DNA of 64,000 nucleotides, taken from positions 248,001 through 312,000 of the forward strand of contig CP075895.1 in NCBI GenBank assembly GCA_018604165.1, given 5' to 3'. Shown here piece after piece: positions 1 through 64,000 of the stretch. Under the pieces are notes generated by a model. That model did not search any database. It worked only from the letters and a program-made list of their open reading frames with translations, and was not told the DNA's origin. This DNA is from Chitinophagaceae bacterium LGM1. GTDB taxonomy: Bacteria; Bacteroidota; Bacteroidia; Chitinophagales; Chitinophagaceae. Position numbers and translations under genes: made by a program. The number at the start of each line of letters is the position of its first letter. Within the stretch, counting starts at the first letter, position 1.

Positions 1-56
1 TTCTGAGTGCCATGATAGGTGCGGTGGTGATTGGTAAGAAAGAGCAGACAGTATAA
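1..56 (+). CDS. nuoJ: NADH-quinone oxidoreductase subunit J, 3' end only (partial)
   Basis: Only the last 17 codons are inside the window. Frame 3 reads LSAMIGAVVIGKKEQTV and stops with TAA at 54-56. A short hydrophobic stretch followed by a charged tail, directly upstream of nuoK, fits the C-terminus of NuoJ, a membrane-arm subunit of complex I. The identity rests mainly on gene order (J-K-L-M-N), because so little sequence is present. Confidence 0.6.
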   Translation, partial: LSAMIGAVVIGKKEQTV

Positions 57-60
57 TTAG

Positions 61-124
61 TTGATTGGTTGACTTGTTGATTGGAATGTAGTTTAACTTT
101 TTGACTTTTAATTTTGAATTGAAA
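61..124. repeat. Low-complexity repeat spacer between nuoJ and nuoK
   Basis: The spacer contains TTGATTGG twice (61-68 and 77-84) around GTTGACTTG, then a TTTTGAC / TTTTGAATT tract (about 98-120). The TTTTGAC/TTTTGAATT words recur directly upstream of nuoL (847-876) and in inverted orientation at 427-454. No promoter or terminator was recognised in it. Confidence 0.5.
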
Positions 125-126
125 AT

Positions 127-426
127 ATGCCTGTACAATATTATTTATTTCTGAGCCTTGCCTTGTTTTGCATAGGTATGATGGGAGCCATGATGCGTAG
201 GAATGCCATCATTGTATTTATGTGCATAGAGCTGATGCTGAATGCGGTAAACCTGCTGATGGTAGCATTTTCTAAAATGTATAACGATGCTGCGGCACAG
301 ATATTTGTATTCTTTATAATGGTGGTGGCTGCTGCTGAGGTAGCGGTAGGGTTAGCAATAATCGTGATGATGTATCGTAAGGTACATTCTGTAGACATTA
401 ATATTTTGAATAGGTTGAAACATTAA
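127..426 (+). CDS. nuoK: NADH-quinone oxidoreductase subunit K
   Basis: A 99-residue, three-helix membrane protein of the expected NuoK length. It is a proton-pumping membrane-arm subunit of complex I. Family features visible are the [14 protein letters not shown] segment near residue 20 and the ELMLNAVNL segment near residue 37, whose membrane-embedded Glu is conserved in NuoK; a second acidic residue lies in [11 protein letters not shown] near residue 70. It lies after nuoJ and before nuoL, but the usual tight K-L junction is interrupted by the four-helix-bundle gene at 455-841. Confidence 0.93.
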
Positions 427-454
427 GTCAAAAACCAAAATTCAAAATTCAAAA
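427..454. repeat. AT-rich repeat, inverted relative to the copy before nuoL
   Basis: The spacer reads as GTCAAAAACC followed by AAAATTC units, which is the reverse complement of the TTTTGAATT / TTTTGAC words found at 847-876. With that copy it brackets the inserted four-helix-bundle gene as an imperfect terminal inverted repeat. Confidence 0.5.
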
Positions 455-841
455 ATGGAAGATGAAGTTCTTAGCACGGTAGAAGAAACAGATAAGGTAT
501 ATAATATCAAACACAGGGCATATTTATTTGCCAAGGATGTTGTTCTTTATATTAAAGACAGTAAGTATGATAAAATATACTTTTCAATGTTCGACCAGTT
601 GTTAAGAAGTGCAACTTCAGTAGGAGCAAATTTGGTAGAAGGTAGGGCTGGCGCATCAAAGAATGATTTTTTAAAGTTTTACATCATTTCTTTGAAATCA
701 GCTAATGAAACAAAATATTGGCTTTGTTTGATAAGAGATACATTAGATGTTGAAAGGCAGAAATTGAAAGAATTATTAACAGAAGCAGATGAAATATCTA
801 AAATAATCGCAAAAATCATTATTTCAACGAAAGCAAATTGA
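455..841 (+). CDS. Four helix bundle protein (23S rRNA intervening-sequence / bAvd-like family)
   Basis: A 128-residue, fully helical protein. The central signature LLRSATSVGANLVEGRAG (about residues 49-66) followed by KNDFLKFYIISLKSANETKYWL is typical of the four-helix-bundle family first described in 23S rRNA intervening sequences and related to the Avd accessory protein of diversity-generating retroelements. Free-standing copies are common in Bacteroidota and their role is unknown. The gene sits in the same orientation inside the nuo operon between nuoK and nuoL, a position where complex I operons normally have no extra gene, and is bracketed by heptamer-like repeats, which suggests acquisition as a small mobile cargo. 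Codon use is more AT-rich than in the nuo genes. Confidence 0.85.
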   Translation: MEDEVLSTVEETDKVYNIKHRAYLFAKDVVLYIKDSKYDKIYFSMFDQLLRSATSVGANLVEGRAGASKNDFLKFYIISLKSANETKYWLCLIRDTLDVERQKLKELLTEADEISKIIAKIIISTKAN

Positions 842-846
842 GGCTT

Positions 847-876
847 TTTTGACTTTTGACTTTTGACTTTTGAATT
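847..876. repeat. Tandem TTTTGAC heptamer repeat before nuoL
   Basis: Three consecutive TTTTGAC units followed by TTTTGAATT. A degenerate direct copy precedes nuoK (98-120) and an inverted copy precedes the four-helix-bundle gene (427-454). Confidence 0.6.
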
Positions 877-882
877 AATATA

Positions 883-2769
883 ATGACAAACTTAGTTTAC
901 TTAGTTCCTTTATTTCCTTTGATAGGTTTTCTTATCAATGGTTTGGGCTGGCGAAAAATACCAAAGGCTGCAGGCGGCATTATTGGTAGTGTCGCTATAC
1001 TGGCTTCTTTTGCAGTTTCGCTTGGTATCTTCTTTGAAGTAAAAAGCACAGGTGCATCAACCGTTGTGCATTTGTTCGATTTCATACAATCTGGCACACT
1101 GTATATACCTTTTTCGTTTCAGGTAGATGCTTTGTCTTCTTTATTCTTACTGATTATTACAGGCATCGGTTTTCTGATACATGTTTATTCTACTTCTTAT
1201 ATGCACGAAGATGAAGGCATGGTGAAATATTTCGCATACCTCAATCTCTTCGTATTCTCTATGCTGTTGCTGGTACTCGGTGCCAACTATCTTATCATGT
1301 TCATTGGTTGGGAAGGTGTAGGTCTTTGCTCTTACCTGCTCATTGGTTTCTGGTTTAAGAACAGGGATTATACCAATGCTGCAAAGAAAGCATTTGTGAT
1401 GAATCGTATTGGCGACCTCGGTTTCCTTGTAGGTATGTTGCTGATATTATTCAACTACGGTACACTCTCATATCAAGAGTTTTTCGGACAACTGAACGGC
1501 GGACAGGTACAACTATCTGCCAATATGTACAACTGGATTGCTATTTGCCTCTTCATAGGTGCGATGGGTAAAAGTGCCCAGATACCATTATACACTTGGC
1601 TGCCCGATGCAATGGCTGGCCCAACACCTGTATCGGCACTCATCCACGCTGCAACGATGGTAACGGCAGGTATCTATATGATAGCACGTAGCAGCGCATT
1701 ATACAACCTTGCACCCGCAGCGTTAAATCTTGTTGCTATCATCGGTTTAGCTACTGCTATACTCGCAGCTTCAATTGCTATTCGTCAATACGACATCAAA
1801 AAAGTATTGGCGTATTCTACCGTTAGCCAGCTTGGTTTTATGTTCCTCGCATTGGGCGTTGGGGCATATACTACTGCAGTATTCCATGTTATGACACATG
1901 CTTTCTTTAAAGCCCTGTTGTTCCTTGGTTCGGGCAGTGTTATACATGCAATGGGTGGGGAGCAAGACATCCGCAAAATGGGTGGACTTAACAAACACAT
2001 GAAGATAACGGGCATCACATTCCTGATAGGTTGTCTTGCTATATCGGGCATTCCCGGCTTCTCGGGCTTCTTCTCAAAAGACGAAATCCTCGCATCGGTA
2101 TATGCACACAGCCCTGTTATGTATTACATGGCATTGGGTGCTGCGCTGATGACGGCTTTCTATATGTTCCGCCTCTACTTCCTAACGTTTACGGGTTCTT
2201 TCCGTGGTACGGAAGAGCAACATCATCACTTGCACGAAAGCCCAGCGGCTATCACTATTCCGTTGATAGTGTTGGCAATACTTTCTGTAGTAGGTGGTTA
2301 TGTTGGTTTACCGCCTGTTATTAGTGAACATCATACATTAAATACATACCTCGGGTCTGTTCTCAGTAATTTCAATGTTCATCATTTAGAGCATAGTACA
2401 GAATGGATATTGATGGGCTTATCTACCGGCTTGGTGATAGCGATGATAATAGTAGCAAGAGTAGCTACAAAGAATCCAAAATTTGCTGAGAATACAGGAT
2501 TGGCTAAAGTATTGGAGAATAAATGGTATGTTGATGAATTGTATGATGCAGTGATAGTACGCCCATTGGGTGTACTGGCAGATGTGCTTGACCGTTTTGC
2601 AGAGAAAATGGGTGTAGATGGTGTAGTAAACGGCACAGGCAGATTAGTACGCTGGAGCAGCGACCGTGTACGATTGTTGCAGACAGGGCAGGTAGGTTTT
2701 TACATCTTTGTGATGGTGATAGGCATAGCTGTCATATTTGCATTAAGGTTTTTCGGGTTAAATTATTAA
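883..2769 (+). CDS. nuoL: NADH-quinone oxidoreductase subunit L
   Basis: A 628-residue polytopic membrane protein, the distal antiporter-like subunit of complex I. Visible family features: the conserved WEGVGLCSYLLIGFW near residue 144, which carries the key membrane Glu; GKSAQIPLYTWLPDAMAGPT near residue 228; and ALIHAATMVTAGIYM following it. The C-terminal part (about 540-628) contains the lateral helix and final anchor helix typical of NuoL. It is followed after 34 bases by nuoM. Confidence 0.96.
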   Translation: MTNLVYLVPLFPLIGFLINGLGWRKIPKAAGGIIGSVAILASFAVSLGIFFEVKSTGASTVVHLFDFIQSGTLYIPFSFQVDALSSLFLLIITGIGFLIHVYSTSYMHEDEGMVKYFAYLNLFVFSMLLLVLGANYLIMFIGWEGVGLCSYLLIGFWFKNRDYTNAAKKAFVMNRIGDLGFLVGMLLILFNYGTLSYQEFFGQLNGGQVQLSANMYNWIAICLFIGAMGKSAQIPLYTWLPDAMAGPTPVSALIHAATMVTAGIYMIARSSALYNLAPAALNLVAIIGLATAILAASIAIRQYDIKKVLAYSTVSQLGFMFLALGVGAYTTAVFHVMTHAFFKALLFLGSGSVIHAMGGEQDIRKMGGLNKHMKITGITFLIGCLAISGIPGFSGFFSKDEILASVYAHSPVMYYMALGAALMTAFYMFRLYFLTFTGSFRGTEEQHHHLHESPAAITIPLIVLAILSVVGGYVGLPPVISEHHTLNTYLGSVLSNFNVHHLEHSTEWILMGLSTGLVIAMIIVARVATKNPKFAENTGLAKVLENKWYVDELYDAVIVRPLGVLADVLDRFAEKMGVDGVVNGTGRLVRWSSDRVRLLQTGQVGFYIFVMVIGIAVIFALRFFGLNY

Positions 2770-2803
2770 TAGATAGCAACTGCATACAAATTGCATTAGC
2801 GTT

Positions 2804-4243
2804 ATGATGTTGACATTACTTATACTGGTTCCTATTGTGGCGGGCATTATCAGCTTTCTTGCAAAAGAAAATGCGAAAGGTATTGCCCTCGTCAGTTCAT
2901 TAGCCACATTGGGACTGGCTGCTTATATCAGTGCTGCAAGCAATGCACAGCCTATAGACTGGAGCATGCAATGGATACCACGCCTTGGCGCGCAGATTAG
3001 TTTACATGCCGATGGCATGAGTGCCATGCTCTGCCTGCTGACGGGTATTGTGATGCCTGTAATATTCATCAGCAACTGGAACAAAGAAGTAGAGAATACG
3101 GGTTCGTTTTATGGATTGATGTTGCTGGCACAGGCAGGTATTACAGGTGTATTTCTGGCGCACGATGCTTTATTGTTCTATTTCTTTTGGGAGCTGGCAC
3201 TGATACCTGTTTACTTCCTCTGTTCTCGTTGGGGTGGTGAAAAGCGTATTGCCGTTACGTTCAAATTTTTTGTTTACACATTCCTCGGCAGCCTGCTGAT
3301 GCTGGCAGCATTGATATACTTATCATTACAAACATCGGGTGTAAATGCGTATAGTTGGGAAAACATAGTACGTGCAGGTTCTTCGCTCGACCCTGCAACA
3401 CAGCAATGGTTGTTTGTACTGATATTCGTCGCCTTTGCTATCAAGATGCCGATATTCCCTTTCCACACCTGGCAGCCCGATACCTACGAGCAATCGCCCA
3501 CAGCCGTTACTGTAGTATTGAGTGCGTTGATGGTGAAGATGGGATTGTTTGGTGTGGTTAACTGGTTATTGCCCGTAGTACCACAAGGTGTTGCATTTTG
3601 GAGCGATACGGTTATTGTATTGTCTATCATAGGCATTGTGTATGCATCACTCATCGCTATTGTACAAACAGACCTTAAACGTTTAATAGCCTATTCGTCT
3701 ATTGCGCACATGGGGCTGATGAGTGCGGCAGCATTTGCACAAACAAACGTAGGTATGCATGGCCTGATGGTGCAGATGTTCAACCACGGTATCAACATAA
3801 CAGGTATGTGGCTGATAGTGAGTATGATAGAGCAACGCTGGGGTACGCGCGATATGACGAAGCTGGGTGGTATGGCAAGCAGCGCACCGCAAATGGCTAT
3901 TGCCCTGGTTATTATATCGCTTGCTAATATAGCATTGCCGCTTACTAATGGTTTCATTGGCGAGTTTATGTTATTCAACGGTTTATTCTCCAGCCCGTCT
4001 GCATACCGTATTACATATATGGTAGTAGCAGGCTTGGGTGTGATTCTTGGTGCTGTGTACACGCTTAATATGGTGCAGAAAACAGCCTATGGCAATGCGG
4101 TAGAAATGAAAGTACAGAAAGACCTGACGGGTAATGAATACGCCGGGTTAGCAATCATAATAGCCATCATCATATTCCTCGGTGTATATCCTAAACCATT
4201 ACTGGATATGACAGCAGGTGTAGCGAATATGATGATACCATAA
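2804..4243 (+). CDS. nuoM: NADH-quinone oxidoreductase subunit M
   Basis: A 479-residue antiporter-like membrane subunit of complex I. FFWELALIPVYFL near residue 127 carries the conserved Glu, and KMPIFPFHTWQPDTYEQSP near residue 213 is the family Lys-containing helix. TDLKRLIAYSSIAHMG near residue 290 is also conserved. Two adjacent ATG codons are possible at the start. It belongs to the nuo operon, with a 62-base spacer to nuoN that holds a dispersed repeat. Confidence 0.96.
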   Translation: MMLTLLILVPIVAGIISFLAKENAKGIALVSSLATLGLAAYISAASNAQPIDWSMQWIPRLGAQISLHADGMSAMLCLLTGIVMPVIFISNWNKEVENTGSFYGLMLLAQAGITGVFLAHDALLFYFFWELALIPVYFLCSRWGGEKRIAVTFKFFVYTFLGSLLMLAALIYLSLQTSGVNAYSWENIVRAGSSLDPATQQWLFVLIFVAFAIKMPIFPFHTWQPDTYEQSPTAVTVVLSALMVKMGLFGVVNWLLPVVPQGVAFWSDTVIVLSIIGIVYASLIAIVQTDLKRLIAYSSIAHMGLMSAAAFAQTNVGMHGLMVQMFNHGINITGMWLIVSMIEQRWGTRDMTKLGGMASSAPQMAIALVIISLANIALPLTNGFIGEFMLFNGLFSSPSAYRITYMVVAGLGVILGAVYTLNMVQKTAYGNAVEMKVQKDLTGNEYAGLAIIIAIIIFLGVYPKPLLDMTAGVANMMIP

Positions 4244-4259
4244 TAAAAAACTAAAAACA

Positions 4260-4296
4260 ATCCGGGCAAATCAGTTAATCCTGATAATCCCGGTTC
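4260..4296. repeat. 37-base dispersed GATT-periodic repeat, copy 1 (reads on minus strand)
   Basis: On the minus strand the unit runs GAACCGGGATTATCAGGATT, then AACTGATTTGCCCGGAT. It matches a second copy at 33969-34005 at 29 of 37 positions. Both lie in intergenic spacers, and GATT recurs every 9-10 bases. Its ends CCGGG/CCCGG also pair as a short inverted repeat. It lies in the nuoM-nuoN spacer and no coding potential was seen. Confidence 0.6.
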
Positions 4297-4305
4297 AAAA
4301 TAAAT

Positions 4306-5682
4306 ATGAAGGCAATAATAGCAGCAACGGTACTTGGGGTCATCCTGATGTTCGCGGGCCTGTTTGTAAAAGAAAAGAAATCTGTAGCATCGCTGGCGGT
4401 GTTCCTGCTTTTCGTTTTGCTGGGCGTTAATATCTGGGACTTAGTAACAACAGCACCCAATGAAACACTGTCTTTCTTCAACAATATGTTGCGTGTGGAC
4501 CGCTACGCACTTTGGTTCAATACCCTGATGACGGGTTGTACACTGTTGTATGCACTATTGGTAAGCAAAGAAATACAACGTGTAGGCAGCCACGTAGCCG
4601 AATACTTTGCACTGATATGCTTTATACTATGTGGTGTGTATATGCTCAGCACTTACAACAATGTGCTGATATTATTTATAGGTATTGAAATACTGTCTAT
4701 TCCGCAATACATACTGGCAGGCAGCGATAAGCGCAACTTGAAAAGCAGTGAGGCATCGCTGAAATACTTTTTGATGGGGGCGTTCTCTACAGGTATTTTA
4801 CTGATGGGTATTACATTGCTCTATGGTGCTACGGGTACATTCAATATTATTCAATACACTTTCCTGCAATCGGATATGTTGAGCCCGATGGCATTGGCAG
4901 GTATCTTGTTCCTGATGGTGGCATTTGCATTCAAAGTATCTGCTGCGCCTATGCACATGTGGACACCCGATGTGTACGATGGTGCGCCTACGCCTTTCAC
5001 TGCATTTATGGCTACCATCGTTAAGGCAAGTGCATTCGTGGCGTTTATGCGCCTATTCTCTGTATCGTTCGGTGCTATTAGCAGCGACTGGATGATGGTG
5101 TTGGCAATCATCACGGCAGCTACTTTGTTTGTAGGTAATATAACAGCCGTATTCCAGCAGAGTGTAAAGCGTATGCTGGCGTATTCATCCATCGCGCAAG
5201 CAGGCTTTATGTTGTTTGCCGTCCTGGCAGTAAATGCTACTGCATGGCAGGGTATGATGATATATGCTGTAGCATATAGCGTGGCTACCATTGGTATGTT
5301 TGCCGTACTGATGAAGATGAAAGACTACACCTACGATGGCTTTAATGGTCTTGCTAAAAAAGACCCGATGCTGGCAGCATTTACTACTGTTTTCCTTTTA
5401 TCGTTGGCAGGCATACCGCTTACGGGTGGTTTCATGGCAAAATACTTTGTATTGCTGGCGGCTGTGGAGCAAGGTAAAATGATGTGGTTGGTAATCTTTG
5501 CCTTGTTTATGGCTGCTGTGAGTGCATACTATTATTTCCGTGTTATCATGGCCATGTACTTCAAGCAAGGCAATGCCGAACTGAACACGGAAGTATCTGC
5601 TACTGACAGGTTTTTACTGGCAATCACCGTATTGTTAGTAATCGTTTTAGGAGCTGCACCTAATTTAATATTGAATATATAA
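4306..5682 (+). CDS. nuoN: NADH-quinone oxidoreductase subunit N
   Basis: A 458-residue antiporter-like membrane subunit, the last complex I gene in the operon. The motifs FIGIEILSIPQYILAG near residue 125, KVSAAPMHMWTPDVYDGAPT near residue 210 and SVKRMLAYSSIAQAGFM near residue 286 are standard for NuoN. A strong intrinsic terminator follows 18 bases after the stop codon, ending the operon. Confidence 0.96.
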   Translation: MKAIIAATVLGVILMFAGLFVKEKKSVASLAVFLLFVLLGVNIWDLVTTAPNETLSFFNNMLRVDRYALWFNTLMTGCTLLYALLVSKEIQRVGSHVAEYFALICFILCGVYMLSTYNNVLILFIGIEILSIPQYILAGSDKRNLKSSEASLKYFLMGAFSTGILLMGITLLYGATGTFNIIQYTFLQSDMLSPMALAGILFLMVAFAFKVSAAPMHMWTPDVYDGAPTPFTAFMATIVKASAFVAFMRLFSVSFGAISSDWMMVLAIITAATLFVGNITAVFQQSVKRMLAYSSIAQAGFMLFAVLAVNATAWQGMMIYAVAYSVATIGMFAVLMKMKDYTYDGFNGLAKKDPMLAAFTTVFLLSLAGIPLTGGFMAKYFVLLAAVEQGKMMWLVIFALFMAAVSAYYYFRVIMAMYFKQGNAELNTEVSATDRFLLAITVLLVIVLGAAPNLILNI

Positions 5683-5700
5683 CATACTCAAATTGATATA

Positions 5701-5735
5701 GCAGAAGCCCCGACTTATCGGGGCTTCTGCTATTT
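5701..5735 (+). terminator. Rho-independent terminator of the nuo operon
   Basis: A perfect 13-bp stem (GCAGAAGCCCCGA / TCGGGGCTTCTGC) with a 4-base CTTA loop at 5701-5730, followed by TATTT. It lies immediately after nuoN and before scpB. Confidence 0.85.
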
Positions 5736-5760
5736 AACACCCTCTTATCCCCAATAGCCT

Positions 5761-5768
5761 TACCTTTA
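5761..5768 (+). promoter_or_regulatory. Possible Bacteroidota -7 promoter element for scpB
   Basis: TACCTTTA resembles the Bacteroidota -7 consensus TAnnTTTG. It is about 95 bases upstream of the scpB start, just after the nuo terminator. No clear -33 TTG was seen, so this is tentative. Confidence 0.3.
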
Positions 5769-5862
5769 CAAAGTTGTTTTTTACCCACATCTGTGCATTT
5801 CTTTTCAGGGTAAAAACCACTATCTGTTTTATTTTCGGTGTGTACCTGTAAAGGATGATTAT

Positions 5863-6522
5863 ATGGATATCGAACAATTAATGCCACATGTAGAAGCCAT
5901 CATATTTGCCAGCGAACGCCCTGTAACGCTGATGGAAATGACTGATATGCTCAGCACGGCATTGGAAGAAATAATAGAGGGCGAGCGTGTAGCTACTTGC
6001 ATAGATGCCGTACGCGAAAAATATGAAGCACCCTACTATCCTTTCCAATTAAGGGAAGCAGGTGGTGGTTATCAATTCCTTACCAAAAAAGCATACCACA
6101 AAACGGTATTGCAGCTTAATGGCGATAAGCACATCAAAAAGCTGTCAACTGCGGCGATGGAAACATTGGCCATCATTGCCTACAAGCAACCCATTACCAA
6201 ATCTGAAATAGAGTTTATACGCGGTGTAAGTGCCGATTATTCTATCCAAAAACTGCTGGAAAAAGACCTGATAGTGATAACAGGTCGTAACGAGAACATG
6301 GTAGGTAAGCCGCTTACATACGCTACGTCTAAAAACTTCATGGACTATCTGGGCATCAACAATTCGGGCGAGTTGCCAGAACTGAAAGATATTACCAATA
6401 TAGAGATTGTATTGCCTACAGACGCGGCAGACGCCATGCCCGAAGACGAAGCGCAACTGCTGGTAGCGGCAGACGGTAGCATCGTAACGGAAGAAGAAAG
6501 TACAGAACAAGCACCTGAATAG
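5863..6522 (+). CDS. scpB: SMC-Scp complex subunit ScpB
   Basis: A 219-residue protein. The start MDIEQLMPHVEAIIFASERPVT and the winged-helix segment AAMETLAIIAYKQPITKSEI (about residues 93-112) with IRGVSADYSIQKLLEKDLI are diagnostic of ScpB, which joins ScpA and SMC in the condensin complex for chromosome segregation. A glutamate-rich tail of about 40 residues follows the second winged helix. It stands alone here, between two terminators, so scpA is elsewhere. Confidence 0.93.
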   Translation: MDIEQLMPHVEAIIFASERPVTLMEMTDMLSTALEEIIEGERVATCIDAVREKYEAPYYPFQLREAGGGYQFLTKKAYHKTVLQLNGDKHIKKLSTAAMETLAIIAYKQPITKSEIEFIRGVSADYSIQKLLEKDLIVITGRNENMVGKPLTYATSKNFMDYLGINNSGELPELKDITNIEIVLPTDAADAMPEDEAQLLVAADGSIVTEEESTEQAPE

Positions 6523-6544
6523 TAACCCATTATATTCGCAACTG

Positions 6545-6575
6545 CCCCGTGTTCTTATAACACGGGGCTTTTTTG
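6545..6575 (+). terminator. Rho-independent terminator after scpB
   Basis: A perfect 9-bp stem CCCCGTGTT / AACACGGGG with loop CTTAT, followed by C and a run of six T. Confidence 0.88.
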
Positions 6576-6620
6576 TGTTTAAATTCCTGTAAACGGAATG
6601 AAAAGCCAAGCCAAATGGTA

Positions 6621-6628
6621 TAATTTTG
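6621..6628 (+). promoter_or_regulatory. Bacteroidota -7 promoter element for the M28/PDZ peptidase
   Basis: TAATTTTG matches TAnnTTTG exactly and lies 18 bases upstream of the ATG at 6647, predicting a very short 5' leader. Confidence 0.5.
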
Positions 6629-6646
6629 CTGCATTAAATAACGGGA

Positions 6647-8281
6647 ATGAGATTTCTTGCTGTTGGGGTACTGGTGTTAGCAGCACCGCTTTTTATTGCA
6701 AACACGTCTTTTGCAAAGGATAAGAAGACAATCAAAGAACTGAAAAAACAAATCGGCTACCTTGCTTCTGATGAATTAGAGGGCAGGCGTACAGGCAGCA
6801 TGGGCGAAAAGAAAGCTGCTGAATACATCATCGCATATTATCAGCAAAATGGTATTGCGGCATACAAGGGCAATTACCGCTATCCGTTCAGTTTTGTAAA
6901 CGGTAAAGAAATTATGCCGTTGACAAGCATCATTATCAACGGCAATAAGATAACAGATTTAACAGAAGCCTTTCCTTTTCCTTTCAGTGTAAATAGTAAA
7001 AGAGCAACTGGCGAGGCATTGCCCGGTGTGTTAGAACATGGCAATATATGGCTGATGCCTTTGTATGCAGATGCAGATGAGGCAAAAGATGCACACTTTG
7101 ATGGGGAGAAAGCAGCGTACGAAAAAGCTAAAGAAGCAGTAGGGCAAGGTGCAGCAGGTATTTTGTTTTACGACAACTACGGTACGAAGTACGAGCCTGA
7201 ATACAACAAGAAATCAGACTATGAAGCATTGGATATACCCGTAGCATTTCTTAGTAACAAAGGCTACAAAAAATACATAGAAAACAAAGACGGTAATGTG
7301 GCGGTGGATATGATGGTGGTGTTGAAGAAATCGGAAATGACGGGTACAAACATTGCTGCTTATATTGATAATGGTGCAAAACATACCGTAGTAATTGGTG
7401 CGCACTACGACCACTTAGGGCATGGGGAAGACGGCAACAGCCTGCATGCAAAAAAAGACGGACAGATACACAATGGTGCAGACGATAACGCAAGCGGCAC
7501 AGCCGCATTGATGCAACTGGCAAAGCGCATCAAAAACAGCAAGCTGAAAAAATACAATTACCTGTTCATCCATTTTTCGGGAGAAGAGTTGGGGCTGCTG
7601 GGTTCTAAGGCAATAGTAAAAGACGAAAAATTAGACAGCACCAAACTGGCGTATATGCTGAATATGGATATGGTGGGCAGGCTGAACGACAGCACACATG
7701 CGCTGACGGTAGGTGGTGTTGGTACTTCGCCCGTGTGGGGTAAGATGATTGATAAAAACAATCCGTCTTTCAAAATTAGTTTTGACAGTGCAGGTGTAGG
7801 TCCGTCCGACCATAGCTCGTTTTATTATCAGGGTGTTCCAGTATTATTTTTCTTTACAGGGTTGCATACAGACTACCACAAACCCAGCGACGATGCAGAT
7901 AAGATAAACTACAAAGGGCAGGCAATGCTGCAAAACTACATCTACAGCGTTGTTGCAAAGATGGAACAAGAACCTAAGCCAGCATTTACGCCCACCAAGC
8001 AAACTACCGTAGGTAAAGTAAGATTTAAAGTAACGCTCGGTGTTATGCCCGACTATTCTTATCAGGATGGTGGTGTGCGTATAGATGGCGTAACGGAAGG
8101 TAAGCCAGCCATCAAAGCAGGCATGAAGGGTGGTGACATCATCATACAGCTTGGCGAACATAAAGTAACAGGCATGCAAACCTATATGGAAGCGTTGGGT
8201 AAATTTGCCGAAGGTGATAAAACAGAAGTAAAGATTAAGCGCGATGGGAAAGAAGTAGTATTGCCGATAGAGTTTAAATAA
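6647..8281 (+). CDS. Secreted M28 family metallopeptidase with C-terminal PDZ domain
   Basis: 544 residues. A signal peptide (about residues 1-23, ending SFAKD) sends it to the periplasm or beyond. The N-terminal YLASDELEGRRTGS block is typical of this M28 subgroup. Dinuclear zinc ligands are visible: the His and Asp of IGAHYDHLG (about 251-259), NGADDNASGTAA (about 277-288), the catalytic Glu-Glu of FSGEELGLLGS, the Asp of NMDMVGRL, and the final His of GLHTDYHKPSD. An insert between the N-terminus and the zinc site resembles a protease-associated domain. Residues about 465-544 form a PDZ domain (AGMKGGDIIIQLGEHKV). It probably acts as an aminopeptidase on exported peptides; the substrate is unknown. 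It is followed after 11 bases by the 2H-phosphoesterase-like gene. Confidence 0.88.
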   Translation: MRFLAVGVLVLAAPLFIANTSFAKDKKTIKELKKQIGYLASDELEGRRTGSMGEKKAAEYIIAYYQQNGIAAYKGNYRYPFSFVNGKEIMPLTSIIINGNKITDLTEAFPFPFSVNSKRATGEALPGVLEHGNIWLMPLYADADEAKDAHFDGEKAAYEKAKEAVGQGAAGILFYDNYGTKYEPEYNKKSDYEALDIPVAFLSNKGYKKYIENKDGNVAVDMMVVLKKSEMTGTNIAAYIDNGAKHTVVIGAHYDHLGHGEDGNSLHAKKDGQIHNGADDNASGTAALMQLAKRIKNSKLKKYNYLFIHFSGEELGLLGSKAIVKDEKLDSTKLAYMLNMDMVGRLNDSTHALTVGGVGTSPVWGKMIDKNNPSFKISFDSAGVGPSDHSSFYYQGVPVLFFFTGLHTDYHKPSDDADKINYKGQAMLQNYIYSVVAKMEQEPKPAFTPTKQTTVGKVRFKVTLGVMPDYSYQDGGVRIDGVTEGKPAIKAGMKGGDIIIQLGEHKVTGMQTYMEALGKFAEGDKTEVKIKRDGKEVVLPIEFK

Positions 8282-8292
8282 GTGGTTTGTAA

Positions 8293-8847
8293 ATGGCTGT
8301 GTATTCAATTGCAATTATCCCCGATGCAGACGCTACCAATAAAGTGGTAGCGAAGAAAAAGCAATTGAAAGAAGCAATCGGTTGGTATAACACCGTTAAT
8401 ACGCTGCCCTATATTACTATCAGCGTTTTTGAAACAAATGAGCAAGCCTTACCAGATATACAGAAAGCCGCATCCATGATTGCTGCCCGTCAACCGGATA
8501 TCAAGCTACGCTTTAATAAGTTAATGAAATTTGACCATGGGGCATTTTGCATAGTACCTGATGAAGAATCGGAAGAGAAGTTAAGAAAATTGATGGCTGA
8601 TTTTCAGCAACTACCCGTAACAAATACCGCCATCAACAGGCTGCCACATATTACCATCGGCAACGGGCTGAGTGACAAAGAGCTGCATATAGCTGCGCAA
8701 TTAATTACAGACATCAACCTGAAATTTGAGGCAGATAGTATTGTATTAAGAAAGCTGGATGCGGAAACTACACAATTTGAAGCATTAGAGGAGTTTCCAT
8801 TTCGCAACAGGCACTTGCAGCAGATAGTGCAGCAAAGTTTATTCTAA
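8293..8847 (+). CDS. 2'-5' RNA ligase / 2H phosphoesterase-like protein with one incomplete motif
   Basis: 184 residues with the two-lobed LigT-like fold pattern. The second catalytic motif is intact: LPHITIGNGL with His119 and Thr121. The first has Tyr instead of His (LPYITISVF, Tyr40). 2H enzymes need both HxT/S motifs, so this copy may be catalytically impaired or may be a binding protein. RNA or cyclic-phosphate substrates are typical for the family. The last 4 bases overlap the 3' end of the convergent ABC transporter gene. Confidence 0.7.
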   Translation: MAVYSIAIIPDADATNKVVAKKKQLKEAIGWYNTVNTLPYITISVFETNEQALPDIQKAASMIAARQPDIKLRFNKLMKFDHGAFCIVPDEESEEKLRKLMADFQQLPVTNTAINRLPHITIGNGLSDKELHIAAQLITDINLKFEADSIVLRKLDAETTQFEALEEFPFRNRHLQQIVQQSLF

Positions 8848-10625
8848 TTATCTGTGGTAGTTTGATGCCTGTATAGCGCGGCATATTTACCGTTCAGTAT
8901 CATTAACTCTTCATGTGTGCCTTGCTCTGCAATGCTGCCATCTCCCAGTACCAATATTTTATCGAAACGCCAACTTGTAAATATGCGGTGTGTGATGACA
9001 ATTGTAGTTGTGTTTTGCAGATAGCTTTGCAGATTGTGCAATATGGTTTGCTCTGTTTGAGTATCTACGGCTGATAATGATTCATCCATCAACAGTACAT
9101 TACGGGTTTTCAACAATGCCCTAGCCAATACCATACGCTGCTTTTGCCCGCCAGATAGCATTACGCCACGCTCTCCAATCATCGTTTCATAGCCATTAGC
9201 AAGTGTATCTATATCTTTTTGCAAATCGGCTAAACGTGCCGCTTGTTTCACGTCTGCCTCAGTTGCATCCTCGCTACCAAACTTGATGTTGTTATACACC
9301 GTGTCGGAAAATAAATAAGCTTCTTGCGGAGCATATGCTATTTGCGAGCGTATGCTCTCTATACTGTATTTCTGTATGGGCATGCCGTCTATCAGTACTT
9401 CTCCACTTGCAGGTTCATACATACGCAGCAGCATATGTGCCAATGTAGATTTACCCGAACCTGTTTTGCCAATGATGGCAATTTTCTCACCTGCTTTTAT
9501 ATCTATGTTAAATTGCTTCAGTGCCTGTATACCTGTATGCGGGTAGATGAAACTGATATTGTTGAAATGGATATTGCCCTCAATGGTTTTGCTGATGGCA
9601 TCGGCCGCATCTGTTATGTCGGGTTGGGTTTCCAGAAATTCGTTGATGCGTTTTTGTGAAGCACTGGCGCGTTGCACCATAGATGCCACCCAGCCAATGC
9701 TGGATATAGGAAACATAAGCAGGTTGATGTATAACACAAACTCTGCAATATTACCTACCGTGATGCTACCATTAATAGCATAGTAGCCGCCTATCAGCAC
9801 CGTGCTCAGCATACTCAACCCTATAAACAGGTTCATAGACGGGAAGTAGATGGCTTCTGTCAATGAAAGATTGGTTGCGCTTTTTCTGTAGTTCTCAGAT
9901 GTATTGAAGAAGAAGCGCAGCATATTGTTTTCCTGCACGAATGATTTGATAACCCTGATGCCCGAATAAGACTCTTGCGCTGTTGTTGTCAGCTCGCTTA
10001 GCTGTGCCTGTATCTGCTCGCTCTTGCGGAATATAATGCTGTTGACAATGTAGATACAAATAGCCAGCAATGGCAGCGGTGCTATTACATAAGCCGTCAG
10101 TACGGGGTTTACGCGCAGCATACCCCATACACACATAATACTCAGCACAACAAGGTTGATGCTATACATGAGCGATGGCCCCGTGTACATGCGCACACGC
10201 GATACATCTTCTGCAATACGGTTCATCAGGTCGCCTGTAAAATGTGTTTTGTAAAATTGGGTGTGTAGTTGCTGGTAATGACTATACACTTCATTCTTCT
10301 GGTCGTACTCAATATGACGGCTCATCACAATAATAGTTTGCCGCATAAAGAACATAAACACACCACGCGCTAATGCCAGCCCCAGCAGCAGCAAACCATT
10401 CCACAACACAAGCTGAAAAATATCAGACTCTATATCAGCTTTTTGTGCATCGCTTACTGTAGTATGATAAGTTGTAACATTTGCTTCTACTTTATCCAGT
10501 ACATCTCGTACCACTGTTGGTGACACCACCGCAAACAGGTTGGATACTGCCACAAAAAACACGCCCGATAAAAAGCGCCATTTATATTTTACAAAGTATT
10601 TATTAAGCGCAGCAAGGCTCTTCAT
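8844..10625 (-). CDS. ABC transporter ATP-binding protein/permease (type I exporter)
   Basis: 593 residues from the ATG at 10625 (MKSLAALNKYFVKYKWRFL), preferred over an upstream in-frame ATG at 10673 because this is where family members begin. The N-terminal half has the six-helix exporter domain. The C-terminal nucleotide-binding domain shows Walker A GKTGSGKST, the Q-loop, the signature LSGGQKQR, Walker B VLLMDES and the switch His of IVITHR. It works as a homodimer or heterodimer half-transporter in the inner membrane. The substrate is unknown; similar genes are annotated as lipid or multidrug exporters. It lies 63 bases after the TonB receptor gene on the same strand, so it may share that transcript. 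Confidence 0.9.
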   Translation of the reverse strand: MKSLAALNKYFVKYKWRFLSGVFFVAVSNLFAVVSPTVVRDVLDKVEANVTTYHTTVSDAQKADIESDIFQLVLWNGLLLLGLALARGVFMFFMRQTIIVMSRHIEYDQKNEVYSHYQQLHTQFYKTHFTGDLMNRIAEDVSRVRMYTGPSLMYSINLVVLSIMCVWGMLRVNPVLTAYVIAPLPLLAICIYIVNSIIFRKSEQIQAQLSELTTTAQESYSGIRVIKSFVQENNMLRFFFNTSENYRKSATNLSLTEAIYFPSMNLFIGLSMLSTVLIGGYYAINGSITVGNIAEFVLYINLLMFPISSIGWVASMVQRASASQKRINEFLETQPDITDAADAISKTIEGNIHFNNISFIYPHTGIQALKQFNIDIKAGEKIAIIGKTGSGKSTLAHMLLRMYEPASGEVLIDGMPIQKYSIESIRSQIAYAPQEAYLFSDTVYNNIKFGSEDATEADVKQAARLADLQKDIDTLANGYETMIGERGVMLSGGQKQRMVLARALLKTRNVLLMDESLSAVDTQTEQTILHNLQSYLQNTTTIVITHRIFTSWRFDKILVLGDGSIAEQGTHEELMILNGKYAALYRHQTTTDN

Positions 10626-10688
10626 AGAAACACAAATGTCGGGAATTAGCAGTGCATTTTCCCGACATCCCAAAAACTAAAGGATAAA

Positions 10689-12977
10689 TCAATCTATTAT
10701 CCAGTGCAATGATGTATATATGCTACGTGGCATCAGGAAACCAGTGCCGCTTGTGCCATGGGCGCTGCCTGTTGATGTGCTGCTGAGGCCAGACACATTG
10801 CGCCTTGTTACGTTCAGTATGTTTTTGACACCAACTATCAGTTGCAGCTTATTATTAAATAGTTTCTTTTCCAGCGACCCATCCAGCATATTCAATGGTT
10901 CTTGCCTGCCGTTGTAGGTAGCAGTGCCATCTATATTGTTTTGTATGAAAGGCTGTGCACCAGAGCGTTTGTAAAACAGGTTGATATTCATGCCTGCTTT
11001 CTGCCAATAGTATTGCAGGTTGGCATTTGCTTCCATCACATTAAAAGCATTGTAAACGCCTTTTTCTTCAAATGTATAATTGTAAGAATACCCTAACTGT
11101 ATGTGGAAGTTTCTCAATTGGGCATCCATCTGTGCAGTACCTATGGCATTGGATTGATGTATAATATTATTATACCTGTAAGAAATACTGTTAGAGTCTT
11201 GCGGGTTGATGTTTACAAGGGTAATGCCATTTTTCACTTCGTTGAAATAGCCTGTTACCATGAATTGTACATAGTCTGTCTTTTGCTCGTATGCCTGATA
11301 AGATGCCGATACCTGTATGTGGTTGCTGTTCTCTGCTTTAATGTCGGGGTTGCCGATGATGTAGTGGTTCTGGTCTATAAAACTCAGGTACATTTCTTTG
11401 AGCGATGGTGCCCTGAACCCACGCGAATAAGAACCACGCACCTGCATTACTTTACTTGGGGTATATAGTAAATTGAAGCTGGGAATGAGTGGTGCTTTGT
11501 AAGCAGTATTGTGCAATGCGCGTAACCCCCCTTGTGCCGTCAGCCTATCCTTCACCAACGGATAGGTAAGGTTGGTGTATACGGCATAGTCTTGTATCTC
11601 TTTGTTATATCCGCTCACCTTCAGGCTACGGGCATAGTCGAGGTTTATGTCGTACCCAACATTGTATTGCAACAATTTATAGCTGTTGATATAATTACCC
11701 CTGAAAGTATAAGTCTGAAAACGAGATGTATCCTGGTCGCCGGTGCCATGTGTAGGTGTGCGTTCCATCGTTACCATATTCTGCTCTACCCTATTGCGTA
11801 TGCGGTAGTACACAGCATAGCTGTTCTGGCTTTGCCAGCGTCCTGTCTTACCAATCTTACCTTCGGCAGAAAGCCTGTTGAGCGACCGTGTGGTATAGTA
11901 ATATTCATCAATAGCGTATGCCTTCCACGGGTCCCAAGTTTGCAGGCTGCCTTTGTTGGTTACTTTTTCATTCATAAAATCTGAAGCGAACTGTAGCCTG
12001 AATTGCGATGGTGCTGTATAGGCGTAGGCTACGTTGGCTACATATTGCTCATAAGGCTTGAAGAAAAATGCGCGGCTGGTGTGTATAGTATCTCCGTTGT
12101 ATTGTAAGGGTCTGTCTATGCTCTTATATCCGCCAAAAAAATTACGCCCGCCCCCTATGGTGAATTGATTTCTGTCTTTCAGTTTGTAGGTAACAGATGC
12201 ATCGCCATTGTATTTGCCGATAGACTCACCATACATATTTATTCTTGCACCTATCTTTTTATTTTCTTTGCGGGTAATGACGTTTACAACACCGCCTATG
12301 GCATCTGTACCATACACTACGCTCATAGGGCCTTGTATCAGCTCTATACGCTCTACATTGTTCATGTTGATTTGTGTGAGGTTTACATTGCCAAACTCAC
12401 GCCCGTTTACAGGCATACCATCTACCAGTATTTTTACCTTATCGCCACTCATACCCTGCATACGGATGTTGCTGCCTAATATGCCTGCATCGCCAACCGT
12501 TACATTCAGTTGATTTCGCAATGCATCGCCAAGGCTTACGGCACCCAAAGCCTGTATTTGAGAACGGGGTATTACCTGATAAACAGACAAGGCATTTTTC
12601 ATTTTTACAGGCTGGCTAAGACCTGTAACAACTACTTCATTCAGCGAACTGAATTTTTTGGTGAGAATAATTTTCGCGTTGTTATCAGCAGGTGCTTGTT
12701 GCCATGTTTTTTTATAAGGCTCGTAGCCCGGTAGCGCAACTTCTATCTTGCAAGGGTAGGCAGGTTGTGCTAATGAAGCAAAGCCATTTTCGTCTGTTGC
12801 AGAAGAGGCTATTAGTTTGTTATCTGCACTATATATGCTGATGTAAGCAGCAATTACTCCCTGCCTGTTTTCCCTGTCTTGTACTGATATACGTATGCTG
12901 TCTTGCGCAAGTAAAGAACCTGTGCAAATGCAAGACACCAAAACCGTATATATCAATCGCCGTATCATCATCTTCAT
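10689..12977 (-). CDS. TonB-dependent outer-membrane receptor (HmuR/BtuB-like)
   Basis: 762 residues. A signal peptide (to about LLAQ, residue 25) is followed by a carboxypeptidase-like regulatory fold (about 28-110), a plug domain with LNEVVVTG and KILVDGMPVNGREF (about 118-235), then a 22-strand barrel ending in SIYTSLHWIID, whose aromatic-rich end suits BAM insertion. The plug-to-barrel sequence ERIELIQGPMSVVYGTDAIG is the classic receptor block. It imports a scarce ligand using TonB energy. The HmuY-like surface protein immediately upstream suggests haem, but siderophore or cobalamin cannot be excluded. Alternative starts at residues 3 and 4 exist. A terminator-like hairpin ends only 7 bases before the first ATG. 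Confidence 0.9.
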   Translation of the reverse strand: MKMMIRRLIYTVLVSCICTGSLLAQDSIRISVQDRENRQGVIAAYISIYSADNKLIASSATDENGFASLAQPAYPCKIEVALPGYEPYKKTWQQAPADNNAKIILTKKFSSLNEVVVTGLSQPVKMKNALSVYQVIPRSQIQALGAVSLGDALRNQLNVTVGDAGILGSNIRMQGMSGDKVKILVDGMPVNGREFGNVNLTQINMNNVERIELIQGPMSVVYGTDAIGGVVNVITRKENKKIGARINMYGESIGKYNGDASVTYKLKDRNQFTIGGGRNFFGGYKSIDRPLQYNGDTIHTSRAFFFKPYEQYVANVAYAYTAPSQFRLQFASDFMNEKVTNKGSLQTWDPWKAYAIDEYYYTTRSLNRLSAEGKIGKTGRWQSQNSYAVYYRIRNRVEQNMVTMERTPTHGTGDQDTSRFQTYTFRGNYINSYKLLQYNVGYDINLDYARSLKVSGYNKEIQDYAVYTNLTYPLVKDRLTAQGGLRALHNTAYKAPLIPSFNLLYTPSKVMQVRGSYSRGFRAPSLKEMYLSFIDQNHYIIGNPDIKAENSNHIQVSASYQAYEQKTDYVQFMVTGYFNEVKNGITLVNINPQDSNSISYRYNNIIHQSNAIGTAQMDAQLRNFHIQLGYSYNYTFEEKGVYNAFNVMEANANLQYYWQKAGMNINLFYKRSGAQPFIQNNIDGTATYNGRQEPLNMLDGSLEKKLFNNKLQLIVGVKNILNVTRRNVSGLSSTSTGSAHGTSGTGFLMPRSIYTSLHWIID

Positions 12978-12984
12978 TTTTTGA

Positions 12985-13020
12985 AAAAGTTCGGTTGCGT
13001 ATTACCACAACCGAACTTTT
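12985..13020 (-). terminator. Terminator/attenuator hairpin between the HmuY-like gene and the TonB receptor
   Basis: A 13-bp perfect stem (AAAAGTTCGGTTG at 12985-12997 with CAACCGAACTTTT at 13008-13020) around a 10-base loop. On the minus strand the stem runs into a U-tract. Only 7 bases separate it from the receptor ATG at 12977, so it could both stop most transcription after the upstream gene and mask the receptor ribosome-binding region. Confidence 0.7.
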
Positions 13021-13045
13021 ATTACCAATCCACGCTATTCGGTAA

Positions 13046-14353
13046 TTAGTGTTGTACCACTAATTTTTGTGTTGCTTTCCATTCGCCACTGGCAATCGTT
13101 ATCATATAGATGCCATTATTGTACGCAGCCGTGTTAATGCGGTAAGCATTTACACCTGCATTCAGTTTCACATTATGTCTTTCAACTACTTTGCCAGATA
13201 AGTCAGTAATAAATATCATTGTATTCGCATCTGCTTGTTTTGCATCCAGCATTATGTTCGCTTCATTCACAGCAGGGTTGGGCGCTATAGTATAAGCAGT
13301 TACTGCACTGTTTATGTTAGCTACGCTCAATATATCGCCCAGCTTGCGTTTTTCAAATACGGTTTTACCATTGCTTGTTCCGCCAAAAGACAGAAAGTGC
13401 AACTGATAGTATTCGTTCGTAGTTTTTGTTTTAATGAAGTAGTTAGCGGAGTCCCTGATTGTCCAGCCACCGGGGCCCATTGGAGATTTTTTCCAGTCAG
13501 AACCTATTACGTGTATATCATTCAGGTATGGCTTAGTATCATATCCTGTAGTAGATGGATTCAGTTCATTTACCTCTGCCACAGATACACCAAAGTTGGA
13601 GAGTATAGTAGTAACTGCATAAGGTTGAGACATACCCGGACCAGTAGCAATCATTTCCATTGCACGGGTAAACACTACATCCCACCCCATACGGCTTGGT
13701 TCGCGGTCGCGGATTACATCATTTGTAATATCGTAGTAAGCGAAATTCCTGTCTGTATAGCCATTCTTTCTGTAAACACGGATGGTTTTGTCATTACTGC
13801 CATCAAAGTTGGCAATGCGTACTTTGTAAGAAATACTGTCAGCAGGTGTGCTCTTATATTCCTGCACCCATACCTGATACGGAGTAGTACCAACCAATAC
13901 CAGATACAATGAATCGCCCACTACAGAGTGAGAAGTCATATTATAATGTCCCCAACTGAAATCGAAAGGATTGCTTGCATCATTCATACGGTTGAATGCG
14001 CCGAAGTTCCAGCTTGTATCTGTATTATACAGTTGCTTTTTACCAACAGTATCAGCGGCTACAAGGCTACCGAATTTTGCAGTTGCACTCATGTTCAGTG
14101 AAAATACTTTCACATTACCACCTACATGGTTAGCCAATATGCTTACGTTTGAATTGGCACCTACAGGCGGCAATGTCTGAAATGCCAGATGCCAGTTATT
14201 ATTGACTTCTGCTTTTATGGAGTCGTTTTTAAAACTATACCAAACATCGTTGGCATAGCCTGTTCCCATAAATACAGAGTCCGTAACCCATTGAGCATTC
14301 GCATTAAGCGTACACGCAGTAATACCTAAAAAAAGTAGAGATTTTAATTTCAT
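13046..14353 (-). CDS. T9SS type A sorting domain protein with HmuY-like haem-binding repeats
   Basis: 435 residues from the ATG at 14353. A signal peptide (MKLKSLLFLGITACTLNANA) precedes a beta-rich body with HmuY-type blocks: VWYSFKND..NNNWHLAFQT near residue 35, FAYYDITND..RMGWDVVFTR near residue 205, and YYQLHFLSFGGTSNGKTVF near residue 325. Residues about 365-435 form a type A sorting domain (APNPAVNEANIML ... NGIYMITIASG) for export by type IX secretion. HmuY proteins capture haem and hand it to a TonB receptor, and the next gene on the strand is such a receptor. The family call is by eye. The longer reading frame from 14404 is rejected because a promoter element lies inside it. Confidence 0.7.
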   Translation of the reverse strand: MKLKSLLFLGITACTLNANAQWVTDSVFMGTGYANDVWYSFKNDSIKAEVNNNWHLAFQTLPPVGANSNVSILANHVGGNVKVFSLNMSATAKFGSLVAADTVGKKQLYNTDTSWNFGAFNRMNDASNPFDFSWGHYNMTSHSVVGDSLYLVLVGTTPYQVWVQEYKSTPADSISYKVRIANFDGSNDKTIRVYRKNGYTDRNFAYYDITNDVIRDREPSRMGWDVVFTRAMEMIATGPGMSQPYAVTTILSNFGVSVAEVNELNPSTTGYDTKPYLNDIHVIGSDWKKSPMGPGGWTIRDSANYFIKTKTTNEYYQLHFLSFGGTSNGKTVFEKRKLGDILSVANINSAVTAYTIAPNPAVNEANIMLDAKQADANTMIFITDLSGKVVERHNVKLNAGVNAYRINTAAYNNGIYMITIASGEWKATQKLVVQH

Positions 14354-14377
14354 CTTATCAGAAGTGTTTTGACCGTA

Positions 14378-14385
14378 CAAAGGTA
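14378..14385 (-). promoter_or_regulatory. Bacteroidota -7 promoter element for the HmuY-like gene
   Basis: Minus-strand TACCTTTG, an exact TAnnTTTG match, 25 bases upstream of the ATG at 14353. It supports that start over the in-frame ATG at 14404. Confidence 0.6.
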
Positions 14386-14452
14386 CGGCTACACCCCCCG
14401 CCAAGATTGCGCTTCGGCAATTATTACAATCTTATGACACGTTAAAAGAGCA

Positions 14453-15442
14453 TTAAATCCACCCCTGATTGTGTAGGTATTTGGCTATCTGCACGGCATT
14501 GGTAGCTGCACCCTTGCGAAGATTGTCTGCCACTATCCAGCAGTTGAGGGTATTTGGCTGGCTGTAGTCCCTGCGGATGCGGCCTACAAACACCTCGTCT
14601 TTGCCTGCGGCATCCAGCGGCATGGGGTAGGCATTGGCTTTGGGGTTGTCTATAACCACTACACCGGGCATATTGCTCAGTATCTCCCGTACGTCGTTTT
14701 CTTCAAAGTCGTTGTTGAACTCTATGTTCACGCTCTCGCTATGTCCGCCTGTTACCGGTACGCGCACGGTGGTTGCTGTTACCTTTATGCTATCATCACC
14801 CATTATTTTGCAGGTTTCCAGCACCATTTTCATCTCTTCTTTAGTATAGCCGTTATCCTGAAACACATCTATATGCGGCAGCACGTTCATATCTATACGG
14901 TGCGGGTACACGCCAAACCCGTTGCCGCCTGCACGCTGGTCTTCCATTTCCTTCACAGCTTTCTGCCCCGTACCGCTAACACTCTGGTAGGTACTTACCA
15001 CCACGCGTTTGATGCTGTATTTGTCGTGCAGGGGTTTCAGCACCATCACCATTTGTATAGTGCTGCAGTTGGGGTTGGCTATTATCAGGTCTTCTTTGGT
15101 CAGTACATGGCCATTTACCTCAGGCACAACCAACTTTTTGGTAGGGTCCATACGCCATGCCGATGAGTTGTCTACCACATAGCAGCCTATAGCGGCAAAT
15201 TTGGGTGCCAGTTCCAGCGATGTACTACCGCCTGCCGAGAATATAGCCAGTTGAGGCTTCATGCTGATAGCTGTTTCTGCATTTACCACACTATAAGACT
15301 TACCCTTGTACTGTACCTGCATCCCTACAGACTTCTCAGAAGCCACAGGTATTAGTTCAGTTAAAGGGAAGTTTCTTTCTTCCAGAATCTGCAACATGGT
15401 GCTACCAACCAGCCCTGTTGCGCCAACTACAGCTACGCGCAT
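14453..15442 (-). CDS. asd: Aspartate-semialdehyde dehydrogenase
   Basis: 329 residues from the ATG at 15442. It reduces aspartyl phosphate to aspartate semialdehyde with NADPH, leading to lysine/diaminopimelate, threonine and methionine. Visible features: the nucleotide-binding start MRVAVVGATGLVGSTML, the catalytic Cys126 in NPNCSTIQ, and the substrate-binding VPVTGGHSESVN region. Length is normal. The in-frame ATG at 15466 is rejected because it lies within the promoter -7 element. It is a monocistronic minus-strand gene in this window. Confidence 0.95.
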   Translation of the reverse strand: MRVAVVGATGLVGSTMLQILEERNFPLTELIPVASEKSVGMQVQYKGKSYSVVNAETAISMKPQLAIFSAGGSTSLELAPKFAAIGCYVVDNSSAWRMDPTKKLVVPEVNGHVLTKEDLIIANPNCSTIQMVMVLKPLHDKYSIKRVVVSTYQSVSGTGQKAVKEMEDQRAGGNGFGVYPHRIDMNVLPHIDVFQDNGYTKEEMKMVLETCKIMGDDSIKVTATTVRVPVTGGHSESVNIEFNNDFEENDVREILSNMPGVVVIDNPKANAYPMPLDAAGKDEVFVGRIRRDYSQPNTLNCWIVADNLRKGAATNAVQIAKYLHNQGWI

Positions 15443-15463
15443 TGTATAAAATATTAAGGGCTG

Positions 15464-15471
15464 CAAAGATA
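15464..15471 (-). promoter_or_regulatory. Bacteroidota -7 promoter element for asd
   Basis: Minus-strand TATCTTTG, an exact TAnnTTTG match, 22 bases upstream of the asd ATG. Confidence 0.6.
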
Positions 15472-15535
15472 ATAGATTGCCGCCTCACTATACAGATGCA
15501 GGTTTATATTCTTTATATTTAAGCAAAACACGCAA

Positions 15536-15679
15536 ATGAAACTTTCCATACTATTAGCCACAGATGCTAAAATGATAGCACTCTACGCATTTCCGGTATT
15601 GATTTTTGCAGCCACATTTATATTAGGGCGTTTTCTGAAAAAGAAGAAAGAGGAAAGCGATAAAGAACAACGAAAGTAA
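15536..15679 (+). CDS. Small single-pass membrane protein (47 aa, hypothetical)
   Basis: An ATG at 15536 opens a 47-codon frame ending in TAA at 15677-15679. The product starts MKLSILLATDAKMIALYAFP, has one clear transmembrane helix (about residues 13-33), then a highly charged tail KKKKEESDKEQRK. A positive cluster after the helix predicts an inward-facing C-terminus. The preceding region is AT-rich with TATATTTA-like elements. It is divergent from asd and convergent with the M2 peptidase. The clean hydrophobic/charged layout argues for a real gene, but no family is recognised. Confidence 0.5.
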   Translation: MKLSILLATDAKMIALYAFPVLIFAATFILGRFLKKKKEESDKEQRK

Positions 15680-15708
15680 TATTCACCTACTGTTATTGGT
15701 GAAGAACT

Positions 15709-15746
15709 GTTCGTATTTTCAGGAAGTAATTCCTGAAAATACGAAC
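15709..15746. terminator. Long perfect hairpin between convergent genes
   Basis: A perfect 17-bp inverted repeat (GTTCGTATTTTCAGGAA at 15709-15725, complement at 15730-15746) with a 4-base GTAA loop. Neither side has a good U-tract, so it is an imperfect terminator candidate, or another transcript-end structure serving both strands. Confidence 0.5.
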
Positions 15747-15780
15747 ACACAAATTTACATCACCTTACCTTGGGGGCGGT

Positions 15781-17574
15781 CTACAAACTATACTTCCTGC
15801 CTTTGTTCTGCTCTTGCAGCCAGCTTACCAATGGCTGAAAATACTCCAGCATAGCTTTGGCATTCAGCTCGTCCCCCGTACTTTCTTTCAGTACCGTACG
15901 CCAGTCTTTGGATGCGCCGGGGTAGGTTATCTTCTTCAGGAAGTCGCCAATGGCGGTTTGCCCGTAGTAGTTGGTAGCACGCGGGTCTTGCTTCAGTATG
16001 TTTTTGGCTATGTGGTTGTGTAGCTGGTATAGTATTACGTAAGACAGTGCATAGTCGTAATACTGTGCGGGGTCGTCGTTGATGTGTGTTTTGGTAGCAG
16101 CATCGCAATAGGTTTCACCACGCTCTGTAGGTGGCACTATGCCCTGGTATTTCTTAGCCAGCTCCCACCACTTGGCGTTGAATTGGTTTTCGGGCAGGTT
16201 ATCTACATACAATGCTTTTTCAAAATTGCTCATGGTGCCTGAAGAGAAGAAGATAAACACCACCGAGTTGAGTGCCTCTTTCAGCAATGCCTGTATGCTG
16301 TCTGTCTTCACATTGCCGTCTATCAGCCCGCGCCCTGCAAGGTATGGTTTTTGCATAGCTGCCAGCCCCATCATAGTGCCTATAGCCTCGTGATACGCAC
16401 GGTTGGCGCCGCCACGCAATAGTGGTGGTACATCGTTGTTGGTATAGGTCATGTAGTAATAGATATGCCCCAACTCGTGGTTGGCAGTTTCCCACCATTC
16501 GGCATTGGGTTCTACACTCATCAGGCTGCGCACATCTGTACCCAGATTCATGTGCCATGCAGACGCGTGGTTGTTCTTTTTCACATTGCTATCTGCTCTG
16601 TACGGGTACAGGCTCGATTTCTGCCAAAAAGTTTCGGGCAGTGCAGGGAAGCCGATGCTGGTGTACAGTTTCTCACCCTCTTTCACTATCCACTCTTTTG
16701 ATTTTGTGGCGAGTATCTTATCAAGGTCAATGCCCTCTACGTTTACTACCGAGCTCCAGTCTTGCCCCCAGCGGTTGGGCAGCCAGTGAGCTGGCAGGTA
16801 GTCGGGTACGTCTGTTACACCATATTTCTTAGCCATCTCATAACGCATCCATGTATGCAACTCACGATACAGCGGGCGCAGCTCTTCCATCAACTTATCC
16901 ATCGTCTGCATCATCTCGTCTGCCTTCATACCATAGTCGCTCACCTGATAGCTGAAGTAATCGTGATAGCCAAGCTCCTGTACTGTTTTGTTTCGCAGGT
17001 TACGCAAGTTCACCAATCCGCCTTTCAGTGTTGTGCCAACCTCTTTGCTTGCTGTCCATGCGGCAAGGCGTTTGTTCAAATCGTTTTCACTTTTCAGTGC
17101 AGCATCAAGGTCGTTGGTACTTACTTTTTTGCCATCGTACATATACTGAAAGCTGTATAACTGGCGCGTCTGTTCATTCTCTGCTTTGATGCGTTGCTTT
17201 ACTACATCGGCTATCGTTTGCGGATTGTTGGCAGCGGCATACAGTATCAGTTCCAGTTGCTTTACCTGTATGGCAGTAAGCTTATCTTTTTGTGCAAGGT
17301 ATTTTTTAGCCTGCTCTATATTCTCTTTGCTACCAGTAAACGCTGCCATGGCCTCGTCTGCTTTGGCTGCATTGGCGGTATTGGTAGAGTCGCCCTCTAC
17401 TATTTCCGTTTGCGACTTCCATTGCGCCTCGCTGCTGTTGGTGTACAGCTTTACGTATTCGGTAGTGTAGGTGTCAAGAAATTGTTGCGCTTCTTTCTGT
17501 ACCGCATCGTTATTGCCGTTGCAGGATAATAGCATTGTTGCAGATAAGCAAATGACTGCCAGGTATTGTTTCAT
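15781..17574 (-). CDS. M2 family (angiotensin-converting-enzyme-like) metallopeptidase lipoprotein
   Basis: 597 residues. The N-terminus MKQYLAVICLSATMLLSCNG is a lipoprotein signal with the lipobox Cys at position 18. The zinc site is HELGH (His366, Glu367, His370), followed by the distal Glu in NRAYHEAIGTMMGL, the M2 arrangement. The length matches a single-domain ACE-like peptidase. It is expected to be a dipeptidyl carboxypeptidase or endopeptidase acting on peptides at the cell envelope. It is a single gene, with a promoter-like TACTTTTA upstream. Confidence 0.85.
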   Translation of the reverse strand: MKQYLAVICLSATMLLSCNGNNDAVQKEAQQFLDTYTTEYVKLYTNSSEAQWKSQTEIVEGDSTNTANAAKADEAMAAFTGSKENIEQAKKYLAQKDKLTAIQVKQLELILYAAANNPQTIADVVKQRIKAENEQTRQLYSFQYMYDGKKVSTNDLDAALKSENDLNKRLAAWTASKEVGTTLKGGLVNLRNLRNKTVQELGYHDYFSYQVSDYGMKADEMMQTMDKLMEELRPLYRELHTWMRYEMAKKYGVTDVPDYLPAHWLPNRWGQDWSSVVNVEGIDLDKILATKSKEWIVKEGEKLYTSIGFPALPETFWQKSSLYPYRADSNVKKNNHASAWHMNLGTDVRSLMSVEPNAEWWETANHELGHIYYYMTYTNNDVPPLLRGGANRAYHEAIGTMMGLAAMQKPYLAGRGLIDGNVKTDSIQALLKEALNSVVFIFFSSGTMSNFEKALYVDNLPENQFNAKWWELAKKYQGIVPPTERGETYCDAATKTHINDDPAQYYDYALSYVILYQLHNHIAKNILKQDPRATNYYGQTAIGDFLKKITYPGASKDWRTVLKESTGDELNAKAMLEYFQPLVSWLQEQNKGRKYSL

Positions 17575-17593
17575 GCTTTCTTATTTAAGAATA

Positions 17594-17601
17594 TAAAAGT
17601 A
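17594..17601 (-). promoter_or_regulatory. Possible -7 promoter element for the M2 peptidase
   Basis: Minus-strand TACTTTTA, close to TAnnTTTG, 20 bases upstream of the ATG at 17574. Confidence 0.4.
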
Positions 17602-17631
17602 TCAATATGTTTTGTAAAGATGAGCGGTATG

Positions 17632-18930
17632 TTAGGGGGTATTTTGTTGCAGTCCTTCGGTAAAGGCTATCAGCAGTTTTGCCAACCCGTCAATATTCGC
17701 CAATGATATTTCTTTTGCCACATCAAACACATCATGATAATAAGGCTTCGTACCATTGCTGTATATGAACACGCCTTTTACACCCGCATCGCAAAACGGC
17801 CAGTGGTCGCTATTTTGGGTTTGTTCTCTTTTATTGATTTTAGGGATGTAGCCTTTCTGTCCGTTTATTTTATCCATCAGTGCATACTCCGTATTATTAG
17901 CGTATGCATTCACCATGGTAATGCCATTAGTAGCATCGCCCGTCATATCGAGGTTTACCAGAAAGCGGATTTTCTCCAACGGAAACAAAGGATATTTCAC
18001 ATAATGCTCTGACCCCAGCAAGCCTGCTTCCTCGCCACTAAACATCATGAACGCGATAGAATATTTCTGTGGATGCTCAGCAAAGTATTGTGCCAGATAC
18101 ATAACCATGGCTGTGCCGCTTGCATTATCGTGCGCACCGGGGAAGATGGCTTGTCTGCCCATTTGCCCAAGATGGTCGTAATGGGCACTGAACACAATAA
18201 AGCTATCGGGCTGCTCCGTACCTGCCACATAGCCTATTACGTTTTGTGCTTTGAAGTTGGGGTTCATCTTTGCTTCGATGGTTACGGCAGCTTTGCGCGG
18301 GTGTTTGGGTAGTATGCTGTCTTGCACGGTAACCAATGTAGCGGGCACATTATCGGTACTGGCATACCATATCATCTTACCTTTTTTGGGCAGTATAAAT
18401 AACCCTTTAGGAAAGGCTTTGGGGAAACTACGGGTATTGTAACCAAAGTATTTGATGACTGTATCAGCGTTTTTCAAATAGTAACCATGCTCTGTGTTGG
18501 CAACCTTTTTTAGCACATCACGCCACTTCACGGAGTCTTTTACATTTTTCAGGTCTATATGTTTTAGTTTGATGGTGCCATCGGTTATGTAGCTGCTTGC
18601 TGCCGCATCTGTTATAAAATCTTCACCCGGCACCAGCACTGTTTTATTAATCTTCATCAGTACATCTCCCGGAAAGGTATTGATAGGGAAGAAGTAGGGT
18701 TGATAATAGCTGCTGTCTTTGTCGAAAGACTTGAGCCCGATAGCACGAAAATGATTGCTGATGTGTTTGGCTGCTTTTTCACCGCCCTTAAATACATACC
18801 CCCTGCCATGCATAGACGATGAGGACAACCTTTGGATGTGGTATTTTAAAAACCGCTTTTCATCTTGTGCTTTCGCGGCCGTTGTAAAAAGGAATAAGTT
18901 CACTATTAAAAGGCATCCTACAATTCTCAT
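17632..18930 (-). CDS. Secreted M28 family metallopeptidase
   Basis: 432 residues from the ATG at 18930 (MRIVGCLLIVNLFLFTTAAKAQ, a signal peptide). The in-frame ATG at 18999 would lie upstream of the promoter element. Zinc-site residues are visible in FSAHYDHLG, GAHDNASGTAMV, FSGEEAGLLGS, NLDMTGD and the terminal His of KPYYHDVFD. QNSDHWPF before the last motif is typical of M28 aminopeptidases. Unlike the M28 protein at 6647 it has no PDZ domain. The substrate is unknown. Confidence 0.87.
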   Translation of the reverse strand: MRIVGCLLIVNLFLFTTAAKAQDEKRFLKYHIQRLSSSSMHGRGYVFKGGEKAAKHISNHFRAIGLKSFDKDSSYYQPYFFPINTFPGDVLMKINKTVLVPGEDFITDAAASSYITDGTIKLKHIDLKNVKDSVKWRDVLKKVANTEHGYYLKNADTVIKYFGYNTRSFPKAFPKGLFILPKKGKMIWYASTDNVPATLVTVQDSILPKHPRKAAVTIEAKMNPNFKAQNVIGYVAGTEQPDSFIVFSAHYDHLGQMGRQAIFPGAHDNASGTAMVMYLAQYFAEHPQKYSIAFMMFSGEEAGLLGSEHYVKYPLFPLEKIRFLVNLDMTGDATNGITMVNAYANNTEYALMDKINGQKGYIPKINKREQTQNSDHWPFCDAGVKGVFIYSNGTKPYYHDVFDVAKEISLANIDGLAKLLIAFTEGLQQNTP

Positions 18931-18962
18931 AAACAAAGTCCTTTTGATTGGTTTTGGCTTGC

Positions 18963-18970
18963 CAAAATTA
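18963..18970 (-). promoter_or_regulatory. Bacteroidota -7 promoter element for the M28 peptidase
   Basis: Minus-strand TAATTTTG, an exact TAnnTTTG match, 33 bases upstream of the ATG at 18930. Confidence 0.45.
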
Positions 18971-19113
18971 AGGATTGCGGTTGTTGGTTTTGCAGTCATT
19001 CATTGGCTTTGCATAGATTTTTATTATTTATCATGTAAATGCTTGCAAGTATGCTACATTCTTTATTAATTTTATATATCATCGTCCACGATTTGTGAAC
19101 GCTAGCCTCTTGT

Positions 19114-20148
19114 ATGAACGCAACAGAATTGAGAATCATTCACATGGCATTAGATAGCCTTGAAGCTAACCCATTGTTTCAAGGTATGTGGAAATATGTG
19201 CTGGATGAGGGCGAGGATATGCAAATAAGCCTCTATGCCCGCGACAGGACGTTGCGATTCAAAACAGAAACAAGACAAGAGTTGCGAACAAGGCATATAC
19301 CCTACCTGCTGGAGCTTGCCCAAAAGAAACAACCCTTGATGGTAATTGGCGGCAAGATATACCCCGATGTAAAAGAGGCGCTCCGCCAGCAGCACATACC
19401 CTATTTGGAAGCCAACGGCAATATCTCCATACAGCAAGACGAGCTGTTTATATGGGTGGATAGCAACAAGGCCGTGAACCTGCATAAGGGGCGCACCAAC
19501 AGGGCATTTACCAAAGCGGGGCTAAAGGTTTTGTTTCACTTGCTGATGACGGAGCGTTTTGTAACCCTTCCATACAGAGAGTTGTCTACCCTCACCGCTA
19601 CCAGCCTTGGCAATGTTACCAACGTAATGAACGCCCTGCGCGAAGCAGGCTACCTGTACGAAACCCCGACTGGCGAACTGAAACTGCGTAACAAAAAACA
19701 ACTGCTGGATAAATGGGTGGCGTGCTACGAACAACTACTGAAGCCATCCATAGAGATAGGTACGTTTCGCTTCATCAACCAGCAAGACCATGAAACATGG
19801 CGGCGTGTACCGTTGGAAAACCGTAAGACACTATGGGGGGCAGAGGCCGGTGCGCATTTGCTGACAGGGCAGCTACGCCCGCACAAGCTGGTAATATATA
19901 CCACTGAAAGCCGCAACGACCTCATTAACCAATACCGACTTGTGCGAGATACTGAGGGGTATATTACCGTGTATCACAAATTCTGGAACTACGATGGCTT
20001 TCGTAGCAACATAACCCCGCCTGTGCTGCTGTATGCCGACCTGCTACACACGGGTGATGCCGCTACACTATCTGTTGCCCAACGCATATACGACGACCAC
20101 CTGAAAGATACCATTGAGGGGTATAGCAGTGTATTTAGCAAGGGGTAA
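19114..20148 (+). CDS. AbiEi-like type IV toxin-antitoxin family antitoxin / winged-helix regulator, orphan
   Basis: 344 residues. The pattern PLMVIGGKIYPDVKEALRQQ, then IPYLEANGNISI and LFIWVDSNK (about residues 70-120), a winged helix-turn-helix (about 130-195, LGNVTNVMNALREAGYL), and a C-terminal domain with LWGAEAGAHLLTGQLRP and VLLYADLLHTGD match the AbiEi-like antitoxin family common in Bacteroidota and cyanobacteria. In the classical system AbiEi represses the operon and neutralises the AbiEii nucleotidyltransferase toxin. No AbiEii-like gene is adjacent: the upstream gene is an M28 peptidase on the other strand and the downstream gene a T9SS protein. A 19-bp inverted repeat lies 15 bases after the stop codon. 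GC content is higher than in the downstream gene. Confidence 0.7.
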   Translation: MNATELRIIHMALDSLEANPLFQGMWKYVLDEGEDMQISLYARDRTLRFKTETRQELRTRHIPYLLELAQKKQPLMVIGGKIYPDVKEALRQQHIPYLEANGNISIQQDELFIWVDSNKAVNLHKGRTNRAFTKAGLKVLFHLLMTERFVTLPYRELSTLTATSLGNVTNVMNALREAGYLYETPTGELKLRNKKQLLDKWVACYEQLLKPSIEIGTFRFINQQDHETWRRVPLENRKTLWGAEAGAHLLTGQLRPHKLVIYTTESRNDLINQYRLVRDTEGYITVYHKFWNYDGFRSNITPPVLLYADLLHTGDAATLSVAQRIYDDHLKDTIEGYSSVFSKG

Positions 20149-20163
20149 GTATTTTGCTTAGTA

Positions 20164-20223
20164 TTTGTTGCGTTTTGTTGCAATTTGCGGGATTTTGTAA
20201 AAACTGCAACAAAATGCAACAAA
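20164..20223. repeat. 19-bp inverted repeat made of TTTGTTGC units
   Basis: The left arm 20164-20182 and right arm 20205-20223 are reverse complements with one mismatch (G·U compatible in RNA), separated by 22 bases. Each arm is itself a tandem of (T)TTGTTGC. No U-tract follows on either strand, so it is a poor intrinsic terminator and may instead be an operator or other protein-binding site. Confidence 0.6.
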
Positions 20224-20416
20224 TTACAGAAACGATTAACGCATGGCTTTTTCAAAGAGCATTTTACTATAGCAAATATACGCAATTTTATTAATAACAC
20301 TGTTTTAAAAAATCAATATGTAAATAGCCTAAACGCTATCTCATAGCTAAGCTTGATGGAATGTAGCCTATTGTTTACAGGTAAAATATGTTATCGAGTG
20401 AATAATATTTATTCTG

Positions 20417-20424
20417 TAATTTTG
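20417..20424 (+). promoter_or_regulatory. Bacteroidota -7 promoter element for the T9SS surface protein
   Basis: TAATTTTG, an exact TAnnTTTG match, 52 bases upstream of the chosen ATG at 20476. It lies inside the longer reading frame that begins at 20353, arguing against that start. Confidence 0.5.
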
Positions 20425-20475
20425 ATAACAGGCATAAATAAAAATTACGCTTATAGATACAAATATTGCACAAAT

Positions 20476-22287
20476 ATGAAACTAACTCTATTCAGCAGAT
20501 TGTCTATTTCACTGCTAATCTTCTTGTCTGTTAACACTTCTTTTGCTACTAAATACACCGCAATATCATCCGGTAGTTTTAATAGCACTTCAACATGGCA
20601 AGGGGGATTAATACCGACATTTATATTTAGTGGAAATGATACTATATATATTCCGGCAGGCATCACAGTAAGCTCAAGTTCTGACATCACATTTTCAGGC
20701 AACTCGGCAAATGACAGATTAATTATAGATGGTGCATTGAGTATGCCCAATAATACATTACGTATTAACCATCTAAGGTTCGATGGTAATTTAGGAGCTG
20801 TTGTTACAACAGATAGTTTTGGGGGAGACTTTACTTCTGGTTTTCTTTTTGTTGGGGATGTAAATACGAGAGCCATGGATGGAAGTGGTATATCAGTCAT
20901 GTCTAGTGCGCAGTTCAATATAGATAGTTTATTGTATATAAAAGATAGTCTTGAAATGTCGGGAAAAATCACAATAGGTGATGGAGCATTAATAATATTA
21001 GAAGGTAATGCTGTAGAACCTTTACCTGTATTGAGATTAATGCCATTTTCAGGGCTTTTTGATCCAGTTGGATATTTTGATCTAATGTATAAAGGCGATA
21101 AAGTATATGCTGGTATTGAAATTGGCTCGCGTACAAAGAGTATCACCATTGATATGAACTCAAGTCAAAAACAAGTAGTTTTTGCAATACCGTCCAGTGG
21201 TATGTCTGTATCAGGAAAGTTGAATATAAAGACTGGAATGTTGGTATTGAATGACCGCCATTTAGTATTCTTCGATGGTTCGAACGTAGACGTGAGTACC
21301 AATGGCAGCATTTTCAGTACAAAATATTCAAACATAGATATTTGGCGACTATCTGGCCCAAACAGCACACTTAGATTTGCACCTGGCGGAGATACAGTTA
21401 ATACACTTACAATGCATGAGCATGTAGTAGTAAACCTTGCATCAGACCTATCTATTATTGGATGGGTTATGCTGTATAAAGGAAGGATTAATGTTCAAAA
21501 TAACACCTTGAAATTGATGCCTGGTGTTACAATATCAGGGGCTAACGGCTCTAATTATATCATTACAGATGGTGGTGGATATTTAAGCTCGTATCTCCAT
21601 CTTTCTTCTTCTTCACCGAGAAGGGGTGTATATGCACCGATAGGAACAAGTACTTCTTATATGCCTATTCAAATAGGAACAAACCCGAATAATGAATTTG
21701 TTTTGACAAGAGTTTTCCCTGGAGTAAGAGAAAAAGCAGTGACAGGACCACTCTGGTCTGCAACCAGGCCTGTTGTTGATGCAACATGGGAAGTAAAGGG
21801 GCTTACATCAAGCCAAAATCTCTATGTTGAGCCAATGTGGTTTCCTTCACAAGAAGTGAATGGATTTAATATTTTCAATGGCGCATACCTAAGCCAATAC
21901 GACAGTATTGGTGGCTGGGATTATTCTACAGGGCAATTAGTTGCATCAAGTTCCAATGGTCTGTTTAGTTTAAAAGGTCGGTCATCAGATAAGGTCGGTT
22001 ATTTTACAGCTTTTGATATCAATACAAGGCTAGGGATTAATAATACTGCAAAGCATCAATATATCAACATCTACCCCAATCCTGCAAAAGACAAACTTAC
22101 AATAGATGGATTGATAGGCAATAATCATATCAGTATACTCGATGTGTTGGGCAGAATAGTTTATCAATCATCAACTCGGAAACAGAAACATGAAGTTGAT
22201 ATGAGTGGTTTTGCAACAGGCAATTATATATTTGAAATAAGTGATGATAGCAACAATAAAAGCAGTCTGAAAATAACTAAAGAATAA
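20476..22287 (+). CDS. T9SS type A sorting domain-containing surface protein
   Basis: 603 residues from the ATG at 20476, where a signal peptide begins (MKLTLFSRLSISLLIFLSVN). An in-frame ATG at 20353 would add 41 residues with no signal character and precede the promoter. The body is beta-strand rich, Ser/Thr/Asn rich and lacks a recognised catalytic motif; SGSFNSTSTWQGGLIPT near residue 30 is a block seen in many Bacteroidota surface proteins. Residues about 530-603 form a type A sorting domain (NIYPNPAKDKLTIDG ... GNYIFEIS), directing export and surface anchoring by type IX secretion. It is distinctly more AT-rich than neighbouring genes. The function is unknown; adhesin or matrix protein is only a guess. 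Confidence 0.75.
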   Translation: MKLTLFSRLSISLLIFLSVNTSFATKYTAISSGSFNSTSTWQGGLIPTFIFSGNDTIYIPAGITVSSSSDITFSGNSANDRLIIDGALSMPNNTLRINHLRFDGNLGAVVTTDSFGGDFTSGFLFVGDVNTRAMDGSGISVMSSAQFNIDSLLYIKDSLEMSGKITIGDGALIILEGNAVEPLPVLRLMPFSGLFDPVGYFDLMYKGDKVYAGIEIGSRTKSITIDMNSSQKQVVFAIPSSGMSVSGKLNIKTGMLVLNDRHLVFFDGSNVDVSTNGSIFSTKYSNIDIWRLSGPNSTLRFAPGGDTVNTLTMHEHVVVNLASDLSIIGWVMLYKGRINVQNNTLKLMPGVTISGANGSNYIITDGGGYLSSYLHLSSSSPRRGVYAPIGTSTSYMPIQIGTNPNNEFVLTRVFPGVREKAVTGPLWSATRPVVDATWEVKGLTSSQNLYVEPMWFPSQEVNGFNIFNGAYLSQYDSIGGWDYSTGQLVASSSNGLFSLKGRSSDKVGYFTAFDINTRLGINNTAKHQYINIYPNPAKDKLTIDGLIGNNHISILDVLGRIVYQSSTRKQKHEVDMSGFATGNYIFEISDDSNNKSSLKITKE

Positions 22288-22303
22288 TCTGTGCATTACA
22301 CAC

Positions 22304-22337
22304 AAAAAAGCGGGTGGAAATTTCCACCCGCTTTTTT
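22304..22337. terminator. Bidirectional terminator (convergent T9SS gene and clpC)
   Basis: A perfect 17-bp palindrome, AAAAAAGCGGGTGGAAA followed by its complement, with A and T runs at the ends so that a U-tract forms in both directions. It lies between the convergent stop codons. Confidence 0.9.
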
Positions 22338-22356
22338 AATCAAACCAACCCGTCCT

Positions 22357-24897
22357 CTACTCTGCTTTTTTTGATTCTTCTTTCTTCGGCTTGCCTTTGT
22401 CTATGCTGAAGATGATTTTCTTTTCTTCCTCGCTGTAGTCGGCTTTTACGGTGTCGCCTTCCTGTATGCGGTGGTTCAGTATCTCTTCTGCCAACGGGTC
22501 TTCCAGATATTTCTGTATAGCCCTGTGCAACGGGCGCGCGCCAAACTGCTGGTCGTAGCCTTTTTCGGAGATGTATTTTTTTGCACCTGCCGTCAGCTCC
22601 AACGTAAAGCCCAATGTGTTCAATCGCTTCATTACATCTTTCATAATGATGTCAATGATTTGCGCGATGTGTGTTTCGTCGAGCGAGTTGAAGATGATAA
22701 CATCGTCAATACGATTGAGGAATTCGGGCGAGAAAGTACGCTTCAATGCTTTTTCTATCACGCCTTTACTCAGTTCATCCGCGTTCTCTACTTTGGTAGC
22801 CGTAGCAAAGCCCACACCCGCACCAAAATCTTTCAACTGGCGTACACCAATATTAGATGTCATGATGATGAGTGTGTTTTTGAAATCTACTTTTCTGCCA
22901 AGCCCGTCTGTCAACTGCCCATCGTCCAACACCTGTAGCAGTATGTTGAATATATCGGGGTGTGCTTTTTCAATTTCGTCGAGCAAGACCACGCTATACG
23001 GTTTGCGACGTACTTTTTCGGTAAGCTGACCACCCTCTTCATAACCCACATATCCCGGAGGTGCACCTATCAGGCGGCTGAGCGAGAATTTTTCCATGTA
23101 CTCACTCATATCCACACGTATCAGTGCTTCGTCACTATCAAACATATAACGTGCCAACGCGCGCGCCAGTTCCGTTTTACCCACACCCGTAGGGCCGAGG
23201 AATATAAACGAGCCGATGGGTTTGCGCGGGTCTTTCAGGCCTACACGGTTTCGCTGTATGGCTTTCACCACTTTAGCTATTGCCTCGTCTTGCCCTACTA
23301 CCGCGCCTTTCAGGTCGTCGCCCATGCGGCGTAGTTTGGCACTTTCGGCTTCTACCATGCGCATCACGGGTATGCCCGTCATCATGCTGATGACTTCGGC
23401 AATATGCTCTTCGTGTATAGGGAAGCGTCTATGCTTTGCTTCTTCTTCCCATTCGGCTTTGGCTTTTTCCAGTTCTTCGCCCAAGCGTTTTTCCCTGTCG
23501 CGCAGTGCAGCGGCTTCTTCAAAACGCTGGCTCTTAACTACTTTATTTTTCTCTTGCTTGATGTCTTCAATTTTCTTTTCAAGCTCCAGTATATTTTCAG
23601 GAACGTTGATGTTTTTGAGGTGTACGCGCGCGCCTACTTCGTCCATCACGTCTATTGCTTTATCGGGCAGCAGACGGTCGGTCATGTAGCGGTCGCTCAG
23701 TTTCACACAGGCTTCAATCGCATCTTGGTCATAAGTTACGTTATGAAAATCCTCGTACTTGTTGCGTATGTTGTTGAGGATAATGATGGTTTCATCCACA
23801 CTTGGTGGTTCTATCAATACCTTCTGAAAGCGACGGTCGAGCGCACCGTCTTTCTCAATATACATACGGTATTCATCGAGTGTTGATGCGCCTATGCATT
23901 GCAGGTCGCCACGGGCAAGGGCAGGCTTGAAGATGTTGGAAGCATCGAGCGAGCCAGATGCGCCACCCGCACCTACGATGGTATGTATCTCGTCTATAAA
24001 CAAAATCACATCGCGGTTTTTCTCCAGTTCGTTCATGATGGCTTTCATCCTTTCTTCAAACTGTCCGCGGTATTTAGTACCTGCTACCAAAGCAGCCAGG
24101 TCGAGGCTGATAACACGCTTGTCGAACAACACGCGCGATACTTTGCGCTGCACGATGCGCAGTGCCAAGCCCTCAACAATAGCCGTTTTGCCCACGCCGG
24201 GTTCGCCTATCAATATCGGGTTGTTCTTTTTGCGGCGAGATAAGATTTGCGATACGCGCTCTATCTCTTCTTCGCGCCCAACAATGGGGTCCAGATTGCC
24301 GAGCTCTGCCAGTTTGGTAATATCGCGCCCGAAGTTGTCGAGCACGGGTGTTTTTGATTTTGAATTGCCGGTCGCAGGCTTGCGCTGCTGGAATTGTTTG
24401 CGCTCATCATCTTCATCAAAATCATCGCCGGGGTCGCTGTAATCGCCGCGCGGGGCATCGCCTTGCAATATACTCAGTTCATCTTTAAAGCGGTCGTAAT
24501 CAACCTGATACTGATGTAATATTTGCGTGGCTACGTTTTCTTTGTTTTTGAGGATGGACAGCATCAGGTGTTCGGTTTCTACCGTTGCACTCTTCAATGC
24601 TTTGGCTTCGAGCACAGTAATGCGTATTACTTTTTCGGCCTGCTTGGTAAGCGGCAGGCTGTTGACGTTTGAGAGGGGTTTGTTGCTTTTGTCCTTAATA
24701 GCACTTTCCAGTTCTTTGCGCAAATCAAACAGATCTACCTGCATGGTTTGCAGCACGCGTACAGCCAACCCTTCACCATCTCTGATAAGGCCCAGCAACA
24801 GGTGCTCGGTGCCTATGAAATCGTTACCTAAGCGGAGGGCTTCCTCGCGGCTGTAGGATATGATTTCTTTGACTTTTGGTGAGAAATTAGAATCCAT
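22357..24897 (-). CDS. clpC: ATP-dependent Clp protease ATP-binding subunit ClpC
   Basis: 846 residues. Two Clp N-repeats (about 1-150, starting [20 protein letters not shown]), AAA domain 1 with Walker A GEPGVGKT (about 231) and Walker [10 protein letters not shown], a central UVR motif ([19 protein letters not shown], about 445-465), AAA domain 2 with Walker A GPTGVGKT (about 566) and [12 protein letters not shown], and a C-terminal D2-small domain. The UVR motif separates ClpC from ClpA and ClpB. It unfolds substrates for ClpP in the cytoplasm. A charged linker (about 155-185, [13 protein letters not shown]) follows the N-domain. It is monocistronic. Confidence 0.95.
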
Positions 24898-24928
24898 GAA
24901 TCGTCCTTTGTTTTAGTAAATTTAAAGA

Positions 24929-24936
24929 TAAAGGTA
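24929..24936 (-). promoter_or_regulatory. Possible -7 promoter element for clpC
   Basis: Minus-strand TACCTTTA, close to TAnnTTTG, 32 bases upstream of the clpC ATG. Confidence 0.4.
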
Positions 24937-25092
24937 GTAGTAGCAGTATCGGGTTTCGCTATACGTGTATTGCCTGTTACCTTGCTACAAGCCCTCGTAT
25001 ATATTAAATATACGAAAGAAATTATAGCGCGATTGTTATTTTTATGGCGTATTAACAGCTTTGCTAATAACTGATTAACTACTTCTACGAAA

Positions 25093-25473
25093 ATGGAATT
25101 CAAAATTGATACCAAACCTACCTACAGCATTATAACACCCATTGATGCGCATATAGATGCTAATATGACAGCAGCCCTCAGCCAAAAATGTGATGAACTG
25201 GCAAAAAGCGGCAGTACTAATTACATAATTGACTTGCAACATTGCACAGTAGCCGACAATACGGCATTTGACGATTTGGTGCAAATGCACGAAAATTGCT
25301 ATAATAATTCACAATCGCTGGTGTTTACGGGCTTGCAGGATGGGGTGTTGCAACAACTACAAGCGCAAGAACTGGATATGGTGCTGAATGTAGCCCCGAA
25401 GATGATAGAAGCAGTAGACATAGTAAGCATGGAGATACTGGAGCGCGACTTGTTTGGTGAAAATGAAGAATAA
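25093..25473 (+). CDS. STAS-domain (anti-sigma-factor-antagonist-like) protein
   Basis: 126 residues. The alternating strand/helix pattern with IDAHIDANMTAALSQKCDEL and YIIDLQHCTVADNTAFDDL fits a STAS fold. The usual phosphorylatable Ser after the third strand is not obvious: the segment reads CTVADNTAFDDL. The acidic tail is ERDLFGENEE. It is followed after 46 bases by the ribonuclease Z gene, an arrangement known from other Bacteroidota. Its partner and function are unknown. Confidence 0.65.
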   Translation: MEFKIDTKPTYSIITPIDAHIDANMTAALSQKCDELAKSGSTNYIIDLQHCTVADNTAFDDLVQMHENCYNNSQSLVFTGLQDGVLQQLQAQELDMVLNVAPKMIEAVDIVSMEILERDLFGENEE

Positions 25474-25519
25474 GTAAAGAGCAGATTTACCCCCTGCCGA
25501 TTTTTTATAATTAATTGAA

Positions 25520-26422
25520 ATGAGAGTAACGATACTTGGCAATAACTCGGCACTGCCCGCATTTGGCAGGCATCCAACAGCACAGGCCGTGCATATTTGG
25601 GGAGAGTTATTGCTGATAGATTGTGGCGAGAGCACACAGATACAGATGCAACGCTTTGGTGTGAAGTGGCGCAACCTGAACCATATCTTCATCAGCCACA
25701 TGCATGGCGACCACTACTTTGGCCTGCCGGGACTTATAAACAGCATGAGCTTGTTAGGGCGCGCAAACCCACTGCATGTTTACGGACCGAAAGAACTGCT
25801 GCCCATAATAGACATGATACAAAGCGTAGCAGAAACGGTACTGACCTACGAGTTTCATTACCATGTACTGCCAGAGGGCGATGCGGTGTTGGTAGACAAC
25901 GAATACTATACTGTAAAATGCTTCCCCGTAGAACACAGAATACAGTGCCATGGTTTTTTGATAACCAGCAAAACACGTGGGCGCAAAATAGTACCTGAAA
26001 AATGCAGGGAGCATGAAGTGCCGCGCTACTACTACGACAAACTAAAGCAGGGCGAAGACTATGAAAGACAAGATGGTACAATCATAAAAAACGAATGGGT
26101 AACTACTGACCCGCTGCCACCTAAAGCATACGCTTACTGTGCAGATACATTGTTTACAGACAGCTTTGCAAAATACATACAGGGTGCAGATACGGTGTAT
26201 CACGAATGTACCTATATGGAACGCGATGCTGACAAAGCTGCACTGCGCTACCATAGCACCGCGAAGCAAGCCGCGCAGTTAGCCAATATGGTGGGTGCTA
26301 AACAATTGCTGCTCGGGCATTACTCATCCAAATACCGTGATATAGAACCGTTTGCAGAAGAAGCAAAAGAATTTTTTACCAATGTAATAGCCAGCCAGGA
26401 AGGGATGACGTATGATGTGTAA
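25520..26422 (+). CDS. rnz: Ribonuclease Z (tRNA 3'-processing endonuclease)
   Basis: 300 residues, the short tRNase Z length. The metallo-beta-lactamase motif ISHMHGDHYFGLPG (about residues 58-71) gives the HxHxDH zinc ligands. VEHRIQCHGFLI, the flexible-arm region and the terminal GHYSSKYRD are family features. It cleaves the 3' trailer from tRNA precursors to allow CCA addition. It lies immediately after the STAS gene and before a bidirectional hairpin terminator. Confidence 0.93.
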   Translation: MRVTILGNNSALPAFGRHPTAQAVHIWGELLLIDCGESTQIQMQRFGVKWRNLNHIFISHMHGDHYFGLPGLINSMSLLGRANPLHVYGPKELLPIIDMIQSVAETVLTYEFHYHVLPEGDAVLVDNEYYTVKCFPVEHRIQCHGFLITSKTRGRKIVPEKCREHEVPRYYYDKLKQGEDYERQDGTIIKNEWVTTDPLPPKAYAYCADTLFTDSFAKYIQGADTVYHECTYMERDADKAALRYHSTAKQAAQLANMVGAKQLLLGHYSSKYRDIEPFAEEAKEFFTNVIASQEGMTYDV

Positions 26423-26444
26423 GAATTATAAGCATATAAATAAA

Positions 26445-26469
26445 CGAAGCCACGCATTGCGTGGCTTCG
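26445..26469. terminator. Terminator hairpin between convergent rnz and the beta-barrel gene
   Basis: A perfect 11-bp stem CGAAGCCACGC / GCGTGGCTTCG with an ATT loop. On the minus strand it is followed by TTTATTTAT, and on the plus strand by a weak TAGTATAAT. Confidence 0.75.
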
Positions 26470-26490
26470 TAGTATAATGTTGTGTTTGAA

Positions 26491-27183
26491 TTATAAACCT
26501 GTAATACAGATACCTAAAGAATAAGGTGTTATTTCAGGACCTTCGCCGTCTTTGTATAGATTGGTAAGGTTGTATGTGCCAACAACGGATAAGTTGCCAT
26601 AGCCAAGGCGCAGGGTGCTGGCAAAGCGCCAGTTTTCCAGATACTGGCGGCTGTTGCTTTTATAGTTCACTTTTGTGCCATCTTCACGCCCTTTTAGTTT
26701 GGCACCCAATAGTGTACCTACGCGCATACCTACAGCTGCCTTAAAGCCTTTGTTGCGGTTGTATTTATTGCCGAAGAAGCGAAGCTCGAAAGGTGCTTCC
26801 AGATAAGTAAGGGCTACTTTATAGCGTTTATAATTTACTGTTTCGGGTATGAAGCGTACACGGGTAGAGTCTTTGTCGGTATTCATCACCTGCTGATTAT
26901 CCAGATAGATGTTGGATGTACCGATACCGATACCTGCCGCGAAGCTGAAGTTTGATTTTTTGATAGGGAAATCGTAACAGAGATATACGTTGGCACCACG
27001 GCCTATGCCTTTGGTTTTGATGCTGTCGGGTTTCATCCAGCCCTCATAGTTAAGTTGCAGCATAAAGAAATCGCGGGCGGGTTTTTGCACGGTGTTCTTT
27101 TTTCCCTCACCTTTTTCAAGGTCTTGCGCCCACAGCAAAGTTGGTATCAGCATCAGCGCCAGCAGGGCGAAGTGTTTTGTCAT
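26491..27183 (-). CDS. Outer-membrane beta-barrel protein
   Basis: 230 residues with a signal peptide (MTKHFALLALMLIPTLLWAQ). About eight amphipathic strands alternate with charged turns (for example NFSFAAGIGIGTSNIYL and LEAPFELRFFGNKY), as in the OMP_b-brl family common in Bacteroidota. No enzymatic motif. The function is unknown; it may be structural or a small porin-like barrel. Confidence 0.7.
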   Translation of the reverse strand: MTKHFALLALMLIPTLLWAQDLEKGEGKKNTVQKPARDFFMLQLNYEGWMKPDSIKTKGIGRGANVYLCYDFPIKKSNFSFAAGIGIGTSNIYLDNQQVMNTDKDSTRVRFIPETVNYKRYKVALTYLEAPFELRFFGNKYNRNKGFKAAVGMRVGTLLGAKLKGREDGTKVNYKSNSRQYLENWRFASTLRLGYGNLSVVGTYNLTNLYKDGEGPEITPYSLGICITGL

Positions 27184-27200
27184 AAACAGAAATTAGTGCG

Positions 27201-27208
27201 CAAATATA
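27201..27208 (-). promoter_or_regulatory. Bacteroidota -7 promoter element for the beta-barrel gene
   Basis: Minus-strand TATATTTG, an exact TAnnTTTG match, 18 bases upstream of the ATG at 27183. Confidence 0.5.
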
Positions 27209-27307
27209 ATAGTTGCCGGACGCATATTTTGTTAAAAATCAATATAGCATGGTGTTTGCTAATATGTAGTACAATCAAAAAAAGGGCATGATTTTCCTAA
27301 AAATCAT

Positions 27308-27315
27308 TAGTTTTG
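27308..27315 (+). promoter_or_regulatory. Bacteroidota -7 promoter element for tRNA-His
   Basis: TAGTTTTG, an exact TAnnTTTG match, 19 bases upstream of the tRNA 5' end. Confidence 0.55.
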
Positions 27316-27333
27316 CCGTCCCAAAGACGGTAT

Positions 27334-27408
<75 letters not shown>

Positions 27409-27420
27409 CATCTTTTTTGA

Positions 27421-27447
27421 AGCCTTGCAGATGCAGGGCTTTTTTTA
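27421..27447 (+). terminator. Terminator after tRNA-His
   Basis: An 8-bp stem (AGCCTTGC / GCAGGGCT, one G·U pair) with an AGAT loop at 27421-27440, followed by a run of T. It overlaps the 3' end of the convergent kinase gene by a few bases. Confidence 0.75.
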
Positions 27448-28314
27448 TTGCTTAGGAAAAAACAGCTTGATAGTAGTGCCTATGTTTTTGGCACTTTTGA
27501 TGCTGAAAATACCCTCTACTACTTTCAGCAAATCTTTGATGATGAGGTAGCCCAACCCGTTGCCTTTTTTACCATCTACATTGGCAGATGACACTATAAA
27601 CTGGTCGGCTAGTATGTTATTGATTTGTTCTTTGGTCATGCCAAAGCCTTGGTCTTTTACTTCTATCAGTATGCCGTTGCGTAAGTTTTTTGCAATGATG
27701 GTGATGTGTCCTTTCTCCATAAAGTTGAGCGCGTTTACAACAAGATTGTACAGGATGATACGCAAAGGCTCTGCATATTGGTGGATAGTGAAATCGGCAG
27801 GCACTTCATTGGTCAGGAAAATATTTTTCTGTTTTGCCATACCATTCAGTATGCTGAATATCTGGCGTATGATATCATGCAGTTTTACATTTTCGCGCAG
27901 CAGTTGCCTGTTTTCGTTCTGGTATTTAATCCAGTTGAGGATGTTGGTAGATAGCATTTCCAACTCGTGCGATGTATGGACGATTTCTTCCATCGTTTCC
28001 ATCTTCAACTCTTCGCTCATCTGTTCATTGCTTTCTACCAGGTTTCTGCTGGCAAGGTGCAGAAACTTGAGGGGTGTGATGATGTCGTGGCTGATGATAG
28101 ATATGAGGCGTGTTTTTATCAGGTCGTTTTTTTCAAGCTCTTCATTCTTGCGGCGTATCTCTTTTGTTTTTCTTTCTACCAATGCACGCAATACATTTTG
28201 CCTGATGATGAACCGCTTAGCGCGCAAAAATAACACAAGGCTTATGTAGCCAAGGGCTGCCAGCAGTATAGCAAGTATAAACCATCCGTTTTGATACCAG
28301 GGGGTGTTGAGCAT
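27445..28314 (-). CDS. Sensor histidine kinase lacking an extracytoplasmic sensor domain
   Basis: 289 residues. One transmembrane helix (about 12-30), a short coiled coil (ERKTKEIRRKNEELEKND), then the H-box with His76 in SIISHDIITPLK, the N-box YNLVVNALNF, G1 KDQGFGM and G2 GNGLGYLII. The N-terminus PWYQNGWF is the block that normally links a Y_Y_Y/propeller sensor to the transmembrane helix, yet translation appears to start just before it. The response regulator gene ends 20 bases upstream on the same strand, so they form a pair. The signal is unknown. Confidence 0.85.
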   Translation of the reverse strand: MLNTPWYQNGWFILAILLAALGYISLVLFLRAKRFIIRQNVLRALVERKTKEIRRKNEELEKNDLIKTRLISIISHDIITPLKFLHLASRNLVESNEQMSEELKMETMEEIVHTSHELEMLSTNILNWIKYQNENRQLLRENVKLHDIIRQIFSILNGMAKQKNIFLTNEVPADFTIHQYAEPLRIILYNLVVNALNFMEKGHITIIAKNLRNGILIEVKDQGFGMTKEQINNILADQFIVSSANVDGKKGNGLGYLIIKDLLKVVEGIFSIKSAKNIGTTIKLFFPKQ

Positions 28315-28333
28315 AATTGAGTTGTGTGTATCG

Positions 28334-28942
28334 TCAGCTTACGTTGTAGAGCGATGCAATTTGCATCAATTCTTTCAGGTTGGTAGTGCCTGTTTTTTCA
28401 AAAATCCTGTTTTTCAGGGTAGATACCGTATTCATACGTAAGTTCAGCAAAGTAGAAATATCTTTTGTACCATGTCCGCCCAGCATATAGTGCAGCACTT
28501 CCAACTCTCTTGGAGATAGTTGCATAAACGGATTGGTTGACACGCTTTTTTCTGCTATCATACTAGCAGGGTTATAATGGTTTATAAAGTTGTCAAGAAA
28601 AGAAATGGTATCTTCTTCCTTGCTTGTTTTTTCAAGATAGTAGTGAATGTTGTATTGCTTCAAAGCCTCGCCATATACTGTACCGTTGAGCATAGAAAAC
28701 GCCATGATTTTCAAATCGGGGTACAGGCGTTGTATGTTGGGTACAATTTCTAAAGAAGTACAATCGGGTAGTATTATGTCAAGTATCAGGTGGGTGTAGT
28801 TTTTTTGTTGCAGCTCGCTCATCACCCCGTTTCCACTCGATACTTCCATTACTTCCTTAATACCGAGGTGCGTTTGCAGCAACAGCTTGATACCCTTGCG
28901 TATCATACTATGGTCGTCGGCAATCAATATCCTGTGCTGCAT
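28334..28942 (-). CDS. Response regulator, LuxR/NarL type
   Basis: 202 residues. The receiver domain (about 1-120) begins HRILIADDHSMIRKG and has the phospho-acceptor Asp55 in LILDIILPD. The LuxR-type helix-turn-helix (about 140-200) is LSPRELEVLHYMLGGHGTKD ... NTVSTLKNRIF. It is the first gene of the two-gene operon with the histidine kinase. A GTACA-N5-TGTAC palindrome lies 26-40 bases upstream of the ATG and could be an autoregulatory site. Confidence 0.92.
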   Translation of the reverse strand: MQHRILIADDHSMIRKGIKLLLQTHLGIKEVMEVSSGNGVMSELQQKNYTHLILDIILPDCTSLEIVPNIQRLYPDLKIMAFSMLNGTVYGEALKQYNIHYYLEKTSKEEDTISFLDNFINHYNPASMIAEKSVSTNPFMQLSPRELEVLHYMLGGHGTKDISTLLNLRMNTVSTLKNRIFEKTGTTNLKELMQIASLYNVS

Positions 28943-28967
28943 GGGTGTTGTCTTGTTTGTTTGGCGT

Positions 28968-28982
28968 GTACAAAAAATGTAC
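28968..28982. promoter_or_regulatory. Small palindrome upstream of the response regulator gene
   Basis: GTACA-AAAAA-TGTAC, perfect 5-bp arms. The position in the promoter region of the minus-strand regulator suggests an operator, but the arms are short. Confidence 0.3.
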
Positions 28983-29152
28983 TTGATGAATTACTAAACA
29001 AAAAGCGTGCGAATTTCTTTATTTCTTGCCATTATCATCAATAGAATTTATTCTACAAGCAAATATAGGATGGCTTCATAGTTTAGCCCTCTTAATGAGC
29101 GATGAAAACAGATAAGGGAGTCATTAGCTAAGGGGTTTGTTTGTGCAGCGGC

Positions 29153-29431
29153 ATGATTATGAGCGATTTACACACAGGGGGAGATATACTGACAATGCGC
29201 GGAGAAACATTTGAGATACAAGCGGGTGGATATGATTTTACGTTTGAGAAGCTGGAGCTTAAAAACAATGACATCATTTTTTTTGTAACGAGTAATATGC
29301 CGGGCGAGCGTTCCTTTTTCATTAGTAAGATAAAAGGCAGCTGGCAAATACTCTACCACCATATATTGGGCAGAGAGCTATTGAAACTGGAAGCAGCACT
29401 GGCAGAAGCCATTGCTGATGCAGGTTATTAA
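29153..29431 (+). CDS. Hypothetical protein (92 aa)
   Basis: The ATG at 29153 (or 29159) is preferred over an upstream TTG at 29141. The product is a small mixed alpha/beta protein: GGDILTMRGETFEIQAGGYD, then LKNNDIIFFVTSNM, and a helical C-terminus LLKLEAALAEAIADAGY. No family recognised. A terminator follows 28 bases after the stop, consistent with a real transcription unit. Confidence 0.55.
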   Translation: MIMSDLHTGGDILTMRGETFEIQAGGYDFTFEKLELKNNDIIFFVTSNMPGERSFFISKIKGSWQILYHHILGRELLKLEAALAEAIADAGY

Positions 29432-29458
29432 ACAGACATATCAAACAAAACAAATATG

Positions 29459-29482
29459 AGTGCCGAAAGGCACTTTTTTATT
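29459..29482 (+). terminator. Terminator after the 92-aa hypothetical gene
   Basis: A 6-bp stem AGTGCC / GGCACT with a GAAA tetraloop, followed by TTTTTATTTT. Confidence 0.8.
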
Positions 29483-29546
29483 TTCATAGCCTTTGCCTAT
29501 CTTGCAAGCAAGAGATTTTTTGTAAAAGTTTAAAAATAAAGTAGTA

Positions 29547-29963
29547 ATGAGTTTAGAAGTAACAGGCAAATTGCTTGTAAAAAACCCGACACAGGTAGTA
29601 AGCGATAAGTTTAAAAAACGTGAGTTTGTATTGGAGCTTGCAGAAGAGATTAATGGTAACACCTATACCAACTTTGCCAAAATGCAATTGGTACAGCAGA
29701 AATGCGATATACTGGATAAATTTAACGAGGGGGATAGTGTGAAAGTGAGTTTCAACATAAAAGGCAACCGTTGGGAAAAAGATGGTAAGGTGAATTATAT
29801 TACCAACCTGGATGCATGGCGTATAGAACCTGCTATGGCAGGTGCACCAACACAAAGCGCAGGCGCACCGGCAGGCTATGCTCCTGTCAATGCAGCACAG
29901 CCTGCCAACACAGGCAATTTCTACAATCCATCTCCCGAAAACGTGGACGACTTGCCGTTTTAA
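29547..29963 (+). CDS. DUF3127 protein: OB-fold, SSB-like C-terminal tip
   Basis: 138 residues. Residues 1-95 (MSLEVTGKLLVKNPTQVV ... VNYITNLDAWRIE) match the DUF3127 pattern, whose strand layout is that of a single OB fold. A Pro/Ala/Gln-rich linker (about 96-122) leads to the terminal ENVDDLPF, which closely resembles the DDxPF tip by which SSB proteins recruit partner enzymes. The domain order (OB fold, flexible linker, acidic tip) is that of an SSB. Single-stranded DNA binding is inferred, not shown. It is monocistronic and followed by a terminator. Confidence 0.75.
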   Translation: MSLEVTGKLLVKNPTQVVSDKFKKREFVLELAEEINGNTYTNFAKMQLVQQKCDILDKFNEGDSVKVSFNIKGNRWEKDGKVNYITNLDAWRIEPAMAGAPTQSAGAPAGYAPVNAAQPANTGNFYNPSPENVDDLPF

Positions 29964-29993
29964 TTTTTCAGGACGATTTGTAACATATTTGCT

Positions 29994-30028
29994 ACCCGTA
30001 CTATTTACTATAGTGCGGGTTATTTTTT
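29994..30028 (+). terminator. Terminator after the DUF3127 gene
   Basis: An 11-bp stem ACCCGTACTAT / ATAGTGCGGGT (one G·U) with a TTACT loop, followed by TATTTTTT. Confidence 0.8.
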
Positions 30029-30041
30029 GCCCGTCAATCAG

Positions 30042-30049
30042 TAGCTTTA
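30042..30049 (+). promoter_or_regulatory. Possible -7 promoter element for the DUF4836 gene
   Basis: TAGCTTTA, close to TAnnTTTG, 39 bases upstream of the ATG at 30088 and just after the preceding terminator. Confidence 0.4.
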
Positions 30050-30087
30050 CATATCATTCAATATTCTACAACCAATCTCTCATATTT

Positions 30088-31779
30088 ATGAAAATACGCA
30101 TCGCATTAGTGGCATTCGTTGTATTGTCAATCAGCATCATCAGCTCTTGCAGCAAAAAACCAAGCCATGCAGACTATATACCCAAAGATGCTACCATTGT
30201 TGTGGGTATGCATACAGATGCCCTCATCAAAAAACTGGCTTGGGAAGTGATATGGAACAGCAAGCTGATGGAAGAAATGAAACGCAAAAGCGGCGAGAAA
30301 GACCCATCGAAAAGTGTGGAAGAAATGGGCATCAAACTGATGACAACGCATTATGTGTATTTGAAAGCAGACAAGCGTTATTCGTCTGGTAACAAAGCAG
30401 TAGCCCTAATACCCTTGGATAATAAAGACAAATGGGAAGCGTATGTGAAAAAGAATTTTCCGGATGCGGCCATCACCAAACAAAAAGACCGCAGCGAGGC
30501 ATTGCTGAACGAAAATATGTATGCAGGCTGGACGGGCGACATGCTGATTATCACCAATACCATACTACCCAGTATGGAAGATATATACAAGCAACTGCAA
30601 ACAATAGAAGACCCACAGGCATATGATAGTGTATATACTACGTTGCTGAACCAACGCAAGCCAGATGCTGCATTGATGGCATTGGAGATGGGCAAGACAT
30701 TCACTAAAGAAAAAGGCAATGCTGTTACAACACATGAAAGCTTTAATAAAGTAGCAAGTGCCGGACACGACATCAGCATGTGGATGAACTACGAAACCCT
30801 GATGGCCAACTACGGGCAGGCAGGCATGGGCAATATGGCTATGATGGCAGCTATGGTGAAAGACGCATCATTAACAATGGGTATAGATTTTGAAGACGGC
30901 AAAGTAGCAGGTACTATGCACTACTACACATCCAAAGAAATGAAAGATGTGTACAAAGAATTTAGTAACACAGCAGACAAAAAAATGATTGAAAACCTGC
31001 CAACCGACAACCTGAATATGATAATGGCAGCCAACTTATCGCCCAAGGGTATGCGTTTTATTTTTGACAAAACAGGCATGGTAGGCATGATGAATATGGC
31101 TTTTTCGCAAATGGGTATTACTGCAGACGATATGTTTGGTGCATTTGCAGGTGATATGGGCTTTACGGTTAACGACTTTAATACGCATCCTGTAACCATA
31201 CCCGCTGGTACATACTACCCTGAACAGGAAGCATTTACCAAAACAGAAACAGATGTCAATATGACTTTTGTGATGAAAATAGGCAAAAAAGAGAGTTTTG
31301 ATAAAGTATTTGCCGCCCTTACTAAAGACATACCCCTGACTGCAACTGCTACAGGTGGATATATGATAAGCACAGGCAGCGATAGCTTTTACCTGAGCAA
31401 AGAGGGTGATTACTTAGTAATATCCAACAACGAGGCCTATGCCAACGGATACGCCAAAGGAGCATTCAAAGGGCAGAAAAAACCTGCTATTGTGAATGAT
31501 ATGCACCAATATGCAGGTAGTATGTATGTGGATATTAACAGCTTCATGCAGAAAATACAAAGCAGCACTACAGAGCAAAAGGACAAAGAAATGCTGACGC
31601 TTACCAGCCAGCTGCTGCAAGACTTAGAGATGCACGGTGGAAGTAAATCCAATATTTTTGAATATAATTTTTATTTAAACTTTATAAATAAGAAAGAAAA
31701 CAGCCTCTTGCAGTTGCTCAATTATTCGGGCAAAATGATGGAATTGTCTAAAAAAACGGATACGACCATTATCTTATAA
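30088..31779 (+). CDS. DUF4836 family lipoprotein
   Basis: 563 residues from the ATG at 30088 (MKIRIALVAFVVLSISIISS, lipobox Cys in SSCSKKP). The reading frame extends upstream to 29842 but that part overlaps the DUF3127 gene and terminator. The blocks HADYIPKDATIVVGMHTDAL, MTFVMKIGKKESFDKVF and the C-terminal KQDLEM-like helices are those of DUF4836 envelope proteins found in Bacteroidota. The family's function is unknown. It is Met- and Lys-rich and predicted to sit in the periplasm or on a membrane surface. Confidence 0.75.
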   Translation: MKIRIALVAFVVLSISIISSCSKKPSHADYIPKDATIVVGMHTDALIKKLAWEVIWNSKLMEEMKRKSGEKDPSKSVEEMGIKLMTTHYVYLKADKRYSSGNKAVALIPLDNKDKWEAYVKKNFPDAAITKQKDRSEALLNENMYAGWTGDMLIITNTILPSMEDIYKQLQTIEDPQAYDSVYTTLLNQRKPDAALMALEMGKTFTKEKGNAVTTHESFNKVASAGHDISMWMNYETLMANYGQAGMGNMAMMAAMVKDASLTMGIDFEDGKVAGTMHYYTSKEMKDVYKEFSNTADKKMIENLPTDNLNMIMAANLSPKGMRFIFDKTGMVGMMNMAFSQMGITADDMFGAFAGDMGFTVNDFNTHPVTIPAGTYYPEQEAFTKTETDVNMTFVMKIGKKESFDKVFAALTKDIPLTATATGGYMISTGSDSFYLSKEGDYLVISNNEAYANGYAKGAFKGQKKPAIVNDMHQYAGSMYVDINSFMQKIQSSTTEQKDKEMLTLTSQLLQDLEMHGGSKSNIFEYNFYLNFINKKENSLLQLLNYSGKMMELSKKTDTTIIL

Positions 31780-31833
31780 ATTAATTTGTGATTAAAGCTT
31801 CCCTGGTTTGCAAACCCCAATGCCGATAATAGT

Positions 31834-31862
31834 GTCTTTGATTTATACAAAGTCTTTGATTT
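31834..31862. repeat. Short direct repeat upstream of the propeller lipoprotein
   Basis: GTCTTTGATTT occurs at 31834-31844 and 31852-31862, an 18-base period (nearly two helical turns), 24 bases upstream of the ATG at 31886. It could be a paired regulator site. Confidence 0.3.
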
Positions 31863-31885
31863 GTTAACTATTTTTTATAAACTTG

Positions 31886-32959
31886 ATGAAAATTTTCTCA
31901 ATGGATAATCGTAAAGTTATCTATAAGCTGGGTATTGTATTGGCATTGGCATTTTCTGTACAGGGATGTAAACCGGCTTATGATGAAATAGATAATAACA
32001 ACGTTGTGTCTAAACCATATGTGTTATATATCGGCGATACACTTGGTACAATATATAAGACAAACGATGGACTAAACTTTGAGGTAGTATTAAGTTCAGA
32101 TAACTATAGAGCCAGTGCTATTGCCACGTCTGGTAAAAACTTGTTATTCATAAAGAGAAACGTACACGTTGTTGAAGATTTTGGCAAAGGAAACAATTCT
32201 AATCCAACATATATCAGCACAGGTTTGTTGACTCCTTACGGAGAGTCTATTATCATCAACGTTCCGAAATTCGGGAACAGGATATATTTAGGTGGTGGTG
32301 GCACAAGAGGTTATTTGTATAATGACTCAAATGGTAAACCAGGTATTAATTATACTAATTGGAGATCAGAAATTCAGTTAAGCATACCTAGCAATAATGT
32401 TTTTACCTCTTTCACTATTTTAGATAATGGCATTTTGATAGCATATGATGACATTAATAAAAGAACATTTAAGCTAACTGCTAGAGATGCCCAATGGGAG
32501 CAGACAACAGGCACAAAACTACCCAACTCAGGTAAGTTCATTATCACTCATTCGGGTAACACTTTAGTAGCTGCAGACCTTACAGGTACCAATGGCGTTT
32601 ATTACAGTAATAATGAAGGTAATAGTTGGCAGCAATACAGCGGATTACCAGCCAGTACGAAAATATTGAGTGTTAATGGCGGTTTCGGTCAAACTGTATT
32701 AATAGGCACAGATGGTAAAGGTGTATACAGACTGCCACTTGGCAGAACAGCATTTGTATCAGCAAACCTTGGATTGCCTCAAAATGCCAGAGTGGGTAGC
32801 TTATCTGAAAAGTATGATTTATACAAAAATGATAAAAGGGTAGAATATATATACGCCGCAACAGATAAGGGTGTTTACAGAAGTCAAGACCTTGGTGAAA
32901 ACTGGGTGAAAGTATTTGACGGTGTAGATGGTAAAGGCAGCTACAACTTATTATATTAA
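31886..32959 (+). CDS. Lipoprotein with BNR-type beta-propeller repeats
   Basis: 357 residues from the ATG at 31886 (an in-frame TTG lies one codon earlier; ATG at 31901 is also possible). A lipoprotein signal ends at the Cys of SVQGCKPAY. Repeated blocks of the BNR/sortilin type follow: TIYKTNDGLNFEVV, VYYSNNEGNSWQQYSGLP and VYRSQDLGENWVKVFDG, each with the SxDxGxxW-like turn. These form a surface beta-propeller of unknown ligand. AT-rich relative to its neighbours. Its stop overlaps the convergent S4 gene by 4 bases. Confidence 0.7.
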   Translation: MKIFSMDNRKVIYKLGIVLALAFSVQGCKPAYDEIDNNNVVSKPYVLYIGDTLGTIYKTNDGLNFEVVLSSDNYRASAIATSGKNLLFIKRNVHVVEDFGKGNNSNPTYISTGLLTPYGESIIINVPKFGNRIYLGGGGTRGYLYNDSNGKPGINYTNWRSEIQLSIPSNNVFTSFTILDNGILIAYDDINKRTFKLTARDAQWEQTTGTKLPNSGKFIITHSGNTLVAADLTGTNGVYYSNNEGNSWQQYSGLPASTKILSVNGGFGQTVLIGTDGKGVYRLPLGRTAFVSANLGLPQNARVGSLSEKYDLYKNDKRVEYIYAATDKGVYRSQDLGENWVKVFDGVDGKGSYNLLY

Positions 32960-33351
32960 TCATCAGCACCTTCGCTGAAAAAATCATTCAGGTCGCGCCG
33001 TTGTTTTTTAGACGGGCGGCCTGTTTTGCTTAAACGCTTACCCGTATAGAAACTGGCAGTGATGGCACGGTTCATCTGCATATCTTCCTCGCTCGTTTTA
33101 TCTGCATAATACTTAACAGCATCTTCATAACCCACACGGTTGTGCAGCAGCCCCGTTACTTCAATCGTCCATTTACGGGCGGGTGTTTTAATATCGTACA
33201 CATCTCCCAAAGACACTATTTTGGCAGGCTTTACGTTAGCACCGTTCATTTTTACTTTACCCTCATCACACGCGGCAGTGGCCTGTGTACGTGTTTTGAA
33301 AACGCGGATAGCCCATAGGTACTTATCCAATCGCAGCTTTTCGTTGCTCAT
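32956..33351 (-). CDS. S4 domain RNA-binding protein, Hsp15-like
   Basis: 131 residues. The S4 domain (about 6-65) starts LRLDKYLWAIRVFKTRTQA and includes GKVKMNGANVKPAKIVSLGD. The basic, Lys/Arg-rich tail (GKRLSKTGRPSKKQRRDL) is as in Hsp15, which rescues stalled 50S subunits carrying nascent chain-tRNA. It is divergent from purN; the intergenic region of 58 bases holds both promoters. Confidence 0.85.
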   Translation of the reverse strand: MSNEKLRLDKYLWAIRVFKTRTQATAACDEGKVKMNGANVKPAKIVSLGDVYDIKTPARKWTIEVTGLLHNRVGYEDAVKYYADKTSEEDMQMNRAITASFYTGKRLSKTGRPSKKQRRDLNDFFSEGADD

Positions 33352-33386
33352 GCCGCTAAATTACGTAAATGCCGCATAGTGTTTTG

Positions 33387-33394
33387 TATCTTCG
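33387..33394 (+). promoter_or_regulatory. Probable -7 promoter element for purN
   Basis: TATCTTCG, a common variant of TAnnTTTG, 16 bases upstream of the purN ATG; the transcript would be nearly leaderless. Confidence 0.45.
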
Positions 33395-33409
33395 CACCAT
33401 TCTATACGT

Positions 33410-33970
33410 ATGCATTCACTCATCATCTTCGCATCAGGGCGCGGCAGCAATGCACAGGCTATTATTGACTACTTCAGGGGCAATGGTAAGGCGCATGTAG
33501 TGCTGATAGTAAGTAACAAAGCAGATGCAGGTGTGCTGGATATTGCGAGAAAAGAAAACATACCGTATGCAGTGGTTGACAAGCAGACGGTGAAAGAAGT
33601 AGCGTTGGTAGAGCAGATGCAATCGTACAATCCATCGCTGATAATACTGGCGGGCTATTTGTGGAAAGTACCTGATACTATACTGCAAGCATTTCCCGAT
33701 AAGGTTATCAACGTACACCCTGCTCTGCTACCTAAATATGGCGGTAAGGGTATGTACGGACAACATGTGCATGAGGCTGTTGTTGCCAACCAAGAAAAAG
33801 AAAGCGGCATAACAATACACTATGTAAATGAACACTACGACGAGGGCAATATAATAGTACAGGCAAGATGTGCTATATCGTCTGGTGATACACCCGATAG
33901 CCTTGCACAGAAAATACATAAGCTGGAACATTTTTTCTTTCCGAGGGCGATTGAGTTTTTGTTAGGCTGA
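33410..33970 (+). CDS. purN: Phosphoribosylglycinamide formyltransferase
   Basis: 186 residues. It transfers the formyl group from 10-formyl-tetrahydrofolate to GAR in purine synthesis. The start IIFASGRGSNAQAII binds GAR phosphate. Catalytic residues are visible as Asn101 and His103 in VINVHPALLP and Asp144 in HYDEGNII. KYGGKGMYG following the His is the family loop. It is a single-gene unit, followed at once by a dispersed 37-base repeat. Confidence 0.95.
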   Translation: MHSLIIFASGRGSNAQAIIDYFRGNGKAHVVLIVSNKADAGVLDIARKENIPYAVVDKQTVKEVALVEQMQSYNPSLIILAGYLWKVPDTILQAFPDKVINVHPALLPKYGGKGMYGQHVHEAVVANQEKESGITIHYVNEHYDEGNIIVQARCAISSGDTPDSLAQKIHKLEHFFFPRAIEFLLG

Positions 33971-34005
33971 ACCCGGATTTTAAGGATTAATGGATGAGCC
34001 TGGAT
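33969..34005 (+). repeat. 37-base dispersed GATT-periodic repeat, copy 2
   Basis: GAACCCGGATTTTAAGGATT then AATGGATGAGCCTGGAT. It matches the copy at 4260-4296 (opposite strand) at 29 of 37 bases. It begins on the last two bases of the purN stop codon. Confidence 0.6.
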
Positions 34006-34031
34006 TTCATTTTTAAAAAAATCAATAATAC

Positions 34032-34424
34032 TCACCAATCTTTGCGACGGAGTTGTTTTTTTTCAGCGTCTTTCTTTTTGCTTTGCAGGCGGGCTTCTTT
34101 GGCGGCTTTGCTGATTTTGGTGGGCTTGCGTTTTTTGGGTTTTATAAGGCAGGCGGCTATCAACTCCTGCATTTTGGTGGTGGCAATGTGTTTGTTTTCG
34201 AGTTGTGAGCGGGTTTCGCTGCATTTTACTATCAGGTAGCCGTCTTTGTTGATGCGGTTGGCGAGTTTGTTGTGTATCAGTTCTTTTTCTTCTTGTGTAA
34301 AAGCATGGGAGTTGCTAATGTGCAACCAAGCCTCTGCCATCGTTTCTACTTTGTTGACATTTTGCCCGCCCTTGCCACCACTACGCGCAGTGCGATAAAA
34401 TATTTCGTTGGTGAAGTTGTACAT
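34032..34424 (-). CDS. arfB: Alternative ribosome-rescue peptidyl-tRNA hydrolase ArfB
   Basis: 130 residues. The catalytic GGQ is at residues 19-21 within RSGGKGGQNVNKVET. The basic tail (about 95-130, KPKKRKPTKISKAAKEARLQ) is the helix that enters the empty mRNA channel in ArfB/YaeJ, distinguishing it from the longer class I release factors. It hydrolyses peptidyl-tRNA on ribosomes stalled without a stop codon. It starts 2 bases after the preceding membrane-protein gene, implying one operon. Confidence 0.92.
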   Translation of the reverse strand: MYNFTNEIFYRTARSGGKGGQNVNKVETMAEAWLHISNSHAFTQEEKELIHNKLANRINKDGYLIVKCSETRSQLENKHIATTKMQELIAACLIKPKKRKPTKISKAAKEARLQSKKKDAEKKQLRRKDW

Positions 34425-34426
34425 TT

Positions 34427-34927
34427 TTATTTTCTGTTTCTGTCTATCAGTAACACGAGGCTTTTAATGTATCTGAATATTAATAAGGAGATTATGATTT
34501 TAGAAAGTGAAATAAATAGCCCAGGATGAAATGTTGCTGAGCTTTCACCACCGTACACTTTATCTCTATAGTACCAAAAAAAATACTGACAAGTTTGTGG
34601 AAGTTCAGAGACAAAAATATAACCAGCTAAAATAACAATAGCAATATACAGAACTGTGGTTCTATGTATGTTTGTATCAATATTATCACCAGTATATTTA
34701 GTTAATTGTAGCTTATCTACAATGAAATCAGAGTGAAAAATGAAAAAAAAAGTTGCCATAGAGTAAATAACAAACGGCAGTATATTTGAAGTAAAAAACA
34801 ATTGAGAATTACCACTGTTAAATGTCAATATTGCACTAATGATATTTGATGATACAGCTAATGCCTCTTTTAAAAGATATAATCCAAATACTTTTACGAT
34901 AATGTTGAATAACGACCTCGAACTCAT
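34427..34927 (-). CDS. Hypothetical four-helix membrane protein
   Basis: 166 residues with four predicted transmembrane helices (about residues 12-35, 45-63, 90-108 and 140-160). No recognised family or catalytic motif. The third loop is long and hydrophilic (CQYFFWYYRDKVYGGESS). It is strongly AT-rich compared with arfB, with which it is probably cotranscribed (2-base gap). It could be a recent acquisition. Confidence 0.55.
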   Translation of the reverse strand: MSSRSLFNIIVKVFGLYLLKEALAVSSNIISAILTFNSGNSQLFFTSNILPFVIYSMATFFFIFHSDFIVDKLQLTKYTGDNIDTNIHRTTVLYIAIVILAGYIFVSELPQTCQYFFWYYRDKVYGGESSATFHPGLFISLSKIIISLLIFRYIKSLVLLIDRNRK

Positions 34928-34972
34928 AAGGGGCTAAGTTATTTATAAATAAATGTTCTCTTATTTCAATGA

Positions 34973-35088
34973 CCCCCACGATTTATCGTGGGGGATTACT
35001 CAAAGATAAGAATTCGGCTTTAGCCGTGATGCTTCATGGCTGAAGCCAGATTGTTTTATTACAAAACCCCACGCTAAAGCATGGGGTT
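34973..35088. repeat. Composite REP-like element of three hairpins
   Basis: Three inverted repeats in 116 bases: CCCCCACGA-TTTA-TCGTGGGGG (34973-34994); a 16-bp arm imperfect hairpin built on GGCTTTAGCC / GGCTGAAGCC (35016-35047); and AACCCCACGCT-AA-AGCATGGGGTT (35065-35088, one mismatch). The two outer hairpins share the CCCCACG / CGTGGGG core. The style resembles REP elements mobilised by RAYT (Y1 transposase-like) proteins in Bacteroidota. No RAYT gene is in the window. Confidence 0.6.
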
Positions 35089-35119
35089 AATTCTACAGAA
35101 ATATTGATAAGATAGTTTT

Positions 35120-36640
35120 TTAAAAATCCTCTTCTTCACTATCACCACCGAAGTTGATATTGTTCATCATGCTGCCGAGTATATCGCCAAAGCTGTAGCC
35201 GCCTGTGTCTATGCCTTTCTTGCTGATGAGTGAATAGGCAGCCAGTCCATGCAACATAAACTCCATAAGCAATGCAGCCTGTGTTTCGTCTGCATTAGGA
35301 TAAAATTGTTTTACAGCAGCATACAAGCCATCTACCTGATACAAATCGTTTCGATAAGTTTCATCGTTGGCGTCCTGCATCATCAGCAAATCGTTGCCAT
35401 TGCCAAACCAGTCTATGATAGACTGATACGGATTGGGTTTTGGTTTCGACTTATCGTTGGCGCGTGGTTGTTTTTTAAAAGATTGCGGGTCAGGGAAGTA
35501 TTGGGTGAACATAGTGCGTATGGCTTGCTCCAGCAATCGATAAGCCACATTGGTTGGGCCTTCCTGTTCGCCCTCATACACCAATTCTATCTTACAGGTA
35601 ATGGATGGTATCACACCGATGAAATCGGAAATGCGTACCATCGTACGGCTGCCGCCTTGCTTCAATGCGCGTAGCTCGGCAGTGCTGATGAGGTTTTCGT
35701 AGGCAGATATGGTGAGACGTGCAGATACGCCGCTTTTCTGGTCGACAAATTCACTCTTGCGCGCCTGCATGGCTATTTCTTCTACCAGCATTTTAGCCAT
35801 ATCTGGTACTTCTACCTGCTGCATTTGCACGGGCAGTACATCTGCTTCCTGCTGCGTAATAGCCAGCGATACCTTTGCCGTTTTAGGATAGTGTGTTACT
35901 ATTTGGCTTTCTATACGGTCTTTCAGTGGTGTAACGATGCTGCCACGATTGGTATAGTCTTCAGGGTTGGCTGTGAATACGAATAGTATATCCAATGGCA
36001 TACGCAGTTTGAAACCACGTATCTGTATATCGCCCTCTTGCAGTATGTTGAAGAGTGATACCTGTATGCGCGCCTGCAAATCGGGCAATTCGTTGATGAC
36101 AAAAATACCTCTGTGAGAACGTGGTATGATGCCATAATGCAGCACACGCTCATCGGCAAAGCTGAGGCGCATATTGGCTGCTTTGATGGGGTCAACATCG
36201 CCTATCAGGTCGGCAACAGACACATCGGGGGTTGCCAGTTTTTCGCCATAGCGTTCGCTGCGGTGCAGCCATGTTATGGGTGTGGCATCGCCCATTTCAT
36301 CTATCAGGTTGCGGGCATAGAGCGATATGGGCGCAAAAGGACTATCATTGATGTCGCTACCGTCAACTACAGGTATCCATTCATCCAGCAGGTTCACCAT
36401 CTCGCGTGCCATGCGTGTTTTTGCCTGTCCACGTAGCCCGAGGAACAGAATATTGTGTCGGGATAACAATGCTCTTTCTACATCTGGTATTACGGTGTCT
36501 TCATAACCTAATATACCATTGAAAGGGTTTTGGTTGTTTTGTATAGAAACTATGAGGTTGTTGCGTACTTCTTCTTTTACCGACTGTGGTTGGTAGCCTG
36601 CCTGTTTCAGTTCGCCTAATGTCTTAATAGTTGGTTGCAT
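35120..36640 (-). CDS. MoxR/magnesium-chelatase-I-type AAA+ ATPase
   Basis: 506 residues. The P-loop is unusual but recognisable: LGLRGQAKTRMARE (about residue 67). The Walker B region reads GIFVINELPDLQ, with Asn-Glu where Asp-Glu is normal. VFTANPEDYTNRGSIVTPLKDR (sensor 1 region and arginine finger area) fits the ChlI/MoxR clade. Such ATPases usually work with a von Willebrand factor A partner encoded next door, but the neighbouring genes are a decarboxylase and a membrane protein. No chlorophyll genes are present, so a chelatase role is unlikely. The function is unknown. Confidence 0.8.
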   Translation of the reverse strand: MQPTIKTLGELKQAGYQPQSVKEEVRNNLIVSIQNNQNPFNGILGYEDTVIPDVERALLSRHNILFLGLRGQAKTRMAREMVNLLDEWIPVVDGSDINDSPFAPISLYARNLIDEMGDATPITWLHRSERYGEKLATPDVSVADLIGDVDPIKAANMRLSFADERVLHYGIIPRSHRGIFVINELPDLQARIQVSLFNILQEGDIQIRGFKLRMPLDILFVFTANPEDYTNRGSIVTPLKDRIESQIVTHYPKTAKVSLAITQQEADVLPVQMQQVEVPDMAKMLVEEIAMQARKSEFVDQKSGVSARLTISAYENLISTAELRALKQGGSRTMVRISDFIGVIPSITCKIELVYEGEQEGPTNVAYRLLEQAIRTMFTQYFPDPQSFKKQPRANDKSKPKPNPYQSIIDWFGNGNDLLMMQDANDETYRNDLYQVDGLYAAVKQFYPNADETQAALLMEFMLHGLAAYSLISKKGIDTGGYSFGDILGSMMNNINFGGDSEEEDF

Positions 36641-36747
36641 GTCCTGTCCTTAGCTTTTTTCTAAAGAATGCTAAAGTTACAGGTTGTAACAATGCTACCG
36701 CCTAAGTGTTTGCAATAGTGGTATAAAGAATATTGAAAGGGTCATGA

Positions 36748-37980
36748 TTACGCCCTCAGTTCCTGCAAAAACTCGTTCAGGTGTTCTACCTCTACATGGT
36801 CCATCACTACTATCTTATACCAGTTGGCGTCGCCGCCATGCGTATCGGGCACAAGCCCAAACTGCTGCGCGATGGTTGCAGGTATATGCTGCGCGCGGAT
36901 GGTGACGATATTCATATTGGGATAACGGTAGTATTGAAAACCCAATTCGTCCAGCTGCTTGCAAAGCCAGTCGGTACGATACAGGAGTTTGTTTATTTTT
37001 TCAAACCAGCCGTGCGGCCCGTAGGTCATTAGTATCATCCATATAGCCACCGCGTTTGCACCAGAACGGCTACCGCTGAGTGTGATGTCCATACCGTTTA
37101 CATACTGTGCCTCTTTAGTATATACATAGTTTATTAATCCCTTGCGGGCAATGAATATGCCCGTGCCATAAGGAGCTTGTAGCATTTTATGCGCATCGAG
37201 GGTAACGGATGATACATGCGGGTTGGCAAAATTGACAGTTGAATCGGGATGCGCGGTAGGATAAATAAAACCACCAAATGCACCATCGAGGTGCAGCTTG
37301 AAAGGGATGTTATGTTTTTGCATAGCTGCCACATACACATCGGGGTTGTCAACACTGCCAAACATAGTAGTAGCCATGTTGGATATGATGATGAAATATT
37401 TGATGCCATCCGCTTTTGCCTGTCCAATCACTTTATCCAATTCGGTAGGTATTATTTCACGCGTGCTGTCGTCAACAGGTACGCTATACCATTGCAGGTG
37501 CAGCAAGTTGGATGCTTTGGCTATGGAATAATGTGTATCGTCTGAGCCAAGCAAGGCAATCTCGTTGTATTTGGCATTGTGTTCCTGCTCGAAGTAATTG
37601 CGGTATATCCATGCGGCTTGTATATTGGCTTCTGTACCACCTGCTGCTACATAGCCATCGCAAGTATGGGGCTTGGCTTTCAGTACATCAACAGCCAGCA
37701 GTTCTATCACTTCCTGCTCTAATTGTTGAGTGCCTTTGAAGAAATCTTCTGAGTCGCCCAATGTATGGCAGCCAATGTGGTTGGGGTTTTGCACGTACGT
37801 GCGCAGTAGTGGCGCGTCTTTAAGAAAAGGCGCTTGCTCATAAAAAACAGTAGCATCGAGACGAGATGCGGGTATGCCCAATGATATTTTTTGTTTGTAG
37901 TCTATGTTCTGATTCAGCGCTTCGGTGATGCGCGCATCCTGTTCTGCATGAGATAGTTTTTTCCAATACTTCATTTTCAT
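36748..37980 (-). CDS. Pyridoxal-phosphate-dependent decarboxylase (group II type)
   Basis: 410 residues. PLP-binding residues are visible: GYVAAGGTEANIQAAW (phosphate site, about residue 110), THYSIAKAS with the stacking His, HLDGAFGGF with the conserved Asp, and the Schiff-base Lys265 in TLDAHKML. The pattern fits the group II amino-acid decarboxylase family (aspartate, tyrosine, histidine or glutamate). The substrate is not determined. It is divergent from the MBL-rhodanese gene, sharing a 148-base regulatory region with an Fnr-type site. Confidence 0.85.
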   Translation of the reverse strand: MKMKYWKKLSHAEQDARITEALNQNIDYKQKISLGIPASRLDATVFYEQAPFLKDAPLLRTYVQNPNHIGCHTLGDSEDFFKGTQQLEQEVIELLAVDVLKAKPHTCDGYVAAGGTEANIQAAWIYRNYFEQEHNAKYNEIALLGSDDTHYSIAKASNLLHLQWYSVPVDDSTREIIPTELDKVIGQAKADGIKYFIIISNMATTMFGSVDNPDVYVAAMQKHNIPFKLHLDGAFGGFIYPTAHPDSTVNFANPHVSSVTLDAHKMLQAPYGTGIFIARKGLINYVYTKEAQYVNGMDITLSGSRSGANAVAIWMILMTYGPHGWFEKINKLLYRTDWLCKQLDELGFQYYRYPNMNIVTIRAQHIPATIAQQFGLVPDTHGGDANWYKIVVMDHVEVEHLNEFLQELRA

Positions 37981-38006
37981 ACCAAACTGTTTTTTATTAA
38001 GCGGCG

Positions 38007-38014
38007 CAAAGTTA
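38007..38014 (-). promoter_or_regulatory. Bacteroidota -7 promoter element for the PLP decarboxylase
   Basis: Minus-strand TAACTTTG, an exact TAnnTTTG match, 27 bases upstream of the ATG at 37980. Confidence 0.5.
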
Positions 38015-38061
38015 GTCTATGAAAGCATAAGACCATGCGTTCTAACAACAATCATACGCCA

Positions 38062-38080
38062 AACTGATATAAATCATGTT
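38062..38080. promoter_or_regulatory. Fnr/Crp-type operator, site A
   Basis: AACTGA-TATAAA-TCATGTT, core TGA-N6-TCA. Its centre (38070.5) is 29.5 bases before the -7 element of the MBL-rhodanese gene, about -43 from the predicted start, which is the class II activator position. Sites B and C have the same core and right half. Confidence 0.7.
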
Positions 38081-38099
38081 TTGCGTTTGTGCGCGTAAA

Positions 38100-38107
38100 T
38101 ACTTTTG
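38100..38107 (+). promoter_or_regulatory. Bacteroidota -7 promoter element for the MBL-rhodanese gene
   Basis: TACTTTTG, an exact TAnnTTTG match, with TTTG at 38080-38083 as a possible -33 element (16 bases between). Confidence 0.6.
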
Positions 38108-38128
38108 TATTGTCTAAAAACTATGTTT

Positions 38129-39547
38129 ATGAAAATAGAGCAGATATATACAGGATGCCTTGCACAGGGTGCATACTATATCACATCGGGCAACGAGGCA
38201 GTGATAATAGACCCGTTGCGCGAAATACAACCTTATATAGAGCGTGCGCAAAAAGATGGCGTTGCCATTAAGTACGTATTTGAAACGCATTTTCATGCAG
38301 ACTTCGTGTCGGGGCATATAGACCTTGCTAAAGCAACCGGCGCAACCATTGTATATGGACCGACAGCACAACCAGCGTTTGATGCATACGTAGCAAAAGA
38401 TGGAGAAATGTTTGTAGTAGGCGATGTGGCATTTCAGGTATTGCACACGCCCGGACACACAATGGAGAGCTGCTGCTATCTGCTTAAAGATGAAAAAGGT
38501 AAAGACATTGCATTGTTTTCGGGAGATACTTTGTTTTTGGGAGATGTTGGCAGGCCCGACCTGGCACAGAAAGCTGCTAACATGATACAAGAAGAACTGG
38601 CAGTGCTGCTCTACACATCATTGCGTACCAAGATAATGCCATTGGCAGATGATGTAATCGTGTATCCCGCACACGGAGCAGGCAGCGCATGTGGTAAAAA
38701 TATGAGCAATGCTACACAAGACACACTGGGACACCAAAAAGCTACCAACTATGCATTGCGTGCAGATATGACGAAAGAAGAATTTGTAAAAGAAGTAACT
38801 ACAGGGTTGGTAGCACCACCACAATATTTTCCTTTTAATGTGATGATGAATAAAACGGGCTATGCCAACATCAGCGATGTATTGCAACAAGGTACACGGC
38901 CCTTGTCTGTAGTAGCATTTGAAGCAGCAGTAGCAGAAACCAACGCATTGGTATTAGACACCCGTAGCGAAAAGGAATTTGTAAATGGCTTTATACCGGG
39001 CTCTATTAATATTGGTTTGGATGGTAGCTTTGCTCCCTGGGCAGGTGCTTTGATTACAGATATAAAACAGCCTATCGTATTTATAGCTGATGCAGGCAGA
39101 GAGCAAGAAGTAGTAACAAGGCTTGCAAGAGTAGGTTATGATAATTGCCTCGGTTATTTGCAAGGTGGTATAGCCGCATGGCAAGCTGCGGGTAAAACAC
39201 TTAATACGGTACAGTCTATAACTGCTGAAGAGCTGGCAGACGGGTTGGAAATAAAACCAACCATTATGCTGCTGGATGTACGCAAAAAAAGCGAGTATGA
39301 TGCAGAGCATATTATAGGAGCTGAAAACCTGCCATTAGATAATATAAATGCAGAAATGAGTAGGATAGACAGAGATACTACTTATTATGTGCATTGCGCT
39401 GCGGGTTACCGTTCTGTTATATTTATATCTATCATGATGTCGAGAGGTTTTACGAACCTGATAAATGTAAAAAGTGGCATTAACGCCCTGAAAGCCAGTG
39501 AAAGATTTAATATCAGCCAGTATAAAGAACCTGTAACGATGTTGTAA
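38129..39547 (+). CDS. MBL-fold metallohydrolase with two rhodanese domains (persulfide dioxygenase-like)
   Basis: 472 residues from the ATG at 38129 (MKIEQIYTGCLAQGAYYI); an ATG at 38123 is also in frame, but family proteins begin at MKIEQ. The metallo-beta-lactamase domain (1-250) has THFHADFVSGH (about 52), GHTMESC and FSGDTLFLGDVGRPDL, the ETHE1-like set. Rhodanese domain 1 (about 272-354) lacks the active Cys (IADAGRE). Domain 2 (about 378-460) keeps it in VHCAAGYRS (Cys near 421). The family oxidises or transfers persulfide sulfur. It sits in the micro-aerobic island behind an Fnr-type operator. Confidence 0.9.
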   Translation: MKIEQIYTGCLAQGAYYITSGNEAVIIDPLREIQPYIERAQKDGVAIKYVFETHFHADFVSGHIDLAKATGATIVYGPTAQPAFDAYVAKDGEMFVVGDVAFQVLHTPGHTMESCCYLLKDEKGKDIALFSGDTLFLGDVGRPDLAQKAANMIQEELAVLLYTSLRTKIMPLADDVIVYPAHGAGSACGKNMSNATQDTLGHQKATNYALRADMTKEEFVKEVTTGLVAPPQYFPFNVMMNKTGYANISDVLQQGTRPLSVVAFEAAVAETNALVLDTRSEKEFVNGFIPGSINIGLDGSFAPWAGALITDIKQPIVFIADAGREQEVVTRLARVGYDNCLGYLQGGIAAWQAAGKTLNTVQSITAEELADGLEIKPTIMLLDVRKKSEYDAEHIIGAENLPLDNINAEMSRIDRDTTYYVHCAAGYRSVIFISIMMSRGFTNLINVKSGINALKASERFNISQYKEPVTML

Positions 39548-39568
39548 ACATGGCTTATTTGCAGTAGT

Positions 39569-39593
39569 CTTGTAAAGTGTTTAAATTTACAAG
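39569..39593. promoter_or_regulatory. Inverted repeat upstream of the Fnr gene
   Basis: CTTGTAAA at 39569-39576 and TTTACAAG at 39586-39593, separated by 9 bases, ending 18 bases before the TTG start. It is a candidate autoregulatory operator, different from the TGA-N6-TCA sites. Confidence 0.35.
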
Positions 39594-39611
39594 TGAATAA
39601 ATACTACTGTT

Positions 39612-40331
39612 TTGGCAGACAAGCACAAAGGCGGATTCAGTGAGGCATGCGAAACCTGTGGTTCTCGACACAAGTCTATATTTTGCCATTTGGCAATGGA
39701 TGAGCTTGCTTTGTTTAATGAAAGCAAGTCGTGTATGTCTTTCAAAAAAGGACAAATTATATTCAACGAGGGTGGGCATCCACTTGGTATATACTGTGTA
39801 AACGAGGGGAAGGTAAAAATATCACACAGCGGGCAAGATGGTAAAGACCAGATAGTGCACCTTGCCAAAGAAGGGGATGTACTTGGCTACAGGGCTTTGC
39901 TAAGCTCCGAAAAATACAATGCGACAGCTATAGCGCTGGATGATACGAAAGTGTGCTATGTGCCGAGAGATACATTTTTTCAGGTACTGAAAACCAGCCA
40001 CGGACTATCGTTAGAAATCATCAAACTATTAGCAACAGAATTGCGTAGGGCAGTAAATACTATTACCGACCTTGCCCAAAAACCAGTACGCGAACGCACC
40101 GCCGAAGCATTGTTGTTTTTGAAAGAAACCTATGGTTTTGAAGAAGACGGTGCAACCATCAATGTGGTATTGAGCAGGGAAGATATTGCCAATCTGGTAG
40201 GTACTGCTACGGAAACGGCTATCCGCTTGTTGTCAGAATTCAAGAACGATAAAATCGTTGAGTTCATCGGCAAAAAAATTAAGATACTGGATATGAACAA
40301 GCTGATAAAAACAGCTAACATACTATACTAA
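39612..40331 (+). CDS. Crp/Fnr family transcriptional regulator
   Basis: 239 residues. The frame has no ATG before residue 28. A TTG at 39612 is the only start that keeps the N-terminal CETCGSRHKSIFCHL cysteine cluster; a stop codon lies about 20 bases further upstream. Residues about 30-140 form the cyclic-nucleotide-type sensor barrel (GQIIFNEGGHPLGIYCVNEG), followed by the dimer helix and a winged helix (about 160-230, SREDIANLVGTATETAIRLL). The three N-terminal Cys could ligate an Fe-S cluster as in Fnr, but the spacing is not the E. coli one. It is the likely regulator of sites A, B and C and of the cco genes. Confidence 0.9.
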   Translation: MADKHKGGFSEACETCGSRHKSIFCHLAMDELALFNESKSCMSFKKGQIIFNEGGHPLGIYCVNEGKVKISHSGQDGKDQIVHLAKEGDVLGYRALLSSEKYNATAIALDDTKVCYVPRDTFFQVLKTSHGLSLEIIKLLATELRRAVNTITDLAQKPVRERTAEALLFLKETYGFEEDGATINVVLSREDIANLVGTATETAIRLLSEFKNDKIVEFIGKKIKILDMNKLIKTANILY

Positions 40332-40344
40332 ACCCTATGCTGAA

Positions 40345-40364
40345 AACATGACAAAAATCATGTT
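40345..40364. promoter_or_regulatory. Fnr/Crp-type operator, site B
   Basis: AACATGA-N6-TCATGTT, a perfect 7-bp-arm palindrome with core TGA-N6-TCA. Its centre (40354.5) is 51.5 bases before the -7 element at 40406, the same spacing as site C. Confidence 0.8.
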
Positions 40365-40405
40365 TCAGTATAGCCTGTATCATATTATCCGCCTGCATGT
40401 CAATT

Positions 40406-40413
40406 TACCTTCG
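40406..40413 (+). promoter_or_regulatory. Probable -7 promoter element for the 183-aa protein and ccoI
   Basis: TACCTTCG, a variant of TAnnTTTG, 22 bases upstream of the ATG at 40428. Confidence 0.5.
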
Positions 40414-40427
40414 TAGAAAGGTGAATT

Positions 40428-40979
40428 ATGGCTAAGATTCTTTTCTCGCAATACAGGCACAACGACCTCCACAATCTTGTCAATAAATTAGACAAGGATT
40501 ATTATAGTGTACTAAGCACTTTGTGCCAAACGGCAGAATTGCTGATAGATAAGCTGGAGGGTATGGAGCCACAGCAATCTACCTTGTTATATCTCAGCCT
40601 CAGTAAAAAACTGTTGTCGCAAGTAAACGAGCTAGTGATGCAACGTATAGGTATGTTATTGCCCTACGCGCAAGAGCTGCATTCAAAAGAAACAAGCGGG
40701 CATGATTGCGGTGCCTGCGAGGGCGGATGCCATATCAAGCACAGCACCCAGTTAATAGGCTTAAAGGAATCTCATCATAAGATAAAAGAAATCCTGTTCA
40801 GGCTGCACACAGTGGCATTGCCCTTGTATGCCGATGTTGATTATCCAGCACAGTACAAAACATTGCGCAACGAAATGATGCTGATTGATACGGTATTGAC
40901 AGAATTGTTTTATCTGGAAGAAGCGAGCCTGATACCTAAGATAATGGAAGCGCAAAAGAACATTCATGCCTACAATTGA
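40428..40979 (+). CDS. Uncharacterised Cys/His-rich helical protein of the cco island
   Basis: 183 residues, almost entirely alpha-helical and predicted soluble. A loop near the middle holds a metal-site-like cluster: His92, Cys94, Cys97, Cys101, His102 and His105 (GHDCGACEGGCHIKH). The C-terminal helix pair (about 115-178, with LEEASLIPKI) recalls the hemerythrin/RIC repair fold by eye, though several expected His ligands are absent. The gene is the first of the transcript with the copper ATPase ccoI, which overlaps it by 14 bases, and has its own Fnr-type site. Metal or redox sensing linked to oxidase assembly is inferred. No family is firmly recognised. Confidence 0.6.
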   Translation: MAKILFSQYRHNDLHNLVNKLDKDYYSVLSTLCQTAELLIDKLEGMEPQQSTLLYLSLSKKLLSQVNELVMQRIGMLLPYAQELHSKETSGHDCGACEGGCHIKHSTQLIGLKESHHKIKEILFRLHTVALPLYADVDYPAQYKTLRNEMMLIDTVLTELFYLEEASLIPKIMEAQKNIHAYN

Positions 40980-43416
40980 TACGGAAAGAAATACCATTAT
41001 CATCAGCAAGCCTGTTGTGCACAAATCTACCGCGTGTTACCATTGCGGAACGGATTGTATAACAGACAGCATAGCCATTGAAGAAAAAGTATTTTGCTGT
41101 GAGGGGTGTAAGCTGGTGTATGAAATACTGAATGATAATGGATTGTGCGATTACTACAAATTGCAATCTCATCCGGGGCTAACGCAAATAAAACCTGCAA
41201 GGGCAGATAAATTTGCCTATCTGGATAATGAAGAAATAGCATCGAAGCTATACAAGTTTACTGACGGCAACCATACCATGGTAACACTCTATATACCCGG
41301 TGTGCATTGCGCATCGTGTATGTGGCTGCTTGAACACATGAATAAACTGGCTGCCGGTATAACAGAAAGCAGGCTCAACTTTACGAGCAAAGAAGTAACG
41401 ATACGTTTTAAGAAAGATACCATAACCCTGCGAAGGATAGTAGAACTGCTGACAACCATAGGCTATGAACCATACATAAGCCTTGACGATGCTACACAGA
41501 GTAAAACCAAGAACCATAACAAGCAACTGATATACAAGCTGGGTGTTGCGGGCTTTTGTTTTGGCAACATCATGTTGATGAGTTTTCCTGAATACCTGTC
41601 GCTTGACAAGGGTATAGAGTATGAGTATGCTTTTCTGTTCAGGATACTGAATGTGGTGCTTGCGTTGCCAGTGTTTTTTTATAGCGCGTCAGCGTTTTTT
41701 AGTTCAGCTTGGGCAGGGTTAAAGCAAAGGATATTGAATATTGACGCGCCGATTGTACTGGCACTCATCATAACATTCTCACGTAGTATATATGAGATAG
41801 CCACCAATACAGGTAGTGGTTATCTGGACAGCATGAGTGGTATCGTATTCTTCATGCTGGTGGGGCGTGTAGTGCAGGAGCGAGCCTATAAATCCATCTC
41901 GTTTCACAGAGATTATAAATCGTACTTCCCGATTGCAGTGAATGTGGTAACGAAAGATGGTATCATATCAAAAAACCTGCAAGACCTACAAGAGAAAGAT
42001 GTTGTAGAGCTGCATAACGATGAGATAATACCTGCCGATGCCATATTGGTAAAAGGTAGTGCACGCATAGACTACAGCTTTGTAACCGGAGAAAGCGAAC
42101 CTGTGTTGGTAGAAGCAGGCAAACAAGTATATGCAGGTGGTAAGCAAGTAGGTGAGAAGATAACTATACAAGTAGTAAAGCCTGTTGCGGCTAGCTACCT
42201 GACATCGCTTTGGAATCATCACTCTTTTGCAAAGAATAAAGCAGAGAAGAACAACCGCGAGAGCATCATACATGTGATGAGTAAATATTTTACCATTGTA
42301 TTGTTTGTACTGGCAGCTACTACTGCCGTGTATTGGTGGGTGAATGACCCTGCTAAAATATTGCCGAGTGTATCGGCTATGCTGATAGTGGCTTGCCCTT
42401 GTGCTTTGTTGCTGGCAGCTACGTATACAAACGGCAATTTGTTGAGGTTATTGAGTAATAATGGCTTGTATCTGCGAGACGCAACAGTGATTGAACAGAT
42501 AGGCGATGCGACACATATTGTGTTTGACAAAACAGGTACGCTGACACAAGGCAGCAAACAGTTTCATACAACGGGACACCAACTGACAGAAACGGAGAAA
42601 GCATGGGTATATAATACCGCATCGCATAGTAAGCACCCATACAGCAAAGCATTGGTAAAGTACTTAGGGGCATTCCCAACTCTAGAGATAGACAAGTGGG
42701 AAGAACACACAGGTAAAGGCTTGTATGCGGCAATTGGCAATAATACCGTGCAGATTGGCTCTGCTGCGTTTACAGGTGTTACAGCCGAAAGCGATAGTAA
42801 TAAACCCGCATTGTATATACGTGTGAACGATAAGGTAACTGCGTTTTATGTAACTACGGAATTCAGACAGGAAGTAGCGCAACTGATACCTCAATTGCAT
42901 AAGCGTTACGGGTTGTCGCTGCTGTCGGGCGATAATGACAGGCAACGTGAGCAGTTGCAAACACTTTTCGGGCAAAACAGTACGTTGTTGTTTGAACAAA
43001 AGCCGTTACACAAACTGAATTATATTAAACAATTGCAAGACCAAGGTGGTAAAGTACTGATGGTAGGTGATGGGCTGAATGATGCAGGTGCTTTACAACA
43101 AAGCAATGTAGGCATTACGCTGGCAGATGATATCAACAATTTCACCCCCTCTTGCGATGCGATACTGGATGCAGGTAAGTTTGGAAAATTCCCTGCATTG
43201 TTGCAACTCGCCTATTCGGGCAAATACATTATCTACTTCAGTTTTATCATATCCATTCTTTATAATATCGTCGGGCTCAGTATATCTATGCAAGGTAAAA
43301 TGAACCCGATGATAGCTGCCATACTAATGCCTGTTAGTACATTAAGCATTGTGCTGATAACAACGGGCTTAGGCAGCCTTGTTGCAAAAAAAGCAGGGCT
43401 CTCGCTGAAAGCTTAA
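40966..43416 (+). CDS. ccoI: Copper-translocating P-type ATPase for cbb3 oxidase assembly (CcoI-like)
   Basis: 816 residues. The N-terminus has a Cys cluster (CYHCGTDC ... FCCEGCKLVYEIL, about 24-55) typical of CcoI/FixI, then a heavy-metal-binding domain with GVHCASCMWLLE (about 109-120). Transmembrane helices include the metal-site ACPCALLLAATY. Phosphorylation Asp lies in FDKTGTLTQG, and GDGLNDAGAL is the hinge motif. It exports Cu(I) to the periplasmic side for the binuclear centre of the oxidase. It overlaps the preceding gene by 14 bases and is followed by the ccoS promoter. Confidence 0.92.
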   Translation: MPTIDTERNTIIISKPVVHKSTACYHCGTDCITDSIAIEEKVFCCEGCKLVYEILNDNGLCDYYKLQSHPGLTQIKPARADKFAYLDNEEIASKLYKFTDGNHTMVTLYIPGVHCASCMWLLEHMNKLAAGITESRLNFTSKEVTIRFKKDTITLRRIVELLTTIGYEPYISLDDATQSKTKNHNKQLIYKLGVAGFCFGNIMLMSFPEYLSLDKGIEYEYAFLFRILNVVLALPVFFYSASAFFSSAWAGLKQRILNIDAPIVLALIITFSRSIYEIATNTGSGYLDSMSGIVFFMLVGRVVQERAYKSISFHRDYKSYFPIAVNVVTKDGIISKNLQDLQEKDVVELHNDEIIPADAILVKGSARIDYSFVTGESEPVLVEAGKQVYAGGKQVGEKITIQVVKPVAASYLTSLWNHHSFAKNKAEKNNRESIIHVMSKYFTIVLFVLAATTAVYWWVNDPAKILPSVSAMLIVACPCALLLAATYTNGNLLRLLSNNGLYLRDATVIEQIGDATHIVFDKTGTLTQGSKQFHTTGHQLTETEKAWVYNTASHSKHPYSKALVKYLGAFPTLEIDKWEEHTGKGLYAAIGNNTVQIGSAAFTGVTAESDSNKPALYIRVNDKVTAFYVTTEFRQEVAQLIPQLHKRYGLSLLSGDNDRQREQLQTLFGQNSTLLFEQKPLHKLNYIKQLQDQGGKVLMVGDGLNDAGALQQSNVGITLADDINNFTPSCDAILDAGKFGKFPALLQLAYSGKYIIYFSFIISILYNIVGLSISMQGKMNPMIAAILMPVSTLSIVLITTGLGSLVAKKAGLSLKA

Positions 43417-43431
43417 ACGTGGGTTTGCAAA

Positions 43432-43451
43432 AACATGACAACAATCATGTT
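43432..43451. promoter_or_regulatory. Fnr/Crp-type operator, site C (cco operon)
   Basis: AACATGA-N6-TCATGTT, identical to site B except inside the N6. Its centre (43441.5) is 51.5 bases before the -7 element at 43493, exactly as at site B. Confidence 0.8.
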
Positions 43452-43492
43452 TCGGTTTGAGCATTGTCATAGCATTGCGGAAGGCACGATGG

Positions 43493-43500
43493 TAGCTTTG
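43493..43500 (+). promoter_or_regulatory. Bacteroidota -7 promoter element for the ccoS-ccoNO operon
   Basis: TAGCTTTG, an exact TAnnTTTG match, 31 bases upstream of the ccoS ATG. Confidence 0.65.
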
Positions 43501-43523
43501 AATAATCAAACCCAACTATCTGA

Positions 43524-43676
43524 ATGAGTGCACTTTATCTCTTAATACTGGCAAGCATAGCAGTTGCCGCTTTTTTCCTGATAGCATTTATCTGGAGCGT
43601 ACGCTCCAATCAGTTTGAGGACAAACAAGGTGCGGCGATGCGTATGCTGCAAGACGATGAAATAACAATAAACTAA
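43524..43676 (+). CDS. ccoS: cbb3-type cytochrome oxidase assembly protein CcoS
   Basis: 50 residues: MSALYLLILASIAVAAFFLI then a charged segment with SNQFEDKQGAAMRML. This is the CcoS pattern: one helix, then the QFED block. It assists insertion of haem and copper into CcoN. It is the first gene after operator site C and 34 bases ahead of ccoNO. Confidence 0.92.
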   Translation: MSALYLLILASIAVAAFFLIAFIWSVRSNQFEDKQGAAMRMLQDDEITIN

Positions 43677-43710
43677 GCGTATAACAACAAATTTTTAAAC
43701 AACATAATAC

Positions 43711-45852
43711 ATGGACAATACACTGCAAACGGACAAATTCTTTTACGATAATAAAATCGTAAAATGGTTTGCTTACGCTACAATCCTTTGGGGGCTGGTG
43801 GGCATGCTGGTGGGGGTACTTGCAGCATTTCAACTGGTTTATCCCGTTCTTAATCTAAACACTGCCGAAACGACTTTTGGTAGGGTAAGGCCTGTACACA
43901 CCAACGCGGTGATATTCGCGTTTGTGGGCAACGGTATATTCATGGGTGTTTATTATTCGCTGCAAAGGCTTTGTAAAGCACGCATGTTCAGCGATTTTTT
44001 CAGCAAGCTCCATTTCTGGGGCTGGCAGCTCATCATTGTATTAGCGGCGGTTTCGTTATTAGCGGGCTATACAACGGGTAAAGAATACGCTGAGCTGGAA
44101 TGGCCTATTGATATACTGATAACATTGGTATGGATAGTGTTTGGCGTAAACATGTTTGGTACTATCATCAAACGCCGCGAACGCCACCTGTATGTTGCTA
44201 TCTGGTTTTATATAGCCACGTTTGTAACGGTAGCCATGTTGCACATTGTCAACTCTTGGGAGATACCATTCAGCTTCATGAAATCGTATAGCTGGTATGC
44301 GGGCGTGCAGGATGCGCTGATACAATGGTGGTACGGACATAACGCTGTGGCGTTCTTCCTGACTACACCTTACTTGGGTATTATGTACTACTTCCTGCCC
44401 AAAATCGCTAATCGCCCTGTGTATTCTTACAGGTTGTCTATCATACACTTTTGGGCACTCATATTTATCTATATATGGGCAGGACCACACCACCTCTTAT
44501 ACACTGCTTTGCCAGACTGGGCACAATCGTTAGGTGTGGTGTTTTCTGTAATGCTGATTGCACCATCGTGGGGTGGTATGCTGAATGGCTTGCTGACACT
44601 ACGTGGTGCATGGGATAAAGTACGCGAAGATGTAGTATTGAAATTTTTAGTAGTGGCAGTAACGGCTTATGGTATGGCTACGTTTGAAGGCCCGATGCTG
44701 AGTGTAAAAACAGTGAACGCTATTAGTCACTTTACAGACTGGACCATTGCACACGTACACGTTGGCGCACTGGGCTGGAACGGCTTTTTGACATTCGGTG
44801 TACTCTACTGGCTGATACCAAGAATATTCAGAACAAACCTGTACTCTCAGAAAATGGCCAACTGGCACTTCTGGATTGGTACATTGGGTATCGTCATCTA
44901 TGCAGTGCCGATGTACTGGGCAGGCTTTATGCAGGCACTGGCTTGGAAAGAATTTACCGCAGAAGGACAACTGAAATATCAGTTCATGGAAACGGTAACA
45001 CAGATGCGTCCTTTCTACATGATGCGCGGTATAGGTGGTGTGTTGTACTTGATAGGTGCAGTGATGATGACATACAACCTTGTAAAAACCATCCGCAGCG
45101 GTAAAGCAGTAGATGAAGAGGCAGCAGAAGCAGCACCACTATCGAAAGTATATGAAGACCACGGTAGCCACCACTGGCACCGTTGGATAGAACGCCGCCC
45201 TGTGCAGATGATGGTGTTCAGCCTTGTACTGGTTGCGATTGGTGGCTTGATAGAAATTATCCCAACATTCATGATAAAATCGAATGTACCAACCATTAGC
45301 AGTGTAAAACCATACACGCCGCTTGAGTTGCAAGGACGTGATATATATGTACGTGAGGGTTGTTATACATGCCATAGCCAGATGATACGTCCGTTCCGCA
45401 GTGAAGTAGCCCGATATGGTGAATACTCGAAAGCAGGTGAGTTTGTGTACGACCATCCTTTCCAATGGGGTAGTAAACGTACAGGGCCGGACTTGGCACG
45501 CGTTGGTGGTAAATACCCGGATAGCTGGCACTTCAACCACATTTATGAGCCGAATAGCATGTCTCCCGGTTCTATCATGCCTGCTTATCCGTGGTTGTTT
45601 GAAAATGATATTGATACAGGTATTACGCCTGCTAAAATTGAAGCTATGCAAACGCTGGGTGTACCATATGAAGCAGGGTATGCACAAAAAGCGAATGCCG
45701 ACCTGATGAAACAAGCTGACCAAATACGTGGCAATCTTGCAAAAGATAATATACAGGCTAAGAGCAATAAAGAAATCATAGCATTGATAGCGTATTTGCA
45801 GCGTGTAGGTACAGATATAAAACTGGAACAGAAAACAGCATCATCTAACTAA
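43711..45852 (+). CDS. ccoNO: cbb3-type cytochrome c oxidase, fused subunits CcoN-CcoO
   Basis: 713 residues. Residues 1 to about 475 are the 12-helix catalytic subunit CcoN, with haem and CuB histidines in VHTNAVIFAF, WWYGHNAVAFF, GPHHLLYTALPDW and THIAHVHVGALGWNGF-like segments. Residues about 500-713 are CcoO, anchored by one helix and carrying a c-type haem site at GCYTCHSQMIRP (about 548) and an axial Met in SPGSIMPAYPWL. The fusion is usual in Bacteroidota. It is the high-affinity terminal oxidase reducing oxygen to water in micro-oxic conditions. Confidence 0.96.
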   Translation: MDNTLQTDKFFYDNKIVKWFAYATILWGLVGMLVGVLAAFQLVYPVLNLNTAETTFGRVRPVHTNAVIFAFVGNGIFMGVYYSLQRLCKARMFSDFFSKLHFWGWQLIIVLAAVSLLAGYTTGKEYAELEWPIDILITLVWIVFGVNMFGTIIKRRERHLYVAIWFYIATFVTVAMLHIVNSWEIPFSFMKSYSWYAGVQDALIQWWYGHNAVAFFLTTPYLGIMYYFLPKIANRPVYSYRLSIIHFWALIFIYIWAGPHHLLYTALPDWAQSLGVVFSVMLIAPSWGGMLNGLLTLRGAWDKVREDVVLKFLVVAVTAYGMATFEGPMLSVKTVNAISHFTDWTIAHVHVGALGWNGFLTFGVLYWLIPRIFRTNLYSQKMANWHFWIGTLGIVIYAVPMYWAGFMQALAWKEFTAEGQLKYQFMETVTQMRPFYMMRGIGGVLYLIGAVMMTYNLVKTIRSGKAVDEEAAEAAPLSKVYEDHGSHHWHRWIERRPVQMMVFSLVLVAIGGLIEIIPTFMIKSNVPTISSVKPYTPLELQGRDIYVREGCYTCHSQMIRPFRSEVARYGEYSKAGEFVYDHPFQWGSKRTGPDLARVGGKYPDSWHFNHIYEPNSMSPGSIMPAYPWLFENDIDTGITPAKIEAMQTLGVPYEAGYAQKANADLMKQADQIRGNLAKDNIQAKSNKEIIALIAYLQRVGTDIKLEQKTASSN

Positions 45853-45879
45853 TTATCAAACCTGTAAAAAAGAACGACA

Positions 45880-46056
45880 ATGAAATTCAGGCATTATTTA
45901 GAAAATATAACAGGTGTAAGCATCTACCCGATGATATCGCTGTTCATCTTCTTTGTATTCTTCACATTGCTGGCAGTGTGGGCTTTCAAAGCTAAGAAGA
46001 GCTATATCAATACGATAAAAAACATCCCATTGGGAAACGATAACGATAATAATTAA
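45880..46056 (+). CDS. ccoQ: CcoQ-like small subunit of cbb3 oxidase
   Basis: 58 residues starting at the ATG at 45880: MKFRHYLENITGVSIYPMIS, one transmembrane helix (about 17-36), then AFKAKKSYINTIKNIPLG. Position between ccoNO and ccoP and single-helix layout identify it as the CcoQ-type subunit that stabilises the complex. Confidence 0.85.
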   Translation: MKFRHYLENITGVSIYPMISLFIFFVFFTLLAVWAFKAKKSYINTIKNIPLGNDNDNN

Positions 46057-46075
46057 TTATTTAAAACGCACAATC

Positions 46076-47239
46076 ATGCGCAAAGGTTTTAATAAATACA
46101 TCTCTCTTGCAATGTTGTCTGTTGCTACCCCTAAGCTGGCTATAGCAGCAGACGGTGCGGCGCTGCCCGCAGCCGAAGGCAATTCATTCAACGCCGTGCT
46201 GATAGGGCTTGTATGTATTTCTTTGGTATTGCTTTTTGCTATACTGGTGTTGGGCAATACACTCAGGCAATTAGCATTAGTGTATCGCGATAAGATGCGC
46301 GATGAAAAGAAAAGTGGTGTCGTAAAAACGCTGCTGCTATTGGTTGCAGCAACTGTTGGCTCGTATGCAGCAAACGCACAAGATGCAGCAGCACAGGCGC
46401 AAGCACCTGCACCTGCGTTTATTAATGGCATACCATCAGCGCATTTCTATACGCTGATAGGTATTATAGCATTGCAATTGCTGGTAATATTATCGTTGGC
46501 TTTTCTTGTCCGTATAATGGTGCGCCTAATTAGTAATGACCCCGCTAAGGCTGCCGTGGCTAAAGAGATAGTGAAAGTAAACTTCTGGGACAGGTTTAAT
46601 AAAGTAGTGCCTTTAGAAAAAGAAGCAGATATATTATTAGACCACGATTATGATGGTATTAAAGAGCTGGATAACAGCTTACCCCCTTGGTGGAAATATG
46701 GCTTTTATGTAACGATAGTAGTAGGCTTTATCTACATGTGGTATTATCATGCGGGTGGTAATGGGCCAAGCTCTTATGATGAGTTTGTAGCAGAAGTGCA
46801 GGCAGGCGAAGAAGCGAAAGCAGCCTACCTTGCCAAGAGTGCTAATAATGTAGATGAGAACACCGTGAAGATGCTGGATGCGACAGGAATAGCAGAAGGC
46901 GGAAAACTGTTTGACCAAATGTGTGCTGCCTGCCATGCAAAAGACGGTGGTGGTGGTGTAGGCCCTAACCTGACGGATGATTACTGGCTGCATGGCGGTA
47001 GCGTAAAAGACATTTTCAAAACCATTAAATACGGTTATCCGGATAAGGGTATGAAGAGTTGGAAAGACGACTACTCGCCCAACCAGATAGCACAGATAAC
47101 CAGTTATGTAAAATCGTTGCAAGGCACTAAGCCCGCAGCACCTAAAGACAAACAAGGCGAATTGTATATAGAAGCAAGTGTGCCAACCGATAGTGCAGCA
47201 GCACCCGCTGCTGATACTGCAAGGGTGGCAAGTAAGTAA
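46076..47239 (+). CDS. ccoP: cbb3-type cytochrome c oxidase subunit CcoP
   Basis: 387 residues. It is longer than proteobacterial CcoP, with extra N-terminal transmembrane helices (about 8-26, 40-62, 86-102 and 122-146). The CcoP core begins at VNFWDRFNKVVPLEKE, followed by the helix WWKYGFYVTIVVGFIYMWYY. One c-type haem motif, CAACH, lies near residue 283, with the axial Met later (GMKSWKDD). Only one haem site is visible, as in other Bacteroidota, versus two in proteobacteria. It delivers electrons to CcoNO. Confidence 0.93.
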   Translation: MRKGFNKYISLAMLSVATPKLAIAADGAALPAAEGNSFNAVLIGLVCISLVLLFAILVLGNTLRQLALVYRDKMRDEKKSGVVKTLLLLVAATVGSYAANAQDAAAQAQAPAPAFINGIPSAHFYTLIGIIALQLLVILSLAFLVRIMVRLISNDPAKAAVAKEIVKVNFWDRFNKVVPLEKEADILLDHDYDGIKELDNSLPPWWKYGFYVTIVVGFIYMWYYHAGGNGPSSYDEFVAEVQAGEEAKAAYLAKSANNVDENTVKMLDATGIAEGGKLFDQMCAACHAKDGGGGVGPNLTDDYWLHGGSVKDIFKTIKYGYPDKGMKSWKDDYSPNQIAQITSYVKSLQGTKPAAPKDKQGELYIEASVPTDSAAAPAADTARVASK

Positions 47240-47267
47240 TGAGGCAAACTAACTAAAACAAAACAAG

Positions 47268-48668
47268 ATGAGCGGAACGGATACGGCATCGTTCAGGGAT
47301 AAGGTAACGACGGTAGATAAAGAAGGCAAACGGATTTGGATTTTCCCGCAAAAGCCAAAAGGAAAATTATACAATACCCGTACGTTGCTGAGTGTGTTTT
47401 ACCTGTTGATATTGTTTGCTCTGCCGTTTATAAAATATCAGGGACACCCGTTATTTCTCATCAACGTACTGGAAAGAAAATTTATCCTGTTTGGTCAGAT
47501 ATTCTGGCCACAGGATTTTTTCATATTCGGTTTGGGGATGATCATTTTTATCATCTTTATAGCTTTATTCACCGTTGTTTTCGGGCGTGTATTTTGCGGA
47601 TGGGTATGCCCGCAAACCATATTTATGGAGCTTGTTTTCCGTAAGGTAGAATATTGGATAGAGGGTGATGCTGCGGAACAGCGCATATTGAAAAACAGAA
47701 AATGGGACGGAGATAAGATTTTTAAAAAAATGATGAAGTGGATAGTTTTCTGGGCTATCAGCTTTTTAATTGCCAATACATTTCTTGCCTATATAATAGG
47801 TATTGACGAGTTGCGAACTATCATATCAGAGCCAGTAGGTAAACATTTTGGCGGGTTTGTAGCCATCGTCATATTTACCACACTTTTCTTCTTTGTGTAC
47901 TCTTGGATGCGCGAACAGATTTGTACGGTTGTTTGTCCGTATGGGCGTATGCAAGGGGTGTTGTTGGATAAAAACTCGATAGTTGTAACGTACGACCATG
48001 TGCGTGGCGAGCCAAGAGGGAAATTCAAGAAAAATGAAGAACGTGCCATAGGCGATTGTATAGACTGTAATCAATGTGTGCGTGTATGCCCTACCGGTAT
48101 TGACATAAGGCATGGTACGCAATTGGAGTGTACCAACTGTACGGCATGTATAGATGCTTGTGATAAAATGATGGAAGCTGTGAATCTGCCAAAGGGCTTG
48201 ATACGCTACGCTTCAGAAAATAATGTAAGTGCCAAACAACCATACAGGTTTACAGGCAGGATGAAAGCATATACTGCCGTAATGATACTGTTGCTGGTTG
48301 TAGAGGTTTTCTTATTAGTTACACGTACCGATGTGGGCATTACTATACTTCGCACACCCGGACAGCTATATCAGGAACAGCCAAATAATCAGTTGAGTAA
48401 TCTATACAACTATAAGTTTCTGAATAAAACATACTATAACAAAGTACTGGAGCTGAAACCTGAAGATTTTGAAGGCACTATCAAACTGGTGGGTGAAGAA
48501 AACCTTAAAGTGCCGAAAGAAAGTGCGGCTGCTGGTTCGATGTTCATTTATATCGATAAAAAATACGTCAACAAGCGCAAGACGAAACTAAAAATAGGTG
48601 TGTATGAAAATGGTGAAAAAATAAGCACAATCAACACATCATTTTTAGGGCCATTCGGAGCTAACTAA
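47268..48668 (+). CDS. ccoG: Cytochrome c oxidase accessory protein CcoG
   Basis: 466 residues. Four transmembrane helices with VFCGWVCPQTIFMELVFRKV between them, and two 4Fe-4S clusters in a ferredoxin-like region: CIDCNQCVRVCP (about 262) and CTNCTACIDACDKM (about 286). The C-terminal periplasmic domain is immunoglobulin-like. CcoG reduces Cu(II) for oxidase assembly. It is in the cco operon, 28 bases after ccoP. Confidence 0.94.
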   Translation: MSGTDTASFRDKVTTVDKEGKRIWIFPQKPKGKLYNTRTLLSVFYLLILFALPFIKYQGHPLFLINVLERKFILFGQIFWPQDFFIFGLGMIIFIIFIALFTVVFGRVFCGWVCPQTIFMELVFRKVEYWIEGDAAEQRILKNRKWDGDKIFKKMMKWIVFWAISFLIANTFLAYIIGIDELRTIISEPVGKHFGGFVAIVIFTTLFFFVYSWMREQICTVVCPYGRMQGVLLDKNSIVVTYDHVRGEPRGKFKKNEERAIGDCIDCNQCVRVCPTGIDIRHGTQLECTNCTACIDACDKMMEAVNLPKGLIRYASENNVSAKQPYRFTGRMKAYTAVMILLLVVEVFLLVTRTDVGITILRTPGQLYQEQPNNQLSNLYNYKFLNKTYYNKVLELKPEDFEGTIKLVGEENLKVPKESAAAGSMFIYIDKKYVNKRKTKLKIGVYENGEKISTINTSFLGPFGAN

Positions 48669-48678
48669 ATATATTCTT

Positions 48679-49128
48679 ATGAGCGTAATGAAAATAAACT
48701 GGGGTGCTAAAATTGCATTATTATATGGCGGATTTGTGGTGCTGATAGTAATGCTGGTAGCAGGTAGTATGCGACAAGATTTTGACCTTGTAACTCCTGA
48801 CTACTATGGGCAGGAAATAAAATATCAGCAAGTGATAGATGCCGGCAAGAATCAGGCTACTTTGTCTGCCCCTGTAGTTATACATGCAAATGCAACAGAT
48901 GTAATGATTGAATTTCCCAGCGAATTTGCAGACAAAGTGGTGAAAGGAGATGTGCATTTTTATTCGCCCGTTAATGCTTCTTGGGATAAAACATTCAACA
49001 TTAATATTGCCAATAATAGTATGACGGTACAACGTAGCGAGTTGCGAAATACGAATTACACCATTAAACTTAATTGGGAAGCAGACGGTAAAAAATATTA
49101 TCAGGAAACAACCCTAAATCTGCGATAG
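48679..49128 (+). CDS. ccoH: FixH/CcoH family assembly protein
   Basis: 149 residues. One N-terminal membrane helix (IALLYGGFVVLIVMLVAGS) and a periplasmic beta domain that starts DLVTPDYYGQEIKYQQVID, the FixH signature. It aids insertion of metals into the cbb3 oxidase together with ccoI. It starts 10 bases after ccoG and ends 1 base before the next start. Confidence 0.9.
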   Translation: MSVMKINWGAKIALLYGGFVVLIVMLVAGSMRQDFDLVTPDYYGQEIKYQQVIDAGKNQATLSAPVVIHANATDVMIEFPSEFADKVVKGDVHFYSPVNASWDKTFNINIANNSMTVQRSELRNTNYTIKLNWEADGKKYYQETTLNLR

Positions 49129-49129
49129 T

Positions 49130-49840
49130 ATGAGCAGCTTTACACTCTCAATGGCTTTGCTGATGGGGCTTACGGGTAGCCTGCATTGTGCAGGTATGTG
49201 TGGTCCTATTGTGTGGGTGATGCCATTTGGTATGATGAGTGGATTTAAAAAATGGTTGGGCATTGCCTTCTATCATATAGCGCGTATAAGTGTATATGCA
49301 GCAATGGCAATCGTGCTGCATTCCTTCAGACATCTGTTTCAGCCGCAGTGGCAACAGTATATTTCTATTGTATTAGGTGTTGTGCTACTGATTATAGGTT
49401 TTGTATCATTTATTCCAAACCATTCTGTCAAAATATCATTGCCTTGGGCAGGCTTTGTAAAAAAGCAATTGGGTAGGTTTATTGGTAACCCTTCGTTGTT
49501 CAGCCTTACGATGGCAGGACTGCTAAACGGATTATTGCCATGCGGGCTTGAATACATGGCGTTGTCATCAACTGTTACTGCGCCCACAGCTACACAAGCT
49601 GCCGTGTTGATGTATGCTTTCGGTTTAGGTACCGTACCCATGATGGTAGGCATTACGATACTGAAAAACAGAACAGGCATTTTAAGGTTTAATCATGTTA
49701 GAAAACTAGTGCCTGTTATGATGTTTGTTTTCGGTGCATTATTTGTTGTGCGTGGTATGAACCTGGGCATCCCTTATCTGAGCCCTAAAGTAACAGTTGA
49801 ACAAAACGAAGTGAAAGCAAGTTGCTGTCATAAAAATTAA
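49130..49840 (+). CDS. Sulfite exporter TauE/SafE family membrane protein (cco-linked)
   Basis: 236 residues, six membrane helices. LTGSLHCAGMCGPI near the N-terminus, with paired Cys, and GLLNGLLPCGLEYMAL mid-protein are features of the UreH/DsbD-like branch found at the end of cco operons, where it is thought to act in copper handling. The C-terminus ends KASCCHKN, a potential soft-metal site. It is translationally coupled to ccoH (1 base gap). A metal-transport or assembly role is inferred from context. Confidence 0.82.
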   Translation: MSSFTLSMALLMGLTGSLHCAGMCGPIVWVMPFGMMSGFKKWLGIAFYHIARISVYAAMAIVLHSFRHLFQPQWQQYISIVLGVVLLIIGFVSFIPNHSVKISLPWAGFVKKQLGRFIGNPSLFSLTMAGLLNGLLPCGLEYMALSSTVTAPTATQAAVLMYAFGLGTVPMMVGITILKNRTGILRFNHVRKLVPVMMFVFGALFVVRGMNLGIPYLSPKVTVEQNEVKASCCHKN

Positions 49841-49858
49841 GTTTAGTCTAAATAGCCC

Positions 49859-49866
49859 TATCTTTA
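49859..49866 (+). promoter_or_regulatory. -7 promoter element for the CpsB-type phosphatase
   Basis: TATCTTTA, close to TAnnTTTG, 25 bases upstream of the ATG at 49891. Confidence 0.45.
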
Positions 49867-49890
49867 CAGCTAGATAGGAGTAGTATAAAT

Positions 49891-50670
49891 ATGTTTTCAA
49901 AGCTGTTTGGCAAGAAAAAAGAAAGTTCAGGGCTTCAGTATGCACCTCATAACCCGAATGGTTATGGCGACTGGTCGTTTTTAGGAACAGATATGCATTC
50001 TCACCTGATACCGGGCATAGATGATGGGGCGCAGACGATTGAAGACAGCATTATGCTGATACAACGCCTACAGTCTATGGGTTTTCATAGTGCCGTTACT
50101 ACACCACATATTAAGTACGACCACTATCCTAATAACAGCTATAATATACAGTCAGGGTTGCATAGTTTGCAACAAGCATTGCACGAACGCAATATCAACT
50201 TCCCTATACGAGCGGCAGCGGAGTACTACATTGACGACCACTTTATGCAATTACTGGAAGCTGGAGAGTTGATGCCGATTGTCGACAATCAGGTACTGGT
50301 AGAGATATCATTCATGTTTGAGCCTATCAGGTTCGACGATATACTTTTCAGGATACAATCAAAAGGCTATAAGCCTATATTGGCGCACCCAGAGCGATAT
50401 GCATATTATCATGGCAATATACAAGCCTATAATGAATTGCGTAACAGAGGTTGTTATCTACAACTGAATACGCTTTCGTTGTTTGGCTATTATGGTGGTG
50501 CTGTAAAGCGAGCTGCTGAAGATTTGCTGTCTGCAGGGTTGTACCAATATTGCGGTACGGATATGCACCATGTGAAACACGCGGATAGCCTGCAAGCCAT
50601 GCTGCAAAATGGTGTAATGCCGCTGTTGCAAAGTACGCCATTCCTCAACTCTTCCATGCGTTTGGTGTAA
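49891..50670 (+). CDS. PHP-type tyrosine-protein phosphatase (CpsB/YwqE family)
   Basis: 259 residues. Metal-binding PHP motifs are visible: DMHSHLIPGIDDG (about 33-45), TPHIK, the AAAEYYID Glu, the His of LAHPERY, and the final CGTDMHH. The enzyme dephosphorylates the bacterial tyrosine kinase (Wzc type) that regulates exopolysaccharide length. Its placement at the head of a glycan locus that contains a wzc gene fits. It has its own promoter and lies just after the cco operon. Confidence 0.9.
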   Translation: MFSKLFGKKKESSGLQYAPHNPNGYGDWSFLGTDMHSHLIPGIDDGAQTIEDSIMLIQRLQSMGFHSAVTTPHIKYDHYPNNSYNIQSGLHSLQQALHERNINFPIRAAAEYYIDDHFMQLLEAGELMPIVDNQVLVEISFMFEPIRFDDILFRIQSKGYKPILAHPERYAYYHGNIQAYNELRNRGCYLQLNTLSLFGYYGGAVKRAAEDLLSAGLYQYCGTDMHHVKHADSLQAMLQNGVMPLLQSTPFLNSSMRLV

Positions 50671-50741
50671 ACGGTTTGTTATCAACTTGTTTTTGATGCG
50701 TTAACGATGCGCTGATATGCAGACTCACGTGTGGTCAAGAT

Positions 50742-50749
50742 TATATTTG
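50742..50749 (+). promoter_or_regulatory. Bacteroidota -7 promoter element for the first epimerase
   Basis: TATATTTG, an exact TAnnTTTG match, 47 bases upstream of the ATG at 50797. Confidence 0.5.
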
Positions 50750-50796
50750 TCGTGCATAAAACTGTATTGACAAAAAAATAAAGAAACACATACACT

Positions 50797-51774
50797 ATGT
50801 CTAAAAAGATATTGGTAACCGGTGGTGCCGGTTATATCGGTTCTGTACTCACAAGGCAGTTATTGGATAAGGGATATCAGGTAAGGGTTATGGACAACCT
50901 GATGTATGGTGGCGAGCCTATCATCGATTTGTTGAACTTGCCGAATTTTGAATTTGCAAAAGGAGATATACGCAACGAAGCAGATGTGCGTGTGGCAATG
51001 AAAGACATTGATTGCGTTGCCCATTTAGCATCTATAGTAGGAGACCCTGCATGCGCTAAACATCCCGAACTGGCAAAGACTACTAACCTTGAAGGCAGCA
51101 AACTGCTATATAGCATAGCCAACGAAATGGGCGTATCAAAATTTGTATTTGCATCTACCTGTAGTAATTATGGCAAGATGAGCGACCCTGAAGCATACGT
51201 AACGGAAGCGTCTGAAACAGCACCTGTATCGCTATATGCAGAAACAAAAGTAGTTGTGGAGCAATACCTGCTTTCTCAACCTCAAACAAATAATTGTAAG
51301 CCAACCTGTTTGCGTTTTTCAACAGTGTATGGCTTGTCATTGCGTCCTCGTTTTGATTTGACAGTGAATGAATTTGCTAAAGAACTTGCATTGGGCAGGG
51401 AGTTAGTGATATTCGGTGAGCAATTCTGGAGACCTTATTGCCATGTGTACGATTTAGCACGCTCAGTAGTAACGGTGATAGAAGCCGCACCAGACTTGGT
51501 TTCTTTTGATGTATTTAACGTGGGGGATACATCTGAAAACTATCAGAAGAAAATGATAGTGGATGAGGTGAAGAAACTGATACCGGATGCACAGATAAAA
51601 TATGTGTCTAAAAACGAAGACCCGCGCGACTATCGCGTGAATTTTGATAAGATAAAAAGCAGGCTTGGCTTTGAGGTAATGTTCAAAGTGCCTGATGGTA
51701 TAGCACAAATAAAGAAAGTGCTGGATGATGGCTTTATCTTAAATCCTGACGATAATAAATACAAGAATGTATAA
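50797..51774 (+). CDS. NAD-dependent nucleotide-sugar epimerase/dehydratase (SDR)
   Basis: 325 residues. Rossmann start ILVTGGAGYIGSVLTRQLL, catalytic Tyr147 and Lys151 in YAETK preceded by STCSNYG. It acts on a nucleotide-activated sugar, as an epimerase or 4,6-dehydratase. It overlaps the next gene by 8 bases, an aminotransferase that probably uses its keto product. The exact sugar is not determined. Confidence 0.88.
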   Translation: MSKKILVTGGAGYIGSVLTRQLLDKGYQVRVMDNLMYGGEPIIDLLNLPNFEFAKGDIRNEADVRVAMKDIDCVAHLASIVGDPACAKHPELAKTTNLEGSKLLYSIANEMGVSKFVFASTCSNYGKMSDPEAYVTEASETAPVSLYAETKVVVEQYLLSQPQTNNCKPTCLRFSTVYGLSLRPRFDLTVNEFAKELALGRELVIFGEQFWRPYCHVYDLARSVVTVIEAAPDLVSFDVFNVGDTSENYQKKMIVDEVKKLIPDAQIKYVSKNEDPRDYRVNFDKIKSRLGFEVMFKVPDGIAQIKKVLDDGFILNPDDNKYKNV

Positions 51775-52909
51775 CGATACTATTCAGTTTATAAGAGGCG
51801 TTTTCAAAGAGCCGGAAGCTTTTGTGCCATTGCATGCACCATACTTTGGCGGCAATGAAAAAAAGTATTTACTCGACACGATAGACTCAACATTTGTTTC
51901 TTCAGTCGGCGCGTATGTAAACCGCTTTGAAGAAATGATGGCAGAGATAACAGGCGCTAAGTATGCCATAGCCACTACCAATGGTACAACTGCACTGCAT
52001 TTGGCACTGATTGTAGCAGGCGTGAAAAGAGATGAAGAAGTATTTACCCAGCCGCTAACATTCGTAGCTACGGCAAATGCCATCACCCATGCACAAGGCA
52101 TACCTGTGTTTGTTGATGTTGATAAAGAAACGATGGGGTTATCGCCCGAAGCATTGGAAGATTTTTTGACTGCCAATGCCGCTATAAAAGATGGTATGTG
52201 CTTCAACAAAACTACCGGCAGGCGTATTGCAGCTTGTGTGCCCATGCATACATTTGGCTTCCCTTGCCGGATAGATGAGATAGCCGCAATATGTGAACGC
52301 TACCACATAGCTTTAGTAGAAGATGCTGCCGAATCTTTAGGTACTTATTATAAAGGCAAGCATACGGGCAACTTTGGGTTAGTAGCGGCGTTTAGCTTCA
52401 ATGGCAATAAGACGGTAACCTGTGGTGGTGGTGGTGCTATCATTACTAATAACGAGAAGCTGGCACAACATGCCAAGCATTTATCTACCACAGCCAAAAT
52501 ACCTCACCCATACGAGTTTGTTCACGATGAGGTAGGCTATAACTACCGTATGCCCAACCTGAATGCTGCCGTAGCATGCGCACAGTTGGAGCAATTGCAA
52601 AATATACTGGATAATAAACGTGCATTAGCAGAGATATATAAAAGCCATTTTACCGATACCGATATACAATTCGTAACCGAAGCAGTTGATGGTAAGGCAA
52701 ACTACTGGCTTAATACAATTATTCTCAAAGACCTTGCAGCACGCGATGCTTTTCTGCAAGCTACAAATGATAGCAAAGTAATGACACGCCCTATATGGAA
52801 GCTGATGAATAAACTACCCATGTATCAGCATTGTCAATGCGGATCATTGGATAATTCTTTGTGGCTGGAAGACAGGGTTGTCAACATCCCCAGTAGCTAC
52901 AGGCCATAG
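51767..52909 (+). CDS. DegT/DnrJ/EryC1 family sugar aminotransferase (LegC-like)
   Basis: 380 residues. The PLP Lys215 lies in FSFNGNKTVTCGGGG. TNGTTALHLALIVAG and QPLTFVATANAITHA are family blocks, and the N-terminus IQFIRGVFKEPEAFVPLHAP with PIWKLMNKLPMYQHC at the end resembles LegC-type enzymes of legionaminic-acid-like synthesis. Together with the overlapping dehydratase and the CBS-nucleotidyltransferase downstream it suggests a nucleotide-activated amino sugar. LegI and LegG are not in the window, so the pathway assignment is tentative. Confidence 0.87.
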   Translation: MYNDTIQFIRGVFKEPEAFVPLHAPYFGGNEKKYLLDTIDSTFVSSVGAYVNRFEEMMAEITGAKYAIATTNGTTALHLALIVAGVKRDEEVFTQPLTFVATANAITHAQGIPVFVDVDKETMGLSPEALEDFLTANAAIKDGMCFNKTTGRRIAACVPMHTFGFPCRIDEIAAICERYHIALVEDAAESLGTYYKGKHTGNFGLVAAFSFNGNKTVTCGGGGAIITNNEKLAQHAKHLSTTAKIPHPYEFVHDEVGYNYRMPNLNAAVACAQLEQLQNILDNKRALAEIYKSHFTDTDIQFVTEAVDGKANYWLNTIILKDLAARDAFLQATNDSKVMTRPIWKLMNKLPMYQHCQCGSLDNSLWLEDRVVNIPSSYRP

Positions 52910-52911
52910 TG

Positions 52912-52950
52912 CAAAACGTTTACAGGCAAGGCTTGTAAACGTTTTGTTAT
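52912..52950 (+). terminator. Terminator after the LegC-like gene
   Basis: A perfect 13-bp stem CAAAACGTTTACA / TGTAAACGTTTTG (52912-52924 and 52934-52946) with a 9-base loop. The T-rich right arm gives the U-tract. Confidence 0.75.
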
Positions 52951-53010
52951 CACCTTGTTTATTGCTTGTTATTCCTTTCTGAAAATTTTGTTGTGGGTAT
53001 TGCTTGAAGC

Positions 53011-53018
53011 TATCTTTA
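53011..53018 (+). promoter_or_regulatory. Promoter for the CBS-nucleotidyltransferase gene
   Basis: TATCTTTA with TTG at 52991-52993 (17-base spacing) upstream. The predicted leader is about 100 bases long and contains the hairpin at 53033-53061. Confidence 0.5.
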
Positions 53019-53032
53019 ATGCGAACACAAGC

Positions 53033-53061
53033 TGTATCAGACACATACAGGGTTTGATACA
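53033..53061 (+). promoter_or_regulatory. Leader hairpin before the CBS-nucleotidyltransferase gene
   Basis: TGTATCA (53033-53039) pairs with TGATACA (53055-53061). An alternative overlapping pair CTGTAT / ATACAG (53032-53037 and 53045-53050) competes. Two mutually exclusive stems in a long leader suggest a regulatory RNA structure. Confidence 0.35.
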
Positions 53062-53121
53062 CAGTGCTATGATTATGCAAGGCAAAATCGTAGTGCATCA
53101 TAACAAAAATAAACACACACA

Positions 53122-54180
53122 ATGACACGCAACATTGAAAGGCACGTCATATTTGGCCATCAGTCTGTACGAGATGCTTTCATTAAATTGGAAGACCTGA
53201 AAATTGACCCGATACTGATTGTAGCTGATGAAAATATGAAACTAATGGGCTCGCTGACAGACGGCGACCTGCGCAGGGGTTTCATTAACGGGCTAACCAT
53301 CATCAATCATACTATTGCAGACTATGTACAGCCCAATCCGTTATTCATTTACCAAGATGAGCTTTACCAGACTGATATAACAGCGCTGCGTGCAAAAAAT
53401 TTTCTTGTCATACCTATTGTTGACAGGACAATGAAAATAGTAGGTGTACTGAACCTGACACAAGTACAAACCATATTGCCAGTAGATGTGGTGATAATGG
53501 CAGGCGGGCGTGGGCAAAGACTGATGCCACTAACAGAGCACACCCCAAAACCTATGCTGCCAGTAGGGGATAAACCGATACTGGAGCACAATATTGACAG
53601 ACTGAAAAAATTTGGCATTAAGAATATATGTATCAGCGTTAATTATCTGGCAGATAGCATCATCAGTTATTTTGGTGATGGCAGCAATAAAGGAATGTCT
53701 ATCAAGTATGTGTTTGAAGACAAACCAATGGGTACGATGGGTTCGGTGAAATTATGCGGGCATTTATCGCACGACTATATATTGGTCATGAATTCTGACC
53801 TGCTCACAACTATAGACTACGAAGCGTTTTATCAGGCTTTCATAAAAAGTGGTGCTGATATGGCAGTAGCAACTACGGGTTATCAGGTTGATATACCGTA
53901 TGGTGTACTGGAAGTGAGCAGCAATAATTTTGTAAACTCTCTGAAAGAAAAACCACGTTATACTTATTATTCCAACGCGGGTATTTATATCATCAAGAGG
54001 GAGTTGTTGAATTTGGTGCCGGACAACGAATTTTATAATGTAACCGACCTGATGGATAGCCTGATTAAATATGGTAAGTCTATCATATCATTCCCGATAC
54101 TCGGTTACTGGTTGGACATTGGCAAACCAGAAGACTACCTGAAAGCGCAGGAAGATGTGAAATACATCAATATTGGTTGA
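53122..54180 (+). CDS. CBS-domain nucleotidyltransferase (sugar-1-phosphate type)
   Basis: 352 residues. Two CBS motifs (about 1-115, for example MGSLTDGDLRRGFI) precede a sugar-phosphate nucleotidyltransferase domain with MAGGRGQRLMPLTEHTPKPM near 126, the activating Arg/Lys motif. The architecture is that of PtmE/LegF-type guanylyl- or uridylyltransferases, where the CBS pair may sense nucleotides. It is expected to make an activated sugar for the surrounding aminotransferase pathway. It has its own promoter and long leader. Confidence 0.87.
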   Translation: MTRNIERHVIFGHQSVRDAFIKLEDLKIDPILIVADENMKLMGSLTDGDLRRGFINGLTIINHTIADYVQPNPLFIYQDELYQTDITALRAKNFLVIPIVDRTMKIVGVLNLTQVQTILPVDVVIMAGGRGQRLMPLTEHTPKPMLPVGDKPILEHNIDRLKKFGIKNICISVNYLADSIISYFGDGSNKGMSIKYVFEDKPMGTMGSVKLCGHLSHDYILVMNSDLLTTIDYEAFYQAFIKSGADMAVATTGYQVDIPYGVLEVSSNNFVNSLKEKPRYTYYSNAGIYIIKRELLNLVPDNEFYNVTDLMDSLIKYGKSIISFPILGYWLDIGKPEDYLKAQEDVKYINIG

Positions 54181-54320
54181 TATAGATTAATAGACCATGA
54201 AAAAACGTGAAGACGGGCTTGTGTTTTATGCGGGAATGAGTAACTTTATTACTCGTTCTTGTGTTGAGCTTGTGGCTGACAATGGCGAAGCCATGCCATT
54301 ACAGGCTAAGTTCTTTAGAT

Positions 54321-54334
54321 AGTATCGCTTAGAT
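54321..54334 (+). promoter_or_regulatory. Shared 14-base leader motif, copy 1
   Basis: AGTATCGCTTAGAT, ending exactly at the ATG (54335) of the winged-helix regulator gene. The same 14-mer is at 62961-62974 at the start of wzc. TTAGA precedes both. Confidence 0.55.
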
Positions 54335-54877
54335 ATGCTGGAAACATTAATATCATCCCGAACAAGGATAAAGTTGCTGCTAAGGTTGTTTTTAAACCCC
54401 GGCACAACGGCTTACTTGCGCGGATTGGCGGATGAGTTTGACGAAAGCACCAACTCTATACGCGTAGAGTTGAACCGCTTTGAAGATGCAGGCATGATAG
54501 TGTCTGAAAGCAGGGGCAACAAAAAAATGTACAAAGCCAATGACAGGCATCCGTTGTTTGGCGACTTGCGGAGTATACTGATGAAGTACATAGGCATAGA
54601 CCGTGTGATAGAAGTAGTGATAGACAGAATGGGGAATGTAGAAAGGTTGTATCTGACGGGCGATTATGCAAAAGGCAAAGACTCAGGTATTATTGATTTG
54701 GTTTTAGTGGGCGATATAGACAAAGAATATCTTGTGAAGATGGTGAGCAAAGCTGAAAAACTGATAGACAGAAAAGTAAGATTTTTGACATACAGCAGTA
54801 AAGAATGGAATAGCTATCAACACAGCATGAACGGAGCAGGCAAAGAAAAATACCTGCTATTGTGGGAGAATAAATAA
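54335..54877 (+). CDS. Winged-helix regulator with nucleotidyltransferase-like domain
   Basis: 180 residues. An ArsR-type winged helix (about 1-75: SRTRIKLLLRLFLNPGTTAY, SIRVELNRFEDAGMI) is followed by a domain resembling minimal nucleotidyltransferases (about 95-180: VERLYLTGDYAKGKDSGIID), in which the usual GSxARG and DxD residues are altered, suggesting loss of catalysis. Genes of this type often precede an UpxY-like antiterminator in Bacteroidota polysaccharide loci; here the gap is 9 bases. It probably regulates expression of the locus. Confidence 0.75.
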   Translation: MLETLISSRTRIKLLLRLFLNPGTTAYLRGLADEFDESTNSIRVELNRFEDAGMIVSESRGNKKMYKANDRHPLFGDLRSILMKYIGIDRVIEVVIDRMGNVERLYLTGDYAKGKDSGIIDLVLVGDIDKEYLVKMVSKAEKLIDRKVRFLTYSSKEWNSYQHSMNGAGKEKYLLLWENK

Positions 54878-54886
54878 CAAGAAGCA

Positions 54887-55378
54887 ATGCCCTGGTACGT
54901 ATTACATACCAAACCGAGAAACGAAAAAAAGCTGACTAAGCTGCTGGAGCAGAAAGGCATAAAAGTATATTGCCCGCTACGCGAAGAGATAAGGCAGTGG
55001 AGCGACAGAAAAAAGAAAGTAGCAGAGCCGGTTTTTAAGTCGTACATATTTGTGTATATGGACGACTACAAAGAAGAAAATGTAAAAGTACTGATGACAG
55101 CAGGGGCTGTGCGTTTTTTGTGGTGGGTAGGTAAGCCAGGCGTAGTAAGAGAAGCAGAGATACAGGCCATTAAAGACTTTTTGGAGAACTATAAGAACGT
55201 AGAAATAACCGTTGAGTATAAGCCGGGCGAAGTAGTAGAAGTGAAAGAGGGGCCATTTAAAGAAAACAAAGGTGAACTGATACAGATACGTGGTAATATG
55301 GCCGTGATACATATTAAGGCATTGGGCTTTAGCATGAAAGCGCAAATACCTGTACAGTCAATAGCAAGTGCAAAATAA
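54887..55378 (+). CDS. UpxY/NusG-like transcription antiterminator
   Basis: 163 residues. The NusG N-terminal domain (WYVLHTKPRNEKKLTKLL, about 3-100) and a KOW motif (about 108-140, GPFKENKGELIQIRGNMAVI). It is a NusG paralogue of the specialised type, found at the start of capsule operons, where it lets RNA polymerase read through long glycan operons. The following genes run without a terminator to 62891, consistent with a processive-antitermination target. Confidence 0.9.
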   Translation: MPWYVLHTKPRNEKKLTKLLEQKGIKVYCPLREEIRQWSDRKKKVAEPVFKSYIFVYMDDYKEENVKVLMTAGAVRFLWWVGKPGVVREAEIQAIKDFLENYKNVEITVEYKPGEVVEVKEGPFKENKGELIQIRGNMAVIHIKALGFSMKAQIPVQSIASAK

Positions 55379-55383
55379 ATAGT

Positions 55384-56361
55384 ATGAAACTGACAGATTC
55401 AAAAGTATTGGTAATAGGCGGAGCAGGCTTTATTGGCGGCTTTGTGGTGAGGGAATTGTTGAAGCACGATGTGAAAGAAGTAATCATTTACGACAATTTT
55501 ACACGCGGCAAGTACGAGAATATTAACGACTGCCTGCAAGATGAGCGTTGTACAGTTTATCCGTTTGGTGGTGATATACGCGAGTTGGATATATTGGACA
55601 AAGCGATGGAAGGGGTGGACTATGTGTTTCATCTGGCAGCTATGTGGCTGCTGCATTGCAAAGATTTTCCGCGCACGGCGTTTGACGTGAATGTGGGTGG
55701 CACATTCAATGTACTGGAAGCCTGTGTAAAACATAAAGTGAAGAAATTGGTGTACTCATCTTCCGCATCTGTATATGGGGATGCGGTGGAAGTACCGATG
55801 ACGGAAAGCCATCCGTTTAATAACAAGAATTTTTACGGTGCTACCAAAATATCTGGCGAGGCTATGTGTACGGCTTTCAACGACAGGTATGGCTTGAAAG
55901 TAGTAGGCTTGCGCTATATGAATGTATATGGGCCTGGGCAAGACCAACATGCGGTATATAGCGGTGTAGTACCCATCATGCTGAATAAAATAGACGCGAA
56001 CGAGCAACCCACCATCAATGGTGATGGCTCTCAGGCATACGATTTTATTTATGTGGAAGATGTAGCAAGGTGCAATGTGCAGGCTGTGTTGAGTGATGTA
56101 GAATATGGTTTTTATAATGTTGGTACGGAAGTGCAAACAACCATCAGGCAGCTATGCGATACGATATTGAAGCTGAAAGAATCGAATCTGGAAGTGATAT
56201 ACAAGCCTTACAGTGCAGACGATGCGCGCGCACTGGTACAAAACAGGATAGGCTCTAAAGAAAAAGCGGAAAATGAACTTGGTTTTATATATAAATACTC
56301 GCTGGAAGAAGGATTGATGAAGCTGATAGAATGGCGCGATAAAGTTTTGGTAACGGCATAA
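55384..56361 (+). CDS. NAD-dependent epimerase/dehydratase (UDP-glucose 4-epimerase-like)
   Basis: 325 residues. Rossmann start VLVIGGAGFIGGFVVRELL, catalytic Tyr151 and Lys155 in YGATK, with SSSASVYG before it. It is the second epimerase of the locus, 5 bases after the UpxY gene and 8 bases before an aminotransferase. The likely substrate is a UDP-sugar; not determined. Confidence 0.88.
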   Translation: MKLTDSKVLVIGGAGFIGGFVVRELLKHDVKEVIIYDNFTRGKYENINDCLQDERCTVYPFGGDIRELDILDKAMEGVDYVFHLAAMWLLHCKDFPRTAFDVNVGGTFNVLEACVKHKVKKLVYSSSASVYGDAVEVPMTESHPFNNKNFYGATKISGEAMCTAFNDRYGLKVVGLRYMNVYGPGQDQHAVYSGVVPIMLNKIDANEQPTINGDGSQAYDFIYVEDVARCNVQAVLSDVEYGFYNVGTEVQTTIRQLCDTILKLKESNLEVIYKPYSADDARALVQNRIGSKEKAENELGFIYKYSLEEGLMKLIEWRDKVLVTA

Positions 56362-56369
56362 ACAAACAC

Positions 56370-57518
56370 ATGGCAGACACATTGAAAAGAAGCATACCCA
56401 TATCGTTGCCCAGCATGGGGCAGGAAGAATGGGAAGCACTGAAAGAACCCATCTTCAGCGGGTGGATAACACAAGGACCTAAAGTGGCACAGTTTGAAAA
56501 ACTGTTTGCCGAAAGGCATGGTGTGAAACACGCGTTGGCAGTGTCCAACTGTACTACAGCGCTGCACCTTGCACTCGTAGCATTGGGCGTGGGTGCGGGC
56601 GATGAGGTGATAGTGCCTGCTTTTACTTGGGTATCTACCGCTAATGCGGTGATGTATTGCGGTGCTACGCCTGTGTTTATAGATATAGACCCCGTAACGT
56701 TTAATATAGATACCGCACAGCTTCGTTCTAAAATTACTGCCAAGACAAAAGCAATAATACCTGTACACCTGTTTGGCTTGTGTGCAGATGTAGATAAGAT
56801 AAAAGAAATAGCACCTGAATTGAAAATAGTGGAAGACGGTGCTTGTGCTGCAGGTGCAGCACTGAATAGTACTGCCGCAGGTGCATTGGGCGATATTGGT
56901 TGTTTTTCTTTTCACCCGCGCAAATCTGTAACAACAGGTGAGGGTGGTATGCTGACAACGAATGACGATGCGTTGGCAGAGAAACTAAACTGCTTGCGCA
57001 ATCATGGTGCATCCATATCAGAAGAGCAAAGACATAAAGGTCCGCGCCCGTACATACTGCCGGAGTTTGATATGGTAGGCTACAACTACCGCATGACAGA
57101 CCTGCAAGGGGCGTTGGGTGTCGTACAGATACAAAAGCTGGATACTTTCATTAATGAAAGACAACAATGGGCGAGCTACTATAATGAGCAACTGAAAGAC
57201 ATTGAATGGCTGCGTACACCTGTGTACGATGCAAAATACAAACATGGTTGGCAATCGTACGTATTGTTTATAGACGAAAGCAAAGCCCCTATGAGCAGGA
57301 ACGACCTGATGGAATACCTGCAACAACAAGGTGTAAGTACACGCACCGGTACACATGCCGTACACATGCTGGGTTATTATGCCAACACATTTGGTATAAA
57401 GCCGCAAGACTACCCCGGTGCGTATGCGGCAAATGAATACTCGATGTCTATTCCTTTACACAATAAAATGACGGCGGCAGATTACGAATACATCGTAACA
57501 CTGCTGAAAGGGCTGTAA
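56370..57518 (+). CDS. DegT/DnrJ/EryC1 family sugar aminotransferase
   Basis: 382 residues. The PLP Lys185 is in FHPRKSVTTGEGG. SNCTTALHLALVALGVG and VEDGACAAGA are family blocks. It pairs with the epimerase upstream as the second epimerase-aminotransferase set of the locus and is distinct from the LegC-like enzyme at 51767. The sugar product is probably an amino-deoxy sugar. Confidence 0.9.
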   Translation: MADTLKRSIPISLPSMGQEEWEALKEPIFSGWITQGPKVAQFEKLFAERHGVKHALAVSNCTTALHLALVALGVGAGDEVIVPAFTWVSTANAVMYCGATPVFIDIDPVTFNIDTAQLRSKITAKTKAIIPVHLFGLCADVDKIKEIAPELKIVEDGACAAGAALNSTAAGALGDIGCFSFHPRKSVTTGEGGMLTTNDDALAEKLNCLRNHGASISEEQRHKGPRPYILPEFDMVGYNYRMTDLQGALGVVQIQKLDTFINERQQWASYYNEQLKDIEWLRTPVYDAKYKHGWQSYVLFIDESKAPMSRNDLMEYLQQQGVSTRTGTHAVHMLGYYANTFGIKPQDYPGAYAANEYSMSIPLHNKMTAADYEYIVTLLKGL

Positions 57519-57520
57519 TA

Positions 57521-59416
57521 ATGTGCGGCATAGCAGGCATATATAATCTGAACCATGAAGCAGTTGTAAAACAGCAAGTGCAGCGTATGGCCGATGTGCT
57601 GGCGCATCGCGGGCCTGATAGCGATGGAGTATTTGTTGACGGACAGATAGGATTGGCGCACCGCAGGTTAGCGATACTTGATACATCATCTCTCGGCGCG
57701 CAACCTATGGCATCTAAAAACGATGAGTGGGTGATTGTGTTCAACGGTTGTATTTATAACTTCAGAGAGTTGAGAGAAGAGCTGCAACAACAGGGACACT
57801 CTTTTATTTCAAGAACAGATACGGAAGTAATAGCCGAAGGTTTGAGTGCGTATGGTGCAGATTTTTTTCAGCGGTTGAATGGCATGTTTGCCATTGCCGC
57901 ATGGAATAAAAAACTACAATGCCTGTACATGAGCCGCGATAGGTTTGGTATCAAGCCATTATATTATTGGTTTAACGGTAAGACACTTGTTTTCGGTTCA
58001 GAGATAAAAGCCATCATTACACATCCCGATTATAAAATAGGTGTGGATTATGCAGCACTGAACCAATACTTCTCTTTCCAGAATGTATTTTCATACAATA
58101 CTTTGTTTGATGGTGTAACCATGTTACCGCCGGCGAATACAGTAGTAGTAAATGCAGATAGCACGTATGTAAAACACTACTCATGGTGGGATTATGACTT
58201 TACAAAAGCTGACAACAGCATGGGTTTTGAAGATGCTGTACAGCTAACAAAATCTGCTTTTGAAACATCTGTACACAGGCAGATGGTAGCAGATGTACCC
58301 GTGGGTAGTTACCTGAGTGGCGGTATGGATTCAGGTTCGGTAACGGCAGTAGCAGCATCGCATACTGAACGGTTAACGACCTTTACGGCAGGGTTTGACA
58401 TGAGTGAGGTGACAGGTGTAGAGGCCAACTACGATGAGCGAAGAGATGCGGAGTTAATGGCCAACTATTTTAAGACAGAGCATTATGAGCAAGTCATAAA
58501 CGCAGGAGATTTAAGTTGGTCGCTACCAAGGGTGATATACCATTTGGAAGATTTGCGCGTAGGTATGTGTTATCCCAACTACTACATCAGCCGTCTTGCA
58601 TCCAAGTTTGTAAAAGTATGCCTGCAAGGTACAGGTGGGGATGAGTTGTTTGGCGGGTATCCGTGGCGGTATTACAGTGTATATCAATCGCTCGACCAAC
58701 AGGCATTTTTTGATAATTACTATAGCTTTTGGCAACGTTTAGTGCCAGATACAGAGAAGCAAAAGCTTTTTACTGCGGATACATTTAGCAAAGTAGATAT
58801 TGCAGAGCCGCGCAATGTTTTTGAGCGTGTATTTACTTTCAACGACAAACTACAATACGATACGCCTGAACACCATATAGAAAACAGTCTGTACTTCGAA
58901 ATAAAGACTTTCTTACCCGGCCTACTATTAGTTGGTGATAAGCTGTCTATGGCTAACGGATTGGAAGAGCGTTTCCCGTTTATGGATAATGATCTTGTGG
59001 ATATGGCCATGAAAATACCCGTAAAACATAAACTGGGCAACCTCGAAATGATGAAGCGTGTGAATGAAAATGAAAGCCTGCATGAGAAGAAACGAGCCTA
59101 CAAAGAATATGACGACGGCAAAAATGTACTCCGTAAAGCCATGATGAGTTTCTTGCCAGAAAAAATAATCAACAGAAAAAAACAAGGATTTTCTGCACCA
59201 GACGAAAGTTGGTATCGTGGAGAGAATGCACAATACATCAAAGACCTGTTGCTCGGTAAAAAAACAGTGAGTGCGGATTTTATAAGTCCATCTTACATAG
59301 AATACATCATAAAAGAACATACAGAAAAGAAAATCAATCACCGTTTACTGCTCTGGTCTTTCCTGAGCTTTGAATGGTGGTGCCGCATATACCTCAGCAA
59401 TGAAAAAGTATATTAA
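57521..59416 (+). CDS. asnB: Asparagine synthase (glutamine-hydrolysing)
   Basis: 631 residues. The N-terminal nucleophile Cys2 (MCGIAGIYNLN) heads the glutaminase domain (1-200). The synthetase domain has the ATP loop LSGGMDSGSV (about 265-274). In glycan loci such AsnB-like enzymes often amidate sugar acids or transfer ammonia rather than make asparagine; which applies here is not known. The stop overlaps the next gene by 17 bases. Confidence 0.92.
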   Translation: MCGIAGIYNLNHEAVVKQQVQRMADVLAHRGPDSDGVFVDGQIGLAHRRLAILDTSSLGAQPMASKNDEWVIVFNGCIYNFRELREELQQQGHSFISRTDTEVIAEGLSAYGADFFQRLNGMFAIAAWNKKLQCLYMSRDRFGIKPLYYWFNGKTLVFGSEIKAIITHPDYKIGVDYAALNQYFSFQNVFSYNTLFDGVTMLPPANTVVVNADSTYVKHYSWWDYDFTKADNSMGFEDAVQLTKSAFETSVHRQMVADVPVGSYLSGGMDSGSVTAVAASHTERLTTFTAGFDMSEVTGVEANYDERRDAELMANYFKTEHYEQVINAGDLSWSLPRVIYHLEDLRVGMCYPNYYISRLASKFVKVCLQGTGGDELFGGYPWRYYSVYQSLDQQAFFDNYYSFWQRLVPDTEKQKLFTADTFSKVDIAEPRNVFERVFTFNDKLQYDTPEHHIENSLYFEIKTFLPGLLLVGDKLSMANGLEERFPFMDNDLVDMAMKIPVKHKLGNLEMMKRVNENESLHEKKRAYKEYDDGKNVLRKAMMSFLPEKIINRKKQGFSAPDESWYRGENAQYIKDLLLGKKTVSADFISPSYIEYIIKEHTEKKINHRLLLWSFLSFEWWCRIYLSNEKVY

Positions 59417-59954
59417 TACTATACTGCAACTTTTGTTTCATGCCAAGAGGGATGAAATGAAAAAGCAATACAACCGTGTGTTGCCGGTGAACGAATTGTT
59501 TACTGACCGTTGGGAGAAAGCGAAATATTTGGGCTTTGGTGAGGGCACAAGTGTGTATGATAGCTGTACTGTTTTTGGAGATGTGAAAGTAGGTAGCGAT
59601 ACATGGATAGGCCCGTACACTATACTGGATGGAACAGGTGGTTTGTCAATTGGCTCTAATTGTTCGATAAGTGCTGGTGTGCACATATACACACACAATA
59701 CGGTGAAGTGGGCAATAAGTGGTGGGAAAGAAAAGTATGACTACAGTGCTGTTGTCATAGGTGATAATTGTTTTATAGGCCCGCAAAGCATGATACAGAA
59801 TGGAGTAACGATAGGTAAGCATTGTGTAGTTGCGGCAAACAGTTTTGTGAATCGTGACGTAAATGATTTTGCACTAGTGGCTGGCAACCCTGCAAAGCAG
59901 ATAGGCGAAGTAATGATAAACGAAAACGGCAACCCTGAATTAAAGTATTATTAA
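59400..59954 (+). CDS. Hexapeptide-repeat acyltransferase
   Basis: 184 residues from the ATG at 59400, inside the asnB 3' end. Left-handed beta-helix repeats: VYDSCTVFGDVKVGSDTWIG, LSIGSNCSISAGVHI, VIGDNCFIGPQSMIQNG. The His of VHIYTHNTVKW is the likely catalytic residue. It acetylates a sugar or sugar-nucleotide of the locus. Its stop codon shares a base with the next start. Confidence 0.88.
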   Translation: MKKYINTILQLLFHAKRDEMKKQYNRVLPVNELFTDRWEKAKYLGFGEGTSVYDSCTVFGDVKVGSDTWIGPYTILDGTGGLSIGSNCSISAGVHIYTHNTVKWAISGGKEKYDYSAVVIGDNCFIGPQSMIQNGVTIGKHCVVAANSFVNRDVNDFALVAGNPAKQIGEVMINENGNPELKYY

Positions 59955-61129
59955 TGGCAGAAAAGAAGATTTGCAGCAGGTGTATATATGATGATGCCGT
60001 TCCGAATATTGTATTCGATGAGCAGGGCGTATGTAACTACTGCAAAACGATGGATCAATTGCAGGAAGAATACAAGACAGGGACAGAAGATGGGATAAAT
60101 GTATTTCTGGCAATAGTTGAGCAGATAAAGAAAGACGGGAAAGGCAAGCCTTATGATTGTGTAATAGGTGTAAGCGGCGGTACTGATTCATCTTACATGG
60201 TACACATGGCTGTAAAAGAATGGGGATTGCGACCATTGGCAGTACACTACGACAATACATGGAATACAGCCATTGCTACGCAAAATATTTTTAAGGTATT
60301 AGGGAAGTTGAATGTTGACCTTGACACTTATGTGATAGATAATAAAGAAGCCAATGATGTTTTTAAAGCATTTCTGAAAGCAGGTGTACCTGAGTTGGAT
60401 GGGCCTACTGATATTGCATTAGCAGAAGTCTTATATCGTGCAGCAAGTAAGTTTGGTATCAAGTATGTGCTCGAAGGACATTCTTACAAAGCGGAAGGCA
60501 TATCGCCACTTGGTATTATGTATGTGGATGGTAAATACATAAGTGATATACACAAGCGTTTTGGTACTATGAAAATGAAGACATTCCCGAATATGCCACT
60601 GACAGCATTTTTGAAATGGATTATTTTCAAGAAGATAAAAAAAATACGTCCGTTCTGGTATATACCATACAGTAAAGCAGAAGCGCGCGAAATGTTGGAA
60701 AGAGAATACAATTGGGAATACTATGGGGGGCATCATCTTGAAAACAGAATGACGGCATTCCATCACAGCGTGTATCATCCGCAACGCTTTAAGTTAGACC
60801 AACGTAACAATAGCTTGTCTGCCGCTGTACGTTCGGGCGATATGACGCGTCAGGATGCACTGGCAGAATACAGTAAGCCACCACACATAGAAGAAGACTT
60901 GATTCCTTTCTTTAAGAAAAGATTGAAACTGAGCGACGAAGAATATGATGCATTAATGAATGCGCCTAAAAAATTCTTTTGGGATTACAAGACATATAAA
61001 AAGACTTTCGAGCGTATGAGGCCATTGTTTTACATGCTCTACAAATCGAGCTTAGTGCCTAAAAGCTTCTACTTAAAATATTGTTTCCCTTTGGATATAG
61101 AGAAACTGAAAAAGCAACAGTTGGGATGA
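59954..61129 (+). CDS. N-acetyl sugar amidotransferase (WbpG/PseA/LegX type)
   Basis: 391 residues. The zinc-type cysteines CSRCIYDD and CNYC frame the N-terminus (about 7-30). The PP-loop is GVSGGTDSSYMV (about 71-82). LDGPTDIALAEVLYRAAS and EGHSYKAEGISPLG are conserved in the N-acetyl sugar amidotransferase family, which makes amidino sugars using ammonia from a HisH/HisF-like pair. HisH follows with an ATGA overlap. No HisF-like gene is next to it. Confidence 0.92.
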   Translation: MAEKKICSRCIYDDAVPNIVFDEQGVCNYCKTMDQLQEEYKTGTEDGINVFLAIVEQIKKDGKGKPYDCVIGVSGGTDSSYMVHMAVKEWGLRPLAVHYDNTWNTAIATQNIFKVLGKLNVDLDTYVIDNKEANDVFKAFLKAGVPELDGPTDIALAEVLYRAASKFGIKYVLEGHSYKAEGISPLGIMYVDGKYISDIHKRFGTMKMKTFPNMPLTAFLKWIIFKKIKKIRPFWYIPYSKAEAREMLEREYNWEYYGGHHLENRMTAFHHSVYHPQRFKLDQRNNSLSAAVRSGDMTRQDALAEYSKPPHIEEDLIPFFKKRLKLSDEEYDALMNAPKKFFWDYKTYKKTFERMRPLFYMLYKSSLVPKSFYLKYCFPLDIEKLKKQQLG

Positions 61130-61740
61130 TAACGATTGTGAACTATGGTATGGGCAACCTTGCATCTGTACAAAATATGCTGAAACGCATAGGTGCAGCT
61201 TGCGAGATAACTGGCGACCTTGAAAAGATTGCTAATGCTAAGAAAATATTATTGCCGGGTGTTGGCGCGTTTGATGCAGCAGTACAACAGATAGATGGTG
61301 CCGGTATGCGTGAAGTGTTAAATAAAAAGGCATTAGAAGATAAAGTGCCGGTATTGGGTATTTGCCTCGGTATGCAATTGCTCACACAATCGAGCGAGGA
61401 AGGGGTGCTAAAAGGACTTGGATGGATACCTGCTAAAACACTGAAGTTCAACTTCTCACAACCTACCAACCTGAAAGTACCACATATGGGGTGGAATGAT
61501 ATAAGTATTGTAAACCATTGTGCATTAGTAGATGATTTGCCGCTGGAGCCACGTTTTTATTTTGTACACTCATACCATGCAAAAGCTGAAGATGATAAAT
61601 ATGTAATAGCACGTACTCACTACGGGTATGATTTTGATTCCATGCTGACAAACGGAGATAATATAGTTGGCGCACAATTTCACCCTGAAAAGAGCCATAA
61701 ATTTGGCATGAAGTTGCTAACCAATTTTGCGAAAATGTAA
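61126..61740 (+). CDS. hisH: Glutamine amidotransferase HisH-like subunit
   Basis: 204 residues from the ATG at 61126, overlapping the previous stop as ATGA. Class I glutaminase triad visible as Cys80 in LGICLGMQ, and His186 and Glu188 in QFHPEKS. It supplies ammonia from glutamine. In histidine synthesis the partner is HisF; here the context with a sugar amidotransferase points to a paralogue of the WbpG-HisH-HisF kind. It overlaps the glycosyltransferase by 1 base. Confidence 0.9.
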   Translation: MITIVNYGMGNLASVQNMLKRIGAACEITGDLEKIANAKKILLPGVGAFDAAVQQIDGAGMREVLNKKALEDKVPVLGICLGMQLLTQSSEEGVLKGLGWIPAKTLKFNFSQPTNLKVPHMGWNDISIVNHCALVDDLPLEPRFYFVHSYHAKAEDDKYVIARTHYGYDFDSMLTNGDNIVGAQFHPEKSHKFGMKLLTNFAKM

Positions 61741-62891
61741 TGCGGGTTGCGCTGATTGGTAATATGAATAATAACTTCTTCTCGCTGATGCGTTACTTGC
61801 GAGATGCAGGTGTGGATGCAGAATTGTTGTTATTTGCCGATGAAATAAACCATTTCTTACCTGAACATGATACTTGGGAAATCGGGAAATGGAAACCATT
61901 TATCAAACAGACAAAAATACGTGGTGGTGCTTTGGGGCAATATTTCAGCATGTCGGCAACAGACATACGCAGAGAGTTTGAAGGATATGATTATTACATA
62001 GGATGTGGTTTTGCCCCAGCATACTTCTACAAAGCGGGTATGAAACTGGATTTATTTACCCCCTATTGTGTGGGTATAGAATATACTTACCGCATCACCA
62101 AAACAAAGCCAGTACATTATCTGAAAGAAAAGATAGAAGCGTATTATCAAACAAAAGGACTAAAACACAACACCAAAGTTGTTGGTACTATAGACGAAGA
62201 AAGCAAAATGAAAGCTGAAAGTATGGGTGTACAGACCCAACCGCTCCCTATGCTGATGATTTATAACAAAGAACAGGCAGAAGCGGAAGATGATTTCCTG
62301 AAAACAACTATCAATACTTTTAAACAACACTACCCTGTTGTTTTCAGTCATGTATCACACTTCCCTAAAGGTAGCCGTACATGGCGGATAAAACGAAATG
62401 ATATATTAATAAAAGGGTTTGCCGATTTTGCCAAACAATCGGCAGCCAACTCATTGCTGGTATTATTTAATTATGGCGAAGCAGTCGAGGAATCGAAAAC
62501 GCTGATACAAGAATTAGGGATTGCAGATAAAGTACTGTGGCTGCCTGTGATGAGCCGAAAGAAAATAATGCTGCTACTGGAGTATGTACATTTTGGCGGT
62601 GGAGAATTTGGTGGAGCCGTATGGGGCGGCACTGGTTGGGAGTTTATGGCAAAAGGAGTGCCGTTTTTTCAGTATGTAGATATGCCAGATACCATATTTG
62701 AGGCTAATACAGGTATGCAAATGCCGCCGTTTTTTAATACAAACGATAGTGCGCAAATCTGTACTTTATTGGCACACTATAGTGTAAACAAAGAAGCCCT
62801 GCAAAGCAAAGGGCAAGCGCTGCAGGCGTGGTTTAACCAAGAAGCGGGCCAAGACCTTGCCAATAAATATCTACGCATTTTAAAATCTTAG
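61740..62891 (+). CDS. Glycosyltransferase, GT4-like
   Basis: 383 residues. The fold pattern has an N-terminal Rossmann domain (MRVALIGNMNNNFFSLMRYL) and a C-terminal domain with FGGGEFGGAVWGGTGWEFMAKG near 285-306, a sugar-nucleotide-binding style loop with the catalytic-side Glu. The exact family is uncertain; it fits retaining GT-B enzymes only approximately. It is the last gene before the wzc promoter. Confidence 0.7.
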   Translation: MRVALIGNMNNNFFSLMRYLRDAGVDAELLLFADEINHFLPEHDTWEIGKWKPFIKQTKIRGGALGQYFSMSATDIRREFEGYDYYIGCGFAPAYFYKAGMKLDLFTPYCVGIEYTYRITKTKPVHYLKEKIEAYYQTKGLKHNTKVVGTIDEESKMKAESMGVQTQPLPMLMIYNKEQAEAEDDFLKTTINTFKQHYPVVFSHVSHFPKGSRTWRIKRNDILIKGFADFAKQSAANSLLVLFNYGEAVEESKTLIQELGIADKVLWLPVMSRKKIMLLLEYVHFGGGEFGGAVWGGTGWEFMAKGVPFFQYVDMPDTIFEANTGMQMPPFFNTNDSAQICTLLAHYSVNKEALQSKGQALQAWFNQEAGQDLANKYLRILKS

Positions 62892-62912
62892 TTATCAATA
62901 ACGCTTTGATAA
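62892..62912 (+). other. Weak hairpin after the glycosyltransferase gene
   Basis: TTATCAA (62892-62898) pairs with TTGATAA (62906-62912) with a 7-base loop directly after the stop codon. There is no U-tract, so it is not a convincing terminator; antitermination of the operon into wzc is possible. Confidence 0.3.
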
Positions 62913-62944
62913 GCAACATACTATAATTATTAACACAGCATAAT

Positions 62945-62952
62945 TATCTTTA
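62945..62952 (+). promoter_or_regulatory. -7 promoter element for wzc
   Basis: TATCTTTA, close to TAnnTTTG. Predicted transcription would begin within or just before the shared leader motif at 62961. Confidence 0.45.
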
Positions 62953-62960
62953 AAGATTAG

Positions 62961-62974
62961 AGTATCGCTTAGAT
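62961..62974 (+). promoter_or_regulatory. Shared 14-base leader motif, copy 2
   Basis: AGTATCGCTTAGAT, identical to 54321-54334. Its last two bases are the first two bases of the wzc ATG (62973-62975). Confidence 0.55.
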
Positions 62975-64000
62975 GCAGGAAAGTATAGAGCCAATGTTTG
63001 CCGATAGCAGGCAAACAAGTAATATAAATCTGGAAAAGCTGGTGTCGCGTATTGCCGACTACTGGCCATCCATACTTATATGTGTACTTACAGCTTTGAT
63101 ATTTGCATTTGGCTACCTGCGCTATGTTACACCCCAATACCTTGTTAAAGCAAGGGTGCTTGTAAAAAATGAAAAAACACAGGGAGCAAATGGTGCTTTG
63201 CTGGAAGAATTGGGCATGACACCCGCAGCAAGTAATGTAGAAAACGAAGTAGAAATATTCAAGAGCCGGCTATTGATGCAACGGGTGGTAGAAGATATGG
63301 ACCTACATATACAATACTACATACCGGGTGCGGTTAAGAATACGAGTTTATATAAAGATGTTCCCTTCCGTTTTGTAGCCATACAGCCCGATAGCAACAT
63401 AACATCATATACCGAATATACGGTAAGCATAAAAGGGAATACGCTACAGATTGAATTTAATGATAAAACCATCAAAGCATCATTAGGAGATACTGTAAAC
63501 TTGGTGCAAGGCAGGTTTGTTGTATTGCCTGATGGAAATGGATATAAAGATGTAGATGAATTTCTTGTTACCATAGCACCGGTAGATGCAATGGTGGATA
63601 GCTACCTCGGTTCGCTGGTAGTAGAGATGATTAATAAGCAGGTGAACATCATCAACCTGTCTATAAGAGATGTGATAGCAGAGAGAGGGGAAGATGTGAT
63701 GGAAAAACTAATAGCAGTTTATCAGCAATCGAACATCAGCGATAAAAATGAAATTGCAAATGGCACTATCAGCTTTATTGAAGACAGGCTGGGGCTTGTT
63801 ACTAATGAATTGAGTAATGTAGAAAAACTGATAGAAGATTTTAAGAAAGTAAATAAACTGACGGATGTAGAAGCACAATCGAGGTTGTTGTTAGAAAACA
63901 CAGGCATCAATATACAAGAGCTGACACAAAAAGAAATACAATTGCGTGTGTTAGAGTCGCTGGAAAAATACCTGCAAGACAACAACAACATCCGCCGTAT
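62973..64000 (+). CDS. Polysaccharide chain-length/tyrosine-kinase protein Wzc-type (partial, runs off window)
   Basis: The open frame from the ATG at 62973 continues to the end without a stop (342 complete codons). The start MQESIEPMFADSRQTSNINL leads to a transmembrane helix near residue 33-50 (SILICVLTALIFAFGYLRY) and a Wzz-type periplasmic domain: VLVKNEK, then a long coiled-coil beginning NELSNVEKLIEDFKKVNKL. SNVENEVEIFKSRLLMQRVV is typical of Wzc/GumC proteins. The kinase domain, if present, is outside the window. Its phosphatase counterpart is at 49891. Confidence 0.88.
   Translation, partial: MQESIEPMFADSRQTSNINLEKLVSRIADYWPSILICVLTALIFAFGYLRYVTPQYLVKARVLVKNEKTQGANGALLEELGMTPAASNVENEVEIFKSRLLMQRVVEDMDLHIQYYIPGAVKNTSLYKDVPFRFVAIQPDSNITSYTEYTVSIKGNTLQIEFNDKTIKASLGDTVNLVQGRFVVLPDGNGYKDVDEFLVTIAPVDAMVDSYLGSLVVEMINKQVNIINLSIRDVIAERGEDVMEKLIAVYQQSNISDKNEIANGTISFIEDRLGLVTNELSNVEKLIEDFKKVNKLTDVEAQSRLLLENTGINIQELTQKEIQLRVLESLEKYLQDNNNIRR

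Follow-up and report, generated by a model that had tools for sequence, protein, structure and literature searches.

Which DNA elements switch on the genes of this cbb3 oxidase cluster, and which protein reads them? The window, by which we mean the whole 64 kb stretch of DNA analyzed here, belongs to a genome consisting of a single contig of 3,322,193 bases and carries, all on the forward strand, genes for an MBL-fold and rhodanese protein (38123..39547; Pfam Lactamase_B and Rhodanese); a 239-aa CRP/FNR-type regulator with a TTG start (39612..40331; Pfam cNMP_binding and HTH_Crp_2); a 183-aa protein without a Pfam or NCBIfam match (40428..40979); a CcoI-type copper P-type ATPase (40966..43416; Pfam E1-E2_ATPase and ATPase-cat_bd); CcoS (43524..43676; Pfam FixS, and NCBIfam ccoS above cut-off); a CcoN-CcoO fusion of the cbb3 oxidase (43711..45852; Pfam COX1 and FixO, NCBIfam ccoN); and the remaining cco operon, comprising CcoP, CcoG, CcoH, and a DsbD-like membrane protein as judged by Pfam (46076..49840). 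A first-pass annotation of this DNA had described an FNR-type operator set with one palindrome per promoter and the regulator gene in its middle, and the set does surround that gene.

The three TGA-N6-TCA palindromes stand exactly at the centers first given for them, 38070.5 (A), 40354.5 (B), and 43441.5 (C); B and C both match AACATGA-N6-TCATGTT exactly and A matches it with 2 mismatches; and the distances from site center to the -7 element are 29.5 bases for A and 51.5 for both B and C, as claimed. These palindromes are just the better member of a pair, and each promoter has a second site at the other distance. Specifically, i) promoter A, whose target is the MBL-rhodanese gene, has a degenerate distal operator A1 (GTTCTAACAACAATCATACG, 38039..38058; core TAACAACAATCA at 38043-38054, 5 of 6 core bases) 51.5 bases, and the proximal operator A2 (AAACTGATATAAATCATGTT, 38061..38080, the palindrome originally called A) 29.5 bases, from an exact TAnnTTTG, the -7 element TACTTTTG (38100..38107); ii) promoter B has the exact motif as its distal operator B1 (AACATGACAAAAATCATGTT, 40345..40364, the original B) and a degenerate proximal operator B2 (AGTATAGCCTGTATCATATT, 40367..40386; core TAGCCTGTATCA at 40371-40382, 4 of 6 core bases), again 51.5 and 29.5 bases from the -7 element TACCTTCG (40406..40413), which is one base off TAnnTTTG; and iii) promoter C has the exact motif as distal operator C1 (AACATGACAACAATCATGTT, 43432..43451, the original C) and a proximal operator C2 (GGTTTGAGCATTGTCATAGC, 43454..43473; core TGAGCATTGTCA at 43458-43469, 6 of 6 core bases) at the same two distances from another exact TAnnTTTG, TAGCTTTG (43493..43500). 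All of these elements lie on the forward strand. The near relative IBVUCB1 (L075) retains both operators of each of the three promoters, while the bases separating the second site from the -7 element have drifted.

Counting the T of the -7 element as -12, 29.5 bases correspond to -41.5 and 51.5 bases to about -63.5. The earlier class assignment therefore holds for the positions themselves, 29.5 being class II and 51.5 near class I, but to call A a class II promoter and B and C class I promoters is too simple, all three having sites at both positions. The 22 bases that had been read as a difference in phase between promoters are actually the spacing inside one site pair. That the PLP-decarboxylase gene shares promoter A in the divergent direction was also considered and rejected, the minus-strand candidate TAACTTTG lying at a non-canonical 56.5 bases from A2.

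The core motif by itself is uninformative, with 16 occurrences of TGA-N6-TCA in the window against 15.66 expected, and having found it at chance level there we dropped the bare core as evidence. The full motif AACATGA-N6-TCATGTT is enriched, its exact form occurring at three places in the whole genome: B, C, and one before a homogentisate-dioxygenase-like gene. We also scored a composite of 18 fixed bases, consisting of a site, 10 bases, a second site, 23 bases, and TAnnTTTG. Within the 64 kb, C scores 18/18, A 17, and B 15, and nothing else there reaches 15; in a whole-genome search C (0 mismatches) and A (1 mismatch) are the two best places. The B composite, with 3 mismatches, is matched genome-wide by four further places of equal score, C1:3291781 among them, and 5 places turn up with the reversed pattern, so that B cannot be distinguished from chance by genome search alone; its support comes from the exact B1 site, its position, and its conservation.

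Does the pair recur where the same genes recur? For this we took the best 80 of at least 591 ccoNO neighborhoods and examined the DNA preceding ccoS or ccoN, with the gene-nearest -7 element as anchor and the core free to lie anywhere from 15.5 to 99.5 bases upstream. With the window included, 42 of 81 promoters were usable, 39 being dropped for want of TAnnTTTG or TAnnTTCG in the last 200 bases. Among these 42, from the best 80 loci, two distances stand out: 51.5 bases, where 34 promoters have 5-6 of 6 core bases (33 have all 6), and 29.5 bases, where 35 have 5-6 (25 have all 6); no other distance is used by more than 4. The idea of a single site per promoter was dropped after this free scan showed two peaks. 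Composite scores for 80 of the 81 cco regions (L074 being too short) tell the same for this best-80 set: 22 regions score 18, 16 score 17, 7 score 16, and 6 score 15, while the remaining 29 fall at 8-14. A composite of at least 16 lies within 350 bases of ccoS or ccoNO in 53 of the 80 best loci, and anywhere in the locus in 63. The comparison of sites with TAnnTTTG in related Bacteroidota, proposed with the original annotation as a check, thus finds both distances recurring in cco promoters, and the layout extends far past this cluster.

The spacing is sharply defined. When the first site must be perfect and the score at least 16, the (10,23) architecture gives 140 matches in the best 80 loci, against 4 for (9,23), 9 for (11,23), 1 for (8,23), 0 for (12,23), 2 for (15,23), and 0 each for (5,23) and (20,23). 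Shifting the second gap gives 17 for (10,22), 15 for (10,24), 14 for (10,20), and 7 for (10,26), rows of the (10,x) type that can still hold true site pairs. When no -7 element is required, the same best 80 loci contain 92 perfect pairs with a gap of 10, 9 with a gap of 11, and 0-3 with each of the eleven remaining gaps examined in the range 6 to 20. A -7 element (at least 5/6) stands at the canonical distance from 78 of the 92, on one side or on both, and 6 of these 78 have it on both. Relaxing the requirement to 11-12 of 12 core bases yields 146 pairs, of which 116 have a -7 element on one side, 9 on both, and 21 on neither. Two-sided pairs include L080 near 6983, L091 near 19118, L099 near 7352, and six others, in each of which one pair apparently serves two divergent promoters; a pair can do so because it is its own reverse complement. 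In Runella (L120 and L125) the distal site upstream of ccoS is one base further out, at 52.5, a 23-bp variant of the pair. As a fact of sequence, the paired layout is close to certain.

Nor is the layout confined to cco promoters. The 49 genomes behind the cbb3 loci contain 292 composites with no more than 1 mismatch, in 47 of the 49, and none of the reversed pattern, but this set is enriched for cbb3 function because it was reached through cbb3 loci. At the same stringency, 60 genomes of the window's family contain 282 composites in 50 genomes (reversed control 1). Among 296 genomes of the phylum, 22 contain the exact composite, at 39 places in all (reversed control 0), and by rank it occurs in 8 of 11 genomes of the same family (its own included), 4 of 5 of the same order, 8 of 57 of the same class, and 2 of 223 beyond; the composite is therefore common near the lineage of the window and, at that stringency, rare or absent in much of the phylum sample. 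When the gaps were left free and no mismatch was allowed, 37 whole genomes gave 136 matches, 76 of the canonical length of 65 and 15 of 66, with no more than 5 of any other length (lengths were tallied, the gaps not being read row by row), and its reversed control totals 16. That the sites are chance palindromes in AT-rich promoters, a notion that draws on the chance level of the bare core in the window, is refuted by reversed controls of 0, 0, and 1 against 292, 39, and 282 and by the one sharp spacing, and we give it practically no credence.

It is a different matter whether both members of a pair work. One operator per promoter might suffice, a class II site at A and a class I site at both B and C, which would leave the partners as functionless relics, and with only 5/6 and 4/6 core bases A1 and B2 are degenerate enough to suggest this. 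But at C neither site is degenerate, the cco promoters as a set are enriched for both positions, pairs peak at a single spacing, and the degenerate A1 and B2 are themselves kept in L075; relic partners are thus highly unlikely.

To see what else the promoters share, we aligned the 51 cco promoters scoring at least 15 (from the best 80 of at least 591 loci), in which the cores and the -7 element were part of the selection but the flanks and the -33 region were not. The distal core in these 51 is nearly invariant (TGA in 51/51, TCA in 50-51/51 per base), with a tendency to AAMM before it and KnTTT after it, while the proximal core has TGA in 41-44/51 per base and TCA in 51/51, followed by T in 40. 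Bacteroidota sigma promoters have a -7 TAnnTTTG and a -33 TTG, but the 51 cco promoters give no signal for a -33 element. Activator-dependent promoters likewise do without one, and the geometry here is that of a class II site, centered 29.5 bases from the first -7 base, with another operator further upstream near a class I position, at 51.5, in A, B, C, and the cco promoters.

We propose that each of the three promoters in the window is a composite low-oxygen promoter, in which two TGA-N6-TCA operators spaced by 22 bp, the distal 51.5 and the proximal 29.5 bases upstream of TAnnTTTG, would be bound by two adjacent activator dimers on nearly the same face of the DNA; the proximal dimer would occupy the class II position and the distal dimer a position near class I, and both together would recruit polymerase without its -33 contact. 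The activator in the window would most likely be the 239-aa Cys-type CRP/FNR protein, presumably active as long as it carries an intact, oxygen-labile Fe-S cluster, and its targets would be the genes that surround its own; in many related genomes the same layout would be read by a fusion of receiver and CRP parts driven by a FixL-like heme-PAS kinase. Working from sequence, we consider this model of paired operators with a Cys-type activator here and a receiver-CRP fusion in many relatives to be probable; the positions, spacing, and conservation of the sites are observed directly, and binding, activation, and transcript starts are inferred.

The differing looseness of the two sites, a nearly invariant distal core and a proximal core with a looser left half, could also mean opposite roles, the distal site activating and the proximal site repressing or tuning, as described for the dual anaerobox of rhizobial fnrN in the sections consulted of PMC7888657. 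The fnrN boxes, however, lie at -34 and -2 (PMC7888657, in part), whereas here the -7 element comes well after both sites and the proximal site has the class II placement; we regard opposite roles as quite unlikely.

The likely reader of the sites in the window is the 39612 product. Its cNMP-binding fold and Crp-type helix-turn-helix (PF00027 and PF13545) are both above cut-off. Six cysteines are present, among them C13, C16, C25, and C115, and in an alignment to FNR C13, C16, and C115 coincide with FNR cysteines but C25 does not, giving C-x2-C-x8-C, unlike the spacing in FNR; the third cysteine is missing in several relatives. With the NCBIfam Fnr model the protein scores 87.1 bits, below the cut-off of 228, and we therefore call it a Cys-type CRP/FNR regulator rather than FNR. 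Nor do the sites match the FNR half-site TTGAT: the TGA-N6-TCA core is kept, with flanks of ACATGA or AACTGA. An AlphaFold2 model (mean pLDDT 78.5, pTM 0.53) has residues 1-17 below 50, so weak at the N-terminus that it says little about cluster geometry. Cys-type regulators in L113, L047, L052, L053, L195, and L198-L201 have one N-terminal cysteine missing or moved relative to the window protein, and the metal ligands may thus vary within the Cys-type group.

Two kinds of regulator gene keep company with cbb3 genes. In 34 of the 80 loci (best 80 of at least 591) a CRP/FNR gene lies inside the locus, in 11 cases of Cys type and in 23 a relative of the receiver-CRP fusion (342-384 aa), never both. 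Nine of the 11 Cys-type proteins have three N-terminal cysteines and 2 have two; L123, at 33% identity, is doubtful. All 12 receiver-CRP-type proteins whose N-terminus was inspected begin like receivers, two of them confirmed by Pfam, and the recognition-helix motif E[ST]xIR is found in every aligned protein of both the Cys type and the receiver type. A gene for a PAS-type kinase adjoins the receiver-CRP gene in 10 of the 12 loci, L083 and L088 being without one. The fusions beside FixL-like PAS kinases in a cbb3 neighborhood are those of L072, L077, L096, L097, L099, L102, L103, L104, L118, and L125. Similarity of the kinases to the heme-PAS protein FixL reaches 3.7e-36 for L118 and about 1e-12 for L125, and the histidine of the FixL heme-ligand region, the residue that binds the heme in FixL, is invariant in 10/10. 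The receiver-CRP fusion is likely FixJ and FixK in one protein. It often replaces the Cys-type gene near cbb3 genes and its recognition helix is similar, and for these reasons the operators look constant and the sensor exchangeable.

Composites and CRP/FNR genes also tend to occur together across whole genomes. Among genomes of the window's family, composites are found in 49 of 53 that have a CRP/FNR relative at 1e-20 and in 1 of 7 without (p 2.7e-5); for genomes at least 90% complete the figures are 46/50 and 0/4 (p 2.2e-4). This association may partly reflect the presence of cbb3 genes. The exceptions are G011, G025, G052, and G056, which have a CRP/FNR relative and no composite; G012 (72% complete), with 2 composites and only a weak CRP/FNR relative; and, in the cbb3-locus genome set, G085, with 6 composites and no CRP/FNR relative at 1e-20. 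In 19 genomes picked since searches pointed to one reader type, so that the counts are no measure of exclusivity, all 19 have at least one composite, and 12 have a full-length receiver-CRP fusion that is their single CRP/FNR match; the fusion is absent in 7, including the genome of the window (G000). Genomes with several CRP/FNR genes are common.

Could a CRP/FNR protein other than the 39612 product read the sites here, for example the relative at C1:1659066 of G000? The genome does encode two additional, distant CRP/FNR relatives, one at 27% identity, and a different type of reader is seemingly used in other genomes. Against this, the 39612 gene lies among the sites, its Cys-type orthologs lie in cbb3 loci of relatives, and a search of G000 gave no receiver-CRP fusion of full length; another reader is, in our judgment, unlikely. 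Gene context and recognition-helix similarity are observed, oxygen sensing and the choice of reader in each genome being inferred, and on the evidence of neighborhood, recognition helix, and co-occurrence the 39612 product likely reads the sites in the window, while in other genomes the probable reader of such sites is another CRP/FNR protein.

How does this arrangement compare with known systems? Class II sites of E. coli FNR and CRP are centered at -41.5, and in E. coli FNR/CRP promoters with two sites the spacings vary. The promoters described here resemble class I, II, and III promoters of FNR and CRP in their TGA-N6-TCA core and in a proximal site at the class II place, 29.5 bases before the -10/-7 element begins; they differ in having the second site at a fixed 22 bp, a TAnnTTTG core promoter, and no -33 element seen, and in one layout being used over hundreds of promoters. 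Rhizobia provide the other parallel. In R. leguminosarum a hybrid-FixL route acting through FixK and a Cys-type FnrN both act on the fixNOQP anaeroboxes (PMC7888657, in part), so that two sensors on one operator type are already known. In the rhizobial FixL-FixJ-FixK/FnrN system cbb3 genes respond to low oxygen through a heme-kinase route and a Cys-type FNR on one type of operator (PMC7888657, in part), as they would in the group described here. The rhizobial anaerobox TTGAT-N4-ATCAA is single at fixNOQP, and FixK is induced by a receiver protein distinct from it (PMC7888657, in part); the sites described here are paired, and one fused protein combines the receiver and CRP parts. Within the Bacteroidota, cbb3 oxidase is strongly raised under oxygen limitation in Flavobacterium psychrophilum; the terms Crp, Fnr, and palindrom are absent from the main text of that study, and the parts examined name no regulator or operator (PMC9723704).

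Among the matches listed in the open-access literature, we found no spacing-locked pair, Bacteroidota reader, or receiver-CRP reading; class I and class II activation by CRP/FNR proteins are known, and the fixed 22-bp pair was not found in this literature. To our knowledge, little is known of how Bacteroidota promoters, with their divergent core promoter, are activated, and the recurring layout suggests a shared rule for switching genes on at low oxygen. A broader reading, to which we would give even chances, is that many Bacteroidota share a rigid low-oxygen grammar in which two adjacent dimers 22 bp apart work as a unit in place of the -33 element and, the pair being symmetric, can drive two divergent promoters, the grammar of the DNA being kept while the sensor is exchanged between an Fe-S-type CRP/FNR protein and a FixL-like kinase with a receiver-CRP fusion. 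Such an apparent exchange of sensors on unchanged operators opens to test the general question of how a regulatory network can change its input while its outputs keep their wiring.

The composite can also be searched for with almost no background, so that low-oxygen regulons would become callable directly from genomes of this group and proteins of unknown function would be tied to the low-oxygen response. We surveyed 83 downstream proteins from 99 loci and 112 composites, the first frame past each promoter being picked by script without individual inspection, and ccoNO genes, duplicates, and a small number of frames that were short or doubtful being left out. The commonest Pfam matches among the 83 are E1-E2 ATPase of the CcoI type (8), universal stress protein (5), D-2-hydroxyacid dehydrogenase (4), and Hsp20 (4), followed by baeRF family 3 (3), YceI (3), PPDK (2), and CBS (2), and this content fits a low-oxygen response.

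Two further places in the genome of the window deserve mention. The exact motif copy at C1:1920302-1920321 (L003) precedes the homogentisate-dioxygenase-like gene, which would encode an oxygen-using enzyme, and recurs with one mismatch in G063 (L291); we rejected it as a fourth member of the set, by eye finding no partner at the canonical spacing and the nearest -7-like element, TAATTTTA, 45.5 bases away. A possible fourth composite, with 3 mismatches, lies at C1:3291781-3291845 (L004, L157) between mutL-like and glycosyl hydrolase family 3 (GH3) genes; it is kept in L290, but this conservation says little because the stretch is identical at 274 of 299 positions. Finally, the 183-aa protein encoded between promoter B and ccoI is predicted to form a four-helix bundle (pLDDT 86.2), and the model has weak fold similarity to the di-iron repair proteins YtfE and ScdA (E 5e-3); relatives occur in 5 of the 80 cbb3 loci (best 80 of at least 591), and a His-Asp-Cys motif, two further cysteines, and one histidine are invariant in 6/6 relatives.
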